The notes under the pieces are model-generated. The model was not told the DNA's origin. It searched no databases and was given only the letters and a program-made list of their open reading frames with translations. A stretch of 56,757 nucleotides of DNA from Actinomycetota bacterium (GTDB lineage: Bacteria; Actinomycetota; Acidimicrobiia; Acidimicrobiales; JAJPHE01): NCBI GenBank assembly GCA_021325435.1, contig JAJPHE010000139.1, forward strand, positions 1 to 56,757. The letters run 5' to 3'. Below, one piece after another: positions 1 through 56,757 of the stretch (positions within the stretch are counted from its first letter, which is position 1; each line of letters starts with the position of its first letter). The position numbers and the translations under genes were made by a program.

Positions 1-71
1 ACGTGGAAGCCGTGGTCGACGGCATGATCCTTGAGCTCTGCCACGTAGCCGGCGACGTCGATCACTGCCAT
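1..71 (-). CDS. N-terminal fragment of an unidentified protein, cut by the window edge
   Basis: Reading leftwards from an ATG at 71, the frame stays open to the window edge and encodes 24 residues beginning MAVIDVAGYVAELKDHA. Codon use is GC-biased at third positions like the neighbours. It is divergent from the phosphatase gene starting at 120, with under 50 bases for both promoters. Too little is visible to name a family. Confidence 0.45.
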   Translation of the reverse strand, partial: MAVIDVAGYVAELKDHAVDHGFH

Positions 72-119
72 GGCGCCCCACAGAGTAGGGGTCCCCGACG
101 CCGCTCACGGTAGGGTCCC

Positions 120-872
120 GTGGTGGACGACGACCGTGTGCTCGACGTCTTGCACCGGACCGTCGACGCGGTGGTGACCGCCCTCGCCGGCCTCGAGGAC
201 TGGGGCCTGTCCGGCCAACGCCGGGGCCAGTACCGCCACGACGTCGTCGCCGACGCCGCCGCAGTCGAGGTCCTCTCCGGGGCCGGTTTCGGGGTCCTGA
301 GCGAGGAGTCGGGTCTCACCCATGCCGAGCGGCCCCTGCTGGCGGTGGTCGACCCGGTCGACGGGTCCACCAACGCGTCGCGGGGCATCCCGTGGTACGC
401 CACCAGCCTGTGCGTCCTCGACGACGACGGCCCCCGGGTCGCCCTGGTGGCCGAGCTTCCGTCCGGGCGCCGGTTTGAGGCGGTGCGAGGGGCCGGGGCG
501 ACCTGCGACGGCGGCGCTCTCTCACCGTCCGGGCGTACCAGCCCGAGCTCGGCCCTGGTCGCCATGTCGGGGTTGCCGCCGGCTCGCCCGCCGTGGGCCC
601 AGAGCCGGATGTTCGGGGCGGCCGCCCTGGAACTGTGCGCGGTGGCGGACGGAACGGTCGACGGCTTCGTGGACTGCGTCCCGTCGGCCCTGGGACCCTG
701 GGACTACCTCGGGGCGACGCTCGTCTGCTCCGAGGTGGGCGTGGCCGTCGCCGACGCCGCCGGGCGCGACCTGGTGGCCCGGGGCCACCACGACCGGCGC
801 ACCCCCGTGGCCGGGGCGACCCCCGAGCTGCTGGATTCCCTCCTCGAGTTCCGGGCCACCTTCGCCGTCTGA
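120..872 (+). CDS. Inositol monophosphatase-family phosphatase
   Basis: A 250-residue protein with the two signatures of the Mg2+-dependent inositol monophosphatase / 3'-phosphoadenosine phosphatase fold. The metal-binding VVDPVDGST is at residues 76-84, preceded by the acidic SEES at 61-64. The second metal/substrate motif GPWDYLGA is at 192-199, followed by the usual acidic-glycine stretch. The family hydrolyses phosphate monoesters such as inositol-1-phosphate, histidinol phosphate or PAP; the sequence does not say which. Actinobacteria use the inositol enzyme for mycothiol and phosphatidylinositol synthesis, so that role is possible. The GTG at 120 is the first start giving the complete domain. 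No operon partner follows. Confidence 0.85.
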   Translation: MVDDDRVLDVLHRTVDAVVTALAGLEDWGLSGQRRGQYRHDVVADAAAVEVLSGAGFGVLSEESGLTHAERPLLAVVDPVDGSTNASRGIPWYATSLCVLDDDGPRVALVAELPSGRRFEAVRGAGATCDGGALSPSGRTSPSSALVAMSGLPPARPPWAQSRMFGAAALELCAVADGTVDGFVDCVPSALGPWDYLGATLVCSEVGVAVADAAGRDLVARGHHDRRTPVAGATPELLDSLLEFRATFAV

Positions 873-890
873 GCGCCAGAGGCGACAGGC

Positions 891-930
891 AATAAATAGG
901 TTGACTAGTTCCGGCCGGCCGTGATGGAGT
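891..930 (+). promoter_or_regulatory. Candidate WhiB7-type autoregulated promoter
   Basis: An AT-rich block AATAAATA (891-898) lies two bases upstream of TTGACT (901-906), a good -35 element, in a very GC-rich region. In mycobacteria and Streptomyces, WhiB7 uses its AT-hook to bind an AT-rich block just upstream of the -35 hexamer and activates its own gene. The -10 element is not clear; the sequence TGATGGAGT around 922-930 is the best candidate. Assignment rests on the architecture and on the whiB7-like gene downstream. Confidence 0.5.
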
Positions 931-988
931 TAGCGGGCCGGCGCGCCGCCGGTCACAGCGTCTCTCCGGGGGAGGGGCAGAAAGCAAG

Positions 989-1162
989 ATGAGCATGGGC
1001 ACGTACACGAGGATCGCCGCCAAGCCGATTGGCCAGCCCGGCGTCCCGGCGCGCCCGCGTGGACATTTCGCCCACATGCTCGCCTGGACCGCCAACTACG
1101 GCGTGTGCTCCAACGACACCGCCGTGCGGCTGCGGGGCCCCTGCGAAGGGAGATCGGGCTGA
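989..1162 (+). CDS. 57-aa upstream ORF in the whiB7 leader
   Basis: ATG at 989 opens a 57-codon frame ending in TGA at 1160-1162, with a purine-rich GGAGGGG at 971-977 as possible ribosome binding site. The peptide (start MSMGTYTRIAAKPIGQPG) resembles no protein I know. Its TGA lies inside a 7-bp hairpin (1154-1160 with 1164-1170), and a strong intrinsic terminator follows at 1190-1217, before the WhiB gene. Known whiB7 genes carry a short upstream ORF and terminator, and ribosome stalling on the uORF allows read-through. I infer a regulatory leader peptide. Confidence 0.55.
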   Translation: MSMGTYTRIAAKPIGQPGVPARPRGHFAHMLAWTANYGVCSNDTAVRLRGPCEGRSG

Positions 1163-1222
1163 GAGCCCGACTCGCAGGGAGAAGGCCCCAAGGCCGCCGG
1201 CATCAGCCGGCGGCCTTTCTGT
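1154..1222 (+). terminator. Attenuator-like region: stop-codon hairpin then intrinsic terminator
   Basis: Two hairpins are visible. The first, TCGGGCT/AGCCCGA (1154-1160, 1164-1170), encloses the stop codon of the upstream ORF. The second is a perfect 12-bp stem (1190-1201 with 1206-1217, loop ATCA) followed by TTCTGTTT. The terminator stands inside the whiB7 transcript leader, 47 bases before the likely start codon, so it should cut off most transcripts unless an alternative fold forms. No antiterminator pairing was worked out. Confidence 0.7.
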
Positions 1223-1264
1223 TTCCCGGGGGGACACCCCGATCAGTGAAAGGGGATGGGCGAG

Positions 1265-1573
1265 ATGCTCGCCATCGAGAGAGTCCAAAGAGAGGTGACC
1301 GAAGAGCCAGACTGGTCCAAGGCCGCGTGCCGTGACGGGACGGGTTCCCTCGCCGAGCTGTTCTTCTCCGAGCGGCTCGACGACATCGCACGGGCCAAGT
1401 CCGTCTGCGCCGGTTGCGCTCTCGTCGAGCCGTGCCTCGAAGGGGCACTGGAGCGGCGCGAGCCGTGGGGGGTGTGGGGCGGTCAGCTCTTCCTGAACGG
1501 GGTGATCCTGCCGTTCAAGCGGAAGAGGGGCAGGCCGCCCAAGCACCTGTCGGTCGCGGCCCTGGGCGCCTGA
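1265..1573 (+). CDS. whiB7: WhiB7-like iron-sulfur transcription factor
   Basis: A 102-residue WhiB-family protein. The four cluster-ligating cysteines are in KAACRDG and in CAGCALVEPC (C-x2-C-x5-C). The family G-V-W-G-G turn follows as EPWGVWGGQL. The C-terminus carries KRKRGRPPK, an AT-hook; among WhiB proteins an AT-hook marks WhiB7, which binds the primary sigma factor region 4 and activates intrinsic drug-resistance genes. ATG 1265 is preferred over ATG 1256 because the GAAAGGGG stretch ends right at 1255 and gives proper spacing only to the later codon. The leader carries an upstream ORF and terminator. Assignment to WhiB7 rather than another WhiB rests on the hook plus the leader. Confidence 0.85.
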   Translation: MLAIERVQREVTEEPDWSKAACRDGTGSLAELFFSERLDDIARAKSVCAGCALVEPCLEGALERREPWGVWGGQLFLNGVILPFKRKRGRPPKHLSVAALGA

Positions 1574-1661
1574 GCCCAGGGCGGCGACCCGCCGTCGGTT
1601 TCACGTACCGGCGGCAGGGAATGGACAGGGGGCCCGTGGCAGAGCGCGGGGATCCCGGCCT

Positions 1662-3845
1662 ATGTCCCACTTCCCGTCACTGAGCGAGCACGAGCTGCTC
1701 GTCTTCTGGGCCCAGCTGCTGGTCGTGGTGGGGCTGGCCCGGGGCCTCGGCGCCCTCTTCCAGCGCTTCGGCCAGCCCCCCATCGTGGGCGAGCTGGCCG
1801 CCGGTGTCGTTCTCGGCCCTTCGATCCTCGGCAAGGTGTGGGCGGGGGGATTCGACTGGCTGTTCCCGACGGGGAAGACCCAGGCCAGCGCCCTCGGCGC
1901 GGTGGGGTGGCTCGGGGTGGCGTTGCTGCTGGTTCTCACCGGCTTCGAGACCGACGTCGAGATCATCCGCCGGCTGGGGCGCGCCGCCGGCTCGGTGGCG
2001 GCCGGAGCCCTCGCCATCCCGTTCGGCTGCGGGCTGCTCATCGGCACGCTGCTGCCCGCCGGCTTCGTCGGCGCCCACTCCCAACGGGTGGTGTTCACCC
2101 TCTTCGTGGGCGTGGGGCTCAGCATCTCGTCGCTGCCGGTCATCGCCAAGATCCTGAGCGACCTCGGCTTCATGCGCCGCAACTTCGGCCAGGTGACGGT
2201 GGCCGTCGGCATGGTCAACGACCTTGTCGGCTGGCTCGCCCTCGGCGTCATCGCCGGCTTGGCCGAGTCGCACAAGCTTTCCGGCGGCCGGCTGATGTTC
2301 GCCCTGGCGGCCGCGGCAGTCCTTCTGGTCGCCACCTTCACCGTGGGGCAGCGGTCAGTCGACCGCGTCCTGCGCACCGTGCGGTCGCGCTCCCAGGGAG
2401 TGGTGCCGCCGATGACCGTCACCCTCCTGGTCACTTTCCTCATGGCGGTCATCGCCCAGGCCATCAAGCTTGAGGCCGTCCTCGGTGCGTTCCTAGCCGG
2501 CATCATCCTGGGTCGTTCGCGGTTCCAGCACCGCGAGGTCGGCCGGCACCTCGAGGCCATCACCATGTCCGTGCTGGCGCCGGTCTTCTTCGCCACCGCC
2601 GGGTTGCGTCTCGATCTCGGCGTGCTGGCCAAGCGGTCCACCCTGCTGTGGACCGCCGGCATCCTGGTGGCCGCGGTGGTCTCCAAGGCAGGGGGCGCCT
2701 ATCTGGGTGCTCGGGTCGGGGGGCTCGGCAGCCGCGAAGGGTTGGCCCTCGGCTCCGCCCTCAACGCCCGCGGGGCCGTCGAGGTGGTCATCGCCACCGT
2801 CGGCCTGTCCCTCGGCGTGCTCGGCATGCCGGCCTACACCGCCATCGTCGTGATGGCCATCGTCACCTCGATGATGGCGCCTCCGCTGCTGCGCCTCATC
2901 ATGCGCGACTGGCCAGGCGAGACCGAAGAGCGCGAGCGACTCGAGAAGGAGGCGCTCCTCGACCGCAACCTGCTGGTCAGGCCGGGCCGCCTGCTCATCC
3001 CCAGCCGGGGCCGACCGAACTCCATCGTCGCCGCCCAGATCCTCCACTTCGCCTGGCCCGACGAGGTCCCCTTCACCGTGCTGTCGGTGAAGGGGGAGGA
3101 AGGCGGCCCGGACCTCACCGCCATCGAGAACGTCCTGGCCGACCGCGAGACCGAGTTCCGCGAGGTCGACAGCGACACGCTGGGGGCCATCCTGCAGGAG
3201 GTCCGTCTCGGCTACACGGCCATCGGCGTCGGGGTCAACGACGCCGTCGCCACCGACGGGTTGCTGTCCCCCGTGGTCGACGACCTGCTGGCTGACAGTC
3301 CGGTGCCGCTGGTCGTGGTCAGGAGGGCCCGCAAGCAGGAGACGGCTACGCCGTCGGCCTTTGTCCGGGCCCTCGTGCCGGTGTCGGGTACCCCTGCCTC
3401 CCGGGCCGCCAAGGAGCTGGCGTTCGGGCTCAGCCGCAACCTCGGGACGCGGATCGTCCTCGCCCACGTGGTGAACCGTCCCGACGCCGAGCCGGTGGCG
3501 GCCATGGCTGCGGCGGTGGGGGAGCGACGGGTGGGACCCGGGCTCCGCTCCGGGTCGGCCGCCGACGCCGTCCTGGACCAGGCCGTCGGCGTCGCCGAGG
3601 AGTTCGACGTGGCGCCCACCACCATCACCCGTACCGGCACGTCCACCTCCGAGGAGATCCTGGGGGCGGCGGGCGAGGTGCAGGCCGACCTCATCGTCAT
3701 GGGGGCCACCGTCCGCCGCCTCGACGGCCGCCCATTCCTCGGTCACAACGTCGAGCAGGTGCTGGAGCAGGCGCCCATGACCGTGGTGGTCGTGGCCATG
3801 CCCGACGTGACCCCGGCGAGCCCCGACGGCCTCACCCGCCCCTGA
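1662..3845 (+). CDS. CPA2/KefB-type Na+(K+)/H+ antiporter with two C-terminal Usp domains
   Basis: A 727-residue membrane protein. Roughly residues 1-415 form the hydrophobic exchanger domain, with the early conserved QPPIVGELAAGVVLGPSILG typical of monovalent cation:proton antiporters of the CPA2 group. It ends in a short charged linker (EETEERERLEKEALLDRN-type, near 425). The cytosolic remainder holds two alpha/beta stretches resembling universal stress protein domains, roughly 440-565 and 575-715; the second contains a clear VMGATVRRLDG segment. Usp domains bind nucleotides or adenosine and probably gate transport. No TrkA-N (RCK) domain is present. The gene stands alone behind whiB7. Confidence 0.85.
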   Translation: MSHFPSLSEHELLVFWAQLLVVVGLARGLGALFQRFGQPPIVGELAAGVVLGPSILGKVWAGGFDWLFPTGKTQASALGAVGWLGVALLLVLTGFETDVEIIRRLGRAAGSVAAGALAIPFGCGLLIGTLLPAGFVGAHSQRVVFTLFVGVGLSISSLPVIAKILSDLGFMRRNFGQVTVAVGMVNDLVGWLALGVIAGLAESHKLSGGRLMFALAAAAVLLVATFTVGQRSVDRVLRTVRSRSQGVVPPMTVTLLVTFLMAVIAQAIKLEAVLGAFLAGIILGRSRFQHREVGRHLEAITMSVLAPVFFATAGLRLDLGVLAKRSTLLWTAGILVAAVVSKAGGAYLGARVGGLGSREGLALGSALNARGAVEVVIATVGLSLGVLGMPAYTAIVVMAIVTSMMAPPLLRLIMRDWPGETEERERLEKEALLDRNLLVRPGRLLIPSRGRPNSIVAAQILHFAWPDEVPFTVLSVKGEEGGPDLTAIENVLADRETEFREVDSDTLGAILQEVRLGYTAIGVGVNDAVATDGLLSPVVDDLLADSPVPLVVVRRARKQETATPSAFVRALVPVSGTPASRAAKELAFGLSRNLGTRIVLAHVVNRPDAEPVAAMAAAVGERRVGPGLRSGSAADAVLDQAVGVAEEFDVAPTTITRTGTSTSEEILGAAGEVQADLIVMGATVRRLDGRPFLGHNVEQVLEQAPMTVVVVAMPDVTPASPDGLTRP

Positions 3846-3914
3846 AGCGCCGGCCGGATAGCCGGTCATCCTGCCCGCAACGCCGGGAATCGGACGAGCC
3901 GCCGGCCGCGGTCA

Positions 3915-4023
3915 CTAGTCCGAGTTGGAGGTCAGTTGTGTAAGCGGGGGTAGACGGGCCATCGAGCAAATGGCACCCACGGGCTATTCCCGGGTCAGCT
4001 CATCGAGCCATATCCTTCTCTCT
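3915..4023 (+). ncRNA. Conserved structured leader of the first GGDEF-EAL gene
   Basis: This untranslated stretch aligns without gaps over about 100 nt to the leader of the paralogue at 7462-7569. Shared blocks are CTAGYCCGARTTGG (3915), GTTGTG (3935), GCAAATGGC (3966), CTATT (3984) and TATCC (4011), at identical spacing. A helix ATGGC/GCCAT (3970-3974, 4007-4011) has a counterpart in the second copy whose flanking bases differ but still pair. It could be a cis-regulatory RNA or a conserved promoter/operator. I compared it by eye with c-di-GMP-I riboswitches and saw no convincing match. Confidence 0.5.
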
Positions 4024-7000
4024 GTGACCAAGCGCCTACTGTCCGTGGCATTCCTGGTGGCAGGCGGCCTGGTGATTCAGATCCTGGGGGTCGCCGCCGA
4101 GCCGGTCGCCGTCACCGCCATCGGAGCGGTGGTGGTGGGCGGTGCCGTCCTGGGCGTGCTCCGCCACGGTCGGCACCACCCGGACGGGTGGCGGCAGGTC
4201 TGGCGGGCCGAGGTGGTGGGCCTCCTCCTGGTGGTGGGCGCCGGCTTCGCCCGGCAGTGGGCGCCCTCCCACGTCCCCAACGGCACCGCCGCCGCCCTCA
4301 GCATCGGTGGCGACCTGGCCGCCCTGCTGGGCCTGGTCCGCATGATGCGGCTGCGCCTGCCGGGCCGGGCCGGACAGCTGCTGCTGGAAGGGGCGGTGCC
4401 CGTCCTGGCCATCGGGTTGGTCGTGTGGATGCTGGCGGTGGAGCCGGCGGCCACCGGTCGCTTCGGCGTCGGCATCACCCTGGCCCGGCTCTTAGTCCCG
4501 CTGTTCGACGCCCTGGTGTTCTGGCAGCTGCTTCAGCTGCTGGCCGTCACCAGCCGCACTCCGGCCGCCTACAAGTACCTGGCCTCGGCGTTCGTCCTGC
4601 TCCTCGTAGGCGACGGGTTGCGGGCCGCGACGATTCTGGGTCACGGCGGTTTGATGCCCGTGCAGCCGACGAACGTGCTGCAGCTGTGGGCGTGGGCCCT
4701 GTGGGCCGTGGCGGTCAGCCACCCGTCACAGCGCAGGCCGTTCCCCGCCGTGCCGGCCCGCAACGCCCGTCCGAGCGGGATGAGGGTCGGTGCCGTGCTC
4801 GGCTGCGTGGTGACGGGGCCGGCATTGTTCGTCGTCCTGCCGCTGCTCGGTCGTCACCTGAACACCGCCGATCTCGTCGCCGGCGCCGCCCTGATCCCCG
4901 TCGTGGTTGTGGCCTACCTCGTCACCCACGTGTACAGCCGGGCCAACGCCGAGTATCACGCCCAGCACGACTCACTGACCGGGCTGTGCAACCGAACCTT
5001 GTTCGAGTACCAGCTGGGCTCGGCCATCTCGGTCGCCCGGCGGTCCGGCACCCAGGTCGGTGTCATGTTCCTCGACGTCGACCGGTTCAAGGGTGTCAAC
5101 GACAGCCTCGGCCACGCCGTCGGCAACGAGCTGCTCAAGGCGGTCGCCCAACGGGTGGAGTCCTGCGTGCGCGACCACGACCTGGTCGCCCGGATGGGCG
5201 GCGACGAGTTCACGGTCCTCCTGCCCGACCTCGCCAGCCGGGAGGCCGGCGTCGAGATCGCCGAGCGGGTGCTGGAGGCCTTCAGCCGCCCGTTCCGGGC
5301 GGGCGGCCGGCAGCTGGCGGTGACCACCAGCGTGGGGGTTGCCCTGTTCCCCGGTGACGGAGACGACGCCGAATCGCTGCTCAAGAACGCCGACACCGCC
5401 ATGTACCGGGCCAAGGCGGCGGGCCGGAACACGGTGGAGGCCTACAACGCCGACATGAGCGCCCGGGCCCACGTCCGCTTCGCCCTGGAGAACAGCCTGC
5501 GCGCCGCTATGCAGAAGGGCGAGCTGACCGTCTTCTATCAGCCCCGCGTCGAGATCGCCACGGGGCGGGTGGCGGCGGTCGAGGCGCTGGCCCGTTGGCA
5601 CCACCGCCGCCTCGGGTTCATCTCGCTGTTCGCCTTCGTGTCCCTGGCCGAGGAGACCGGGCTCATCGCTCCCCTCGGAGAGTGGGTGCTGGAGGCGGCC
5701 TGCCGCCAGGCCCGGGCCTGGTCCGACGCCGGCTTCGGTCCGGTCCCGGTATCGGTCAACCTGTCGCCCCAGCAGTTCGCCGACCGTCCCATGCTCGACC
5801 TCGTCACCGACGTCCTGGGCCGCACCGGGTTGGCTCCCGAGCTGCTGGAGCTCGAGCTCACCGAGAGCCTGTTCATGCAGGACCGTGAGGCGGTCGTGGC
5901 CAGCCTCGGTGCCCTGCGCGATACGGGTGTCCGGTGCTCGATCGACGACTTCGGCACCGGGTACAGCGCCCTGTCGTACCTCGCCGACATTCCGATGGAC
6001 ACCCTGAAGATCGACCAGTCGTTCGTGCGTCGCATCGAGGGCGGGGCCACCGTGGCGCCTTTGGTCGGGGCGGTCATCTCGCTGGCTCACAGCCTCGGGC
6101 TCTCGGTCGTCGCCGAAGGGGTCGAGACGGAGGAGCAGCTCGAGTACCTGCGCCTATCCGGCTGCGAGCAGGCCCAGGGCTACATCTTCAGCCCGGCGCT
6201 GCCGGCCCCCACGGTCGAGCTGATCCTTCGCCGCCAGCGGCGGTCGGACGAGACCGGCGCGCTGATGCCCCTATGGACGTCACCGCTCGACGGAGCGCCT
6301 TTCGAGGATCCCACCACCGTCAGCGTCGACCAGCTCGCCAGCGGCCGCATCAGCCCGGGCCGGATGGCCGAGGTGCTCCACGCCCTCTGCCAGGACACCG
6401 CCAGCAGCGCTGACCTGGACGACAGCACGGTCGAAGCGATCCTCACCGCCCTTCAGGGCGACGTGGTGAGCGGCGCTAGCGGAGGCCTCCGGTCACGGTC
6501 CATGAAGGTCGCCGTCGGCACCCTCGCCGGCCTGGTGCCCCTCGCTGGATCGGTGGCCGGCGCCGGGTTCATACCCGGGTCCCTGCGGGGAGTCGCCGCC
6601 GCCTTGAGCGGGGGCCTCGGTATTCAGCCGAGCAACGCCTCGGCCCAGCCGTCCGACGTGCTGGCCATGTCGAGCGAGGGCCCGTCCGGGTCGCCGACGG
6701 GGGCCGGCTCGGCCGGCGGTGCGCCTTCGGCGCTGGACCGCTCGTCCCATCAGTCCCCGGGCGAACCGAACGGCGACGGGAATGCGAACGCCATGCCGCC
6801 GGCGTTGTTGGCCGACCAGGCGTCAGCGCCCGTGGACCTCCCCGTCGCCGCTCCCGTCCAGCCGGTCGTCGCGCCCCCCGCCGGCGTGCCTTCTGCCTCG
6901 ACGCCCGCGCCCCCCGCCGGCGCCCCTCCTGCCTCGACGCCCGGCCCGGTGCCCGTCCCTGCTCCGCCCGTCACCCACGGCGGAGGAGTGGGCTCGGGCG

Positions 7001-7422
7001 GTGGCGGCGCGACCTCCGGCGGAAGCGGCCCCACCCCGGCCCCCCCGGCCAGCGGACCGTCAACGGGCACGCCTCCTCCCAAGGGCGGCCCGGGGCAGGG
7101 CGCGCCTCCCCCCGGGTCGTCCTCAGGTGCCGGCGGCTCGACGTCAGGTACTGGTGTCGGAGCCGGGTCCGGTGGCGGGTCCACCGGCAAGGGCCAGGGG
7201 AACGGCAACGGACCGGGCACCGGCGCCGGGAACGGCCCAGGCAACACCAACGGCGGAACTGGTGCCGGCAACGGCAACGGTGGCACCCCACCGGGAACAC
7301 CCGGGAGCGCCGGCGGCGTGGGCAACAACAACACCCCGGGGGCGGGCGCCGGTGGCGTCGGCGCGCCCGGCAACGCCGGAGGCAACTCCCAGGGCGCCTC
7401 AGGCGGAACCGCTCATCCCTGA
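4024..7422 (+). CDS. Membrane GGDEF-EAL c-di-GMP enzyme with long Pro/Gly-rich tail
   Basis: The N-terminus holds about eight hydrophobic helices (residues 1-300), resembling a MASE-type sensor. A diguanylate cyclase domain follows with intact active site MGGDEF and the inhibitory RxxD site (RDHD) five residues upstream. The EAL domain has VEAL, NLSPQQF, ELTESLFM, DDFGTG, KIDQSF and AEGVET motifs, so both synthesis and hydrolysis of c-di-GMP look possible. After the EAL domain comes a hydrophobic segment and about 230 residues of Pro, Gly, Ser and Asn. GTG 4024 is preferred to upstream starts because it aligns with the paralogue's GTG and leaves the conserved leader untranslated. The paralogue follows immediately. 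Confidence 0.88.
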   Translation: MTKRLLSVAFLVAGGLVIQILGVAAEPVAVTAIGAVVVGGAVLGVLRHGRHHPDGWRQVWRAEVVGLLLVVGAGFARQWAPSHVPNGTAAALSIGGDLAALLGLVRMMRLRLPGRAGQLLLEGAVPVLAIGLVVWMLAVEPAATGRFGVGITLARLLVPLFDALVFWQLLQLLAVTSRTPAAYKYLASAFVLLLVGDGLRAATILGHGGLMPVQPTNVLQLWAWALWAVAVSHPSQRRPFPAVPARNARPSGMRVGAVLGCVVTGPALFVVLPLLGRHLNTADLVAGAALIPVVVVAYLVTHVYSRANAEYHAQHDSLTGLCNRTLFEYQLGSAISVARRSGTQVGVMFLDVDRFKGVNDSLGHAVGNELLKAVAQRVESCVRDHDLVARMGGDEFTVLLPDLASREAGVEIAERVLEAFSRPFRAGGRQLAVTTSVGVALFPGDGDDAESLLKNADTAMYRAKAAGRNTVEAYNADMSARAHVRFALENSLRAAMQKGELTVFYQPRVEIATGRVAAVEALARWHHRRLGFISLFAFVSLAEETGLIAPLGEWVLEAACRQARAWSDAGFGPVPVSVNLSPQQFADRPMLDLVTDVLGRTGLAPELLELELTESLFMQDREAVVASLGALRDTGVRCSIDDFGTGYSALSYLADIPMDTLKIDQSFVRRIEGGATVAPLVGAVISLAHSLGLSVVAEGVETEEQLEYLRLSGCEQAQGYIFSPALPAPTVELILRRQRRSDETGALMPLWTSPLDGAPFEDPTTVSVDQLASGRISPGRMAEVLHALCQDTASSADLDDSTVEAILTALQGDVVSGASGGLRSRSMKVAVGTLAGLVPLAGSVAGAGFIPGSLRGVAAALSGGLGIQPSNASAQPSDVLAMSSEGPSGSPTGAGSAGGAPSALDRSSHQSPGEPNGDGNANAMPPALLADQASAPVDLPVAAPVQPVVAPPAGVPSASTPAPPAGAPPASTPGPVPVPAPPVTHGGGVGSGGGGATSGGSGPTPAPPASGPSTGTPPPKGGPGQGAPPPGSSSGAGGSTSGTGVGAGSGGGSTGKGQGNGNGPGTGAGNGPGNTNGGTGAGNGNGGTPPGTPGSAGGVGNNNTPGAGAGGVGAPGNAGGNSQGASGGTAHP
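6871..6942 (+). repeat. Two tandem 36-nt repeats in the Pro-rich tail
   Basis: Units 6871-6906 and 6907-6942 differ at only a few bases and encode APPAGVPSASTP and APPAGAPPASTP. They fall in the low-complexity C-terminal tail of the first GGDEF-EAL protein and are in frame, so copy number could change without breaking the gene. Confidence 0.8.
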
Positions 7423-7461
7423 GCCGGCCCGCCCTGGTCGTCCTCCCCAGGCGCCGCCTGA

Positions 7462-7569
7462 CTAGCCCGAATTGGCCCCTGGTTGTGCCAGGAAGGGCTA
7501 ACGAGGGATACGGCAAATGGCGACCCAGCACTATTTAAGGGCTACGCCAGGTCGCCTTATCCTCGAATC
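7462..7569 (+). ncRNA. Conserved structured leader of the second GGDEF-EAL gene
   Basis: Second copy of the leader described at 3915-4023, with the same blocks at the same offsets (CTAGCCCGAATTGG 7462, GTTGTG 7482, GCAAATGGC 7513, CTATT 7531, TATCC 7558). Here the helix is GGCGACC/GGTCGCC (7519-7525, 7550-7556), longer than in copy one but in the same place. Outside the blocks the two copies differ at many positions, which argues for selection on the blocks rather than a very recent duplication. Confidence 0.5.
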
Positions 7570-10170
7570 GTGCTCCGGCGGCTACGCACCGTGTTCCTCC
7601 TCGGGATTGGAGGCGTGGTCATCCAGTTGGCCAACGTCACCCACTCCCCGAGCGGCGCGGTCATTCTCGGGGGCGCCGGGCTGGCGACCGCCGCCGTCGC
7701 CCTCGTCGTGTACGGGCGCCGCCACGCCGTGGGTTGGCGCCAGGTGTGGGGGGCCCAGAGCGTCGCCCTCGCTCTGGCCGTCGCCGCCGGGTTCGCTCGC
7801 CAGTGGTCGGCGTCGGGGTCGGTCCCGAACGGGACCGCCGCCGCCCTGAGCCTGCTCACGGACGTTGCCTGCCTCTACGGGCTCGTTCGCATGATCCGCA
7901 TGCGCCTGCCCGGCCGGGCCGCCCAGCTGCTGCTGGAGGGGGCGGCCCCGGTCGCCGCCGCCGGAGTCGTGCTGTGGACGCTCGTCATCGAACCCGGCAG
8001 CCTCGACCGCTGGTCGGCCGGGCTGGGCCTGATGCGCCTTTCCGTGCCGCTGTTCGACACCCTCGTCCTCTGGCAGCTGCTGCAGCTGCTGGCGGTGACG
8101 TCGCGGACCCCGGCCGCCTACAAGTACCTGGCCGGGGCGATGGGGCTGCTCCTTCTCGGGGACGCCCTGCGGGTCGGCGAGCTGATGGGACCAGGAGGCT
8201 TCCTCCCCGTCGAGCGCGACAACATCCTGCAGCTGTGGGCGTGGGGGCTGTGGGGGGTGGCCATACTGCACCCGTCCCAGCGCCGGCCCTTCCCCTCCGT
8301 CCCCCAGCGCAACGCTCGGGCCTCCAACGTGCGGGTGGCCGCCGTCATCGCCTCGTCCGCCACCGGTCCGGCCCTGTTCTTCGCCCTGCCGATGATGGGC
8401 CGCTCGCTTCACACCGCCGACCTCGTCGCCGGTACCGTGCTGGTGCCCGCCCTCGTCATCGGTTACCTGGTCGCCCAGGTCTACAGCCGGGCCAACGCCG
8501 AGTACCACGCCCAGCACGACCCCCTCACCGGCCTGTGCAACCGGACGCTGTTCGAGTACCACCTCGATGCCGCCGTGACGGTCGCCCGCCGGTCGGGGAC
8601 CCAGGTGGGAGTGATGTTCCTCGACGTCGACCGGTTCAAAGGAGTCAACGACAGCCTGGGCCACGCCGTCGGCAACGAGCTGCTGCGCGCCGTCGCCCAA
8701 CGGGTCGAGTCCAGCGTCCGCGACCACGACCTGGTCGCCCGCATGGGCGGGGACGAGTTCACCATCCTCCTGCCCGATGTGGCCGGCCACCAGGCCTGCC
8801 TCGAGGTGGCCGACCGGGTGCTGGGCGCCTTCGCCCGCCCGTTCCGCCTCGGGAACCGCCAGCTTGCCGTCACCACCAGCGTGGGCGTCGCTGTCTTCCC
8901 CGATGACGGTGACGACGCCGAGTCCCTGCTGAAGAACGCCGACACCGCCATGTACCGAGCCAAGTCGGCGGGCCGCAACACGGCCGAGGTGTACGACCTC
9001 GGCCTCAGCGCCCGGGCCCACGTCCGCTTCGCCCTCGAGAACAGCCTGCGGGCGGCCATGCGCCGCAGCGAGCTCAGCGTCTTCTACCAGCCCCGTGTCG
9101 ACGTGGCGACCGGGCGGGTGGCGGCTGTCGAGGCCCTGGTGCGCTGGCAGCACCGGCACCTCGGCTACATCTCGCCGTTCGCCTTCGTGTCCCTCGCCGA
9201 GGAGACCGGGCTCATCGCCCCCCTCGGTGAGTGGGTGCTCGAAGAGGCGTGCCGGCAAGCCAAGACCTGGGCGGATGCCGGCATCGGCATACCCGTGTCG
9301 GTCAACCTGTCGCCCCAGCAGTTCATGGACCGCCCGATGGTCGAGGTGGTGACCGAGACACTGGCCCGCACCGGCCTCGATCCGGAGTTGCTCGAGCTCG
9401 AGCTCACCGAGAGCCTGTTCATGCAGGATCGTGGCGCGGTGGTCGACAGCCTGGTCGCCCTGCGGGCGATGGGCGTGCGCTGCTCGATCGACGACTTCGG
9501 CACCGGCTACAGCGCCCTCAGCTACCTCGCCGACATCCCCATGGACACGGTCAAGATCGACCAGTCTTTCGTCCGGCGGATCCAGGCGGGCCAGGGTGAG
9601 GCACCCCTGGTAGGAGCGGTGATATCCCTCGCCCACAGCCTGGGCCTGACGGTGGTGGCCGAGGGCGTGGAGACGATCGCCCAGCTGTCCTACCTGGCTC
9701 GCAACGGCTGCGAGCAGGCGCAGGGGTTCATCTTCAGCCCCGCCCTGCCCGCCTCCGGCCTCGAGATGATCTTGCGCCGCCAGCAGCGGGCCCAAGACGC
9801 CGACGGGCGGGCCCGGCTGTGGGCGACGGGCGGGTTCCACCACGACGCGGTCGTCGAAGGCGGGGCCGACCGCGGCCAGATGGCCGCGGTGCTGCAGGAG
9901 CTGTGCCGTGAGGGAGGCGACCTCGACGTGGAGGAGGAGACGGTCGCCGCCATCCTCTCCGCCCTGCAGGACGATGTCTGGTCGTGGTCGGGGGTGTTGC
10001 GCACCCGTTCGGCCAAACTGGCGGTCGGCGCCCTGGCCGGCCTCGTGCCCCTCGCCGGCGGTCTGGCGGCGACCGGCACCCTGCCGGGGTCGTTCCGCTC
10101 GGTCGCCGCCTCCCTGACCGGCTCCGCTACCCCCCCGCCGCCCGCCCACGGGGTGAACGAGGGCCCCTGA
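7570..10170 (+). CDS. Membrane GGDEF-EAL c-di-GMP enzyme, paralogue of the upstream gene
   Basis: An 866-residue protein, collinear with its upstream neighbour: polytopic N-terminus (about 1-300), GGDEF domain with MGGDEF and an RDHD inhibitory site, then EAL domain with VEAL, NLSPQQF, ELTESLFM, DDFGTG and AEGVET. Both active sites look intact. It ends soon after a hydrophobic LAGLVPLAGG segment and lacks the long Pro/Gly tail of the first copy. The GTG at 7570 (MLRRLRTVFLLGIGG) matches the first copy's MTKRLLSVAFLVAGG. Tandem duplication is evident; divergence in the sensory helices suggests different input signals. Likely to set c-di-GMP levels, perhaps for the pilus genes 24 kb away (inference). 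Confidence 0.88.
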   Translation: MLRRLRTVFLLGIGGVVIQLANVTHSPSGAVILGGAGLATAAVALVVYGRRHAVGWRQVWGAQSVALALAVAAGFARQWSASGSVPNGTAAALSLLTDVACLYGLVRMIRMRLPGRAAQLLLEGAAPVAAAGVVLWTLVIEPGSLDRWSAGLGLMRLSVPLFDTLVLWQLLQLLAVTSRTPAAYKYLAGAMGLLLLGDALRVGELMGPGGFLPVERDNILQLWAWGLWGVAILHPSQRRPFPSVPQRNARASNVRVAAVIASSATGPALFFALPMMGRSLHTADLVAGTVLVPALVIGYLVAQVYSRANAEYHAQHDPLTGLCNRTLFEYHLDAAVTVARRSGTQVGVMFLDVDRFKGVNDSLGHAVGNELLRAVAQRVESSVRDHDLVARMGGDEFTILLPDVAGHQACLEVADRVLGAFARPFRLGNRQLAVTTSVGVAVFPDDGDDAESLLKNADTAMYRAKSAGRNTAEVYDLGLSARAHVRFALENSLRAAMRRSELSVFYQPRVDVATGRVAAVEALVRWQHRHLGYISPFAFVSLAEETGLIAPLGEWVLEEACRQAKTWADAGIGIPVSVNLSPQQFMDRPMVEVVTETLARTGLDPELLELELTESLFMQDRGAVVDSLVALRAMGVRCSIDDFGTGYSALSYLADIPMDTVKIDQSFVRRIQAGQGEAPLVGAVISLAHSLGLTVVAEGVETIAQLSYLARNGCEQAQGFIFSPALPASGLEMILRRQQRAQDADGRARLWATGGFHHDAVVEGGADRGQMAAVLQELCREGGDLDVEEETVAAILSALQDDVWSWSGVLRTRSAKLAVGALAGLVPLAGGLAATGTLPGSFRSVAASLTGSATPPPPAHGVNEGP

Positions 10171-10224
10171 CGCTCGCCGCCCGGGTCGGCCAGACTGGGG
10201 CCGAGCGATGACCGGGGGGCCGCG

Positions 10225-11061
10225 GTGGCTGGCTACCAGCAGGTACTGACCGAAGAGAGGGACGGAGTGGGGGTGGTGACCCTCAATCGTCCCGAGCGGA
10301 TGAACGCCTACACGGCACGGTTGGGCGCTGAGGTCCGCCACGCCATCTTCTCCTTCGACGCCCGCGACGACATCCGTGCCATCGTCGTCACCGGGGCGGG
10401 GCGGGCGTTCTGCGCCGGCGCCGACCTCGGAGGTGGAGGAGACACCTTCACCCGCGGAGACGGCCGGCCCGACGCCGATCCGACCGACCTCAGCGTCGAC
10501 GACGAGCGCGACTACTGGGAGCTGAACACGCCGATCATCGCCGCCATCAACGGCGCCGCCGTCGGGGTGGGCCTGACGATGACCACGCAGTGGGACATCC
10601 GCATCGCAGCCGAGGACGCCAAGCTCGGCTTCGTGTTCAGCCGCCGCGGCGTGATCCCGGAGCTCAGCGCCAACTGGATCGTGCCCCGCATCGTCGGGGT
10701 CTCGCGGGGTCTCGAACTGCTGATCACGGGCAAGATCATCACCGGTCGTGAGGCCGCTGAGATCGGCCTGGTGTCGGCGGCGGTGCCCGCCGCCGAGGTG
10801 CTTCCTGCCGCCATGGACGTGGCCGGTGACATCGCCGCCAACGTCGCGCCAGTTTCGGCCGCCATCGTCAAGCGTCTCGTCTACTCCAACCTGGGGGACA
10901 CCGACCGCAAGGCAGCTCAACGCAAGGAGCACCGGTTGTTCGGCTGGACCGCCCAGCAACCCGACGCCCGCGAGGGGCCGCTGTCGTTCCTCGAGAAGCG
11001 GACGCCCGCATGGAAGCTGTCGAAAAACGGCGACTTCCCCGAGGACCTCTTCGCCAAGTAG
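10225..11061 (+). CDS. Enoyl-CoA hydratase/isomerase family protein
   Basis: A 278-residue crotonase-fold protein. It begins with the typical VVTLNRPERMNAY strand, has the first oxyanion-hole region GRAFCAGADLGGGG, and the second at NGAAVGVGLTMT before DIRIAAEDAKLGF. Family members hydrate or isomerise acyl-CoA thioesters in fatty-acid or sterol breakdown; substrate cannot be read from sequence. The GTG at 10225 is chosen because the nearby ATG 10208 is out of frame. Its TAG overlaps by one base the GTG of the following lipoprotein gene, so they are probably co-transcribed. A second crotonase lies at 12571. Confidence 0.85.
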   Translation: MAGYQQVLTEERDGVGVVTLNRPERMNAYTARLGAEVRHAIFSFDARDDIRAIVVTGAGRAFCAGADLGGGGDTFTRGDGRPDADPTDLSVDDERDYWELNTPIIAAINGAAVGVGLTMTTQWDIRIAAEDAKLGFVFSRRGVIPELSANWIVPRIVGVSRGLELLITGKIITGREAAEIGLVSAAVPAAEVLPAAMDVAGDIAANVAPVSAAIVKRLVYSNLGDTDRKAAQRKEHRLFGWTAQQPDAREGPLSFLEKRTPAWKLSKNGDFPEDLFAK

Positions 11062-12563
11062 TGCGACACCGGGCGGCGGCGCTCGTCGTCCTCCTCGCCG
11101 CGGGTTGCTCGACCACGCCTCGGGCCGCGCCCCAATCCTCGACCAGCACGACCGCCACCACCAGCACCACGACCACCAGCACCACCACGACCGTGCCGCC
11201 GGCGCCCCCCGTTCCGCCGGTGGCGTGGACCCCGTGCCAGGACGGGTTGCAGTGCGGCACCGTCGCCGCGCCCCTCGACTACCAGCACCCCGACGGCCGC
11301 ATGATCCAGATCGCCGTTGCCCGCCACCCCGCCCGAGTGCCGGGGGAGCGAATCGGCTCGCTGATCATCAACCCCGGGGGACCGGGGGACTCCGGGGTCG
11401 ACGAACTGCCGGTGGAGCTGAGGGTCATCACCGCCGACGTGCAGGACCGCTTCGACATCGTCTCCTTCGACCCCCGGGGCGTCGAGCGCTCCAGTCCCGT
11501 CGACTGCGGCACGTCGGGGAGCACCGGTCTGCTCCCCGATCCGGCGCCGACGACGGCGGCCGCCCAGCAGGCCCTGATCGCCAACGCCCAGGCCTACGCC
11601 GCCGACTGCGAGAAGCACAGCGGTGACATCCTCCCGTTCGTAGACACCTACAGCGCTGCTCGCGACCTCGACCGGATCAGAGCGGCGGTCGGCGACGCCC
11701 GCCTCACCTACATGGGCCAGTCCTACGGCACGTTTCTCGGCGCCACCTATGCCGAGCTGTTCCCCGACCGGGTGCGGGCCCTGGTGCTCGACGGCGCTGT
11801 CGACCCGGCGCTTTCCACCGACGACATGGACCTCGAGCAGGCCGAGGCCTTCGAGGGCAACCTCGATGCCTTCTTCTCGTGGTGCGCGGGATCCTCAGCG
11901 TGCCCGTGGCGCCCGGGCTCTGACTCTCGCGGCGCCCTGATCGCCCTGCTCGACCGGCTGCGCCGTCAACCGCTGCCCGCCGGCGGCGGCCGCCAGGCCG
12001 GCCCCGGGGAGCTGGTCAACGCGGTGTTCGGCACCCTCGACGCCCGTTCGTTCTTCCCGTCCCTCGGCCGGGCCCTGGCCCGGGCCGAGGGGGGCGACGG
12101 CGGGGGGATCGTCGCCCTGTCCGACGGCTACCAGACCCACGGGGGCCCGAACACCATCGACGCCAACACCGCCATCACCTGCCTGGACCACCCGACCTCC
12201 CGAGACCTGTCGACCTATCCGGCCACGGCCCAGGCGGCCGCCCAGGGCGCACCGTTCTTCGGCCCGATCGAGGCGTGGGGGGCGGCCACCTGCGCGGTGT
12301 GGCCGGTGCCCTCCCAGCGGGTCCCCCACCCGATCCGGGCGGCCGGTACCCCGCCGATACTGGTGATCGGCACAACCCACGACCCGGCCACGCCGTATCT
12401 GTGGGCGGTGCGCCTGGCGGCGGAGCTGCAGAACGCCGTGCTGGTCGGGCGGCAGGGCAACGACCACGTCGCCTACTTCTACAGCCCGTGCGTGCGCTCG
12501 ATCGTCGCCGGCTACGTGATCGCCGGCACGTTGCCCGCCAACCAGACGCTGTGCCCCTACTGA
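11061..12563 (+). CDS. Secreted TAP-type alpha/beta hydrolase lipoprotein
   Basis: From the GTG at 11061, which shares a base with the previous stop, the product starts MRHRAAALVVLLAAGC: a short signal peptide with lipobox LAAGC. A Thr/Ser-rich linker follows. The hydrolase domain shows the nucleophile elbow GQSYGTF, an acidic-residue region GTTHDPATPY and the catalytic-His region GNDHVAY, with a C-terminal TAP-like segment. Related secreted enzymes of actinobacteria (tripeptidyl aminopeptidase family) cleave N-terminal peptides, though many have unproven substrates. It sits between two acyl-CoA hydratase genes. Confidence 0.82.
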   Translation: MRHRAAALVVLLAAGCSTTPRAAPQSSTSTTATTSTTTTSTTTTVPPAPPVPPVAWTPCQDGLQCGTVAAPLDYQHPDGRMIQIAVARHPARVPGERIGSLIINPGGPGDSGVDELPVELRVITADVQDRFDIVSFDPRGVERSSPVDCGTSGSTGLLPDPAPTTAAAQQALIANAQAYAADCEKHSGDILPFVDTYSAARDLDRIRAAVGDARLTYMGQSYGTFLGATYAELFPDRVRALVLDGAVDPALSTDDMDLEQAEAFEGNLDAFFSWCAGSSACPWRPGSDSRGALIALLDRLRRQPLPAGGGRQAGPGELVNAVFGTLDARSFFPSLGRALARAEGGDGGGIVALSDGYQTHGGPNTIDANTAITCLDHPTSRDLSTYPATAQAAAQGAPFFGPIEAWGAATCAVWPVPSQRVPHPIRAAGTPPILVIGTTHDPATPYLWAVRLAAELQNAVLVGRQGNDHVAYFYSPCVRSIVAGYVIAGTLPANQTLCPY

Positions 12564-12570
12564 GCATCTA

Positions 12571-13386
12571 ATGTCGCCGGCCATGTCCTTTGTCCGGGTG
12601 GAGCGCCCTCGCCCGCACACGGTGGTGGTCACCCTCGACCGGCCCGAGCGGATGAACGCCATGGCCTTCGACGTGATGGTCCCGTTCCGCCAGACCCTCG
12701 AGGACATCGGCTCCGACAACGACGTCCGCGTCGTCGTCATCACCGGGTCGGGCCGGGCCTTCTGCGCCGGCGCCGACCTCGAGGACTCCGGGACGGTGCC
12801 CAACATCGCCGGCCTGACCCAGACGTCCATCGCCCGGCGGGCCCTCGAGCTGCTCGACGACGTGATCCTCACCATCCGCCGGCTCCACCAGCCGGTCATC
12901 GCCGCGGTGAACGGCCCGGCCATCGGCGGAGGCTTCTGCCTCAGCCTGGCCGCCGACATCCGCCTGGCTTCGCACGACGCTTTCTTCCGCGCCGCCGGCA
13001 TCAACAACGGTCTGACCGCGTCCGAGCTCGGCCTCAGCTACCTGCTGCCCCGCGCCATCGGGTCGTCGCGGGCGGCGGAGATCATGCTGTCGGGGCGCGA
13101 CGTCGATGCCGGAGAGGCCGAGCGGATCGGGCTGGTGTCGCGGGCGGTGGCGGGCGACGAGCTGCTCGATGCCTGCTACCAGCTGGCCGAGCGCATCATC
13201 TCCTACAGCCGGGTCGGCGTGGAGGTCACCAAGCGCCTGTTGTGGTCGAGCCTCGACGCCGGCAGCCTCCACTCCCACATGGACCACGAGGGCCACGCCC
13301 AGCTCTACGTGAGGTTGACCACCCAGAACTTCGAGGAGGCCATCAAGGCCCGGCGCGAGGGCCGACCCCCCGTCTTCCTCGACTAG
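12571..13386 (+). CDS. Enoyl-CoA hydratase/isomerase family protein
   Basis: A 271-residue crotonase. VVVTLDRPERMNAM, GRAFCAGADLEDSG and NGPAIGGGFCLSLAADIRLA are the expected motifs, and the C-terminal FEEAIKARREGRPPVF ending is typical of enoyl-CoA hydratases that act on fatty acyl chains. It lies 7 bases after the lipoprotein gene, so the three genes from 10225 likely form one unit. Two ATGs (12571 and 12583) are possible starts; neither has a clear ribosome binding site. Confidence 0.85.
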   Translation: MSPAMSFVRVERPRPHTVVVTLDRPERMNAMAFDVMVPFRQTLEDIGSDNDVRVVVITGSGRAFCAGADLEDSGTVPNIAGLTQTSIARRALELLDDVILTIRRLHQPVIAAVNGPAIGGGFCLSLAADIRLASHDAFFRAAGINNGLTASELGLSYLLPRAIGSSRAAEIMLSGRDVDAGEAERIGLVSRAVAGDELLDACYQLAERIISYSRVGVEVTKRLLWSSLDAGSLHSHMDHEGHAQLYVRLTTQNFEEAIKARREGRPPVFLD

Positions 13387-13411
13387 GGAGGTCCCCTACC
13401 ATGGCGGGGCG

Positions 13412-13484
13412 GGGCGCATAGCTCAGTTGGCAGAGCACCGCTCTTACAAGGCGGCGGTCGCTGGTTCGAGTCCAGCTGCGCCCA
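13412..13484 (+). tRNA. tRNA-Val (anticodon UAC)
   Basis: The acceptor strands GGGCGCA (13412-13418) and TGCGCCC (13477-13483) pair perfectly. The D-arm GCTCAGTTGGCAGAGC, an anticodon loop reading CTTACAA with TAC at its centre, and the T-arm CTGGTTCGAGTCCAG are all present. The discriminator base is A at 13484; CCA is not encoded. The stop codon of the convergent receiver gene begins at the next base. Confidence 0.95.
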
Positions 13485-13910
13485 CTAGCCGTCGCGCAGG
13501 GCCCAAGCGGCGAGGATCGCCGTCTTCAGCACTGACAGCGGCTGGGCCTTGCTGATGATGGCGTCGGCGCCCAGCTCGGCGAGGGAGCGCTCGGCGAGCA
13601 GCGACAGGTAGGCGGAGAAGACGACGATGGCCGCGTCCGGTAGACGCGACCGGATACGGGGCAGGACGGCCGTTCCGTCCATCACCGGCATGGTCAGGTC
13701 GAGCACGACGACGTTCGGCTCCAGTGCTGTGGCGGCCCGCAGCGCCTCGGCCCCGTCGGCGGCCTCACCGATGATCCGCAGCCCCGGCACCCGCTCGAGG
13801 TAGATGCGCAGCAGCCGGCGGATGTCAGGTTCGTCCTCGACGAGGAGGAGCCGCAGCGGTCCGGGGACCGCCGGCGCAGGCTCCACGGTGTCCTGGTCGG
13901 TGCTCAGCAC
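13485..13910 (-). CDS. Stand-alone response-regulator receiver protein
   Basis: A 141-residue protein made of one REC domain: LLLVEDEPDI acidic pocket, phosphoacceptor Asp in VVVLDLTMPVMDG, switch residues in VVFSAYLS, and Lys in ISKAQPL. There is no output domain, so it must act by protein contact, like CheY or Spo0F. No kinase lies next to it; the nearest large hybrid kinase is at 29801. The gene's end abuts the tRNA-Val gene. Confidence 0.85.
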   Translation of the reverse strand: MLSTDQDTVEPAPAVPGPLRLLLVEDEPDIRRLLRIYLERVPGLRIIGEAADGAEALRAATALEPNVVVLDLTMPVMDGTAVLPRIRSRLPDAAIVVFSAYLSLLAERSLAELGADAIISKAQPLSVLKTAILAAWALRDG

Positions 13911-14038
13911 CTTGTTTCACCTATGGCCCTGACCCGGCCACCGGTGACGTGGCCGTCAGCTCCACCGTAGGACGGCCGCCGGGTCGCTCCTATGGCCCGT
14001 TGAGGCGGTTGCGATGGCGCGGACGGGCTAGCAGCGGG

Positions 14039-14479
14039 CTACTCGGGTGACTCGATGTCCACCTTGAACGCCTCGTAGACCAGGTCCGAGCCGAGCTGGC
14101 GGTGGCGCACGATGGCTTCGAGGGCCTCCACCGCCCGGTCCCGCGCCGTGTGGGCGGCGGTCTCGGTGGTGGCGGGGAGGAGGTCGAGGGCGCTGCGCAG
14201 CCGGTAGCGGATCAGCTCGTGCTCGTGGCGGGCCTGGTCGACCCTCGGCGCCAGGTGGGGGGCGGCGGCGACGATGCCGTCGAGCACGGCGCCGGGCGCC
14301 TCGGTGCTGGAGACGTGGAGGTCGACCGCGGCCAGCAGCGCCTCGAGGTCCTGGCGGACCGTGCGCGACCACGACTCCAGCCGGCCGACCACCGGCGAGG
14401 CGAGGGACCGTTCCGCTTCACCGAGGGCGGCCCGCATGCCTCCGCGGCGCTCTCGCGCCCGGCTGAAGGAGTCGGTCAC
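14039..14479 (-). CDS. Hypothetical 146-aa helical protein
   Basis: From GTG 14479 the product runs VTDSFSRARERRGG and ends in EAFKVDIESPE. It is rich in Ala, Glu and Arg, with long helical stretches (RQDLEALLAAVDLHVSS, LIRYRLRSALDLLPA) and no signal peptide or membrane segment. I do not recognise a family. It begins 8 bases after the stop of the 182-aa gene and is probably co-translated with it. Upstream in the same frame the reading is arginine/proline-rich and is a shadow of the 182-aa gene, which is why the later start is chosen. Confidence 0.6.
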   Translation of the reverse strand: MTDSFSRARERRGGMRAALGEAERSLASPVVGRLESWSRTVRQDLEALLAAVDLHVSSTEAPGAVLDGIVAAAPHLAPRVDQARHEHELIRYRLRSALDLLPATTETAAHTARDRAVEALEAIVRHRQLGSDLVYEAFKVDIESPE

Positions 14480-14487
14480 TGGGGCGG

Positions 14488-15036
14488 TCAGCGCTGGGGC
14501 GCGGTGCGGGTGGACACCACGCCGGGGGAGACCGTGGCCGGCCCGAGAAGCATGAACGCCACCCGGTTGACCCGGCCCCGGCCGAGCCCTCGACCCAGGG
14601 CCGGGGCCACCCCTTTGGCCGTCACCGGCGGCGTGACCGCCGTCGTCACCCGGTCGACGAGCTCCTCGGGCCGGGTGAGCGGCGCCCGATCGATCAGGGC
14701 GAGCTCGAGGGGGATGAGCCGCTCGAGCTGGATGGCCCGGATCTCCTCCTCGCTCATGCCGCTCTGCTCCAGCAGGCGGGCGGCCAGGGCGGGCAGGGTG
14801 GCCCGGGCCCACGACCGGGCCGCCCGCTTCTTCCACTGGCCCACCCGGCCGTGGGCCAGGTCCACCAGCACGTCGCGCCCGACGTGGGCCACGGCGTTCA
14901 CCCAGGCCCAGGCCGGCACCGGCCGGCGGCGATGGTCGAGGTAACGGGCGAGCTCGCCGTCCACGAACGCCTGGCACTCGGCCGCGACGTCTCCGGTCCA
15001 GCCCGGATCTGCTCCCTTGTTCCGCCGGCGCCTCAT
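14488..15036 (-). CDS. Hypothetical protein with PAWAWVN / LIPLELAL motifs
   Basis: A 182-residue soluble protein of unknown function. Two short motifs, PAWAWVNAVAH (about residues 41-51) and RLIPLELALI (about 107-116), recur as PSWAWLNRVAH and ALVPLELALM in the 18800 gene of this window. The two proteins therefore share a domain I cannot name. A basic N-terminus (MRRRRNKG) and Gly/Arg-rich region near 145-155 are specific to this copy. It is followed immediately by the 146-aa gene on the same strand. Confidence 0.7.
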   Translation of the reverse strand: MRRRRNKGADPGWTGDVAAECQAFVDGELARYLDHRRRPVPAWAWVNAVAHVGRDVLVDLAHGRVGQWKKRAARSWARATLPALAARLLEQSGMSEEEIRAIQLERLIPLELALIDRAPLTRPEELVDRVTTAVTPPVTAKGVAPALGRGLGRGRVNRVAFMLLGPATVSPGVVSTRTAPQR

Positions 15037-15163
15037 CGGAGTCCCCCAAGGTCTACGAGCTTTACGGACGATATCGCGGTAGGGCGCTCCGCCGTCCGTG
15101 CCGGCCGATGCCCCTGTCGCAAAACCGCCAGACGGTGGCCCGGCCCAGGGTCATACTGCCCCC

Positions 15164-16645
15164 ATGGTCGAGGATTTCGAGCGCTGCTTGCGGGCCGTCA
15201 GGTCCCGCGACGGGCGCTTTGACGGCTGGTTCTTCACCGCCGTCACCTCGACGGGCATCTACTGCCGGCCGAGCTGCCCGGCCATGACGCCGAAGCGCAC
15301 GAACATCCGCTTCTATCCGAGCGCGGCCGCCGCCCAGCGGGCCGGGTTCCGGGCCTGCAAGCGCTGCCGGCCCGATGCATCCCCCGGGTCGCCGGAGTGG
15401 AACTGGCGGGCCGATGTCGTGGCCCGGGCCATGCGCCTGATCGCCGACGGAGTGGTCGACCGCGACGGCGTGCCGGGCCTGGCCGCCCGCCTGGGTTACA
15501 GCGTCCGCCAGCTGGAACGCCTTCTCGTCGCCGAGCTGGGCGCCGGTCCCATCGCCCTGGCCCGGGCCCAGCGGGCCCAGACGGCCCGCCTGCTGGTCGA
15601 GACCACCACTCTGCCCCTGGGCGCGGTCGCCTTCGCCGCCGGCTTCGCCAGCATCCGCCAGTTCAACGACACCGTCCGCCACGTGTTCGCGGCGACGCCG
15701 AGCGAGCTCCGTCGGCGGGCGGGAGGTGAACAGGCGGTGGGCGGCGGGGCGATTGCCGTCCGACTGCCCTTCCGGCCGCCCCTGTGCGCCGAGGCCCTGT
15801 TCGGCCACCTGGTCGCCACGGCCGTACCCGGTGTCGAGGAATGGCGGCACGGCGCCTACCGGCGGACCCTGCGTCTGCCCCACGGCTCGGGCGTCGTCTC
15901 CCTCGCCCCCCGTCCCGACCACGTGGCCTGCCGGCTGCATCTGGGCGACCTGCGTGACCTGTCGACAGCCGTGGCCCGCTGCCGGCGGCTTCTCGATCTC
16001 GATGCGGACCCCGAGGCCGTCGACGCCGAGCTGGCATCCGACCCCGCCCTGGCGCCGCTGGTGAACAAGGCCCCCGGGCGCCGGGTCCCCCGGACGGTGG
16101 ACGAGGGTGAGTTGTGCCTACGGGCCGTTCTCGGCCAGCAGGTGTCCACCGCCGCCGCCCGCACCCACGCCGCCCGACTGGCCCGGGCCCTGGGCGAGCC
16201 GGTGCCCGACCCCGACGGAGGCCTCGAACGGCTCTTCCCGACCAGCCAGGCCGTCGCCGGAGCCGACCCCGACACGCTGGCCCTTCCGGCCGCCCGCCGC
16301 CGGACCCTCATGGGCCTGGCCGCCGCCCTGGCCGAGGACGGGGCGGGGGTGGGCGCCGGCGGCGACTGGGAGCAGGCCCGCCGCTGGTTGGCGGCCCGAC
16401 CCGGCGTCGGCCCCTGGACGGTCGAGACGATCTGCATGCGGGCCCTCGGCGATCCCGACGCCTTCCTGCCCACCGACCTGGGCGTGCGGGTGGCCGCCGA
16501 GGCTCTGGGCCTGCCGGCTTCACCGGCGGCGCTGACGGCTCGGGCCGAGCGGTGGCGGCCGTGGCGGTCCTACGCCGTGGCCTACCTCTGGTCCGTCGTC
16601 GATCATCCCATCAACCGCTTGCCCGCCGATGCCCGACCGGCGTGA
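15164..16645 (+). CDS. alkA: Ada-type sensor fused to AlkA DNA-3-methyladenine glycosylase
   Basis: Three parts are visible in 493 residues. First, the Ada N-terminal zinc domain with Cys34, Cys38, Cys65 and Cys68 (GIYCRPSC and ACKRCRP), where methyl-phosphotriester transfer makes Ada an activator. Second, an AraC-type helix-turn-helix (about 85-185). Third, an AlkA glycosylase with HhH-GPD elements: [11 protein letters not shown], the hairpin [10 protein letters not shown] and catalytic Asp in LPTDLGVR. It probably senses alkylation and excises 3-methyladenine. ATG 15164 is the start that gives the usual Ada N-terminus. The ogt gene follows 16 bases on. Confidence 0.92.
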
Positions 16646-16661
16646 CCACAATGGAGGAGCC

Positions 16662-17174
16662 ATGACCATCACCACCACCGCCGAGTGCGCCCACACCGTC
16701 CTCGAAAGTCCTATCGGCCCCCTGACCCTGGTGGCCGAGGACGGGGTCCTGGTCGGGCTGCATATGCACGACCAGCGCCACGCCCCCGCACCCGGCTCGA
16801 TCGGCTGTCCCTCCGACGATCCGAACGACGGCGCCCTGGGCCGGGCCCGCCGGCAGCTCGAGGAGTACTTCGCCGGCGACCGCTGCTCCTTCGACGTGGA
16901 CGTCCGGCTCGATGGCACGCCGTTCCAGCAGCGGGTGTGGGAGGCGTTACGTTCGATCCCTTACGGGGAGATCATCTCCTACGGGGAGCTGGCGGCCAGG
17001 GTGGGCCGGCCCGGCGCCGCCCGGGCCGTGGGCCTCGCCAACGGGCGCAACCCGGTGGCCATCATCGTCCCCTGTCACCGGGTCATCGGAGCGAACGGCA
17101 GCCTCACCGGTTATGGCGGGGGCCTCGAACGCAAGCAGTGGCTCCTCGGGCTCGAAGCCGGCAAGCCCACATAG
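16662..17174 (+). CDS. ogt: Methylated-DNA-[protein]-cysteine S-methyltransferase
   Basis: A 170-residue suicide repair enzyme that removes the methyl group from O6-methylguanine onto its own cysteine. The active site PCHRV is at 137-141 (Cys138), followed by [12 protein letters not shown]. The helix-turn-helix region [14 protein letters not shown] is at 102-115. ATG 16662 is preceded by GGAGGAG at good distance. It lies directly behind the Ada-AlkA gene and with it forms an adaptive-response-like operon in which the sensor and methyltransferase domains of E. coli Ada are split. Confidence 0.92.
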
Positions 17175-17183
17175 CCTTCTCGG

Positions 17184-17534
17184 GTGGCCCGCTACTGGAG
17201 CGTCGAGGAGGCGCGGGCCTACCTCCCCCGGGCCCGCCAGCTGATCGAGGCCCTGCAGCGGGCCTCGCCGGCGGCCACCGCCCGGGGCAACGGCCACGGG
17301 GAGGTGGCCGAGGACCGCGTGGCCCAGGCCGAGGAGGCGGCGGTCGACGCCGCCGCCGAGCTGGAGCAGGGCGGCATCGTGGTACGGGACCTGCGCACCG
17401 GACTCATCGACTTCCCGGCCCGGGGGGAGGACGGGGTGATCTACCTCCTGTGCTGGAAGCTCTCTGATCCCGACCTGGGCTGGTGGCACCTGCCCGAGGA
17501 GGGGTTCGCCGGGCGCAAGCCGCTGCCCCGCTGA
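17184..17534 (+). CDS. DUF2203 family protein
   Basis: A 116-residue protein starting at a GTG, MARYWSVEEARAYLPR. The body GIVVRDLRTGLIDFPA, then YLLCWKLSDPDLGWWHL and the end GFAGRKPL match the uncharacterised DUF2203 family, in which the N-terminal half is helical and the C-terminal half carries conserved Cys, Trp and His residues. The gene is 9 bases after ogt and may be co-transcribed. Function is unknown. Confidence 0.8.
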   Translation: MARYWSVEEARAYLPRARQLIEALQRASPAATARGNGHGEVAEDRVAQAEEAAVDAAAELEQGGIVVRDLRTGLIDFPARGEDGVIYLLCWKLSDPDLGWWHLPEEGFAGRKPLPR

Positions 17535-17595
17535 CCGGTTGTCCCCGGGCGCCGGTTGGGTAGATAGACGCGGAAGCCGGACCGGGAGGTCGACG

Positions 17596-18201
17596 ATGCG
17601 CGGTGTGGATTACGGCCACGACGTGATCGATGCCCTGCAACAGGAAGACGAGGGGATCCGCGGGCTGCTCGACGAGTACTTCGCCGAGGGCGACCACGTG
17701 CGCCGGTCGGCGCTGGGCAAGCAGCTGCTCGAGCGCTGCTCCGTGCAGGACACGGTAAAAGAGGAGATCATCCACGGGCTGCTCCACGACCTGGGCCGCA
17801 AGGATCTGGCCGACCGCCTCGACGCCAACTCCGCCGCCCGCCGGCGGATCCTCGGCTCCCTCGACGAGATGAGCGCCGGGGTCACCAGCCGCGACCTGCA
17901 TCTCAGCTCGAGCGGGGAGTTCGACAAAACGGTCGCCCAGCTGCGCGACCTGTTGGGGGAGCACCTGCGCCACGAAGAGGAGGAGGTCATCCCCCTGCTG
18001 CGACGCGAGGTCCCCGCCGAGGAGCTGCGCAAGATGACCGAGCGCCTCGAGGACGCGAGAGGCCGGGCCCCCACTCGGGCCGACCCCGACGCCGGGCCCG
18101 CTCATGCCACCAATCCGGTGGTGCGCAAGGTGAAGGCGGCGGTCTCCAAGCTGCGCGACGTCCCCGACGCGCCCGCCTACCACCCGACGTCCAAGGACTA
18201 A
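17596..18201 (+). CDS. Hemerythrin-type (HHE) cation-binding domain protein
   Basis: A 201-residue protein of helices rich in His and Glu. His8 with Asp/Glu, then KEEIIHGLLHDL (55-66), then GEHLRHEEEEVIPLLRR place candidate di-iron ligands as in bacterial HHE/hemerythrin proteins that bind O2 or NO or handle iron. The C-terminal 50 residues are basic and lack these ligands. GGGAGG precedes ATG 17596 at good spacing. It converges on the Usp gene, with four bases between stops. Given the DosR-type region that follows, a role in oxygen or NO response is plausible, but no DosR-like box is seen upstream. Confidence 0.8.
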   Translation: MRGVDYGHDVIDALQQEDEGIRGLLDEYFAEGDHVRRSALGKQLLERCSVQDTVKEEIIHGLLHDLGRKDLADRLDANSAARRRILGSLDEMSAGVTSRDLHLSSSGEFDKTVAQLRDLLGEHLRHEEEEVIPLLRREVPAEELRKMTERLEDARGRAPTRADPDAGPAHATNPVVRKVKAAVSKLRDVPDAPAYHPTSKD

Positions 18202-18205
18202 CCCG

Positions 18206-18637
18206 TCAGTCGGTCGTTCGCAGCACCACCACCGGGCACCGGGCATGGTGCACGCACTGCTGGCTTACCGACCCGAGCAGCAGGCCGGTGAACCCGCCCC
18301 GGCCCCTCGCCCCGACCACGAGAAGGTCGGCGCCCTTGCTGGCCTCGACCAGCACGCCGGAAGCGGTGCCGAACACCACCTCGCGCACCACCCGGTCGCC
18401 GGCCGCCTCTCCCAGCACCTCCTCCAGCTGCTGGTCGACCATGCGCTCGGCCTCGCCCAGGATGAGCCCGGGGGCCGGTAGCGGGGGCATTACGGCGCCG
18501 AACCCCGACACCACCGGATAAGTGCAGGCGTGGACCACGTGAAGCTCGGCGCCTCGCAGCGCCGCCTCGTCCCACGCCCAACGCAGGGCCAGGCGCGAGG
18601 CGTCCGATCCGTCGATGCCAACGACGATCCTCGTCAC
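18206..18637 (-). CDS. Universal stress protein (UspA family)
   Basis: A 143-residue single-domain Usp. It begins RIVVGIDGSDASRLALRWA and has the nucleotide-binding loop VVGARGRGG followed by GSVSQQ near the C-terminus, so ATP binding is expected. Its promoter region contains two tandem DosR-like boxes (18710-18745), shared with the divergent 18800 gene. In M. tuberculosis several Usp genes (for example Rv2623) belong to the DosR dormancy regulon. I infer control by the devR gene at 21688. Confidence 0.9.
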   Translation of the reverse strand: MTRIVVGIDGSDASRLALRWAWDEAALRGAELHVVHACTYPVVSGFGAVMPPLPAPGLILGEAERMVDQQLEEVLGEAAGDRVVREVVFGTASGVLVEASKGADLLVVGARGRGGFTGLLLGSVSQQCVHHARCPVVVLRTTD

Positions 18638-18709
18638 CGTGCATCACCTCCACCACCAGGGTGGCCGTCCGCCTCGGGGCCCCAGTAGGGCCACAGGGGT
18701 CACGCGACC

Positions 18710-18723
18710 GGTCCCAAGGTCCC
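18710..18723 (+). promoter_or_regulatory. DosR-like box, distal
   Basis: GGTCCCAAGGTCCC matches 12 of 14 positions of the reversed DosR core GGGnCnAAAGTCCC. Its centre is 22 bp from that of the next box, i.e. about two helical turns, the arrangement usual at DosR promoters. Confidence 0.5.
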
Positions 18724-18731
18724 CACCGCTA

Positions 18732-18745
18732 GGGACTTTCGTCCC
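18732..18745 (+). promoter_or_regulatory. DosR-like box, proximal
   Basis: GGGACTTTCGTCCC is a full match to the DosR/DevR core GGGACTTTnGnCCC. It lies 95 bases before the Usp start on the minus strand and 55 bases before the 18800 gene on the plus strand, so it could serve both. Confidence 0.75.
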
Positions 18746-18799
18746 TCCCCGCCGCCATGGGCGACGCGCCACCGTGATGTCGGGAGCGAGGAGATGGCC

Positions 18800-19237
18800 A
18801 TGGGTTGGGAGGGGCTCGAGTTCGATTTCGACGGACCGGTGGGGGAAGCCGAGGCTTTGCTCGCCGGGCGGTTCTGCGAGCACGCCGTGGCCCGGGGATG
18901 GGCGATCCCGTCCTGGGCGTGGCTCAACCGGGTGGCCCACGCCGACCCGGGCGAGCTCGAGCGGCTGGCGGCGAACGGGCCGCGGCGCCTGCCGGCCGGG
19001 CAGGCGGCCCCGGACTGGAGGGCGGCGCTGGCGGCCATCGCCCGCGACGTGCTCGACGCCGCCGACGGGGAGCCTGAGGTCCTCTCGCTCCTCCAGCGGC
19101 GGGCCCTGGTGCCGCTGGAGCTGGCGCTCATGGCGGCGGAGGAGCGGGGCTCGGCCGGAGTCACGCCGGTGATGCTGGCCCGGCTGTCCCAGGCGGCGAT
19201 GCGCGGCCACCCCAGCATGGGCTGGCCGGCGTTCTAG
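18800..19237 (+). CDS. Hypothetical protein with PSWAWLN / LVPLELAL motifs
   Basis: A 145-residue soluble protein, paralogous in part to the 182-aa product at 14488-15036: PSWAWLNRVAH and RALVPLELALM are shared. Its N-terminus is acidic (GLEFDFDGPVGEAEALL). No known family was recognised. ATG 18800 has GAGGAG six bases upstream; ATG 18794 directly abuts it and is less likely. The tandem DosR-like boxes upstream suggest induction in low oxygen or NO. Its end overlaps by four bases that of the CBS gene on the other strand. Confidence 0.72.
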   Translation: MGWEGLEFDFDGPVGEAEALLAGRFCEHAVARGWAIPSWAWLNRVAHADPGELERLAANGPRRLPAGQAAPDWRAALAAIARDVLDAADGEPEVLSLLQRRALVPLELALMAAEERGSAGVTPVMLARLSQAAMRGHPSMGWPAF

Positions 19238-19656
19238 GAGTCCCCCCAGTCGGGTGACGCCGTACGCAGCAGGGTGCGTAGCGCCTCACGGGCCGACAAC
19301 ACCCCGACCGGGCGCCCCCCGCTGTCCACCACGAGGAGATGGCGAACCGACTGGGCCAGCATCAGGTCGGCGGCCGCCCGCAGCGAGGTGTCGGCGGCGA
19401 CGACCACCGGGTGACGGGTCGCCACCGGACCCACCGGCGATTCGGGCCCGAGCCCCTCGGCCAGGGCCCTCACCAGGTCGCGCTCGCTGACCACGGCGGG
19501 CTCGCCGGGGCCCGAGAGCACCGCCAGCGAGAGTCCGGCGTCGGTCATTCGTCCCGCCACGACCCCCAGGGACTCGTCGGGCCGGGCCTGCACGGGCGCA
19601 ACGAGATGGAGCAGGCCCACCCTGGTGCCCGGTCCGACCAGCTGTGTGTTGTCCAC
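19234..19656 (-). CDS. CBS-pair protein (Hrp1-like)
   Basis: About 140 residues comprising two CBS motifs and little else. The first reads ESLGVVAGRMTDAGLSLAVL then VVSERDLVRAL; the second ends VRHLLVVDSGGRPVGVLSAR. CBS pairs bind adenine nucleotides. The M. tuberculosis equivalent in layout, Hrp1 (Rv2626c), is a DosR-regulon protein. GTG 19656 (VDNTQLVGPG) is taken as start since the frame further upstream runs through the DosR-like box at 19715. A CBS half-domain relic with similar sequence lies at 23554. Confidence 0.8.
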   Translation of the reverse strand: MDNTQLVGPGTRVGLLHLVAPVQARPDESLGVVAGRMTDAGLSLAVLSGPGEPAVVSERDLVRALAEGLGPESPVGPVATRHPVVVAADTSLRAAADLMLAQSVRHLLVVDSGGRPVGVLSAREALRTLLRTASPDWGDS

Positions 19657-19714
19657 CGGCCCATGGTCCGTCGCTCCGGGGTTCCACCGAGAGTGTCCGA
19701 GGGCCCTGCGGCCC

Positions 19715-19728
19715 GGGACCTTCGACCC
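19715..19728 (+). promoter_or_regulatory. DosR-like box between CBS gene and cytochrome b operon
   Basis: GGGACCTTCGACCC fits the DosR core GGGACyTTnGnCCC. It lies 59 bases from the CBS start on one side and 60 bases from the start of the 63-aa membrane peptide on the other, a position suited to either or both. A weaker half-site (GGGCCC, 19701-19706) precedes it. Confidence 0.65.
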
Positions 19729-19788
19729 TACGTCTCCGGCGCCGACACGGCCGACCATGACCAGGAGCACGGACAGGAGGTACCGGAG

Positions 19789-19980
19789 TTGGGCGTCAAT
19801 GTGATCGCAGCCGTGGGCAATGTCCTATCCGCCGTCTGGAACATGAACCATCCGGGGCGGTACCTGCACTGGTGGTTCATCACCATCTCGGTGGCCAACC
19901 TGACGGTCATCGCCCTGATGATCGTGACGTTCGCCCTCGCCATCCTCCTGCCCTTCCCCCACAGGAGGAACCGACAGTGA
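19789..19980 (+). CDS. 63-aa single-pass membrane peptide, first gene of the cytochrome b operon
   Basis: TTG 19789 has a strong AGGAGGT seven bases upstream. The 63-residue product has a short N-terminal part with VWNMNHPGRYLHWWF, one membrane helix (about residues 30-53, ITISVANLTVIALMIV) and a basic end PFPHRRNRQ. It resembles no protein I know. The stop overlaps the GTG of the cytochrome b gene, so it is translationally coupled and is probably a small subunit of that complex. Confidence 0.75.
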   Translation: MGVNVIAAVGNVLSAVWNMNHPGRYLHWWFITISVANLTVIALMIVTFALAILLPFPHRRNRQ

Positions 19981-20702
19981 CCGTCACGGACCAGGACAGT
20001 CGCATGTGGACGGCGCGGCTCCGGGGCGCCGCCGTCCGAGCCCTTCCCCCGGACCGGCTGCTGCCCGACCGGCAGCCCAGCTACGTGGCTTCGTGGATCT
20101 ACGTGTTCGGCGTGCTGACCCTGTCGGCCCTGGCGGTCGTGGTGGCGTCCGGCTGCGTGCTGGCGTTGAAGGGGCCCTCGTGGTGGCACACGTCGAACGT
20201 CGGCCTGTTCTTCAACAGCCTTCACCTGTGGAGCGTGGAGCTGTTCTTCTTCTTCATGGTCATCCACCTGTGGGGCAAGTTCTTCATGGCCGCCTGGCGG
20301 GGCAAGCGGGCTCTCACCTGGATCACGGGGGCCGTGGCTTTCATCACCTCGATCGCCACCGCCTTCACCGGCTATCTCAGCCAGCAGAACTTCGACTCGC
20401 AGTGGATCTCGACCCAGGCCAAGGACGGTCTCAACTCGGTCGGGATCGGCGCCTTCTTCAACGTGTTGAACTTCGGCCAGATGTTCATGTGGCACATCCT
20501 CCTGCTCCCCCTGGGGCTGGGGGCGCTGGTGGCGTTGCACATCCTCATGGTGAGGTTGCGCGGCGTCGTACCTCCTTTCCCGGCCAAGGGTGAGCAGACC
20601 GTCGACGAGGTCACCCACCTCCCGCTCCCCACGACCAACGGTTCCTCGGCCCACGGCAACGGCAAGAGCGCCGGCCCCATGACCAAGGAGGTGGTCAAGT
20701 GA
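19977..20702 (+). CDS. b6-type cytochrome b N-terminal subunit
   Basis: A 241-residue membrane protein with four main helices. Haem-ligand histidines appear as pairs: H-x13-H in SLHLWSVELFFFFMVIHLW and H-x14-H in MWHILLLPLGLGALVALH, the spacing of cytochrome b6 rather than mitochondrial cytochrome b. It should hold two b haems and oxidise quinol together with a Rieske protein. GTG 19977 follows AGGAGGA and overlaps the previous stop; the 3' end overlaps the next start as GTGA. The tail after about 200 is polar. A DosR-like box lies upstream of the operon. Confidence 0.9.
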   Translation: MTVTDQDSRMWTARLRGAAVRALPPDRLLPDRQPSYVASWIYVFGVLTLSALAVVVASGCVLALKGPSWWHTSNVGLFFNSLHLWSVELFFFFMVIHLWGKFFMAAWRGKRALTWITGAVAFITSIATAFTGYLSQQNFDSQWISTQAKDGLNSVGIGAFFNVLNFGQMFMWHILLLPLGLGALVALHILMVRLRGVVPPFPAKGEQTVDEVTHLPLPTTNGSSAHGNGKSAGPMTKEVVK

Positions 20703-21691
20703 CACTCGTCGCCGAGCGCCCGAGCGCGCCGACCCGGGCCGAGCGGCGCCAGGCCCGTCGCCGCCCCGCCTCCTGGCAGGGGCCCTACGTCCGCTACGAC
20801 ATCGTCAAGGAGTTCGTCATCGCCCTGGTGGTGGTGACGATGCTCACCGTCGCCCTGGCCGCCGTCTTGTCCTCGCCCGACGACCGGGCCCTGACGGTCA
20901 GCAACTGGGCCCAGGCCGACCCGGTGGACTTCGCCACCACGGCCATATCTGAGCTGGACGGCTCGTCGGGCACCGCCCAGTACGGGCCGCCGTACACCCA
21001 CGTCCCCGGAGCGGGCCAGAAGATCGGGCCCATCGGCCTGCAGAGCTTCGCCGGGGTGCGCACGCCGGTCGACACGGCCAACGACTTCGTCCTGTCGCCG
21101 CTGCACACCGTGGCCGGGTACCAGCCGGCCCTGACGGCCGCCCTCACCCAGTACCAGTCAGCGTCGGCGGACCAGCAGGGCAAGTGGACCTCGGCCTACG
21201 AGGACGCGGTCAAGAAGGCCACCTTCGGCCCGACGGGACTGGTGGTGCCACCGGGCGGCTACGGGCCGGTGGGCACGCTGATCTCCGCCGAGACGACCAT
21301 GGCCCGCACCGGCGCCCTCGACGGCTACCTGCTGTCCAGCAAGCAGTTCTACGGGACCGACTACACCAAGCCGCTCCTGTTCCTGGCCGACGGGTCCTAC
21401 CTCGCCGCCAAGGCCCAGTCCGAGCACCTCCATGGAAACCAGTGGGGGATGATGAACGAGACGGGCCGCTACCCGGGCCAGGCGTGGCTGTGGCTGTACA
21501 CCATGTGGTACCAGATCCCTCCGTTCTCGACGTCGGGCAATGCCGACGCCCTCATCTGGGGGATCATGCTCGTGCTCACCCTGGCCCTGATCTGCGTGCC
21601 GTTCATACCCGGGTTGCGGTCCCTGCCCCGGCGGCTGGGCGTGTACCGCCTCATCTGGCGTGAGCACTACCGGCGGGTGGAGGCCCGATGA
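20699..21691 (+). CDS. Subunit IV-like partner of cytochrome b with a large extracytoplasmic insert
   Basis: A 330-residue protein with one membrane helix at about 36-59 (VKEFVIALVVVTMLTVALAA) and two near the C-terminus (about 260-305). The order of elements recalls cytochrome bc/b6f subunit IV: a DP-x-F segment after helix one, then aromatic WLWLYTMWYQIPP where PEWY would stand, then a helix ending PFIPGLR. Between them lies an insert of about 170 residues with no known domain. There is no CxxCH, so no c-type haem. Assignment is by position and weak pattern similarity only. It overlaps both neighbours by four bases. Confidence 0.6.
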   Translation: MTLVAERPSAPTRAERRQARRRPASWQGPYVRYDIVKEFVIALVVVTMLTVALAAVLSSPDDRALTVSNWAQADPVDFATTAISELDGSSGTAQYGPPYTHVPGAGQKIGPIGLQSFAGVRTPVDTANDFVLSPLHTVAGYQPALTAALTQYQSASADQQGKWTSAYEDAVKKATFGPTGLVVPPGGYGPVGTLISAETTMARTGALDGYLLSSKQFYGTDYTKPLLFLADGSYLAAKAQSEHLHGNQWGMMNETGRYPGQAWLWLYTMWYQIPPFSTSGNADALIWGIMLVLTLALICVPFIPGLRSLPRRLGVYRLIWREHYRRVEAR

Positions 21692-22338
21692 TCAAAGTCT
21701 TCCTGCTCGACGACCATCCAGTGGTTCGGGCCGGGCTGCGCGGCATGCTCGAGCTCGAAGAGGACATGACGGTGGTGGGAGAGGCCGCCAGTGCGGCCGA
21801 GGCCCTCAACCGGATACCGCTGTGCTCCCCGGACGTGGCCATCCTCGACGTGCGCCTGCCCGACGGCAACGGCATCGAGGTCTGCCGCGAGGTCCGTTCG
21901 GCTGTGCCCGGGGTGTCGTGTCTGATCCTCACCTCGTTCGCCGACGACGAAGCCCTCTTCAGCTCGATCATGGCCGGGGCCGCCGGCTACGTGCTCAAGC
22001 AAGTGCGGGGGACCGACCTGGTGGGCGCCATCCGGCGGGTGGCGGCGGGGGAGTCCCTGCTCGACCCGGCGGTCACCCTGCGGGTGCTGCAACGGCTGCG
22101 GGCCGAGCCGGAGGACGACGAGATGCTGGGCCGCCTCACCGAGCAGGAGCGGCGCATCCTCGATCTCATCGCCGAGGGTCGGACCAACCGCCAGATCGCC
22201 GACTCGATGTTCCTGGCCGAGAAGACCGTCAAGAACTACGTGTCCAACCTGCTGGCCAAGCTGGGCATGCACCGCCGCACCGAGGCGGCCGTGTACGCCG
22301 CCCGGCTGGCCGAGCGGAGAGGGCCCCGCACCGCCTGA
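21688..22338 (+). CDS. devR: DevR/DosR-type response regulator (NarL/LuxR family)
   Basis: A 216-residue regulator. The receiver has LLDDHPVVR, phospho-Asp54 in VAILDVRLPDGNG, and Lys in GYVLKQV. The C-terminal LuxR-type helix-turn-helix reads LTEQERRILDLIAEG, then FLAEKTVKNYVSNLLAKLGM, very close to M. tuberculosis DosR. DosR activates a dormancy regulon in hypoxia, NO or CO. ATG 21688 overlaps the cytochrome subunit stop (ATGA), so the regulator is the last gene of the cytochrome operon and would be autoregulated through the 19715 box. The devS-like kinase converges on it with no gap. Confidence 0.88.
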   Translation: MIKVFLLDDHPVVRAGLRGMLELEEDMTVVGEAASAAEALNRIPLCSPDVAILDVRLPDGNGIEVCREVRSAVPGVSCLILTSFADDEALFSSIMAGAAGYVLKQVRGTDLVGAIRRVAAGESLLDPAVTLRVLQRLRAEPEDDEMLGRLTEQERRILDLIAEGRTNRQIADSMFLAEKTVKNYVSNLLAKLGMHRRTEAAVYAARLAERRGPRTA

Positions 22339-23469
22339 TCACGACGGCGGAAGTGGCACCTCCCAGGTCACCCGGGTACCGCCGGACGGGATGGCCTCGG
22401 CCGTGAAGCGGCCGCCGCGCCGCTCGGCCCGGGCGACCATGTTGGCCAGCCCCATGCCCGCCCGGCGCGACGCCGGCAGGCCGGCCCCGTCGTCGGTGAC
22501 CCTCAGGGCCACCCGGTCGGTGACGGTGACCTCCACCTGGGCCGAGGAGGCGCCGGCGTGGCGGGCCACGTTGGACAGCGCCTCGCGCAATGTCGGCAAC
22601 AGGTCGGTGAGGAGGTCGTCGGTGACGGCGCTGTCCACCGGGCCGGTGAAGACGACCGGGGGCTCGAAGCCCAACGGCTCGGCCATCTCCACGGCCAGGG
22701 CGAGCAGCTGGGCCCGCGGGGTGCCGGCGTCGGTCGGCCGGGCCTCGAGGTTGAAGATGGTGGTGCGGATGCGGCGGATGGTGTCGTCGAGATCGTCGAC
22801 GGCCCCCTGCACCCGCTTGGCCACCTCGGCCTGCTCGGCCAGGCGCACCGTCCCCTGTAGGGACAGGGCGGTGGCGAACAGCCGCTGGATCACCTCGTCG
22901 TGCAGGGCCCGGGCGATGCGGTCGCGGTCCTCCCACAGCTGCAGCTCGGCCACCTCGGAGTGCAGGCGGGCGTTGTCGATAGCGACGCCCGCGGCCACGG
23001 CGAGGGCGGTCAACACCTGCTCGTCATCCTCGCTGAACTCGGGGGCGGTTTGCTTGTCGGTCAGGTACAGGTTGCCGAACACCCGGTCGCGCGCCTGGAT
23101 GGGCACGCCCAGGAACGAGGTCATCTTCGGGTGGCCGGGCGGGAAGCCCACGCTGTCGGGGTGCTGGGCGACATCGGCCAGGCGCAGCGGACGGGGGTCG
23201 AGGATCAGCAGCCCGAGCACGCCGTGACCCTCGGGGTTGGGGCCGAGCCGGCGACGGGTCTCCTCGTCAATGCCGACGGTGAGGAACTCCGACAGGCCGC
23301 CCTGAGGGTCGAGGACGCCGAGGGCCCCGTAGCGGGCGTCGACCAGGGCGCAGGCCTCCTCGACGATGTGCTGGAGGAGGGCCGGAAGGGCCAGGTCCGA
23401 CTCGAGGAGGAGCACCGCCTGCAGCAGCCGGCGCAGGCGGGCCGGGTCCTCGATGTCGGCGAACGGCAC
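22339..23469 (-). CDS. devS: DevS-like GAF sensor histidine kinase
   Basis: A 376-residue cytosolic kinase. It has a GAF domain (about 25-175), a HisKA_3 dimerisation/phosphoacceptor helix with RIARALHDEVIQRLF, and a HATPase with NVARHAGAS, VTDDGAGLP and GMGLANM. M. tuberculosis DosS/DosT have two GAF domains, the first haem-binding; here only one is present, so the sensing mechanism may differ. GTG 23469 (MPFADIEDPARL) is the best start, as the frame upstream becomes Pro/Arg-rich. A DosR-like box (23489-23502) lies just upstream. It converges on devR. Confidence 0.85.
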   Translation of the reverse strand: MPFADIEDPARLRRLLQAVLLLESDLALPALLQHIVEEACALVDARYGALGVLDPQGGLSEFLTVGIDEETRRRLGPNPEGHGVLGLLILDPRPLRLADVAQHPDSVGFPPGHPKMTSFLGVPIQARDRVFGNLYLTDKQTAPEFSEDDEQVLTALAVAAGVAIDNARLHSEVAELQLWEDRDRIARALHDEVIQRLFATALSLQGTVRLAEQAEVAKRVQGAVDDLDDTIRRIRTTIFNLEARPTDAGTPRAQLLALAVEMAEPLGFEPPVVFTGPVDSAVTDDLLTDLLPTLREALSNVARHAGASSAQVEVTVTDRVALRVTDDGAGLPASRRAGMGLANMVARAERRGGRFTAEAIPSGGTRVTWEVPLPPS

Positions 23470-23488
23470 GGAGCCGAATGTAGACCTC

Positions 23489-23502
23489 GGGACATTAGGC
23501 CC
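23489..23502 (+). promoter_or_regulatory. DosR-like box upstream of devS
   Basis: GGGACATTAGGCCC fits GGGACnTTnGnCCC at all fixed positions. It is 19 bases from the devS start on the minus strand and about 50 bases before a truncated CBS reading frame on the plus strand. The short distance to devS implies a leaderless or very short-leader transcript if it is used in that direction. Confidence 0.6.
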
Positions 23503-23553
23503 TGTCGCATCTCGCCCCGGAGTGGTTGGTGGGCCCTGTCGTCGCGGGCGCCA

Positions 23554-23700
23554 GTGTGGGCCTCCACCACCACCCGGGTCGGCGACGCCGTGCGCTTGAT
23601 GGTCCACCACCGCGTCCGCCACCTGGTGGTGGTGAACGACGAGGGGCGCCCGGCGGGTGTCCTGTCGGTGGACGATCTGCTGGGCTGGCTCGACCGGTAG
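23554..23700 (+). pseudogene. Truncated CBS-domain fragment
   Basis: The frame ending at TAG 23700 encodes the last part of a CBS motif: VGDAVRLMVHHRVRHLVVV then GRPAGVLSVDDLLGWLDR. It resembles the end of the intact CBS protein at 19234. Everything upstream in this frame is antisense to devS and has no CBS character, so at least three quarters of a CBS pair is missing. The nearest in-frame GTG (23554) would give 48 residues. The plus-direction DosR-like box at 23489 may be its old promoter. Confidence 0.6.
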
Positions 23701-23741
23701 CCGCCTGCCGGCGTCCCCAGCGGACCAGGCATGCTGGAGGG

Positions 23742-24410
23742 ATGAGGGTCCTGGTCGTCGAGGACGAGGCGCGCATGGCCGACGCCATCCGGCGCGGCCT
23801 CGAAGGTGAGGGCTACCAGGTCGACGTGGCGGCGACCGGGGCGGAGGGCCTCAGCCGGGCCCGCTCGCGCGACTACGACGCCATCGTCTGCGACATCCTC
23901 CTGCCGGAGGTCAACGGCTTTCAGGTGTGCTCCACCCTGCGCGAGGAGGGGAACTGGACGCCGCTGCTCATGCTGACGGCCAAGCAGGGCGAGCTCGACG
24001 AGGCCGAGGCCCTCGACACCGGCGCCGATGACTTCCTGTCCAAGCCGTTCTCCTTCGTGGTTCTCCTGGCCCGGCTGCGGGCGCTGACCCGGCGGGCGGA
24101 GCGGCCGGCGTCCCTGTCGGCCGGCGACCTCGTCCTCGACCCGGCCGCCCACCGCTGCACCCGGGCGGGTGTCGAGGTTCCCCTCTCGCGGCGCGAGTTC
24201 TCCGTGCTCGAGCACCTCCTCCGCCACCGGGGCGAGGTGGTGCCCAAGCGGCAGCTCCTGGCCGAGGTGTGGGGCCCCGACTTCGACGGCGACCCCAACA
24301 TCGTCGAGGTGTACGTCGGATACCTGCGACGCAAGGTGGACGCGCCGTTCGACCGCTCGACCATCCGCACCGTGCGCGGCGTCGGCTACCGGATCGACGA
24401 GGACGCGTAG
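23742..24410 (+). CDS. OmpR/PhoB-type response regulator
   Basis: A 222-residue regulator: RVLVVEDEARMADAI, phospho-Asp51 in VCDILLPEVNGF, Lys in FLSKPFSF, then a winged-helix DNA-binding domain with LSRREFSVLEHLLRHRGEVV and the terminal RTVRGVGYRID. CTGGAGGG precedes the ATG at 23742. Its stop shares a base with the GTG of the next gene, a membrane sensor kinase, so the two form a classic two-component operon resembling MprAB/CutRS-type systems. Confidence 0.92.
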   Translation: MRVLVVEDEARMADAIRRGLEGEGYQVDVAATGAEGLSRARSRDYDAIVCDILLPEVNGFQVCSTLREEGNWTPLLMLTAKQGELDEAEALDTGADDFLSKPFSFVVLLARLRALTRRAERPASLSAGDLVLDPAAHRCTRAGVEVPLSRREFSVLEHLLRHRGEVVPKRQLLAEVWGPDFDGDPNIVEVYVGYLRRKVDAPFDRSTIRTVRGVGYRIDEDA

Positions 24411-25801
24411 TGGGCCGCCGCTGGCGGCTGTCGGTGCGCTCCACCTCCACCGTCGTGGCCGTGCTCGTCGTTTCCGGCGCCCTCACCGTCGGTTCCCTCG
24501 GCCTGCTGCACCTGCTACGCGACTCGTTGCGCGGCAGCGCCGAGGACGCCGCCCGCCTGCAGGCCGCCGGCCTCGCCGACCTGGTGCAGCGGGGCGTCGT
24601 CACCTCGCCCCTTCCGGCTCCCCGCGGGGACGGCGTCGCCCAACTGGTCTCGCCGGCCGGCGCGGTGCTGGCATCGAGCGCCCCCGGCCCCCAGCGACCG
24701 GTGGTAGGGCTCCGCCCCGCCGCCGGGCGGAGCCAGGTGGTGGAGGTGCGCAGCATCCCGGTCGACGACGAGACCCCGCTGCGCGAGCCCCACGACGACG
24801 ACCGCTTCCCCTACACAGTGGTGGCGATCGGGGTGGGGGGGCCGGCGCGGGGGTCGACCATCCTCGTGGCCGTGTCGCTGGAAGCGGCGGAGAGCTCCAC
24901 CGGCACCGTGGGGGCCGCCCTCGCCGCCGGCCTGCCCGTGCTCGTACTGCTGGTCGGGGCCACGGTGTGGTGGCTGACGGGGCGCTCGCTGCGCCCGGTG
25001 GAGGCCATCCGGGCCCAGGTGGCCGACATCTCGGCCGGCGACCTCCATCTCAGGGTGCCGGAGCCGGCGTCGTCCGACGAGATCGCCCGCCTGGCCCGCA
25101 CCATGAACGGGATGCTCGACCGGCTGGAGCGGGCCGCCGAGCGCCAGCGGCAGTTTGTCGCCGACGCCTCCCACGAGCTGCGCAGCCCGGTGGCGACCGC
25201 CCGCACCCTGCTCGAGGTCGGATTGGCGTCACCGAACGTCGACTGGCCCACCACCGCCGCCGACGTTCTCGCCGAGACCGGCCGCATGGAGCGGATCGTG
25301 GATGACCTGCTCCTGCTGGCCCGGGCCGACGAGGGGACCTTGCGGATAGGGGAGAGGACGGTCGACCTCGACGAGGTGGTGCTGGAAGAGGCCCGCCGGC
25401 TGCGGGCCCGCGGGCGGGTGGCGGTGGACACCCGGCTGGTGTCGGTGGGCCGGGTGGTCGGCGACGAGAGCCAGCTGGGACGGGTGGTGCGCAACCTGGC
25501 CGAGAACGCCGAACGCCACGCCGCCGCCGGCGTGGGCTTCGAGTTGGTGACCGACGACGGGGTCGTGCGGCTGGCGGTGACCGACGACGGGCCGGGCGTG
25601 CCCCCCGAGCACCGTCAAGCCGTCTTCGAGCGCTTCGCCCGCCTCGACGAGGGCCGGGCCCGCCAGGGTGGGGGCGCCGGGCTGGGGCTGGCGATCGTGC
25701 GCGAGCTGGTGACGGCCCATGGCGGGTCGGTGACCGTCGCCGACGCCAACGGCCGGGGGGCCCGCTTCGAGGTGGTGCTGCCGACGGCGGAGGGTCCTTA
25801 G
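24410..25801 (+). CDS. Membrane sensor histidine kinase (HAMP, HisKA, HATPase)
   Basis: A 463-residue kinase. Membrane helices lie at about 12-33 and 170-192, enclosing an extracytoplasmic sensor of about 135 residues with no known fold. A HAMP region follows (SLRPVEAIRAQVADIS). The H-box is FVADASHELRSPVATART. The ATPase shows NLAENAERHA, VTDDGPGVPP and GGGAGLGLAIV. It is translationally coupled to the OmpR-type regulator. Its stop overlaps by four bases the stop of the convergent DoxX-Rieske gene. Confidence 0.9.
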   Translation: MGRRWRLSVRSTSTVVAVLVVSGALTVGSLGLLHLLRDSLRGSAEDAARLQAAGLADLVQRGVVTSPLPAPRGDGVAQLVSPAGAVLASSAPGPQRPVVGLRPAAGRSQVVEVRSIPVDDETPLREPHDDDRFPYTVVAIGVGGPARGSTILVAVSLEAAESSTGTVGAALAAGLPVLVLLVGATVWWLTGRSLRPVEAIRAQVADISAGDLHLRVPEPASSDEIARLARTMNGMLDRLERAAERQRQFVADASHELRSPVATARTLLEVGLASPNVDWPTTAADVLAETGRMERIVDDLLLLARADEGTLRIGERTVDLDEVVLEEARRLRARGRVAVDTRLVSVGRVVGDESQLGRVVRNLAENAERHAAAGVGFELVTDDGVVRLAVTDDGPGVPPEHRQAVFERFARLDEGRARQGGGAGLGLAIVRELVTAHGGSVTVADANGRGARFEVVLPTAEGP

Positions 25802-26919
25802 GACTGCACGTAGAGCTGGCCGTCGGAGCCCTCGGCGATCTTGATCGCCCGCAGGCCGGTCTGGGCCGGGCCCACCTCGACGGCCCCCGACTTGGCGCTG
25901 AACTGCGACCCGTGGCACGGGCAGACCAACACCCCGTCCGACGCCGCGTACTCGACCGTGCAGCCGGCGTGGGGGCAGATGGCGTCGAAGGCCACGAACT
26001 CCCCGCGGGCCGGCTGGATGACCAGGGCGGGGTCGCCGCTGCCGGGGTCCTGGAAGGACGCGGCGCCGCCGGCGGGGACGTCGCGGGCCGGCCCGATGGC
26101 GACCCCGGCGGGCTTGGAACCCGACGATGCCGCCGTGGTGGTGGGCGCCGGCGCCGCCGTGGTCGACGGGGAGGTGCCGGCGCCGGGCCCGAGATTTGGG
26201 GTGGTGGTCGAACGGGCCGCCGGGCCGCCCATGGCCCGGCCGACGGCGGCGACGATCCCCCCGAAGACGAGCGCCCCTGCTCCCACCGCCCCGGCCGTCA
26301 GGCCCTTGAGCACGACGGTCCGGCGGGCGACGTCCTCGGGATCAGGCGCCCGGCGCAGGCCGGCGACCCGGTGGGCCACGAACGCCTCGATGACCGCGTC
26401 GAGGGACCACACGCCGCCCGAGCCGGCGAGGAGGAGGGGCGTCCAGGCGAAGAACCAGACGATGTCGGCGCCGGTGTAATAGGGGTTGGAGTGGAAGCTG
26501 ACGGTGAGGAACAGCCCGAAGGTGATGGCCATGCCGAGCAGGGCGCTGAGCCGGGTCCACAGCCCGAGGAGTGCCCCGAGGCCCACGGCCAACTCGGCGA
26601 AGGCGATGCCGAGGCCGACCAGCGGGCCGAAGTGGGCGAGCACGGCCAGGAGCCGGTGGATGGGGCTGGTGCGCTCGTAGGCGATGATCTGGGCCTGGAT
26701 CGAGGCCGGGCTGGCCGAGTTGAGGAAGTTCTTGTTGGCCAGCTTCTGCAGCCCGGCGAAGCAGAAGGTGATGCCGAGGAAGGCCCGCAGCGGCAACAGG
26801 ATCACCCCCGGCGCGCGCAGCGGATCCGGAGGCAGGGAGAGCGACAGCCACCGGTCCTCGGGCCGGCCGCGGTCGGATCGGGGAGAGGGTCCGGGACGGG
26901 TCATTTGTCGCTGGGCCAT
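25798..26919 (-). CDS. DoxX-like membrane domain fused to a Rieske [2Fe-2S] domain
   Basis: A 373-residue fusion. Residues about 35-180 form four membrane helices of the DoxX/thiosulfate:quinone oxidoreductase small-subunit type (LRAFLGITFCFAGLQKLAN). Another helix near 205-230 is followed by a Thr/Pro/Ala-rich linker (about 235-270). The end is a Rieske domain with ligands Cys315, His317, Cys333 and His336 (CPHAGC, CPCHGSQF) and the disulfide cysteines 320 and 335 that mark high-potential clusters. It probably passes electrons from quinol. A DosR-like box lies upstream, shared with the divergent dehydrogenase, tying it to the cytochrome b operon. Confidence 0.88.
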   Translation of the reverse strand: MAQRQMTRPGPSPRSDRGRPEDRWLSLSLPPDPLRAPGVILLPLRAFLGITFCFAGLQKLANKNFLNSASPASIQAQIIAYERTSPIHRLLAVLAHFGPLVGLGIAFAELAVGLGALLGLWTRLSALLGMAITFGLFLTVSFHSNPYYTGADIVWFFAWTPLLLAGSGGVWSLDAVIEAFVAHRVAGLRRAPDPEDVARRTVVLKGLTAGAVGAGALVFGGIVAAVGRAMGGPAARSTTTPNLGPGAGTSPSTTAAPAPTTTAASSGSKPAGVAIGPARDVPAGGAASFQDPGSGDPALVIQPARGEFVAFDAICPHAGCTVEYAASDGVLVCPCHGSQFSAKSGAVEVGPAQTGLRAIKIAEGSDGQLYVQS

Positions 26920-26949
26920 GGTACGGAGAAGTCTTCCCGGGGGTTCGCC

Positions 26950-26963
26950 GGGGCCAAAGTCCC
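26950..26963 (+). promoter_or_regulatory. DosR-like box between DoxX-Rieske and alcohol dehydrogenase genes
   Basis: GGGGCCAAAGTCCC, read on the other strand GGGACTTTGGCCCC, matches GGGACTTTnGnCCC at every fixed base. It is 31 bases from the DoxX-Rieske start and 47 bases from the dehydrogenase start. Confidence 0.7.
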
Positions 26964-27009
26964 AATCTGAAAGGAGCCTGAAACGGCCTCGCCGCTACCG
27001 TGCGGAGCC

Positions 27010-28023
27010 GTGAAGGCCTGGGAGGTCGGCAGCCCCGGTCCCATCGACACCCGTCCCCTCCGCCTGGTCGAGCGTGACCGGCCCGAGCCCGGCCCCGGCG
27101 AGGCGCTCGTCCGGGTGTCGGCCTGCGGGGTGTGCCGCACCGACCTGCACCTGGCCGAGGGCGACCTGGCGCCCCGCCGGCCCGGCGTCGTGCCCGGCCA
27201 CGAGGTGGTCGGCCGGGTGGTCGCCCTCGGCCCCGGAGCTTCGCGGTTCGCGCTCGGCGAGCGCATCGGCATCGCCTGGCTCCGCTCGACCTGCGGTTCC
27301 TGCCGGTTCTGTCAGCGCGGAGACGAGAACCTGTGCGTGGATCCCCGCTTCACCGGGTGGGACGCCGACGGCGGGTACGCCGATTACGCGGTGGTGCCCG
27401 GGGCCTACGCCTACGCCGTCCCCGACGCTTTCGACGACGTCGAGGCGGCGCCGCTGCTGTGCGCCGGCATCATCGGTTACCGGGCCCTGCGTCGCTCGGG
27501 GCTTCCGCCGGGAGGCCGACTCGGCATCTACGGGTTCGGCGCTTCCGCCCACCTGGCCGCCCAGGTGGCCCTGTACGAGGGGGCCCGGGTCCACGTCCTC
27601 ACCCGCTCGGCCGAGGCGCAGGAGATGGCCCGGCGCATGGGCTGCGCCTCAGCGGGCGGGGCGTCCGACCCGCCCCCGGAAGAGTTGGACGCGGCCATCC
27701 TGTTCGCGCCGGTGGGCACGCTGGTGCCCCCGGTGCTCGAAGCCCTCGACCGGGGCGGGCGCCTCGCCATCGCCGGAATCCACCTCTCTGACATCCCCGC
27801 CCTCGACTACCAGCGCCACCTGTTCGAGGAGCGGGAGGTGGTGAGCGTGACGGCCAACACCAGGGCCGACGGCCAGGAGTTCCTCGAGCTGGCCGCCCGC
27901 ATACCGATCCGGCCGGTGACGACCCGCTACCCGCTCGAGGAGGCCGACCGGGCTCTCTCCGACCTCGCCCACGACCGGGTGAACGGAGCCGCCGTGCTGG
28001 TGGCCGGAGGCCCTGCGGCCTGA
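27010..28023 (+). CDS. Zinc-dependent alcohol dehydrogenase
   Basis: A 337-residue medium-chain dehydrogenase. Catalytic zinc ligands are Cys42 (GVCRTDLH), His64-Glu65 (PGHEVVG) and Cys151; structural zinc ligands are Cys95, 98, 101 and 109 ([15 protein letters not shown]). The nucleotide-binding fold has [10 protein letters not shown] near 178-188. It resembles the AdhA/AdhP group that interconverts primary alcohols and aldehydes with NAD(P)H. The GTG start at 27010 begins MKAWEV. A DosR-like box upstream suggests use in fermentation-like redox balancing under low oxygen. Confidence 0.88.
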
Positions 28024-28064
28024 CCGGCTTGCGGACCGGCGCTGGGTCGCCTACGCCTGTTGCC

Positions 28065-28778
28065 GTGCAGGACGCGCTACACCGGCTGCTCGAGGTGCAG
28101 GACCACGACACCGCCCTCGACCAGCTCCGGCACCGCCGCGACCACCATCCCCTGCTACAGGAGCTGGGCGTCGTCGAGGCCCAGCTGTCCGAGATCGGAG
28201 TCCGCCGCCGGGAGGTCCAGGCCACGCTGACCGAGCTGGCCACGCGGCAGTCCGAGCTCGAGGGCCAGGCCGATGCGGCCGGGCAGCGGGTGGCCACCAT
28301 CGAGAAACGGCTGTACTCCGGCGAGGTGGCGGCGGCACGGGACCTGCAGGCCATGTCCGAGGAGGCCGACCACCTGAAGGCCCGCCGCCGCGAGCTGGAG
28401 GACCACGTCCTCGAGGTGATGGAGGAGCGCGAGCCGGTCGACGCCGTGGCGGCCGGCCTGGACGGCGAGATCGCCTCCCTCGAGGCGAGGGCCGCCGAGC
28501 TCAGAGCTGCGCTCAACCGGGCGGTGGCCGAGATCGAGGAGGAGATCACCACGCAGCTCGCTGCCCGCGACGTGTCGGGCATACCCGAGGACCTGCTGGC
28601 CCGCTACGAGCGGCTCCGCCAGCGTCTTGGGGGGACCGGCATCGCCCGCCTCGAGCACGGCACCTGCCAGGGCTGCCACCTGACCCTGTCGGCTACCGAG
28701 CTCGACCAGATCCGCCGGGCCGCCCCCGACACCGTGGTGACCTGCGAGCAGTGCGGCCGCATCCTGGTGCGCGATTGA
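28065..28778 (+). CDS. Coiled-coil protein with C-terminal C4 zinc ribbon
   Basis: About 237 residues. The N-terminal two thirds are heptad-like and Glu/Arg/Leu-rich (coiled coil); the end has two CxxC pairs, TCQGCHLTLS and TCEQCGRIL, forming a zinc ribbon (zf-RING_7 type). Such proteins are common and often sit beside YggT- or RNase H-type genes; function is poorly defined, with nucleic-acid-related roles proposed. GTG 28065 (MQDALHRLLEVQ) fits family starts better than TTG 28029. The end overlaps the TTG of the following phosphatase by four bases. Confidence 0.8.
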   Translation: MQDALHRLLEVQDHDTALDQLRHRRDHHPLLQELGVVEAQLSEIGVRRREVQATLTELATRQSELEGQADAAGQRVATIEKRLYSGEVAAARDLQAMSEEADHLKARRRELEDHVLEVMEEREPVDAVAAGLDGEIASLEARAAELRAALNRAVAEIEEEITTQLAARDVSGIPEDLLARYERLRQRLGGTGIARLEHGTCQGCHLTLSATELDQIRRAAPDTVVTCEQCGRILVRD

Positions 28779-29359
28779 TCATCCTCCTGCGCCACGGCCA
28801 GACGGCGGCCAACGCGTCGGGGCTGCTGCTGGGGCGGGCCGATCCGCCCCTCACCGAACTCGGCGAACGCCAGGCCCGGGCCGCCCGGGCCGCCGTGGGC
28901 CGGCCGGCGAGGCTCATCGCCAGCCCGCTGGGCCGGGCGGTGGCCACGGCCGAGGCGCTGGGCCTCGAAGTGCCGGTCGAGGTCGACGACCGCTGGATCG
29001 AGCTCGACTACGGCGAGTACGACGGGCGCCCGCTGGCCGAGGTGCCCACTGAGATGTGGGACGCCTGGCGGCGCAACAACGACTACACGCCCCCCGGGGG
29101 GGAGTCGATGACCGATCTGGGCCGCCGGGTGCGCGCCGCGTGCGACGACCTGGCCACCCTGGCGTCCACCGAGGACGTGGTCGTCGTCAGCCACGTGTCG
29201 CCGATCAAAGCGGCGGTGGCCTGGGCGCTCGGCGTCGGCGACGAGGTGGCGTGGCGGATGTTCCTCGGCGTGGCGTCGATCACCCGCATCGCCATCGGCC
29301 CGCGGGGACCCAGTCTCCGCTCCTACAACGAGGCCCACCACCTCGACAGGCTCACCTAG
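28775..29359 (+). CDS. Histidine phosphatase (phosphoglycerate mutase-like)
   Basis: A 194-residue branch-1 histidine phosphatase. LLRHGQTAANASG holds the phosphorylated His; ASPLGRAVATAEAL, LDYGEYDGRP and the second His in VVSHVSP complete the active site. In actinobacteria this gene often follows the zinc-ribbon protein gene, sometimes fused to RNase H as an alpha-ribazole phosphatase-like enzyme. TTG 28775 (MIILLRHG) overlaps the previous stop and gives the family's normal start. Substrate is not predictable. Confidence 0.88.
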   Translation: MIILLRHGQTAANASGLLLGRADPPLTELGERQARAARAAVGRPARLIASPLGRAVATAEALGLEVPVEVDDRWIELDYGEYDGRPLAEVPTEMWDAWRRNNDYTPPGGESMTDLGRRVRAACDDLATLASTEDVVVVSHVSPIKAAVAWALGVGDEVAWRMFLGVASITRIAIGPRGPSLRSYNEAHHLDRLT

Positions 29360-29496
29360 GCCGGCTGCGGATCCGGGATCGGCGGCTGGCCCGGCATCGG
29401 GACGTCGGGATTCGGATCGAGCGGCGGCGGTGGCGGGTCCAGCGGCGACGGGTCGGGCCCCGGGATGGGGCTCGGGGTGGGGCTGGGAACCGTCAT
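29356..29496 (-). CDS. 46-aa proline-rich micro-protein
   Basis: ATG 29496 has GAGGAG five bases upstream. The 46-residue product is about half proline with Asp, Pro and Ser repeats, of the form PSPTPSPIPGPDPSP. No signal peptide or helix is visible. The stop overlaps the phosphatase stop on the other strand. A longer frame from 29706 exists but lacks coding character, so the short version is called. Function unknown; it may be a binding or linker peptide. Confidence 0.55.
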   Translation of the reverse strand: MTVPSPTPSPIPGPDPSPLDPPPPPLDPNPDVPMPGQPPIPDPQPA

Positions 29497-29800
29497 GGCA
29501 GCTCCTCGCTGGTGGTTGGACCATGGGTATGTACCCAAGTCGTCGGGAGCATGCCCAGCCGGGGGGCGGGGACAGTCGATCCGAGCACAGCCGTCAGGTC
29601 GGTGAGCCGGCGCGACCCTCATGGCGCGCCGTACCCCGATTACTAGGCGGTCGCGCCCGCACTTGGTTCGCAGGTTCTCACCGACCGCCTCACATCCCCA
29701 TCCCAACAGCCGATAAACAGCCCGTGCGGAGACGGGGGCACATCAGCTCGTCCGAGGCGCGCCAGTCCGGACGTCGATCCTCTACCGACAGGGCGCGCCC
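29497..29800. other. Intergenic region between micro-protein and hybrid kinase
   Basis: About 300 bases without a convincing gene. It contains the inverted repeat TGGGTATGTACCCA (29524-29537), a possible operator near the micro-protein promoter, and a complementary pair GGCGGTC/GACCGCC about 40 bases apart near 29645-29692 that could form a hairpin in the kinase leader. Confidence 0.4.
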
Positions 29801-32800
29801 GTGACGGAAGCCGTCAATCAGGATCAAGAGCTCGAACCGGTCGAAGAGCACCCGGTGGGGCGCCGGCACATGCCGGCGCGTCTGGCCGCCCTGATCTTCG
29901 TCGCCATAACCGCGGCGTGGCTGTTCGGGGTCGAACTGCTGGCTCACTTCCTGGCGGAGCCCCGCCACCACAGCGCCGCCTACTCGGCGGCTGGCTGGTT
30001 GCTGGTGGCGGTAACCGGCGGGGCGCTGGCGGTGGTCCTCTTCCGGCGACTGGAGAACGAACGCCGATCGAGGTCGTCGCTGGGCGCCATGGACGACATC
30101 CTGCGCTCCATCCAAGTCGTCACCGAGCCCAGCCTGGCCCTGCTGTCGCTGAACAAGCTGCTCGACGAGCTGCTGGCCCGGGTGATCACCGTCCTCGGCG
30201 TGAACGTAGCCACCATCTTCCTGCTCAGCCAGGACAGCCAGCGCCTCGAGGTCAAAGCCTGCGCCGGCTACGACGAGCTTTCGCCCCTGGGGCCGGACGT
30301 GAGGATCGGGGAGGGCGTAGCCGGCCAGGTGGCGGCGACGGCCGAGCCGGTGATCGCCGAGTCGATGTCGACTACCTATGCCGGGCACGTCCCGGGGATC
30401 TCGTCTGTGATGGCTGCCCCGTTGACCGTCGAAGGCGGCGTCATGGGCGTCCTCGAGCTCGGGTCGCGCTCGAAGCGGGGCTTCTCCGAGCATGATCTCC
30501 GGCTTTTGCGGATGGTTGCCGACCGGGTCGCCGCCGCCGTCGAGCGGGCCCGCCTGGACGAGTCACAGCGCCGGGCCCACCTGGCCGCCGAGCGGGCCCG
30601 CGAGCAGCTGGCCCTGCTCTCGCAGGCCGGGGAGGTCCTGGCCGTCGCCCTCGACGACTACCAGCCGGCCCTCACCTCTCTGGGCAAGGTGGTGGTGCCG
30701 GCCTTCGCCGACTGGTTCGCCGTCGATGTCGCCGACACCGACGACCTGCAACTGCGCCGGGCCGTGTCGGTCACCGTCCAGCACGGCCAGGGCGAGCGCC
30801 TCGACCGGATCCGGTGGAGCGACCCGGAGTGGAACCGACTGATCGAGATGGTCCGCACCCAGGGCGAGACCGAGCTGATGTTCGAGGGCCCCTTCGACCG
30901 CGGCGGTCGGCACCATCCGATCCTCGGCCAGCTCGGTTTCCAGTGCCTGATGCTGGTGCCCCTGCGGGTGCACGGCGATTCCTTCGGCGTGTTGGCCTTC
31001 GCCATTGGCGCCGGCCGCCGGGGATACCGCCCGAGCGACATGGCCACGGCCGAGGCCGTCTCCCAGCGGGTGGGGATCGCGGTCGAGCGCGTGCTCCTGT
31101 ACCGCGAGGCCCAGCAGGCCGAGCGCTCCGCCATCGAGCACGCCGCCCAGCTGCGCCGGATGATGGAGGCGTCGCTCGCCGTCAACGGCCCCCCCAGCGA
31201 GAACGAGGTGCTCCGCGTGCTCGCCGAGCAGGCCCGGTGGGTCATGCAGGCCGAGCGGGCGGTGGTGGCGGCGGCCGGTCCGGACGGCGAGCTGCTCCTG
31301 GCCGTGACTCCGGCTCCTGCTCGGGCGCCGTCGAATCTCCAGTACACCGGCATCGAAGAGCTTCTCCGGTCCGGCAACCGGGCCATCCGGGGAGGGGCTG
31401 CCGACGCCGCCCGCTCCGGTCTGCGCATGCCGAACGACCACTGGCTGGCCGCCCCCCTTAACGACTCGGCCGGCGGCTACCTGGGCAGCATCGTCCTCGT
31501 CGGAGGCCCCGAGGACGGTTTCAGCGCCGAGGACGAGTCGATTCTCGTATCCATGGCCCAGATGGGGTCGGTGGCGGTGGAGAACGCCCGCCTCTACCAG
31601 GCCGTCCAGGCCAACGGCCAACGCCTCTCGACCCTGATGGAATCCGCCCCCTTGGCCATCATCGAGCTGGACCTCGAGGGCAACTCGCGATGGTGGAACC
31701 GGGCGGCTCGGAATCTCTTCGGCTGGCCCGAGCCGGGCCAGAAGGGCCTGCGGCCGCCGCCCCTCGACTACGAGGTGGCCGAGCGGCTGAGCCAGCTCTG
31801 GTACCGGGCGGTGCGCGGTCAGGAGACCCTGGGCGTCGAGGTGGAGGTCCACCGGGCCAGCGACAAGCCCGAGCTGCACCTTTCCATCTCGACGGCGCCG
31901 ATGAGGGCCGACGACGGGTCGGTCACGGGCATCATGGCCCTGGTCGAGGACATCACCGAGCGCAAGAGGCTGCAGGACCAGTTCCACCAGGCCGAGCGGT
32001 TGGACGCCATGGGCCGCCTCGCCGGTGGGGTCGCCCACGACTTCAACAACCTGCTGACCGTCATACTCGGCTACACCGACGTCCTGCTCCGCCGGCTGGA
32101 CGATGCCGACCCCCAGCGCAACGAGCTGGAGGCCATCCGCCGCGCCGGCAAGCGGGCCGCTGTTCTCACCGCCCAGCTCCTGGCCGTCGGCCGCCGGGAG
32201 ATGGTCAATCCCGAGGTGTTGGAGCCCGCCAAGGTGGTGGCCAGCATGGAGCCCATGCTGCGCAGCGTCATGGGCGGTGACGTCGAGCTCCGGCTGGATC
32301 TCCCCCACAACGCCGGTCAGGTCCTGGTCGACCCCTCCCAGATGGAGCGGGCCATCCTCAACCTGGCCATCAACGCCCGTGACGCCATGCCCGACGGGGG
32401 GTCTCTCACCGTTTCGGTCAGTCGAGAGCGGGTGCGCGACGACCTGCTGCCGATCGGAGCCATCAAGCCCGGGACCTACGTCGCCGTGGCGGTGACGGAC
32501 ACGGGCCATGGCATGACCCCCGAGATCCTCGAGCACTGCTTTGAGCCGTTCTTCACCACCAAGGAGAAGAGCAAGGGCACCGGACTGGGCCTGGCCGCCG
32601 TGCACGGCATCGTCACCCAGGCGGGAGGCCAGGTGACCGCCCACAGCGTGCCGGGCGCCGGCACGACATTCCGGTTCCTCTTCCCGGCGGTCAACACGGA
32701 GGCCTCCGAGCGGGTCGAGGAGGAAGGCAGCGACGACTTTCAGGCGACCGGCACCGTGCTGGTGGTGGAGGACGAAGACGAGCTCCGGGGTCTGGTCTGC

Positions 32801-33121
32801 GGCGAGCTCGAGTGGCGGGGCTACCGGGTCCTCGAGGCGGCCGACGGGGAGGCCGGTCTCAGCGTCGCCCAGAAGCACCGGAGCGAGATCGACCTGCTCG
32901 TCACCGACGTCGTCATGCCCCGCATGAGCGGCCCGGAGCTGGCCAAGCAGCTGCCGGAGATACCGGTCCTGTTCATTTCCGGGTACAGCGGGGACGAGAA
33001 GCTGGCCAACGGCCGTCTTCCGGCCGGCGCTGACCTGCTGCCCAAGCCCTTCCCGCCGGCCGAGCTAGCCCGCCGGGTGGCCGACGCCCTCGAGCGGGCC
33101 GGTCAGGGCTCGAAGCGGTAG
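29801..33121 (+). CDS. Membrane-anchored hybrid histidine kinase (GAF x3, PAS, HisKA, HATPase, REC)
   Basis: An 1106-residue sensor. Two membrane helices lie at about 28-50 and 62-82. GAF-like domains occupy about 110-250, 270-445 and 455-605; a PAS domain follows (about 610-725, ending VEDITERKRLQDQF). The H-box is GGVAHDFNNLLTVI, the ATPase has NLAINARDAMPDGG and GTGLGLAAVHG. The C-terminal receiver has VVEDEDELRG and phospho-Asp in LLVTDVVMPRMSG. The layout suits a multi-input hub. Its last 19 bases overlap the OmpR-type regulator gene on the opposite strand. Confidence 0.9.
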   Translation: MTEAVNQDQELEPVEEHPVGRRHMPARLAALIFVAITAAWLFGVELLAHFLAEPRHHSAAYSAAGWLLVAVTGGALAVVLFRRLENERRSRSSLGAMDDILRSIQVVTEPSLALLSLNKLLDELLARVITVLGVNVATIFLLSQDSQRLEVKACAGYDELSPLGPDVRIGEGVAGQVAATAEPVIAESMSTTYAGHVPGISSVMAAPLTVEGGVMGVLELGSRSKRGFSEHDLRLLRMVADRVAAAVERARLDESQRRAHLAAERAREQLALLSQAGEVLAVALDDYQPALTSLGKVVVPAFADWFAVDVADTDDLQLRRAVSVTVQHGQGERLDRIRWSDPEWNRLIEMVRTQGETELMFEGPFDRGGRHHPILGQLGFQCLMLVPLRVHGDSFGVLAFAIGAGRRGYRPSDMATAEAVSQRVGIAVERVLLYREAQQAERSAIEHAAQLRRMMEASLAVNGPPSENEVLRVLAEQARWVMQAERAVVAAAGPDGELLLAVTPAPARAPSNLQYTGIEELLRSGNRAIRGGAADAARSGLRMPNDHWLAAPLNDSAGGYLGSIVLVGGPEDGFSAEDESILVSMAQMGSVAVENARLYQAVQANGQRLSTLMESAPLAIIELDLEGNSRWWNRAARNLFGWPEPGQKGLRPPPLDYEVAERLSQLWYRAVRGQETLGVEVEVHRASDKPELHLSISTAPMRADDGSVTGIMALVEDITERKRLQDQFHQAERLDAMGRLAGGVAHDFNNLLTVILGYTDVLLRRLDDADPQRNELEAIRRAGKRAAVLTAQLLAVGRREMVNPEVLEPAKVVASMEPMLRSVMGGDVELRLDLPHNAGQVLVDPSQMERAILNLAINARDAMPDGGSLTVSVSRERVRDDLLPIGAIKPGTYVAVAVTDTGHGMTPEILEHCFEPFFTTKEKSKGTGLGLAAVHGIVTQAGGQVTAHSVPGAGTTFRFLFPAVNTEASERVEEEGSDDFQATGTVLVVEDEDELRGLVCGELEWRGYRVLEAADGEAGLSVAQKHRSEIDLLVTDVVMPRMSGPELAKQLPEIPVLFISGYSGDEKLANGRLPAGADLLPKPFPPAELARRVADALERAGQGSKR

Positions 33122-33858
33122 CCGACCCCCCGCACCGTCTTCACCCAGCGGGGATTGTCCGGGTCCGACTCGATCTTGCGCCGGATGCGCCGGACGTGCT
33201 CGGTGACGGTGCTGGCGTCCTGCCAGGCCGACGACGACTCCCAGACGTGTTCGAGGAGCTGCTCGCGGCTGAACACCTGCCGGGGCGAGGCGGCCAGGAA
33301 AGCCATCAGGTCGAACTCCTTGGCGGTCATCTCCACCTCGTCGCCGCCGATTCGGACCTCGCGGCTGGCCACGTCGATGGTCAGTCCGTCGAACTCCATC
33401 GACGCCCCGGGGGTGCGGGGCCGGGTCCGGCGCAGCACGGTGGCGATCCGGGCCGCCAGCTCGGCGGGGGAGAAGGGCTTGACCACGTAGTCGTCCGCCC
33501 CCAGCTTGAGGCCGAGGACCCGCTCCGACTCCTGGCCCCGGCCGGTGAGCATGATGACCGGTATCTCGGCCTTCTTGCGGATGTTGGCCAAGACGTCGCG
33601 TCCGTCCTCATCGCCGAGCATTACATCGAGAACCACCAGGTCGACACGGTTCTGGTCGAGAGCGGCGAGGGCCTCGGCTCCGTTGGTTGCCTCGACGACG
33701 TGGTAGCCCTCGGCGTCCAGCAGGCGCGCCAGCATCCCGCGGACGTCGTGGTCGTCGTCCACCACCAGAAGCCGACCGCCTGCCCCAGACGGCGGCGCGG
33801 CCTCACCAGACATCTGCCGGTCGGCCATCACGCCAAAGATATCGGCGGAGTTGGGCAA
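33103..33858 (-). CDS. OmpR/PhoB-type response regulator
   Basis: A receiver plus winged-helix regulator of up to 251 residues: LLVVDDDHDVRGML, phospho-Asp in LVVLDVMLGDEDG, Lys in YVVKPFSP, then EMTAKEFDLMAFLAASP and terminal VKTVRGVGYRF. ATG 33828 (MADRQMSGE) is an alternative start. No cognate kinase is adjacent on the same strand; the convergent hybrid kinase is a candidate partner. It is divergent from pilB, with a common 150-base promoter region, so it might control the pilus genes (inference). Confidence 0.88.
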   Translation of the reverse strand: MPNSADIFGVMADRQMSGEAAPPSGAGGRLLVVDDDHDVRGMLARLLDAEGYHVVEATNGAEALAALDQNRVDLVVLDVMLGDEDGRDVLANIRKKAEIPVIMLTGRGQESERVLGLKLGADDYVVKPFSPAELAARIATVLRRTRPRTPGASMEFDGLTIDVASREVRIGGDEVEMTAKEFDLMAFLAASPRQVFSREQLLEHVWESSSAWQDASTVTEHVRRIRRKIESDPDNPRWVKTVRGVGYRFEP

Positions 33859-34011
33859 CTGTTGATAATCCCTTGGTCACAACTTGGGGCTGCCCGCCGA
33901 AAGTGTCGGCATGGCGAAGTCCTGTTCTGGGGTGCACGGCGCCATAGAGGTCTCGACAAGGGCGATGACCTGGGGAAACGCACCTACGAGTCGAGTTGAG
34001 GTGACCACGAG

Positions 34012-35793
34012 ATGGTAAGAACCGCACGCCGTAGCAGGAGCTCCGAGCGGGAGGAGGTCGGTGCCGGTGGGCACGGTCCGGCCGCGCCGACGGCCACCGC
34101 CCCCCCCGAGATCGTCAAGGGGGGCCAGCGCCTGGGGGAGCTGCTGGTCGACGCCAAGCTGATCGACCGCAGCCAGCTGGCCGAGGCACTCCTGCAGCAG
34201 GCCGACACGGGCCAGCGCATCGGTCGACTCCTCGTCCAGCAGGGCATGCTCGACGAGCGGGACCTGGTCCTGGTCCTCGCCGAGCAGCTGGGGCTCGAGA
34301 TCGCCGACCTAGGACAGTCGGTCCCGGAGAAGGACGCCATCGCCGTCATGCCCGAGAGCGTGGCCCGCGAGAACCACGTGGTGCCGCTCCGGTTCGACGG
34401 CAACATCCTCGAGGTCGTCGCCGCCGACCCGTCCGATGAGCTCGTCGGCAAGCTCACCAAGACCGTCAATCATCCGGTGCGCCTGCTGGTCGCGCCGGCC
34501 TCGGACGTGCAGCGGGCCCTCGACGGCTCCTACCGGGCCCTTGTCGGCATCGAGAGGTTCGTCGGCGCCTTCGAGAAGACCTCCGCCGGGCGGCTCAGTG
34601 CCGAGCCGGCGGCCGAGGAGCTGGCGGGGGTCGACGCCCCCGTCGTGCAGGTGGTCAACCTGCTGATCACCCAGGCTCTGCGTGACCGGGCGTCGGACGT
34701 CCACATCGAGCCGCAGGACGACAAGGTCCAGATCCGCTACCGAATCGACGGCGCCCTCCATCAGGCGCTCGACCTGCCGGGCACCATGGGACCGGCCCTG
34801 GTCAGCCGCCTGAAGATCATGGCCGGCATGAACATCGTCGAGCGCCGGCGTCCGCAGGACGGCCAGATCGCCATGGACGTGGACGGTCGGGCCATCGACA
34901 TCCGCGTCGCCACCGTCGCCACCATCTGGGGTGAGAAGTGCGTGCTCCGGATCTTGGACAAGAGCCGCCCGCTCTATCGGTTGGGCGACCTCGGCATGCC
35001 CGACGACACCCACCACACGTACGGCAAGCTGATTCGTGCCCCCTTCGGCATGGTCATCTGCGCCGGCCCGACCGGCTCCGGCAAGACCACCACCCTCTAC
35101 GCCACGCTGACCGAGATCAACGAGGCGCATCGCAACATCATGACGATCGAGGACCCGGTCGAGTACGTGTTCCCCTCGATCAACCAGATCCAGATCAATG
35201 AGCAGGCCGGCATCAGCTTCGCCGGGGGCCTCAAGTCGATCCTCCGCCAGGACCCCGACGTGATCCTGGTCGGCGAGGTCCGCGACGCCGAGACGGCCCG
35301 TATCGCCGTGCAGTCGGCCTTGACCGGCCACTTCGTTCTCTCATCGCTGCACGGGACTGACAGCGTCGCAGCCCTGCACCGGCTCCTCGACATGGGCATC
35401 GAATCCTTCCTGATCGCCTCGGCCGTGGTGGCCGTTGTCGGTCAGCGCCTGGTACGGAAGATCTGCAGCTTCTGCAAGGCGCCCTACAAGCCCACGGCCG
35501 AGGAACTGGCCTTCTACGAGGAGGGTGGCGGCAAGCCCAAGACCAAGTGGTTCGAGGGCAAGGGCTGCAACTTCTGCGCCGGTACCGGATACCAGGACCG
35601 CATCGGCGTCTACGAGCTGCTCAGGATCACCCCGGAGATCAAGCGTCTGGTCGTAGGCTGGGCCACCCAGGAGGAGCTCCGGCGGATGGCCGTATCGCAG
35701 GGCATGCGGACCCTCGCCGACGAGGGGATCCGCTTGGTTACTGAGGATGTCACCACCATCGCCGAAGTCATCCGCGGGATCTACGCCTTCTAA
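34012..35793 (+). CDS. pilB: Type IV pilus assembly ATPase PilB
   Basis: A 593-residue hexameric motor for pilus extension. The N-terminus (about 35-180) has the MshEN/GSPII_E fold (QRLGELLVDAKLID, IGRLLVQQGMLDERDL); MshEN domains can bind c-di-GMP. The ATPase has Walker A GPTGSGKTTT (about 350-360), the Asp box TIEDPVEYV and Walker B DVILVGEVRD. The tetra-cysteine zinc site is Cys485, 488, 519 and 522. ATG 34012 lacks a strong Shine-Dalgarno. pilC follows 15 bases on. With two GGDEF-EAL enzymes in the window, c-di-GMP control is plausible. Confidence 0.95.
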   Translation: MVRTARRSRSSEREEVGAGGHGPAAPTATAPPEIVKGGQRLGELLVDAKLIDRSQLAEALLQQADTGQRIGRLLVQQGMLDERDLVLVLAEQLGLEIADLGQSVPEKDAIAVMPESVARENHVVPLRFDGNILEVVAADPSDELVGKLTKTVNHPVRLLVAPASDVQRALDGSYRALVGIERFVGAFEKTSAGRLSAEPAAEELAGVDAPVVQVVNLLITQALRDRASDVHIEPQDDKVQIRYRIDGALHQALDLPGTMGPALVSRLKIMAGMNIVERRRPQDGQIAMDVDGRAIDIRVATVATIWGEKCVLRILDKSRPLYRLGDLGMPDDTHHTYGKLIRAPFGMVICAGPTGSGKTTTLYATLTEINEAHRNIMTIEDPVEYVFPSINQIQINEQAGISFAGGLKSILRQDPDVILVGEVRDAETARIAVQSALTGHFVLSSLHGTDSVAALHRLLDMGIESFLIASAVVAVVGQRLVRKICSFCKAPYKPTAEELAFYEEGGGKPKTKWFEGKGCNFCAGTGYQDRIGVYELLRITPEIKRLVVGWATQEELRRMAVSQGMRTLADEGIRLVTEDVTTIAEVIRGIYAF

Positions 35794-35808
35794 GCGAGGA
35801 CTGAAGAC

Positions 35809-37017
35809 ATGGCAGTGAAGTTCAAGTACGCCGCCCTATCGGTGGATGGCAACAAGGTCAGTGGCGTGATGGAGGCGGACAGCGCCAAGGAGGTTGAGGC
35901 CGCACTTGCTTCTGACGGTCTTCAGGCGACCGAGGTGAAGGCGAAGAGGGGGCTCCTGAGCTTCGAGCTCACGACGAAGAAGGTGCCCCGCAAGGAGCTG
36001 ATGCACTTCTCGCGCCAGCTCTCAGTCTTCGTCCGGGCCGGGATCCCCATCGTCGACGCCCTGACTGTCATTGCTGAAGAGACCCCCAACAAGGTCTTCA
36101 AGCAGACCCTACTGGCGATGGCGAGCGACCTGCGGATGGGCTCTACCTTCTACGGGGCAGCACTCTCGCACCCAGAGGCATTTCCCGCCTTTTACCTGAG
36201 CATTCTTAGGTCTGCGGAGCTGACCGGGGCTCTCGACACCGTGCTCGATCAGCTCGCCGATTACATCGAGCGCGACCTTGAGGCGCGGCGAAAGATCACC
36301 CAGGCGCTGGTATACCCCATCATTGTCCTGGTCATGTCGATCATTGCTGTCTGTGTGATCACGATCTTCGTCTTGCCGAGATTCGAGACTTTCTTCAACT
36401 CGCTGAATGCCAAGCTGCCACTCGCAACAAGGATCTTGATCAACATCACTCACGCCCTCACCACCTGGTGGTTCATATTTGCTGCGGTGGGAGGCCTGAT
36501 CGTGGTGGCTATAGCCCTTGGCGCCACGACCAAGAGTGGTAAGGAGATCAGGGACGAGCTGATTCTCAAGGTGCCAGTTCTAAAGGACCTCGTCCGAAAC
36601 GCCGTCCTCGAGCGCTTCTGCCGCATTCTCAGCTCGATGAACAGGGCTGGCGTGCCGTTGCCCGATGCCTTGGCTGTCACCTCAGAAGGCACCAACAACT
36701 ACGTTTACAAGAAGGGCCTGGTACCCGCGCGCGAGGCGATGATGCGAGGCGAAGGACTCGCCAGGCCGCTATCGGCGACGGGACTATTCCCCCCGGCTGC
36801 CCGCCAGATGCTGCGAGTAGGAGAGGATACCGGCACCCTGGATGAACAGCTCGAGACTGCTGCGGTGTATTTCGACCGCGAACTGGACTACCAGCTCAAG
36901 CGCTTCACGAACCTCTTCGAACCCGCCGTCATCATAGTAATGGGCCTCGTGGTCGGATTTGTCGCCATCGCCCTGGTATCGGCGCTCTACGGAATCTTCC
37001 GACAGGTGCATGTCTAA
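35809..37017 (+). CDS. pilC: Type IV pilus inner-membrane platform protein PilC
   Basis: A 402-residue member of the GspF/PilC family with two repeated T2SSF helical domains: FSRQLSVFVRAGIPIVDAL in the first and FCRILSSMNRAGVPLPDAL in the second. Membrane helices are near 165-190, 215-240 and at the C-terminus. It anchors the PilB motor and passes pilin subunits. AGGACTGA precedes the ATG. The codons use more A/T at third positions than genes before 35.8 kb, a trend that continues to about 44.4 kb. Confidence 0.95.
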   Translation: MAVKFKYAALSVDGNKVSGVMEADSAKEVEAALASDGLQATEVKAKRGLLSFELTTKKVPRKELMHFSRQLSVFVRAGIPIVDALTVIAEETPNKVFKQTLLAMASDLRMGSTFYGAALSHPEAFPAFYLSILRSAELTGALDTVLDQLADYIERDLEARRKITQALVYPIIVLVMSIIAVCVITIFVLPRFETFFNSLNAKLPLATRILINITHALTTWWFIFAAVGGLIVVAIALGATTKSGKEIRDELILKVPVLKDLVRNAVLERFCRILSSMNRAGVPLPDALAVTSEGTNNYVYKKGLVPAREAMMRGEGLARPLSATGLFPPAARQMLRVGEDTGTLDEQLETAAVYFDRELDYQLKRFTNLFEPAVIIVMGLVVGFVAIALVSALYGIFRQVHV

Positions 37018-37020
37018 ATA

Positions 37021-37515
37021 ATGAAACGCCCGCATTGCTCGTCGGACCTAGGTGAGTCACTCCTCGAGATCCTCGCGACCGTGGTGATAATGGCGATTGC
37101 CGGCGTTGGCCTCCTTGGGACAGAGGTCAACAGCACCGCCGGGTCGACTCGTCACCGAGCCCTCGCAAATGAGGAAAGCGTCCTGGTCAGTGCGGCTGAA
37201 GCCATCAAGCACGCGGGCTTTCCGACGGGCCTGAATGCCTGTAAGACCCTTCAGAACGCCGACTTTACCTCGATGGGGGTAAACATTCCGTCCGGTTACA
37301 CCGTCACTGCGGTGCCGTACGACGTGACCGAGAGCCTCAGCTCGGGCACGCCACCGACCGTCTCCTCCGTTTCGGTCCCGACTAGCCCTCCATACTGCAC
37401 GCTGCCGAGTCCGGCGGTGAAGACGGAAGAATACGCCGTGACGTTGGCCGGCCCGACTCCGGACAAGGTCTCCAGCGGAGTGACCACATATGTTCTTCTC
37501 CGGAGTTCGTCGTGA
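37021..37515 (+). CDS. Minor prepilin-like protein
   Basis: A 164-residue protein with a class III prepilin leader: Gly11 then ESLLEILATVVIMAIAGVG, with Glu at mature position +5. This leader would be cut by a prepilin peptidase, which is not in this window. The rest is a Ser/Thr/Pro-rich extracellular domain with two cysteines. It lies 3 bases after pilC and overlaps the next pilin gene by four bases. It probably primes or tips the pilus. Confidence 0.8.
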   Translation: MKRPHCSSDLGESLLEILATVVIMAIAGVGLLGTEVNSTAGSTRHRALANEESVLVSAAEAIKHAGFPTGLNACKTLQNADFTSMGVNIPSGYTVTAVPYDVTESLSSGTPPTVSSVSVPTSPPYCTLPSPAVKTEEYAVTLAGPTPDKVSSGVTTYVLLRSSS

Positions 37516-38201
37516 CGGCCGCCGGCCGCGACAAAGGTTTTACGCTGATCGAGGTCACCGTCGTCATTGCGATCTTGGCCGTCGTGGCCCTCGCCTTAGG
37601 TACTTCCGTGATCCAGATCTTTAAGACGAATACTGGCGTTGTTGCGCGGGTTACACAGTCCCATGACGCCAATCTTCTTTCGACGTACCTAGACCCGGAT
37701 CTGGCGAGTGCCGGTCTAAGCAGCAACTTCGGCGCAGCGAACATGCCAGGAACCTTTGCGTTGCCTGCCGGATCAGTGGTGCCTGTTTCTACTGGGGGGA
37801 CAGCCTGTTCCGGTCAAACGAACCTTCTCGTCGTCGAGTGGGCGGAGGAGCAGCCTTCACCCGGGACACCTCCCGGGCCTGCGCTTCTTAAGCTGTATCA
37901 AGCTGCCTATGACGAGGAAAATATCGCGACAGGCGGGCCGCCCGAATACGTGCTCCGTCGGTATTACTGCACGGCCACTTCGGCCTCCTATTCAGGGGGC
38001 CCTCTGCCGTCATTCTCTCTCGCCGACACGACCACTGTGGCTCATAACCTCACTGCGCCCACCTCTGTCCCACCTCCGGTCCAGGTAACCATCGGTGCGG
38101 GTCAGCCGACTCCCGTAACCCTTACGGTGAATGAGAACGATCCGGCCGTGGGCGCCTACAGCTTTTCGGTCAGCGGGACCGTACAGACGAGGATTTCCTG
38201 A
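37512..38201 (+). CDS. Minor prepilin (PilW/PilJ-type position)
   Basis: A 229-residue prepilin with the canonical site Gly9 then FTLIEVTVVIAILAVVALA, Glu at +5. The extracellular domain has about four cysteines and no known fold. It starts on the overlap GTGA with the upstream minor pilin and its TGA shares a base with the ATG of the next gene (TGATG), so the minor-pilin genes are one translational unit. Confidence 0.85.
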   Translation: MTAAGRDKGFTLIEVTVVIAILAVVALALGTSVIQIFKTNTGVVARVTQSHDANLLSTYLDPDLASAGLSSNFGAANMPGTFALPAGSVVPVSTGGTACSGQTNLLVVEWAEEQPSPGTPPGPALLKLYQAAYDEENIATGGPPEYVLRRYYCTATSASYSGGPLPSFSLADTTTVAHNLTAPTSVPPPVQVTIGAGQPTPVTLTVNENDPAVGAYSFSVSGTVQTRIS

Positions 38202-39862
38202 TGGATCAACTTCGCAGGTACCGTCAAGAGGACGAGGGCATGACTCTTGTGCTCGCACTGATCATGATGGTCTTTCTGTCCATTGTCATCAGTGTCATCG
38301 CCTCGCAGGTTGTCACCAGCCTCAAGGCCGGGGAAGTCGTACAAGATCGAGCCGTCCGGCAGTATGACGCTGATGCTGGGGTCGAACTGGCCGTCCAGGC
38401 GCTACGGACAGACATCCAGTCGCCAAAGCGACAGCTCTGTCTGGACCCTGTGGCCGAACCGCAGGCTCTCACGCCGCCCGGAGGAGTTAGTTTCAACGGG
38501 CGTCAGCTGACGTTTTCCTGCTCCGATCGACAAGGATTCACCGGCCAGACTCCGGGGACGGGATTCGAGGGGTTTTCCCTGATAACGACGACTTGCCCAA
38601 CAGGCAGCCTTCCCACGGGATGCACGAAGACGCTGCCAGCTGGCGCTAGCAGTCTGAGCACTGGACAAGGCGTCTCTCGAGCCTTCACCTTGAACGGACC
38701 CGTTTACACTGCCGCGACGCCCATCAACGGGAGCCTCCCGAAGCCGATCAATATCACGGGAGGAAACTTCGGCGTATACACGACCGACAACAGTGCGTGT
38801 GGAAATACGATCAATGTCCCGGGAATCAACGTAGACGGTCCACTCGCCACACCCCCGGGGCCGTACCAAGAGCTGGACACTTGTGTGACACCGCAGGCAG
38901 TAGAGCCCGTCGTGACGCTTCCAGCTAGGCCGTTGACGGCGGCACCCAATCCGCAGGTCCAGGCAGGGTGCACGATTTTCTTCCCGGGTCTATATACGTC
39001 ACCGCCGACGCTAGGTGCGGCGAACTACTTCGCCAGCGGTGTGTACTACTTCGACTTTTCCGGCCCATGGAACTTCTCGAGTGGCGGCTGGGCGCTGGCA
39101 GGCAGCGGCACGCTAGGGACCTTGCCCAATACGAGTCCCGGCCAGCCGTATAACCAACCCATTCCGACACCCGGCGGTGCGGCCTGCGCCAACGGGGCCG
39201 GGATGGACTTAGTTGCAAAGGGGTTGGCACCGTCGGCAGCGATCAACGGCACCGGAGCCGAGTTCATCCTGGGCAAGACCGCTCGCCTTCCACTACCGCA
39301 GGGAAGCGGCGATCAGCTCGACATCCAGTACCGCACCGACCCCACAACCGGTGTCACGCAAGGAGTCAGCGTGTACGCCCTTCAACCCGCCGATGTCGCG
39401 TCGGGCGCATCGTGGCAGGGGGCCGACGCGTGGACGTGGGACAGCTTGACGAACCCTGACCCAATTATTCAGACAGAAGACACTTGCGGGGGCGGCGGGG
39501 ATTCGAATGACACCGCTCTCTTCAACGGCCTCGTGGATGTTGTTGACGCCCCCATCTGTGTACGGACACAGAACGGGTCCACTGGATTCTGGCAAGGCCT
39601 TGTCGCCGGATGGGTCTGGCTGGACGCCAGCGCCAATGGCACCAACGGCCTGGCGATGAACGGCGCAGGCAGCGGTCCTACCTCAGGTAGTCGGACCCTG
39701 GTAATCACGTCGGACGCCTGGGATGGAACTCCAGGCGGCAGTGCCTTTACCCGTGAATGTGCAGTCGTGAATATTAGCAACTCAGGATCCAATTCAGCGA
39801 CGGTGCTGAGTTGGCGAACCGACCCGACCGCCAGGAGCGGTACATCTTGTGTGGGATCGTGA
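38201..39862 (+). CDS. PilX-type large minor pilin-like protein
   Basis: A 553-residue protein. Residues 10-40 (EDEGMTLVLALIMMVFLSI) form a prepilin-like N-terminus after Gly13, but mature position +5 is not Glu, as in several PilX-like proteins. A helical spine leads into a large, Gly/Thr/Pro-rich extracellular domain with many cysteines (about 14), likely disulfide-bonded. Its size is far above a standard PilX (about 200 residues), so it could be an adhesin at the pilus tip, like PilY1 or PilC2 in role, though it shows no homology I recognise to them. Confidence 0.75.
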   Translation: MDQLRRYRQEDEGMTLVLALIMMVFLSIVISVIASQVVTSLKAGEVVQDRAVRQYDADAGVELAVQALRTDIQSPKRQLCLDPVAEPQALTPPGGVSFNGRQLTFSCSDRQGFTGQTPGTGFEGFSLITTTCPTGSLPTGCTKTLPAGASSLSTGQGVSRAFTLNGPVYTAATPINGSLPKPINITGGNFGVYTTDNSACGNTINVPGINVDGPLATPPGPYQELDTCVTPQAVEPVVTLPARPLTAAPNPQVQAGCTIFFPGLYTSPPTLGAANYFASGVYYFDFSGPWNFSSGGWALAGSGTLGTLPNTSPGQPYNQPIPTPGGAACANGAGMDLVAKGLAPSAAINGTGAEFILGKTARLPLPQGSGDQLDIQYRTDPTTGVTQGVSVYALQPADVASGASWQGADAWTWDSLTNPDPIIQTEDTCGGGGDSNDTALFNGLVDVVDAPICVRTQNGSTGFWQGLVAGWVWLDASANGTNGLAMNGAGSGPTSGSRTLVITSDAWDGTPGGSAFTRECAVVNISNSGSNSATVLSWRTDPTARSGTSCVGS

Positions 39863-40031
39863 TGCGTCACCCGTGCGTCCGATCAATAGTTGCCCAAATG
39901 GGCTTGAGGTCGTTGTATTCGGGCCGAAGGATGGTCCACACTGATCACCAAGCAACGAGGCGTGAGCCTCTCGGGTGAACAAGGGCTCTCCAGCCCCGAA
40001 CGCAATCAAGCAACCGAAAGAAAGGCAACGG
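39863..40031 (+). promoter_or_regulatory. Leader of the major pilin gene with two hairpins
   Basis: The region carries two stem-loops on the plus strand: GAGGC-GTGA-GCCTC (39957-39970, GNRA loop) and GGGCT-CTCC-AGCCC (39983-39996). An alternative pairing TCGGG/CCCGA (39971-39975, 39995-39999) would enclose the second stem. It may stabilise or regulate the abundant pilin mRNA. It does not match the c-di-GMP-I riboswitch pattern beyond the GNRA loop. Confidence 0.4.
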
Positions 40032-40436
40032 ATGTTCGAGCAACTGAAGAAGGCGAGGAGCGAGGAGAGCGGCTTCACCCTCATCGAGCTCCTAATCGTC
40101 ATAATCATCCTCGCGATCCTGGCAGCGATCGTGATCTTTGCCGTCGGCAGCACTGGCAAGAACAGCGCAGCCGCAGCGTGCAAGGCTGATGCAAAGAGCA
40201 TCGAGACTGCTCTCGAAGCCTACAAGGCTCAGAACAACAGCACGTACCCAACTGCCATGGGCCAGCTAACGTCGTCCGTGGCTAACGGCGCCCCGTATCT
40301 GCGTGAAATTCCGGGGTCCTCGCACTACACCATCGGCATCGACACCAACGGGAACGTTCTCGTTGGCACCGCGGGCGGCACCCCGTCGGATAACTTCACG
40401 GGCAATCCTGGCGTCTGCGACAACGACGCCAAGTAA
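40032..40436 (+). CDS. pilA: Major type IV pilin
   Basis: A 134-residue prepilin: short basic leader MFEQLKKARSEESG, cleavage after Gly14, then FTLIELLIVIIILAILAAI with Glu at +5. The head domain has two cysteines (about Cys47 and Cys129) that may form the pilin disulfide, and a PSSHYTIGIDTNG-like strand region. AAAGG precedes the ATG. Unlike the minor pilin genes it has its own leader and a strong terminator behind it, as expected for an abundant structural subunit. Symbol is by role, not proven orthology. Confidence 0.88.
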   Translation: MFEQLKKARSEESGFTLIELLIVIIILAILAAIVIFAVGSTGKNSAAAACKADAKSIETALEAYKAQNNSTYPTAMGQLTSSVANGAPYLREIPGSSHYTIGIDTNGNVLVGTAGGTPSDNFTGNPGVCDNDAK

Positions 40437-40466
40437 TACCTAAGACCAAGCAGTTAACTAAGACAC

Positions 40467-40500
40467 AGAGGGGGGCACCTTTAGGGTGCCCCCCTCTTGA
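40467..40500 (+). terminator. Intrinsic terminator after the pilin gene
   Basis: A 13-bp stem (40467-40479 with 40485-40497, loop TTTAG) follows the pilin stop by 30 bases. The stem is GC-rich; the run of T is short, so efficiency is uncertain. Confidence 0.7.
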
Positions 40501-40519
40501 TCCTCCCAGGGGCATCGCA

Positions 40520-41791
40520 ATGTTTCGCAAGTGGTTCGAGGTTCACTGGCTGCCCGTCGTCGCGGGCCTGGCGGTGGTGACGACCGGCCTGGCGTTTGAC
40601 TTCTATTGGCCGGAGGTCGTGCACCACCAGCATTACTGGATGACACCGTCTGACCTGTGGGCGTCTCTTCGCGCCACCCGATTCGTGCAGCACGGGGCGC
40701 TCTCATACGTATATGGATCGCAGTCCGGTCTTGTGACACTGCCGGGATTGGAGGTGCTCCTCGTCCCGGTGAACTTCCTGATAGATGTGCTGCACCTGGT
40801 CCCCGCCGTGCCCGGGATCTACCCGGCGAAGCCCTCCGCCTACTACGTCCTCGGGCCGGCACAAATGCTCACTGCGTTTGTGCCCTTGTTCGGCGCAGAC
40901 GCACTGGCACGGGCGCTCGGCATGGGGCGTGGTTGGCCTAGGGCTGCCCTCCAGCTGGGGGTTGTGGTTGCGACATGGCCGGTCACTGCCATGTGGGGTC
41001 ATCCTGAAGACGCCCTAGCTCTCGGGCTGTTGCTCTACGCACTAGTAGCGCTGATCACCGATCGGTGGGTCATGGTTGGATGGCTCTTGGGCGCCGCCAT
41101 GGCGATGCAGCTGTTCGCGGTGCTCTTGGTTCCGGTGGTTGTGGGATCTCTCGGCTTGAGGCGAGGCGTGGCCACGATCGCCAGGTCGCTGGTCTTGCCA
41201 GGGGTGTTAGCGACCGCAGTGTTGGTACCTGATTTCGGCGATGCGTGGCGGGGATTAGTCCGGCAGCCAAACTTTCCTACCGTGGATCACCCCACACCGT
41301 GGGTGTTACTTGCGCCCAAGATGGGCCACGACATAGTTGCCGCAGGCCCCGGTCGGATTGTCGCGCTAGCCGCTTGTGTCGCCGCGGGTTGGGCCGTGTG
41401 GCGTCGGCCGGCGACTCCCCATCGGATCGTCTGGTGGTGCGCGGTGGCGCTGGCCGCCAGGTGTCTGTTCGAAGCGGTGATGGTTCCGTATTATGTTGCC
41501 CCGGCGGTGGTTCTTGCCTTGTGCGCAGCGGCAACAGGTGGACCGGTGAGAGTCGCGCTGACCGGGTTGGTAGCCTCGTCGTTGGTCGTGGTCGTCCACA
41601 CGCATTCAGGCATGTGGCAGTGGTGGACCCAGATGGCGTTACTCGTCGTAGGCCTGTTGGGGATGGCGTCGGGAGTCACCTGGACCCAGCTGTGGATGTT
41701 GGGTCGACGGAGGACGTTACCGGCCGAGGACTATACGAATAGCGATGGCGCTACGTCTCCGCTGAGGGTGGTGTCGGTGGCGGGGCGCTAA
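40520..41791 (+). CDS. Polytopic membrane protein, GT-C glycosyltransferase-like
   Basis: A 423-residue protein with about ten membrane helices and an early extracytoplasmic acidic/aromatic stretch (HHQHYWMTPSDLW). The layout recalls polyprenol-dependent GT-C mannosyltransferases (GT87-type) of actinobacteria, but no single diagnostic motif is present. It lies between the pilin gene and an O-antigen-ligase-like gene, so a role in pilin or surface glycosylation is possible. AGGGG precedes the ATG. Confidence 0.6.
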   Translation: MFRKWFEVHWLPVVAGLAVVTTGLAFDFYWPEVVHHQHYWMTPSDLWASLRATRFVQHGALSYVYGSQSGLVTLPGLEVLLVPVNFLIDVLHLVPAVPGIYPAKPSAYYVLGPAQMLTAFVPLFGADALARALGMGRGWPRAALQLGVVVATWPVTAMWGHPEDALALGLLLYALVALITDRWVMVGWLLGAAMAMQLFAVLLVPVVVGSLGLRRGVATIARSLVLPGVLATAVLVPDFGDAWRGLVRQPNFPTVDHPTPWVLLAPKMGHDIVAAGPGRIVALAACVAAGWAVWRRPATPHRIVWWCAVALAARCLFEAVMVPYYVAPAVVLALCAAATGGPVRVALTGLVASSLVVVVHTHSGMWQWWTQMALLVVGLLGMASGVTWTQLWMLGRRRTLPAEDYTNSDGATSPLRVVSVAGR

Positions 41792-41803
41792 AGGGTCTCA
41801 TCG

Positions 41804-41879
41804 GCAAGCCCGCCGGCCACCTTCCGGTCCTGGCCGGCGGACCAACAGAAGCCGGGGAGAAGTCGACCCGGCGGCTTGC
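41804..41879 (+). ncRNA. Candidate three-way-junction RNA upstream of the ligase-like gene
   Basis: Three helices nest without conflict: P1 GCAAGCC/GGCTTGC (41804-41810, 41873-41879), P2 CGCCGGCCA/TGGCCGGCG (41811-41819, 41831-41839) and P3 GCCGGG/CCCGGC (41851-41856, 41867-41872). The junction strand between P2 and P3 is GACCAACAGAA. All pairs are Watson-Crick. A small stem AGGCA/TGCCT at 41887-41899 follows. I cannot assign it to a known riboswitch class. Confidence 0.5.
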
Positions 41880-42077
41880 GCTCTAAAGGCACGGTGCCTA
41901 TTTGAGGCGACGAAATAGCTGTCGGAAGCCGTGCGCCCGGGCAATGAAGGCTCGCCCTAGCATAGGTCCATCGTAACTTCACGAGATACAGCGGCCGCTC
42001 TCCTTGAGCCGCCCAACGAGGCTGATCGGTCGACCGCGCTCGAGCACGTTGCCCTTCCTCGCCTGTTTGATCTGCTG

Positions 42078-43772
42078 GTGCCGGGGGCTGTGGGCCTCCT
42101 CTTAGTAGCCTTCTCGCCCCAGGTCGACGCCCCTTTCTGGGCTCCGAAGGCCGCCGTCTCCCTGGTGGTCGGACTCTCAGGCGTGGCCTACCTGGTCCGA
42201 CTGGTCTCCAGAGTGGAGCGTGCAGCGCTCGCCCTGGTCTGTTTCCTGGGCGTCGCCGGGGTCTCGATGCTCTTGAGCGACCGCCCGCTGCTGTCTCTGT
42301 TCGGCCCGTTTCTTTTCGGAACAGGATGGTTGTTCTTGCTGGCCGTCTCCGGGTGGTGGGCGGCCGGGCGCGCCATGACGAGCCTGGGTCGTGCGCGCCT
42401 GGAGCTCGTACTCATGCTCGGAGGAGTCGTAGAAACAGCGTTCGCGGCGCTGCAACGGATTGGTGTGCTGCACTCACCTGCGCTTGCCCCAGTCGAAGGA
42501 CGGTATCAGGCGCTGCTAGATAATCCGGTCTACCTCTCGGGCTTGCTCCTGGCCGTGGTTGGCTTAACCTTCCGCCGGCAAGCTGGCGAGAGGTCGGTCA
42601 GGGCGTGGGCGGTTGTGGCCTACGCAGCGTTGATGGTTTCACTAGGGCTTGGCCTTGAGTACAGCGGGGAACGCCTGGGGATCGCTGCCGGGGCAGGCAG
42701 CGTTATTGTCGCCCTTCTTTCTCCGGCTCTGAGGTCTGCGCGGCGGCGGGTAGTCCTGCTGGCCTTGGCGCTCGCCTTTGGAGTGGCTCTCGGCAATTGG
42801 TCCTTGCCGGGAGGTGCTCCTTCCGCATCGAGTCAACTAGCCGCTACGTCTCAACACAACCTTCTGTATGGTCGAGTTTACAGCTGGGAGACTGCAATCA
42901 GAGCGACGCTTGTCAGACCGGTTGCCGGTTGGGGCCCAGGTAGGTATGAAACCGCGACCGAGTCAAGGCGCACTCTGCTCCTCGCTCGGGCAGAGGGCGG
43001 CGACGTCGTTTTCAGTGACGCTCACAACCTAGTCGTCGAGTACCTTACGACCACCGGTATTCTGGGATTGGCGAGCCTCCTCGCATTTCTGGGCTTCGCG
43101 GCCAGGAGCAGTCGTGGTCCGCTGGCGTGGGCCGCGGCGCTAATTTTTTTGCATCTTTTGCTGGAACCCCAGAGTGTAGAGATGACGACATTGGGCGCAC
43201 TTTGCCTAGGAGGCGCAGTTCCCCGAGGGCCTCTAGCTGCTTACGCCCCGAGCCGAGCGTTATCCGTTGGATCGATCGCGGGCGCAGGCGCAGGCGCCGT
43301 GTTGGGAAGCTGCCTCCTGGCCGGCACGGCACTCATGACGCCCAGTCGACCGGTTGCCGATCTAATGACCGCGACAAAGGTACTGCCGCCGTGGCCCGAC
43401 GTACCTGACGCCGTCGCAAGGAGGGTCTACTTCGATAACCCAGCATCTGCCCGTGGAAGCCCCAATGCACGGCAGGCGGAGCATTACGCGCTAATGGCTG
43501 CGGAGGACGACCCCGCCAGCGAAGTCCCGTGGGGGGTCCTTGGCGATCTTGATGCGGTGTACGGGGATCGCACCGGTGCTGTGAAGGCATACGAACACGC
43601 GGTGAGTGACAATCCTTGGGCGGCGGCGGCTCTCAGCCAGCTGGTTGTGGTCACGACTGATACGCCGACGCGCACGTGGGCGTGCGAGAGGCTCCGCCTG
43701 CTGGGTGACACGCCGACCGGATGCGAGGCCCCAGGTTCCGCGTCTTCCTCAGCGGACGAGTTCCATCCGTAG
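42078..43772 (+). CDS. O-antigen ligase-like membrane protein with C-terminal TPR-like region
   Basis: A 564-residue protein with about 12 membrane helices and the Wzy/WaaL-type motif SDAHNLVVEYLTTTGILG near 315-332, where the His in the periplasmic loop is usual. The last 130 residues are soluble and repeat-like (DRTGAVKAYEHAVSDNPWA). Such enzymes move lipid-linked glycans onto lipids or pilins (PglL/PilO type); neighbouring pilus genes favour pilin glycosylation (inference). The start is uncertain: the frame is open upstream to 41961 and reads plausibly (EADRSTALEHVALPRLFDLL) without an ATG, GTG or TTG. Its end overlaps the DUF429 gene by 24 bases. Confidence 0.72.
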   Translation: MPGAVGLLLVAFSPQVDAPFWAPKAAVSLVVGLSGVAYLVRLVSRVERAALALVCFLGVAGVSMLLSDRPLLSLFGPFLFGTGWLFLLAVSGWWAAGRAMTSLGRARLELVLMLGGVVETAFAALQRIGVLHSPALAPVEGRYQALLDNPVYLSGLLLAVVGLTFRRQAGERSVRAWAVVAYAALMVSLGLGLEYSGERLGIAAGAGSVIVALLSPALRSARRRVVLLALALAFGVALGNWSLPGGAPSASSQLAATSQHNLLYGRVYSWETAIRATLVRPVAGWGPGRYETATESRRTLLLARAEGGDVVFSDAHNLVVEYLTTTGILGLASLLAFLGFAARSSRGPLAWAAALIFLHLLLEPQSVEMTTLGALCLGGAVPRGPLAAYAPSRALSVGSIAGAGAGAVLGSCLLAGTALMTPSRPVADLMTATKVLPPWPDVPDAVARRVYFDNPASARGSPNARQAEHYALMAAEDDPASEVPWGVLGDLDAVYGDRTGAVKAYEHAVSDNPWAAAALSQLVVVTTDTPTRTWACERLRLLGDTPTGCEAPGSASSSADEFHP

Positions 43773-44483
43773 GCCCTCCGAGTCCCATTCGGGGTTCTCC
43801 GGAAGGCGGGTGATCGCCTTGGCGGCGATCTTCCGAGCCGTCCATAGGTCAGCGCATCCATCGACGAGATGCTCGAGACGGGCACCACGAAGCTTCGCGG
43901 TCAGAACTCTTTCCACTCCAGGCATACGGGCCCGAAGAAGATCCATCCGTTCCTGTTTGCCAGCGCTCGTGCGCTTTGAGTAAAGCAGCGGTTGGTCACC
44001 GTTTAGCTCGTAGAACCCGAGCTCTGGGTGCACTTCGTAGATAGTGCGCTGGTGGTAGGAGCCGATGTCCTTGTAGGCCTCGGCGATGCGTGGCAGGAGC
44101 GCTCTGGTGATGGCGCTAAGGCCGTGGACCGACGAGTCGCCGGACTCCCAAGCCTTTAGATCTCGGCGGCTTGGAGGCGACGAGACGGCGGTCGACCGTG
44201 GCCAGCCAAGAATCTTCCGGGCCTGCCTGTCGCAGCTCCGGCCGCCGGGTGTGGCGTCTGAAGGCAGACCAATCGGAAGATGTAGTCCGAGGACCGCGAA
44301 GGGAGGGCGGTAGTCAAGAAGATCCGTGAAGGTACGGATCACCTGGGGCTGCTCGGGTGACATGGTGATGCCCTGAAGCTTGGCGCTCACTACAAGCCAT
44401 CCACCCGGACATGGTTCTACCCCGGCGATCAGTTCGTAGGGCAAGTCGGGGCCACGGGCCCCACGGAGAGGTGTCGTCATCAA
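43749..44483 (-). CDS. DUF429 family protein (predicted RNase H-fold nuclease)
   Basis: A 244-residue protein with the DUF429 pattern: GVEPCPGGWLVV at the N-terminus, LHLPIGLPS with RSCDRQARK, then IYEVHPELGFYELNG and a C-terminal LVDGCADLWTARKIA. The family is thought to have an RNase H-like fold, with unknown substrate. ATG at 44483. Codon use is still of the less GC-biased type. It lies downstream of, and on the same strand as, pilT, separated by a terminator-like hairpin. Confidence 0.8.
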   Translation of the reverse strand: MMTTPLRGARGPDLPYELIAGVEPCPGGWLVVSAKLQGITMSPEQPQVIRTFTDLLDYRPPFAVLGLHLPIGLPSDATPGGRSCDRQARKILGWPRSTAVSSPPSRRDLKAWESGDSSVHGLSAITRALLPRIAEAYKDIGSYHQRTIYEVHPELGFYELNGDQPLLYSKRTSAGKQERMDLLRARMPGVERVLTAKLRGARLEHLVDGCADLWTARKIAAKAITRLPENPEWDSEGLRMELVR

Positions 44484-44489
44484 ACGAGA

Positions 44490-44517
44490 GCGTACCGGCG
44501 GGGAACCGCCGGTACGC
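44490..44517 (-). terminator. Hairpin between pilT and the DUF429 gene
   Basis: A perfect 12-bp stem GCGTACCGGCGG/CCGCCGGTACGC (44490-44501, 44506-44517). Read in the pilT direction it is followed by TCTCGTTTG. It lies 28 bases past the pilT stop and just before the DUF429 start. Confidence 0.7.
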
Positions 44518-44544
44518 GCCTAGCCAGCAGGATACTAGGGGGCT

Positions 44545-45666
44545 TCAGGAAGTTGCCGCGTCCTGCAGCACGGCTCCGTTGCCGTTGCCCTGTGCTGCCG
44601 GCTTGAAGACATCCTTGGGATAGAGGCTGCGGAGCAGGGCCTCGTCGTAGTCGACCGTTCCGGACTTGACCAGCTCGGAGAGCGACATCTCGATCGTCTG
44701 CATTCCTTCGGACTGGCCCATGGTGATGGCGTTGCGCAGCTGGCGGGTCTTGCCCTCCCGGATCAGGTTGCGCACGGCGTGCGTGCCCATGAGGACCTCG
44801 AATGCGGCGGCGAGGCCTCCGCCCAGGCGGGGCATGAGGCGCTGATAGATGACGCCGTTGAGCGTGCTGGCCAGCTGGATGCGAATCTGGTCTTGGCGCT
44901 CGGCCGGGAAGACTCCGACCACGCGGTCGATGGCCTGGGAGGTGTCGTTGGTGTGCAACGTGGCGAAGACAAGATGACCGGTCTCGGCCATGGTGAGGGC
45001 GATGTCGATGGACTCCAGGTCCCTCATTTCACCGCACATCAAGACGTCCGGGTCCTCTCGGAGGCAGGAGCGGAGCGCTCGGGCGAAGGACTCTGTGTCG
45101 GTGCCGACTTCTCGCTGGTTGACAGCCGACAGCTTGTGGTGGTGGACGTACTCGATCGGGTCCTCGATGGTAAGGATGTGGCTCTGTCGGTTCTGATTGA
45201 TGTAGTCGATGGCTGCCGCGAGCGTCGTGGACTTACCCGAGCCGGTGGGCCCCGTCACGAGGACCAGACCGCTGGGCTTGCTGACCATCTCCTGAACGAT
45301 CGCGGGGAGCCCGAGCTGTTCCATCGTCGGAATCTCGAACGGGATCAACCTGAGGGCGAGGGCTAAGGAGTCGCGCTGGTGAAAGGCGTTCCCACGAAAA
45401 CGAGCCTTCTCCTCCCAGCTGAAGGAGAAGTCGATCTCCAGCCTGTTCGCCAGGTCAGCGGCCTGTGATTCGGTCAATGCCGACAGGACCAGCCGCTCGG
45501 TATCAGCCGGCCGCAGTGCGGGTTCGCCCTCGATAGGGCGCAGCTTCTGATCTACCCGGATCAGGGGCGGGACCCCCGAGGTCAAAAGGAGGTCCGTGCC
45601 CCGAGCCTCCCAGACTTGCTGGATGTACTGGCCCAGGGTGGAAGAAGAGCTGCTGACTCGTGCCAT
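44545..45666 (-). CDS. pilT: Twitching motility retraction ATPase PilT
   Basis: A 373-residue ATPase that powers pilus retraction. Walker A is GPTGSGKS at 139-146, the Asp box TIEDPIEYVHHH, Walker B DVLMCGEMRD, the His box TGHLVFATLHTND and the PilT-specific VRNLIREGKT near 305-315. The N-terminal PAS-like domain has TDLLLTSGVPP. It is on the opposite strand from pilB/pilC, so extension and retraction motors are under separate promoters. A 14-bp palindrome lies 20 bases upstream. Confidence 0.95.
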   Translation of the reverse strand: MARVSSSSSTLGQYIQQVWEARGTDLLLTSGVPPLIRVDQKLRPIEGEPALRPADTERLVLSALTESQAADLANRLEIDFSFSWEEKARFRGNAFHQRDSLALALRLIPFEIPTMEQLGLPAIVQEMVSKPSGLVLVTGPTGSGKSTTLAAAIDYINQNRQSHILTIEDPIEYVHHHKLSAVNQREVGTDTESFARALRSCLREDPDVLMCGEMRDLESIDIALTMAETGHLVFATLHTNDTSQAIDRVVGVFPAERQDQIRIQLASTLNGVIYQRLMPRLGGGLAAAFEVLMGTHAVRNLIREGKTRQLRNAITMGQSEGMQTIEMSLSELVKSGTVDYDEALLRSLYPKDVFKPAAQGNGNGAVLQDAATS

Positions 45667-45685
45667 ATGGAGAGGGTATCGACAG

Positions 45686-45699
45686 GGAACCGCGGTTCC
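45686..45699. promoter_or_regulatory. Perfect 14-bp palindrome upstream of pilT
   Basis: GGAACCGCGGTTCC is fully self-complementary and lies 20-33 bases before the pilT start codon, where a repressor could block transcription or the leader. Composition alone makes short GC palindromes frequent here, so this is only a candidate operator. Confidence 0.4.
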
Positions 45700-45768
45700 G
45701 ATATCTCACCCGGACAATTGGGCAAATGTTGGCCGCCCGTTGATCGTGGGCGCAGAAGTTCGGAGTAG

Positions 45769-46113
45769 CTAGAGCCCTCCGTCCGAGGACTGGGTCGAAG
45801 TCACTTGGTACCAGTTCTTGAGCCCAGGCAGGGTATCCAGATAGGCGTGGGTCTGCTGCCTGAACGTGACAGTCGCCGTCGTCCCAGACAGCGAGAATCC
45901 GGTCATGGCCACATGGTGCTGGTCCGCGACTGACTGAGCGACGGCGCGGGCTTTGGTGCTGCCACCACCTACCGCACTGCGGGCGGCGGCTTGAGCGGCA
46001 TCCAGCGTCCATTGGTCCAACTTGCCGTGGGCTGATAGCGGTGGCACCAGCTCGACTCCCAGGAATGAGAGGACTCCGATAACCAGCACCACGGGCAGTA
46101 GGCGGCGGACCAT
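45769..46113 (-). CDS. Small exported or membrane-anchored hypothetical protein
   Basis: A 114-residue protein with one N-terminal hydrophobic segment (MVRRLLPVVLVIGVLSFLGV) and a soluble part with a helix rich in Ala and a short strand domain ending TVTFRQQTHAYL. It looks secreted or anchored outward. It resembles TadE/G-adjacent pseudo-pilin-like proteins only loosely; I do not name it. It lies directly upstream of pilT on the same strand with 100 bases between. Confidence 0.6.
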   Translation of the reverse strand: MVRRLLPVVLVIGVLSFLGVELVPPLSAHGKLDQWTLDAAQAAARSAVGGGSTKARAVAQSVADQHHVAMTGFSLSGTTATVTFRQQTHAYLDTLPGLKNWYQVTSTQSSDGGL

Positions 46114-46268
46114 CCGGGCTCCTAGCGCGGCGACTCAGGGCAGGCCAGATCCTGCCTCATTCTGTACGGCAGGCCACCGCTCCAGTTGAGGAGATCGCCT
46201 AATCGGGGTAGGGGAGTAGCCAAACGGCGTCCCACGCAACGCTGAAGCGATACGGGAGGACATGCGCC

Positions 46269-47224
46269 ATGCCGGAGATCGGCTACTGCCTGATTAGCGA
46301 GGAACACGGCCCGCGGGAGCTGCTGAGCTTCGCCGCCCGGGCTGAAGAGGCGGGCTTCGACTTCGCCACCATCTCCGACCATTTCCACCCCTGGACGGAC
46401 GCCCAAGGGAACTCTCCGTTCGTCTGGGGGGTCCTCAGCGGGGTGGCCCAAGTGACCGAGCGCCTGCGGGTCGGGCCGGCTGTTACCTGCCCGACCGTGA
46501 GGATCCACCCGGCGGTCATCGCCCAGGCGGCGGCGACCGCCTAGGCGATGATGGCTGGCAGGTTCTTTTTGGGTGTCGGCAGCGGCGAGAACCTCAACGA
46601 GCACACGTCGCCCGCTACTGGCCGCCGACCGACGTCCGTCTCGACATGCTCGAGGAGGCGGTCGCCATCATCCGCCGGCTCTGGGAGGGCGGCACGGTGA
46701 CCCGTCGGGGGGCGCACTTCGAGGTCGACAACGCCCGCATCTACACCCTGCCGGAGCGGCCGCCCCCGATCCTGGTGGCCGCGGCCGGGCCCAAGGCCGC
46801 CGAGCTTGCGGGCCGCATCGGAGACGGCCTGATCAGCACGGCGCCGAACGATGAGACCGTCCAACAGTTCGACCAGGCCGGCGGGCGGGGCAAGCCCCAC
46901 ATGGGGCAGGTCCACGTCCTGTGGGCCGAGGAGGAAAGAAAGGCTCGACGGCAGGCTCTCGAGCTGTGGCCCAACGCCGCCGTGCCGGGTGAGCTGGGCC
47001 AGGAGCTGCCGATGCCGACCCACTTCGAGCAGGCGGCCAAACGCGTGACCGAAGACGACATCGCCGAGAGCGTGGTCTGCGGGCCCGACCCCGAGAGGCA
47101 CATCGCGGCCATCCGCGAGTACCTGGACGCCGGGTTCGAGCAGGTGGCCGTGCACCAGGTCGGGCCGGACCAGGAGGGGTTCTTCCGTTTCTACGAGTCA
47201 GAGGTCCTGCCCAAGCTCCGCTGA
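46269..47224 (+). pseudogene. Broken LLM-class F420-dependent oxidoreductase gene
   Basis: The N-terminal part (MPEIGYCLISEEHG, FDFATISDHFHPW) and the C-terminal part (LDMLEEAVAIIRRLWEGG to PKLR) together match a 318-residue F420-dependent glucose-6-phosphate dehydrogenase-like luciferase-fold protein. They are split by an in-frame TAG at 46542-46544, inside AAATA-x-AMM, and a frameshift near 46604-46610 within ENLNEH-x-ARYWPP. Both lesions lie within 70 bases. If real, the gene is dead; a sequencing error cannot be excluded. The second half could start at ATG 46646. Confidence 0.8.
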
Positions 47225-47251
47225 TCCAGTGCCCTGGATACGCTCTCGGGC

Positions 47252-47800
47252 ATGAGCGAGATCCAGGACAGATACCACCTCATCTCAGAGGGCTTCGACG
47301 CCGCCGTGGCGGCGGCGGCGCCGGACAAGTGGGACCGCGAGGCGCCCTGCGAGGGGTGGAAGGCCCGCGATGTGGTCGCTCACGTGGTCGGAGGCCATCG
47401 GGGTGTCATCGCCGGCGTGCGGGGTGGTGAGCCGAAGGCCCTCGGGTCCGAGGAGGACCCCTTGGCCGCCTGGCGGGACGCACGGGCGGCACTGGAGGAG
47501 ATCACTGGCGACCCGGACGCCCTGGCCAAGGAGATCGACGGACCGATCGGCAAGATGCCAGCCGGCCAGATCATCGGCCGATTCGTAAGCATGGACGTCC
47601 TGGTCCACACCTGGGACCTGGCCCGGGCGGTCGGCGCCGACGAGCGACTGGACGAGGAGTCGGTCAAGCACGCCTACGAGGGCCTGAAGCCGATGGATGC
47701 CATGATCCGCCAGCCCGGCGTGTTCGGGCCCAAGGTCGAGCCCCCTGCCGGCGCCGACCTCCAGACCGAGTTCCTTTGCTTCCTGGGCCGGCAGGTCTAG
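47252..47800 (+). CDS. TIGR03086-type DinB/mycothiol-dependent maleylpyruvate isomerase-like protein
   Basis: A 182-residue protein of the four-helix DinB fold. The conserved PCEGWKARDVVAHVVGG stretch (about 33-49) carries a His typical of metal binding, and VLVHTWDLARAVG (about 115-127) a second. Related enzymes use mycothiol, the thiol of actinobacteria; function of most members is unknown. It follows the broken oxidoreductase by 28 bases. Confidence 0.85.
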   Translation: MSEIQDRYHLISEGFDAAVAAAAPDKWDREAPCEGWKARDVVAHVVGGHRGVIAGVRGGEPKALGSEEDPLAAWRDARAALEEITGDPDALAKEIDGPIGKMPAGQIIGRFVSMDVLVHTWDLARAVGADERLDEESVKHAYEGLKPMDAMIRQPGVFGPKVEPPAGADLQTEFLCFLGRQV

Positions 47801-47834
47801 GGCTTCGGCCCGCTGGTTGAGCGAGCGGCCGTCT

Positions 47835-48263
47835 TCAGGCGGCCGATTCGAGCAAAGAGGACACGGTCTCCATGGCGGCGGCCTTGGAGAACACGGCCTG
47901 GGCCCCGAAGGTGGCGGCGGTGGCGCTGGTCAGGTTGATCAGGTGGTTCCAGAACCCAACCACTCTGGTGGCAGGGGAGGCGCTGGCGGCCAGCCAGGGG
48001 AGCGAGCGGAGACCTTCGGAGTCGTCAGCGTCCAGGTCGACGAGGACCCAGTCGGGGTGCAGGTCCGACAGAGCGGCCAGCGCCTCCGGTCCCGAGCCGG
48101 CCTCGATAACGGAGAACCGATCTGAGGCTTCGAGGTGCTGGCGGAGGGTCCGGCGCGCCTCGGGGCTGGGGTCGGCGACGACCACACGGATGGGAGGCCT
48201 CGGATGCAGGTCCGCCGTCGATGGCAATGCCACGGCGAGGCTGGTCTCTTCATTGAGAACCAT
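47835..48263 (-). CDS. Degenerate stand-alone receiver domain protein
   Basis: A 142-residue REC-like domain. It keeps RVVVADPSPEARRTL and a phospho-Asp region WVLVDLDADDSEG, but the switch region (ATRVVGFWNH) lacks the usual Ser/Thr and the conserved Lys falls in FSKAAAME. It may be a pseudo-receiver acting by binding alone. ATG 48263 is favoured since GGAGG lies upstream; the frame also opens to 48299. Confidence 0.72.
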   Translation of the reverse strand: MVLNEETSLAVALPSTADLHPRPPIRVVVADPSPEARRTLRQHLEASDRFSVIEAGSGPEALAALSDLHPDWVLVDLDADDSEGLRSLPWLAASASPATRVVGFWNHLINLTSATAATFGAQAVFSKAAAMETVSSLLESAA

Positions 48264-48434
48264 GCTCACCTGTTCCTCCCATCGACGGCGCCCCTGCACC
48301 TGATACCCCTGGGAACGCGTTCCACGCCCGTACAGTTACTCTCCGTGGCAGAAAGTATGCGCCTATAGGGCACTAGATCACTGATTGTCGGAATATCCGT
48401 GGTGCGGGAGCGACGGAAAGTTGCCCGACCGCGG

Positions 48435-49199
48435 TCAGGTGAGGTGGTCGGGTGGCGGGAGGTGCCTACCGCAGAGCCGGGCCGCCTCGGCGGCCATGCA
48501 GTCGTAAGCGGGCAGCTCCTCAGCAGGCAGGGCACGCTGGTGGGCCCTGACCGTCTCCCAGTCGCCTCGAGCGACCGGTCCGGTGAGGGCCGCCTCCGGT
48601 CCCAAGGCCGCGACGTTCTCAAAAGTCGACCGGACGAGCTCCAGGTAGGCAGCCAACGGCACCCCCGCCAGGTCCGCCAGCCGGGCCACCTGGCCCATCA
48701 GGGCCACGAAGTGATTGGAGGCGACCGACGCGGTGGCGTGATAGAGCGGGCGCAGCTCGTCGGGCACGCTGAAGCTGCGGCCGTTCAACGCCCTCACCAG
48801 GTCGCCGGCGATTTGTGCGGCCCGCTCGCCCGAGGCGGCCACGGCGAACCAGATCCCCGAACCCAGGCGTCGGGCTCCGGTCGCCGTGTCGGGCAGTGAG
48901 ACCAGCGGGTGCACCGCCGCCCGGATCGGATGAGGCTCGAGCGCCCCCAGGCCAAGGGAGCCGGCGAGGTGGATGACGGTGGTCGACTCCGCCGGCTCGA
49001 CCTCCCTCGCGACGCGCTCGACTTCGCTGTCGGGCGTGGCGATCACCAGGACGTCCACCCCCTCAGCGGCGGCGGCGAGGTCATCGCCTCGTCCCAAGGG
49101 GGGGACCAGGGTCCATCCGGCGTTAGCCAGGGCAGCGGCCAGAGAGCCCCCGGCCCGGCCGGGCCCGATTATGCGGACCGAGCGCACCGCGTCCACCAC
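48435..49199 (-). CDS. DUF2520 / Rossmann-type oxidoreductase
   Basis: A 254-residue protein with an N-terminal NAD(P)-binding fold (VRIIGPGRAGGSLAAAL) and a C-terminal helical DUF2520 domain (YHATASVASNHFVALM, ENVAALGPEAALTGPVARGD). The family resembles ketopantoate/pyrroline-carboxylate reductases and is often beside pantothenate genes; none are here. Function unknown. Confidence 0.82.
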   Translation of the reverse strand: MVDAVRSVRIIGPGRAGGSLAAALANAGWTLVPPLGRGDDLAAAAEGVDVLVIATPDSEVERVAREVEPAESTTVIHLAGSLGLGALEPHPIRAAVHPLVSLPDTATGARRLGSGIWFAVAASGERAAQIAGDLVRALNGRSFSVPDELRPLYHATASVASNHFVALMGQVARLADLAGVPLAAYLELVRSTFENVAALGPEAALTGPVARGDWETVRAHQRALPAEELPAYDCMAAEAARLCGRHLPPPDHLT

Positions 49200-49282
49200 G
49201 CAGCTCAGGTAAGCAGAATGACGCTGGAGTCAGTGGCGGCGGTAGCCTCGCCGCCGTCAGCAGCGGCGACGGGGAGCCAATC

Positions 49283-50569
<1,287 letters not shown>

Positions 50570-50631
50570 TAGTCCGCGGGCTTCCCCCAGTCAGCTCGTC
50601 CCGGGCGCCCGGCGGTTCCCCGCCGCGCTCA

Positions 50632-52287
50632 GTGGGAACAGTGGCCCCTGTGGTGACGGGTCATACCCATGTCAAGCGCTACGCGGAGCTAGCCAGGCTC
50701 CTCCTCCGCAACCGCGGGTCGATCCACCTGGCCGGTGGCGACGACCCGGCGGCGGCCGACGACGACGAGTCCCGCCGCGAGGGGGAGCGGCTGGCGTCGG
50801 ATCTAGAGGAGATGGGTCCGACCTTCGTGAAGCTGGGCCAGCTCCTTTCGACCCGATCCGACCTCCTGCCCCCGTCCCACCTGGAGGCCCTCTCCCGTCT
50901 CCAGAACGAGGTGGTCCCGTTCCCGGCCGGCGAGGCCAGGCAGATCTTCGAGGCGGAGATCGGCGTGTCGGTGACCGACGCCTTCTCTGAGTTCTTGGAC
51001 ACTCCTCTGGCCGCGGCCTCGCTGGGCCAGGTCTACCGGGCGCGGATGCGCGACGGCCGCCGTGTCGTGGTCAAGGTCCTGCGGCCCGGGGTGGAGGCGC
51101 AGGTGGCCGAGGACATTGCTGCCATTGGGGACATCGCCCGGCTCCTGGACAGCCACACCGACGCCGGCCGGCGGTTCGGGTTCCAGGACCTTCTCGAGGA
51201 GTTTCGCCACTCGCTCAACGACGAGCTCGACTACCGCCACGAGGCGGCCAACCTCGTGCAGCTGGCCGACATCCTCGCTGACAACACCAGCATCGTCGTG
51301 CCGCGTCCGGTAAAGGACTTCACGTCGCGGCGGATCCTGACCATGGAGGAGATCCAAGGCCGAAAGGTGACCGAGCTCGGTCCGCTGGCCGTGCTGGAGT
51401 TCGATGGCGGCGAGCTGGCCGATGCACTGTTGCGGGCCTACCTCGAGCAGATCTTCGTGCACGGCTTCTTCCATGCGGATCCCCACCCCGGCAACGTCAT
51501 GGTCACGCCGGAACACCAGATCGGTCTCATCGACCTGGGAATGGTCGGCCACATCCGCGCTGACGTCCGCACCCAGCTGGTCAAGCTTCTCCTTGCCGTG
51601 GAGGAAGGGCGTGGGCAGGAGGCTGGTCAGGTGCTCGTCCGCCTCGGGCGGCCCCTCGATGATTTCGACGAGACCAGGCTGTTGCGCGACGTCGCCGACC
51701 TGGTCGCCCGGCGCCAGGGCCTCCGCCTGGTGGATCTCCAGGTGGGCGAGCTCATCACCCAGATGTCTCACATCTGCGGCGCCTCCGGCCTCCGGCCTCC
51801 ACCCGAGCTGGCCATGCTCGCCCGAGCCCTGATGAACCTGGACAGCGTGGCCCGGTCATTGGACCCGGACTTCGACCCGGCCGAGGCCATTCGCCAGCAC
51901 TCAGCCGAGATCTTCAGCTCCCAGATGCGCACCAGTCCCGGCGGGGTGCTCTCCGCCCTGGTCGAGGCCCGCGACTTCGCCGAGGCCCTCCCTGGGCGGG
52001 TCAACCGGGTGATGGAGGCGCTGGCTCATGGCGAGCTGAAGGTCAACGTCCACGCCTTCGATGAGGCGGAGCTGCTCCGTAACCTGACCAAGATCGCCAA
52101 CCGGCTGGCGATGGGCCTCGTCATTTCTGCGCTCCTCCTCGGCGCCGCCATCATGACCAAGGCTTACCCTCGGATTGCCCTGGCCTGTTTCATCCTGGCT
52201 GGCGCCTGTGGAATGGCCTTGATGGGTTCAGCCGTGCTCTCTGATCGCGACCTCAAGGCACGCGTAAGGCGTAAGCGGCGTCTGTAG
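50632..52287 (+). CDS. AarF/UbiB (ABC1) family atypical kinase
   Basis: A 551-residue protein. KLGQ in the N-terminal extension (FVKLGQLLSTR), the Ala-rich loop LAAASLGQVYRA, the invariant Lys in VVVKVLRPG, HADPHPGN and LIDLGMVG identify the UbiB family. Two helices at the C-terminus (about 488-535) anchor it in the membrane. UbiB proteins support isoprenoid quinone or lipid biosynthesis; the exact reaction is not settled. The GTG at 50632 is used; GTG 50641 is possible. It stands alone. Confidence 0.9.
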   Translation: MGTVAPVVTGHTHVKRYAELARLLLRNRGSIHLAGGDDPAAADDDESRREGERLASDLEEMGPTFVKLGQLLSTRSDLLPPSHLEALSRLQNEVVPFPAGEARQIFEAEIGVSVTDAFSEFLDTPLAAASLGQVYRARMRDGRRVVVKVLRPGVEAQVAEDIAAIGDIARLLDSHTDAGRRFGFQDLLEEFRHSLNDELDYRHEAANLVQLADILADNTSIVVPRPVKDFTSRRILTMEEIQGRKVTELGPLAVLEFDGGELADALLRAYLEQIFVHGFFHADPHPGNVMVTPEHQIGLIDLGMVGHIRADVRTQLVKLLLAVEEGRGQEAGQVLVRLGRPLDDFDETRLLRDVADLVARRQGLRLVDLQVGELITQMSHICGASGLRPPPELAMLARALMNLDSVARSLDPDFDPAEAIRQHSAEIFSSQMRTSPGGVLSALVEARDFAEALPGRVNRVMEALAHGELKVNVHAFDEAELLRNLTKIANRLAMGLVISALLLGAAIMTKAYPRIALACFILAGACGMALMGSAVLSDRDLKARVRRKRRL

Positions 52288-52308
52288 CAGTAGCGTCGCT
52301 GTCGGTCG

Positions 52309-52779
52309 ATGATGAGGGCGTTCGGCGATTCGGGTGACGGCTTCGTTACGCTCCGTGACGGCTCGCGCCGTTGGGGTCGCTTCGGAGCGGCTGGGATCCT
52401 GGCCCGCCACGTCGACGGGGAAGGCCTCTGCTGGTATTTCCTCGCCCGCCGGTCTGATTTCTGCCACCAGGGCGGTACCTGGGCGATTCCGGGGGGTGCC
52501 TTGGACCGTGGTGAGGATCCACTCTCTGGGGCGATTCGTGAGTTCCGGGAGGAGATAGGCGAGTTCGCCGATGACTTCGACGTGGTCTCCGTCCATGAGG
52601 ATGATCACGGGGGATGGTCCTATTGGACAGTCATCGTCGAGGTTGGTGAGCCCTTCCGGGTTCCGGCTCGGCTGGGATGGGAGACGGCAGAGGCGCGATG
52701 GGTCACCACTGAGGAGCTGGCCGACCTCGACCTGTTCGATGCGTTTCGCGCCACCCTGTTTCGCTTGGGCTTGCTGTGA
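52309..52779 (+). CDS. Nudix hydrolase
   Basis: A 156-residue protein with a full Nudix box GGALDRGEDPLSGAIREF followed by REEIGE. The enzyme class cleaves nucleoside diphosphates linked to another group. The substrate cannot be read. The ATG lies 19 bases after the UbiB gene stop. Confidence 0.92.
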   Translation: MMRAFGDSGDGFVTLRDGSRRWGRFGAAGILARHVDGEGLCWYFLARRSDFCHQGGTWAIPGGALDRGEDPLSGAIREFREEIGEFADDFDVVSVHEDDHGGWSYWTVIVEVGEPFRVPARLGWETAEARWVTTEELADLDLFDAFRATLFRLGLL

Positions 52780-52958
52780 TCTCGGGGCCGCGGCCTCAGT
52801 AATCGCGACACCGCTTTGTAATTGCGCGGTCCGGAAGGCATAGGATTGCCGTCAGCACCGGGTTCGTGGACTCGGTCGATGCTACGCACAAAGCCTCATC
52901 GTGGGTCTCTCCGCGATGAAAACGCGGCTGACTATGGCCGCCATCAGAGAGGAACGCT

Positions 52959-53522
52959 ATGCCGCAACGCACTGCCCGAAACAAGGCTCCGAAGCGTGAC
53001 CAGATCGTCGACTACCTCAAGCAGCAGGGCGGCACCATTCGCAGTGATGACGGTCGTGGTCTCACTGCGGCAATGGCCAAGGCGGTTGGCTATCGCGACG
53101 TGACCGTGTTGAACAACATGCTGGCCCGGTTAGAGAGCGAAGGCCTCATCACCAGAGACGTGCGCGGCCGCAGGACGTTCGCCATCTCCTTGCGCGGGAC
53201 CGGAAGGTCGAGCGCCAACGGCCGTCGGCCTCCGTTGCGGCGCGCCGCTTCGGCCAAAGTGGTCTCGGCTCCCCGGGTCAACCACAGCAATGGAAAAGCG
53301 AGTCGGCCCGGCCAGCTGGCTGCTTCCGTGTCGGACCTGGCTGGTCGGCTTGGTGAGGCGCTCGCTGCCCTCGCCGTCGAGAACGAGGCGCTGGTTCGCC
53401 GTATCGAGCAGCTCGAGAGGGGCGTCTCCGGCGGAAGGGCGGCTCCGAAGCGCGCTCCGGCCCGCCGGCGGTCGACGGCCGGTCGTGCCACCAGATCGAC
53501 TCGGGGACGCCGCGCCGCCTGA
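52959..53522 (+). CDS. Winged-helix-like DNA-binding protein with basic tail
   Basis: A 187-residue protein. The first 75 residues look like a winged-helix/helix-turn-helix (DQIVDYLKQQGGTIRSDDG, LARLESEGLITRDVRGRRTF). A short coiled-coil (LAALAVENEALVRRIEQLE) follows near 140-160, and the last 40 residues are Arg/Ala/Thr-rich (basic tail as in histone-like proteins). It may be a nucleoid-associated regulator. GAGAGGAA precedes the ATG at 52959. Confidence 0.7.
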   Translation: MPQRTARNKAPKRDQIVDYLKQQGGTIRSDDGRGLTAAMAKAVGYRDVTVLNNMLARLESEGLITRDVRGRRTFAISLRGTGRSSANGRRPPLRRAASAKVVSAPRVNHSNGKASRPGQLAASVSDLAGRLGEALAALAVENEALVRRIEQLERGVSGGRAAPKRAPARRRSTAGRATRSTRGRRAA

Positions 53523-53533
53523 AATCCCACGAC

Positions 53534-53581
53534 CTGACGCGTCGGGGGCCCGGCTTACGCCGGGCCCCCGAGCGGTCAGGT
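53534..53581. terminator. Large inverted repeat between convergent genes
   Basis: Stem TCGGGGGCCCGGC/GCCGGGCCCCCGA (53543-53555, 53560-53572, loop TTAC) with outer pairs CCTGAC/GTCAGG (53534-53539, 53576-53581). It lies between the convergent ends at 53522 and 53597 and probably terminates both, although no T-run follows. Confidence 0.7.
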
Positions 53582-53596
53582 GCAGTTGCTCGACCG

Positions 53597-54226
53597 TTAC
53601 CGGTCCCACCAGCCCGAACGCTTCGGCTCCTGCAGGGCCGATGTCGCCATGTCGGCAACCGGCGGCGCCGGAGCCGAGGGCCTGGGCCGAGGGTCAACCG
53701 GTGTCGCGACCGGCCTCGCCAGCGTCGACACTGTTCCGTCGCTGCCGGTGGGCTGCATGGACGAGGCGAAGGACCGGTTGCGCAGATGGGCAGGGCACGG
53801 AGTCGGCGCGCCGCCTTCGAGCTGGCGCTTCACCTCGCTGGCCATCCACGCCCGCAGCTCCGCCACCTCGGCGGGAGCGGGTCGGGCGTAGAGCCTCTCC
53901 TCCTGGCAGAAGGCCTCGGCCTGCTCCAGCACGATGAGAATCCCGTCGAGGGCCTGAGCCTCGGTGGGCGACACCTCCGCTTCCACCGTCACCTTGTCGC
54001 CTGACGAACGGGCGGCGCTCCAACAGGCGTCCCGCACCGGGGCGGCCTTGGCCAGGACGCCATCCATCAAGGAGGCGAGCCTGCCGGCCACGTGAGATGT
54101 GTCGCTCTCCACCAGCCCGGAGCCATAGAGCTCGCGGAGCAGGCCGTCCAGGTGGTCTCGCTCGCGCATGACGAGGTCAGCGGGAACCTCGGTCAGACGG
54201 ACCTTGCGGGCGGTGTTCGCTGCCAT
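53597..54226 (-). CDS. Hypothetical 209-aa protein
   Basis: An unrecognised soluble protein. Residues 1-140 are mainly helical with LTEVPADLVMRERDHLDGL and PTEAQALDGILIVLEQAEAF; the last 60 are Pro/Ala/Ser-rich and low in structure. AAGGAGG stands eight bases before ATG 54226. The 53-aa Cys-containing micro-gene lies just upstream on the same strand, and the two may share a transcript. Confidence 0.7.
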   Translation of the reverse strand: MAANTARKVRLTEVPADLVMRERDHLDGLLRELYGSGLVESDTSHVAGRLASLMDGVLAKAAPVRDACWSAARSSGDKVTVEAEVSPTEAQALDGILIVLEQAEAFCQEERLYARPAPAEVAELRAWMASEVKRQLEGGAPTPCPAHLRNRSFASSMQPTGSDGTVSTLARPVATPVDPRPRPSAPAPPVADMATSALQEPKRSGWWDR

Positions 54227-54335
54227 TGAGTGCCTCCTTGCCTGTCACCGGATTCGGCGACGGGGCGGCGCACTCCTGCGGCCCGCGATTGAATCAGGCG
54301 GGGCAGCGGTCGAGGTTGGTGGTCGTTTGCACCAA

Positions 54336-54497
54336 TTAGCCGGCTTGGGCCTCCTCAAGATTGAGATCGATCACATAGTGCGGAACAAGGCAGCTGAGCT
54401 CGTTGCAGGCCCACTTGCCGTGAGCCGCGCAGGCCGACTTCGCCGACACCCATTCCACCGCAACCAAGGGTTGGTCGGTCCGCTTAGTGCTGGGCAT
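54336..54497 (-). CDS. 53-aa micro-protein with three cysteines
   Basis: ATG 54497 opens a 54-codon frame with balanced coding-like composition. The product includes LVAVEWVSAKSACAAHG, then KWACNELSCLVPHYVID and an acidic end LNLEEAQAG; Cys23, Cys31 and Cys36 with His26 and His40 could bind a metal. AAAGGGGG lies some 10 bases upstream. No homologue is known to me. It is likely co-transcribed with the 209-aa gene downstream. Confidence 0.6.
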   Translation of the reverse strand: MPSTKRTDQPLVAVEWVSAKSACAAHGKWACNELSCLVPHYVIDLNLEEAQAG

Positions 54498-54671
54498 GTC
54501 CAGTTGCCCCCTTTACGGCCGCCGCATTCACAGGGTCCTCCTCTTTGCCAGTCCGGTCAATGGCCCGATCGCGCTATAGAGGCCGGCGTTGACCACTCCG
54601 AGTCCATCCGACACCAACGAACTGGACTTCAGGTAATGCCCTTGGGGGCCGATACATCCACCCAGCGGTTC

Positions 54672-54717
54672 ACGGTGAAGGGTGCGGCGGTCCTGGTAGC
54701 GCCGCACTCTTCACCGT
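54672..54717. repeat. Strong hairpin, 18-bp stem
   Basis: ACGGTGAAGGGTGCGGCG (54672-54689) pairs with CGCCGCACTCTTCACCGT (54700-54717) with one G-T pair and a 10-base loop. No gene ends just before it on the plus strand; on the minus strand no gene precedes it either. Its role is unclear. Confidence 0.65.
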
Positions 54718-54725
54718 AGTTAGGT

Positions 54726-54755
54726 GACGAGGCCCGGCGTTTGCCGGGTCTCGTC
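54726..54755. terminator. Second strong hairpin, 13-bp stem
   Basis: GACGAGGCCCGGC (54726-54738) pairs with GCCGGGTCTCGTC (54743-54755), with one G-T pair and loop GTTT. It follows the previous hairpin by 8 bases. The pair may mark the 3' end of a non-coding transcript. Confidence 0.55.
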
Positions 54756-54966
54756 GTGCTTCGGAGCCGAGAGACCGGCGTCGCAGTGACTAGCCCCAAC
54801 GCCCAGAGTGTTGTGCCACGACGGTGCGCGGCAATGACTACGAGGAGCTATCGACCGCGTCCCGGCGATTTGGCACCCTCGGAACGAACTTGGCGCAGCG
54901 GGACGGACCGGCTGCGGATGGGGCACGGTCGGCCCGTCTCTCTCGTCATGTGACAAGGGAGGGAAT

Positions 54967-55671
54967 ATGCACGACCGCAACTGGGAGAGGGTGGCTGGCT
55001 ACGCCGGTCTGGCCGCCGTGATCCTGTTCGTGGTGCCGACCTTCGTCGGCACCGGCACCTTTCCGAAGCCATCAGATCCGGACACCGTCTTCAAGTCCTA
55101 TCTGGTGGCGCACCATTCAGCCGTAATGCGGGCAGTGTGGTTCAACTCGATGGCCGCGGTGCTCGTGCTGTGGCTGGGCTCCGGGGTGCGCAGCACGATC
55201 ACCCGCCACGATGACACCGAGGCGAGCCTGGCCACGACGGTGTTTGCATTCTTCGTGGCCGCGGCGGTGACGCTGGGAATCTCGTTCGCCCTCGAGGGGG
55301 GCCTCGCCTACAAGGCAGTGGCCAACACCAGCCCGTCGACTGTGAGGGCCCTCAACGACATCGGCTCTGTCATAGGGACCACGTTCCTGGGAGTGATTAC
55401 CGCGATCGCCGCCGCGCTCGTCGCGGTGGCTGCCCTGTCCTCGCGGGCGTTGCCCGCCTATGTCGGGTGGACCGCGGCGGCGGCCGCCGCCGCGAACCTG
55501 GCGGGTAGCCTCACGATCTTCACCAACAAGGGCTTCTACTCGCTAGAAGGCGCGTTTGGCTTTGTCAGCCTCATTGTCACGATGATCTGGCTCATCAGCC
55601 TTTCCGTCGCCCTCATCCGTCCAGCGGAGGCCACCGCGCCGGCAATGGCGCCGGCGATGCCTACGAGCTGA
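54967..55671 (+). CDS. Polytopic membrane protein (DUF4386-like)
   Basis: A 234-residue protein with about six hydrophobic helices and short loops, first helix at about 10-28 (VAGYAGLAAVILFVVPTFVG). The arrangement recalls DUF4386 integral proteins of unknown role. GGGAGGG precedes ATG 54967. It is followed by another membrane-protein gene 73 bases on. Confidence 0.7.
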   Translation: MHDRNWERVAGYAGLAAVILFVVPTFVGTGTFPKPSDPDTVFKSYLVAHHSAVMRAVWFNSMAAVLVLWLGSGVRSTITRHDDTEASLATTVFAFFVAAAVTLGISFALEGGLAYKAVANTSPSTVRALNDIGSVIGTTFLGVITAIAAALVAVAALSSRALPAYVGWTAAAAAAANLAGSLTIFTNKGFYSLEGAFGFVSLIVTMIWLISLSVALIRPAEATAPAMAPAMPTS

Positions 55672-55744
55672 CCATCGTTTCGCTCGGCCGGGCGGCCAGG
55701 TCTTCGGACCCGGCCGCCTGACCCGGCCGCCCGTAGTCTGTGGA

Positions 55745-56233
55745 ATGAGCGTTGAACCGGCGGAGAGGGTCGGGGCCAATCCGGCCGCTGTCATCTACGG
55801 CGTCCTGGTGGTGGCGACGGTCGTGGCGGCGGAGAGCACCCGACGCGAGACCTTCGCCAAAGTCCTGTCGGCCAGCGTGGTCACCCTCCTCCTCTACTGG
55901 GTGGCCCATGCCTATGCCCACCACTTGGGCGGCCGGCTTCGACGGCCGGCGCGCTGGTCAGGGTCCGAGGCGGTGCAGGTCTTGTCTCACGAGTCCTACA
56001 TTCTGGCCGGGGCCGCCCTGCCGTTGCTGGCCCTGGCGGGGGCGTGGGCGGCGGGGGCGACTCTCGAGACTGGTGTCACCGTCGTCCTCTGGACCTCGGC
56101 GATTGAGCTCGTCGCTCTCGAGCTGACCGCCGGCCTGTTCCTGCACCTGCGGTTGGCCGAGCTGGTGACCGAGGTACTGGTAGGCGCCGGTCTCGGGGTG
56201 GGAATTCTCGCCGTGCGGGTGCTGCTGCACTGA
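55745..56233 (+). CDS. Four-helix membrane protein of unknown function
   Basis: A 162-residue protein with four predicted membrane helices (about 15-30, 40-60, 85-110 and 130-160) and a His-rich turn VAHAYAHHLGG at 53-63, which could bind metal or haem. I cannot assign a family. It converges on rnpB with about 10 bases between. Confidence 0.7.
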   Translation: MSVEPAERVGANPAAVIYGVLVVATVVAAESTRRETFAKVLSASVVTLLLYWVAHAYAHHLGGRLRRPARWSGSEAVQVLSHESYILAGAALPLLALAGAWAAGATLETGVTVVLWTSAIELVALELTAGLFLHLRLAELVTEVLVGAGLGVGILAVRVLLH

Positions 56234-56244
56234 CCGGCCGGTGT

Positions 56245-56621
<377 letters not shown>

Positions 56622-56728
56622 CGGCCAGTATCGCGCCGATGGGCCATCTCAGTGATTGTTCCAAAAGTCCGCGCTTGTCAATGACGGGATAGCCCCCATC
56701 TGGGGTTCGTGGCCGCGTAGCCTTTGTC

Positions 56729-56757
56729 ATGGAAGCTGACCCCGTCGGAGTAGCGCA
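56729..56757 (+). CDS. Possible gene start cut by the window edge
   Basis: ATG at 56729 opens MEADPVGVA and the frame is open to the edge. There is no clear ribosome binding site, so this is only a possibility. Confidence 0.25.

Follow-up and report, generated by a model that had tools for sequence, protein, structure and literature searches.

A predicted translation-sensing attenuator upstream of whiB7 in an Acidimicrobiales genome

The whiB7 locus of the analyzed window (the whole 56,757-nt stretch of DNA, from a member of the Acidimicrobiales) raises the question of whether the translation-dependent whiB7 leader known from mycobacteria and streptomycetes is also present in this lineage, and how its upstream open reading frame (uORF) would set the outcome. 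In M. bovis and M. marinum the leader starts about 350 nt upstream of whiB7 and contains a uORF with a Shine-Dalgarno sequence (Dinan et al. 2014, PMC4128351), and mycobacterial whiB7 attenuation takes place at a stem–loop with a U-rich tail at the 3′ end of the uORF (PMC4128351). According to the model described for whiB7 and wblC, full translation of the uORF leads to the terminator, while drugs or amino acid starvation lead to the antiterminator (PMC11550727). The stalling of ribosomes by antibiotics within the whiB7 uORF was noted as untested (PMC12121999). A preliminary description of the window had claimed an AT-rich box two bases before a TTGACT element, a 57-codon uORF with its stop codon inside a hairpin, a 12-bp terminator, and a WhiB protein with an AT-hook, and each of these elements was recovered in the analysis reported here. 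The locus very likely consists of an autoregulated promoter followed by a translation-sensing transcription attenuator of whiB7.

The whiB7 gene and its promoter

The whiB7 gene (1265..1573, + strand) encodes a protein of 102 amino acids with four cysteines, the EPWGVWGG motif, and the AT-hook KRKRGRPPK (1517-1543, + strand). The longest ORF begins at 1256, but the start codon is probably ATG 1265 rather than 1256, because the Shine-Dalgarno sequence AAAGGGG (1249..1255, + strand), read in the sequence and in the alignment of relatives, is spaced 9 nt from it, and ATG 1256 is ACG in several relatives (e.g., L010, L011, and L020). The protein matched the Pfam family Whib (PF02467) with 54.4 bits at a cut-off of 23.6 (E 1.9e-14), which was the sole Pfam family matched, and the NCBIfam search of the same protein gave no match at E 0.1. 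Among solved structures, the top match (E 2.3e-15) was 7KIF chain Z, a WhiB7, which scored far better than WhiB, WhiB3, and WhiB1; the first structure other than WhiB7 had E 3.8e-7. The order of EPWGVWGG followed by the AT-hook (RGRP), which is common to the relatives, was also confirmed in the WhiB7 structure alignment. The four-cysteine WhiB domain, EPWGVWGG together with RGRP, and the nearest structure identify the predicted product as WhiB7/WblC. The same genome contained 11 WhiB matches, and among the 10 of them that were read the combination of EPWGVWGG and AT-hook occurred only in the window gene and in a paralog, L119 (G000:C94:52300-55500, gene L119:1514-1774), a second WhiB with the AT-hook KRPRGRPR. 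The AT box, uORF, and terminator were apparently absent upstream of this paralog.

The AT-rich box AATAAATA (891..898, + strand), a probable WhiB7 site with an equivalent in relatives, precedes the −35 element TTGACT (901..906, + strand), which aligns with TTGAC of the relatives. This matches the arrangement of a WhiB7-type promoter, in which an AT-rich box is placed some 3 bp ahead of −35. The recurrence of this arrangement was analyzed in a set of 123 loci, from which five without a match to the WhiB7 motif were dropped, leaving 118 upstream regions; 11 near-identical rows were then removed by hand to give 107 regions for the promoter and uORF tests, with some redundancy left among them (e.g., L060 and L125 are from one contig). 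The data showed that four or more A/T followed by 2-4 bases and TTGAC were present in 75 of the 107 regions, compared with a mean of 1.96 and a maximum of 6 in 50 sets of shuffles. When 68 loci were aligned on TTGAC, which was itself therefore imposed, the consensus of the box was W-A-A-W-T-C-R-G, with T at −4 in 90%, C at −3 in 68%, and A or G at −2 in 92% of the loci. The resulting TAAATCRG-TTGACG resembles the WblC motif of S. coelicolor, in which GAAAWY is located three bases upstream of −35 (PMC7157823), and the placement in the window is similar. At the GAAAWY position the window has ATAAAT, which agrees in 4 of 6 bases, and the −10 of the window is not TANNNT.

The candidate extended −10 element (922..930, + strand) consists of TG at 922-923 and TGGAGT at 925-930, with a spacer of 18 bp. 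TANNNT at a distance of 16-19 bp was not found in the window, and many relatives deviate from it too. The sigma-70 consensus scan also found no promoter. From the position and spacing of the candidate −10, and from the +7/8 rule (PMC7157823), transcription would start at about 937-938, which predicts a leader of about 328 nt. At several loci, including L065, L086, and L097, an ATG is located no more than about 10-15 nt away from the −10, and the uORF may be translated leaderless there.

The combined AT-box/−35 pattern WWWWAAWNNNTTGACN occurred without mismatch at a single place in the 4.0-Mb genome (160 contigs), which was the whiB7 locus, and no regulon was visible with this strict pattern. 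When one mismatch was allowed, five further places were found versus four for the reversed control pattern, and these places precede unrelated ORFs, while the search with AAAWNNNNTTGACN gave one place without a clear target. Among 20 relatives the strict pattern matched four genomes at five places, of which two were whiB7 and three were not. Because the strict pattern misses most of the relatives' own whiB7 boxes, this negative result weighs little.

The upstream ORF and the terminator in relatives

The uORF of 57 codons (989..1162, + strand), taken from the ORF list, is preceded by a Shine-Dalgarno-like GGAGGGG (971..977, + strand), read directly 11 nt before the uORF ATG. Its TGA codon (1160-1162) is enclosed in the hairpin TCGGGCT-GAG-AGCCCGA (1154..1170, + strand), and downstream from it the putative intrinsic terminator (1190..1225, + strand) combines a stem of 12 bp (1190-1217) and a T-rich tail. 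No other terminator-like site was found between 850 and 1700, where the mean of shuffles was 0.2. The Rfam search of the whole window above the gathering score returned no family at the leader, and its only hits were a bacterial RNase P RNA (class A; 56247-56615, − strand) and a tRNA gene (13412-13484, + strand).

Of the 118 upstream regions, 93 had a called terminator, and the terminator core was GGCCGCCGG, GGCCGTCGG, or GGCCGCTGG in 68 of 75 loci. The inverted repeat GGCCGCCGG..CCGGCGGCC was present at only three places in the window's own genome, and this rarity led us to reject the idea of a generic terminator. The stricter class-wide pattern of the core matched one of 119 genomes, at its whiB7, and was too narrow to be informative. 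For the uORF position we used the 78 of the 107 loci that had calls for promoter and terminator alike (29 lacked a call for one or the other). At 75 of these 78 loci an ORF with 48 or more codons ended 18-33 nt (median 26) before the terminator, the exceptions being L091, L092, and L120, while shuffles gave a mean of 4.7 and a maximum of 11 loci in 100 sets. The 18-34 nt window between stop codon and terminator was chosen after viewing a scan up to 95 nt, and the shuffles were judged with the same window. Stems of at least 5 bp enclosed the uORF stop codon at 56 of 75 loci. The mean energy of this hairpin over the 75 loci was −6.3 kcal/mol versus −3.3 kcal/mol in shuffles, and it was within the best 5% of its own shuffles at 23 loci (3.75 expected); the hairpin of the window was better than 98% of its shuffles.

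The uORF peptide had no match in Pfam or NCBIfam, in agreement with its being unfamiliar in the preliminary description. Relative to long nearby ORFs, the uORFs showed only a modest enrichment in the amino acids A, T, M, K, and N, and no run of sensor codons was recognized. An alanine-rich sensor was considered and rejected, because the difference between 14.2% Ala in uORFs and 11.3% in long nearby ORFs is too small. The codons K-P-I-G (1022..1033, + strand) of the window belong to an N-terminal W/Y..KPxGxxG motif in the uORFs of near relatives. The expression W..(.)KPxGxxG matches eight of 75 uORFs, one of them at a non-homologous place, and the window has Y with KPIG. This early motif was seen in the window and in the uORFs of L010, L011, L015, L016, L021, L022, and L032, and in several relatives its codons CCGATGGGC repeat the sequence of the antiterminator arm described below, which could represent a decoy or a second arm. 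The commonest stop codon of the uORFs was UAG (39/75), compared with 35 of 126 long ORFs of the same loci, which may include wrong frames (Fisher p 8e-4); the uORF of the window ends in UGA.

To which organisms the locus extends was examined with a WhiB7 search in 59 genomes, all of which gave a match at E 1e-3, where other WhiB proteins are included. The level of true WhiB7 in this search, E 4e-18 or better, was reached by 41 of 58 relatives, and the remaining 17 stopped at 9e-12 or worse. The named matches were largely Acidimicrobiia, Acidimicrobiales, and Ilumatobacteraceae, which suggests that the lineage is the Acidimicrobiia; a cultured relative, Ilumatobacter nonamiensis, was among those with a whiB7 match (L074). 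Three assemblies with Acidimicrobiia-like whiB7 loci, which are L059 and L102 (both titled Bifidobacterium breve) and L107 (titled Terriglobia), are probably misnamed or misbinned. The position of the uORF, the terminator, the AT box, and an antiterminator were found again in different families within the order of the window, which supports the earlier claim that the leader mechanism is conserved in the lineage. The lack of a conserved uORF or terminator in sister genomes would have spoken against that claim, and both were conserved there. By these comparisons whiB7/wblC attenuation would extend to a lineage that is probably the Acidimicrobiia.

In a sample of the phylum, 28 of 149 genomes matched WhiB7 at E 1e-12. 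Among 20 regions from the wider phylum a terminator was called in 10, comprising three of the same class or order, all four of family f89, two of family f92, and one weak case (7 bp); there was no call in nine, and in L159 the anchor fell on a wrong stretch. The uORFs of family f89, which belongs to the same phylum, end in sequences such as RPGT. The simple terminator detector found none at the three loci of family f97. Since families resembling known whiB7 hosts are among those missed by the detector, the lack of a terminator call there says nothing.

A predicted antiterminator at the end of the uORF

A pairing absent from the preliminary description was found between the last codons of the uORF (1126-1139) and positions 1184-1197. 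The 5′ arm of this putative antiterminator (1121..1139, + strand), with the core GCGGCU at 1126-1131 and GGGGCC at 1134-1139, is located within the uORF, while the 3′ arm (1184..1201, + strand), with GGCCCC at 1184-1189 and GGCCGC at 1192-1197, overlaps the 5′ arm of the terminator. The antiterminator written into the uORF is the main addition to the preliminary description.

Pairing was compared across 75 loci by matching the final 60 nt of each uORF against the 10 nt before the terminator stem together with the initial 9 nt of the stem's 5′ arm. The data showed that the own pairing was stronger than the swapped one at 61 of the 75 loci (−24.6 versus −20.9 kcal/mol, Wilcoxon p 3.7e-10), and at 42 of 52 when one locus per cluster was used (p 5.1e-7). 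The same was observed with the variable 10 nt alone, where own exceeded swapped at 51 of 75 loci (p 3.7e-4) and in 36 of 52 clusters (p 6.2e-4). The uORF end also paired better than its reversed version (65/75 loci), better than the preceding 22 codons (70/75), and better than 95% of mononucleotide shuffles (51/75, with 3.75 expected). Hence, as judged from these swaps, the predicted antiterminator pairing is locus-specific.

In the alignment of 17 near relatives (A1), 92.2% of antiterminator cells were paired, compared with 24-54% when the arms were slid. Changes on both sides were observed at two of 15 pairs (U-A to G-C and G-C to A-U), a number of pairs reached by 138 of 500 shuffles; the number of cells with both-side changes, which was six, was reached by none of the 500, and the covariation score by one. 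The number of pair types was not above shuffles (reached by 446/500). The both-side covariation within the nearest 17 relatives is thin. In a second alignment (A2), read by eye, CCAGC in the uORF occurs with GCTGG in the terminator, and CCGAC with GTCGG. The recurrent (K/Q)RPxG ending of the uORFs is explained by the constraint that the antiterminator helix imposes on it. If the last codons double as an antiterminator arm, then the uORF end and the 5′ and 3′ arms of the terminator must change together.

The leader RNA (936-1264) folded better than all 100 of its dinucleotide shuffles (z −3.55), which was mostly due to the stable hairpins themselves. In local folding of RNA 1104-1201, from which the 3′ arm of the terminator is absent, the antiterminator had a probability of 0.92-1.00. 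When the whole leader from 937 was folded up to the 5′ arm of the terminator, the outer antiterminator helix had a probability of only 0.05, because the first bases of the leader compete. In the complete RNA, all folds that were computed gave the terminator a probability of 1.00, whether or not a ribosome was modeled, and the energies of the two states without a ribosome were −58.5 kcal/mol for the antiterminator and −67.5 kcal/mol for the terminator. Because the complete terminator always wins in folding, antitermination would have to be kinetic. A ribosome modeled at the stop codon weakened the antiterminator state to −37.5 kcal/mol, with the state still present, and the corresponding mask (1146-1175) left the antiterminator arm of the window free; only the masks placed four or seven codons upstream of the stop position abolished the antiterminator. 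In silico, the antiterminator and the terminator are mutually exclusive, as expected of an attenuator.

The proposed switch, its rivals, and known leaders

The reading of the locus as an attenuator is supported by what sequence and comparison show: how the leader is built and how it is conserved, an antiterminator pairing specific to each locus, and two helices that exclude each other. We infer uORF translation, the transcription start, the drug response, and the ribosome positions that switch the fold. In the proposed mechanism, WhiB7 would bind the AT box and direct the RNA polymerase holoenzyme containing the housekeeping sigma factor to TTGACT, and the transcript, which would start near 937, would carry the uORF of 57 codons. 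During translation at normal speed, ribosomes would sit on the last codons of the uORF and melt the hairpin with the stop codon as downstream RNA emerges. The antiterminator would then fail to hold, so that the terminator stem would form and transcription would end before whiB7. If ribosome-targeting drugs or amino acid shortage delayed or halted translation upstream, the free 3′ end of the uORF would pair with 1184-1201 and sequester the 5′ arm of the terminator, which would allow read-through into whiB7. The WhiB7 made by read-through would activate its own promoter.

The switch could alternatively depend on what the uORF encodes: in the manner of ErmCL, its peptide could stall ribosomes when particular antibiotics are present, and this stalling would switch the RNA. 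Such a drug-specific arrest peptide seems unlikely, even though the codon spacing of the N-terminal W..KPxGxxG is fixed in near relatives, and the uORF of the window has RLR near its end; +X+ is a macrolide arrest motif. This RLR is RP in close relatives, and the antiterminator pairing explains why the RPxG tail is conserved. The pN/pS values in 20 pairs of related uORFs ranged from 0 to 1.70, with a median of about 0.62 and three pairs above 1 (the counts are small, and the uORF of the window is in none of the pairs), which suggests that the peptide is mostly weakly constrained while the frame is kept. A general translation sensor is therefore favored over a drug-specific arrest peptide. Between families the peptides also vary widely, while the length of the uORF, the position of its stop codon, and the RNA arms remain constant.

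Two further explanations place the control, or the hairpin, outside such a sensor. The fold could mainly hide the Shine-Dalgarno sequence of whiB7, with the hairpin at 1190-1217 being incidental, and CCCC 1237-1240, as read from the sequence, could pair weakly with GGGG 1252-1255. However, a T-rich tail belongs to this hairpin, whose core is near-fixed in most relatives, and the pairing compared across the loci uses the 5′ arm of the hairpin, not the Shine-Dalgarno sequence, which makes translation attenuation very improbable. It is still less credible that the terminator merely ends the upstream inositol-monophosphatase-like gene (120-872) and that the ORF arose by chance. That gene lies on the same strand as whiB7, but a promoter-like element separates the two, the uORF is found at nearly all of the compared loci (75/78 versus 4.7 expected), and the antiterminator is locus-specific. 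The translation-sensing attenuator of whiB7 remains the preferred reading.

This attenuator resembles the Mycobacterium whiB7 leader in its AT-hook WhiB, in the uORF behind a Shine-Dalgarno sequence, and in the terminator at the end of the uORF, and its predicted length is close to the about 350 nt described for two mycobacteria (PMC4128351). It differs in belonging to another lineage, and in that expression is established in Mycobacterium, while the window is known from sequence. Impaired translation of the uORF is also described to favor the antiterminator in the wblC leader of S. coelicolor (Lee et al. 2022, as cited in PMC11550727, PMC12121999, and PMC12421871). In M. tuberculosis the ilvB1 leader, like ribosome-mediated attenuators of the classical type, also has a mutually exclusive terminator and antiterminator set by the position of the ribosome in a uORF (PMC13236596), but the uORF of the window is without a recognized run of sensor codons. 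A whiB7 clade has been named in marine Acidimicrobiales (PMC10205998), and WhiB7 has been described as widespread (PMC4255298), in passages that do not mention the leader; no literature on a whiB7 leader in the Acidimicrobiia lineage was found among the matches listed.

A broader proposal, which we put forward tentatively and with somewhat more doubt than confidence, is that the whiB7 attenuator predates the divergence of those classes of Actinomycetota in which it occurs, and that it acts as a gauge of translation speed indifferent to sequence, whose peptide mostly drifts while its last codons double as an antiterminator arm. If the attenuator reading is true, whiB7 attenuation is not confined to mycobacteria and streptomycetes; another lineage, most of it uncultured and probably corresponding to the class Acidimicrobiia, would retain it as well. 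The same ribosome-watching switch would then be shared by dozens of relatives within a part of the phylum that has received little study. The comparison predicts that the position of stalling, not the sequence of the peptide, matters, and it names the bases that are expected to switch.
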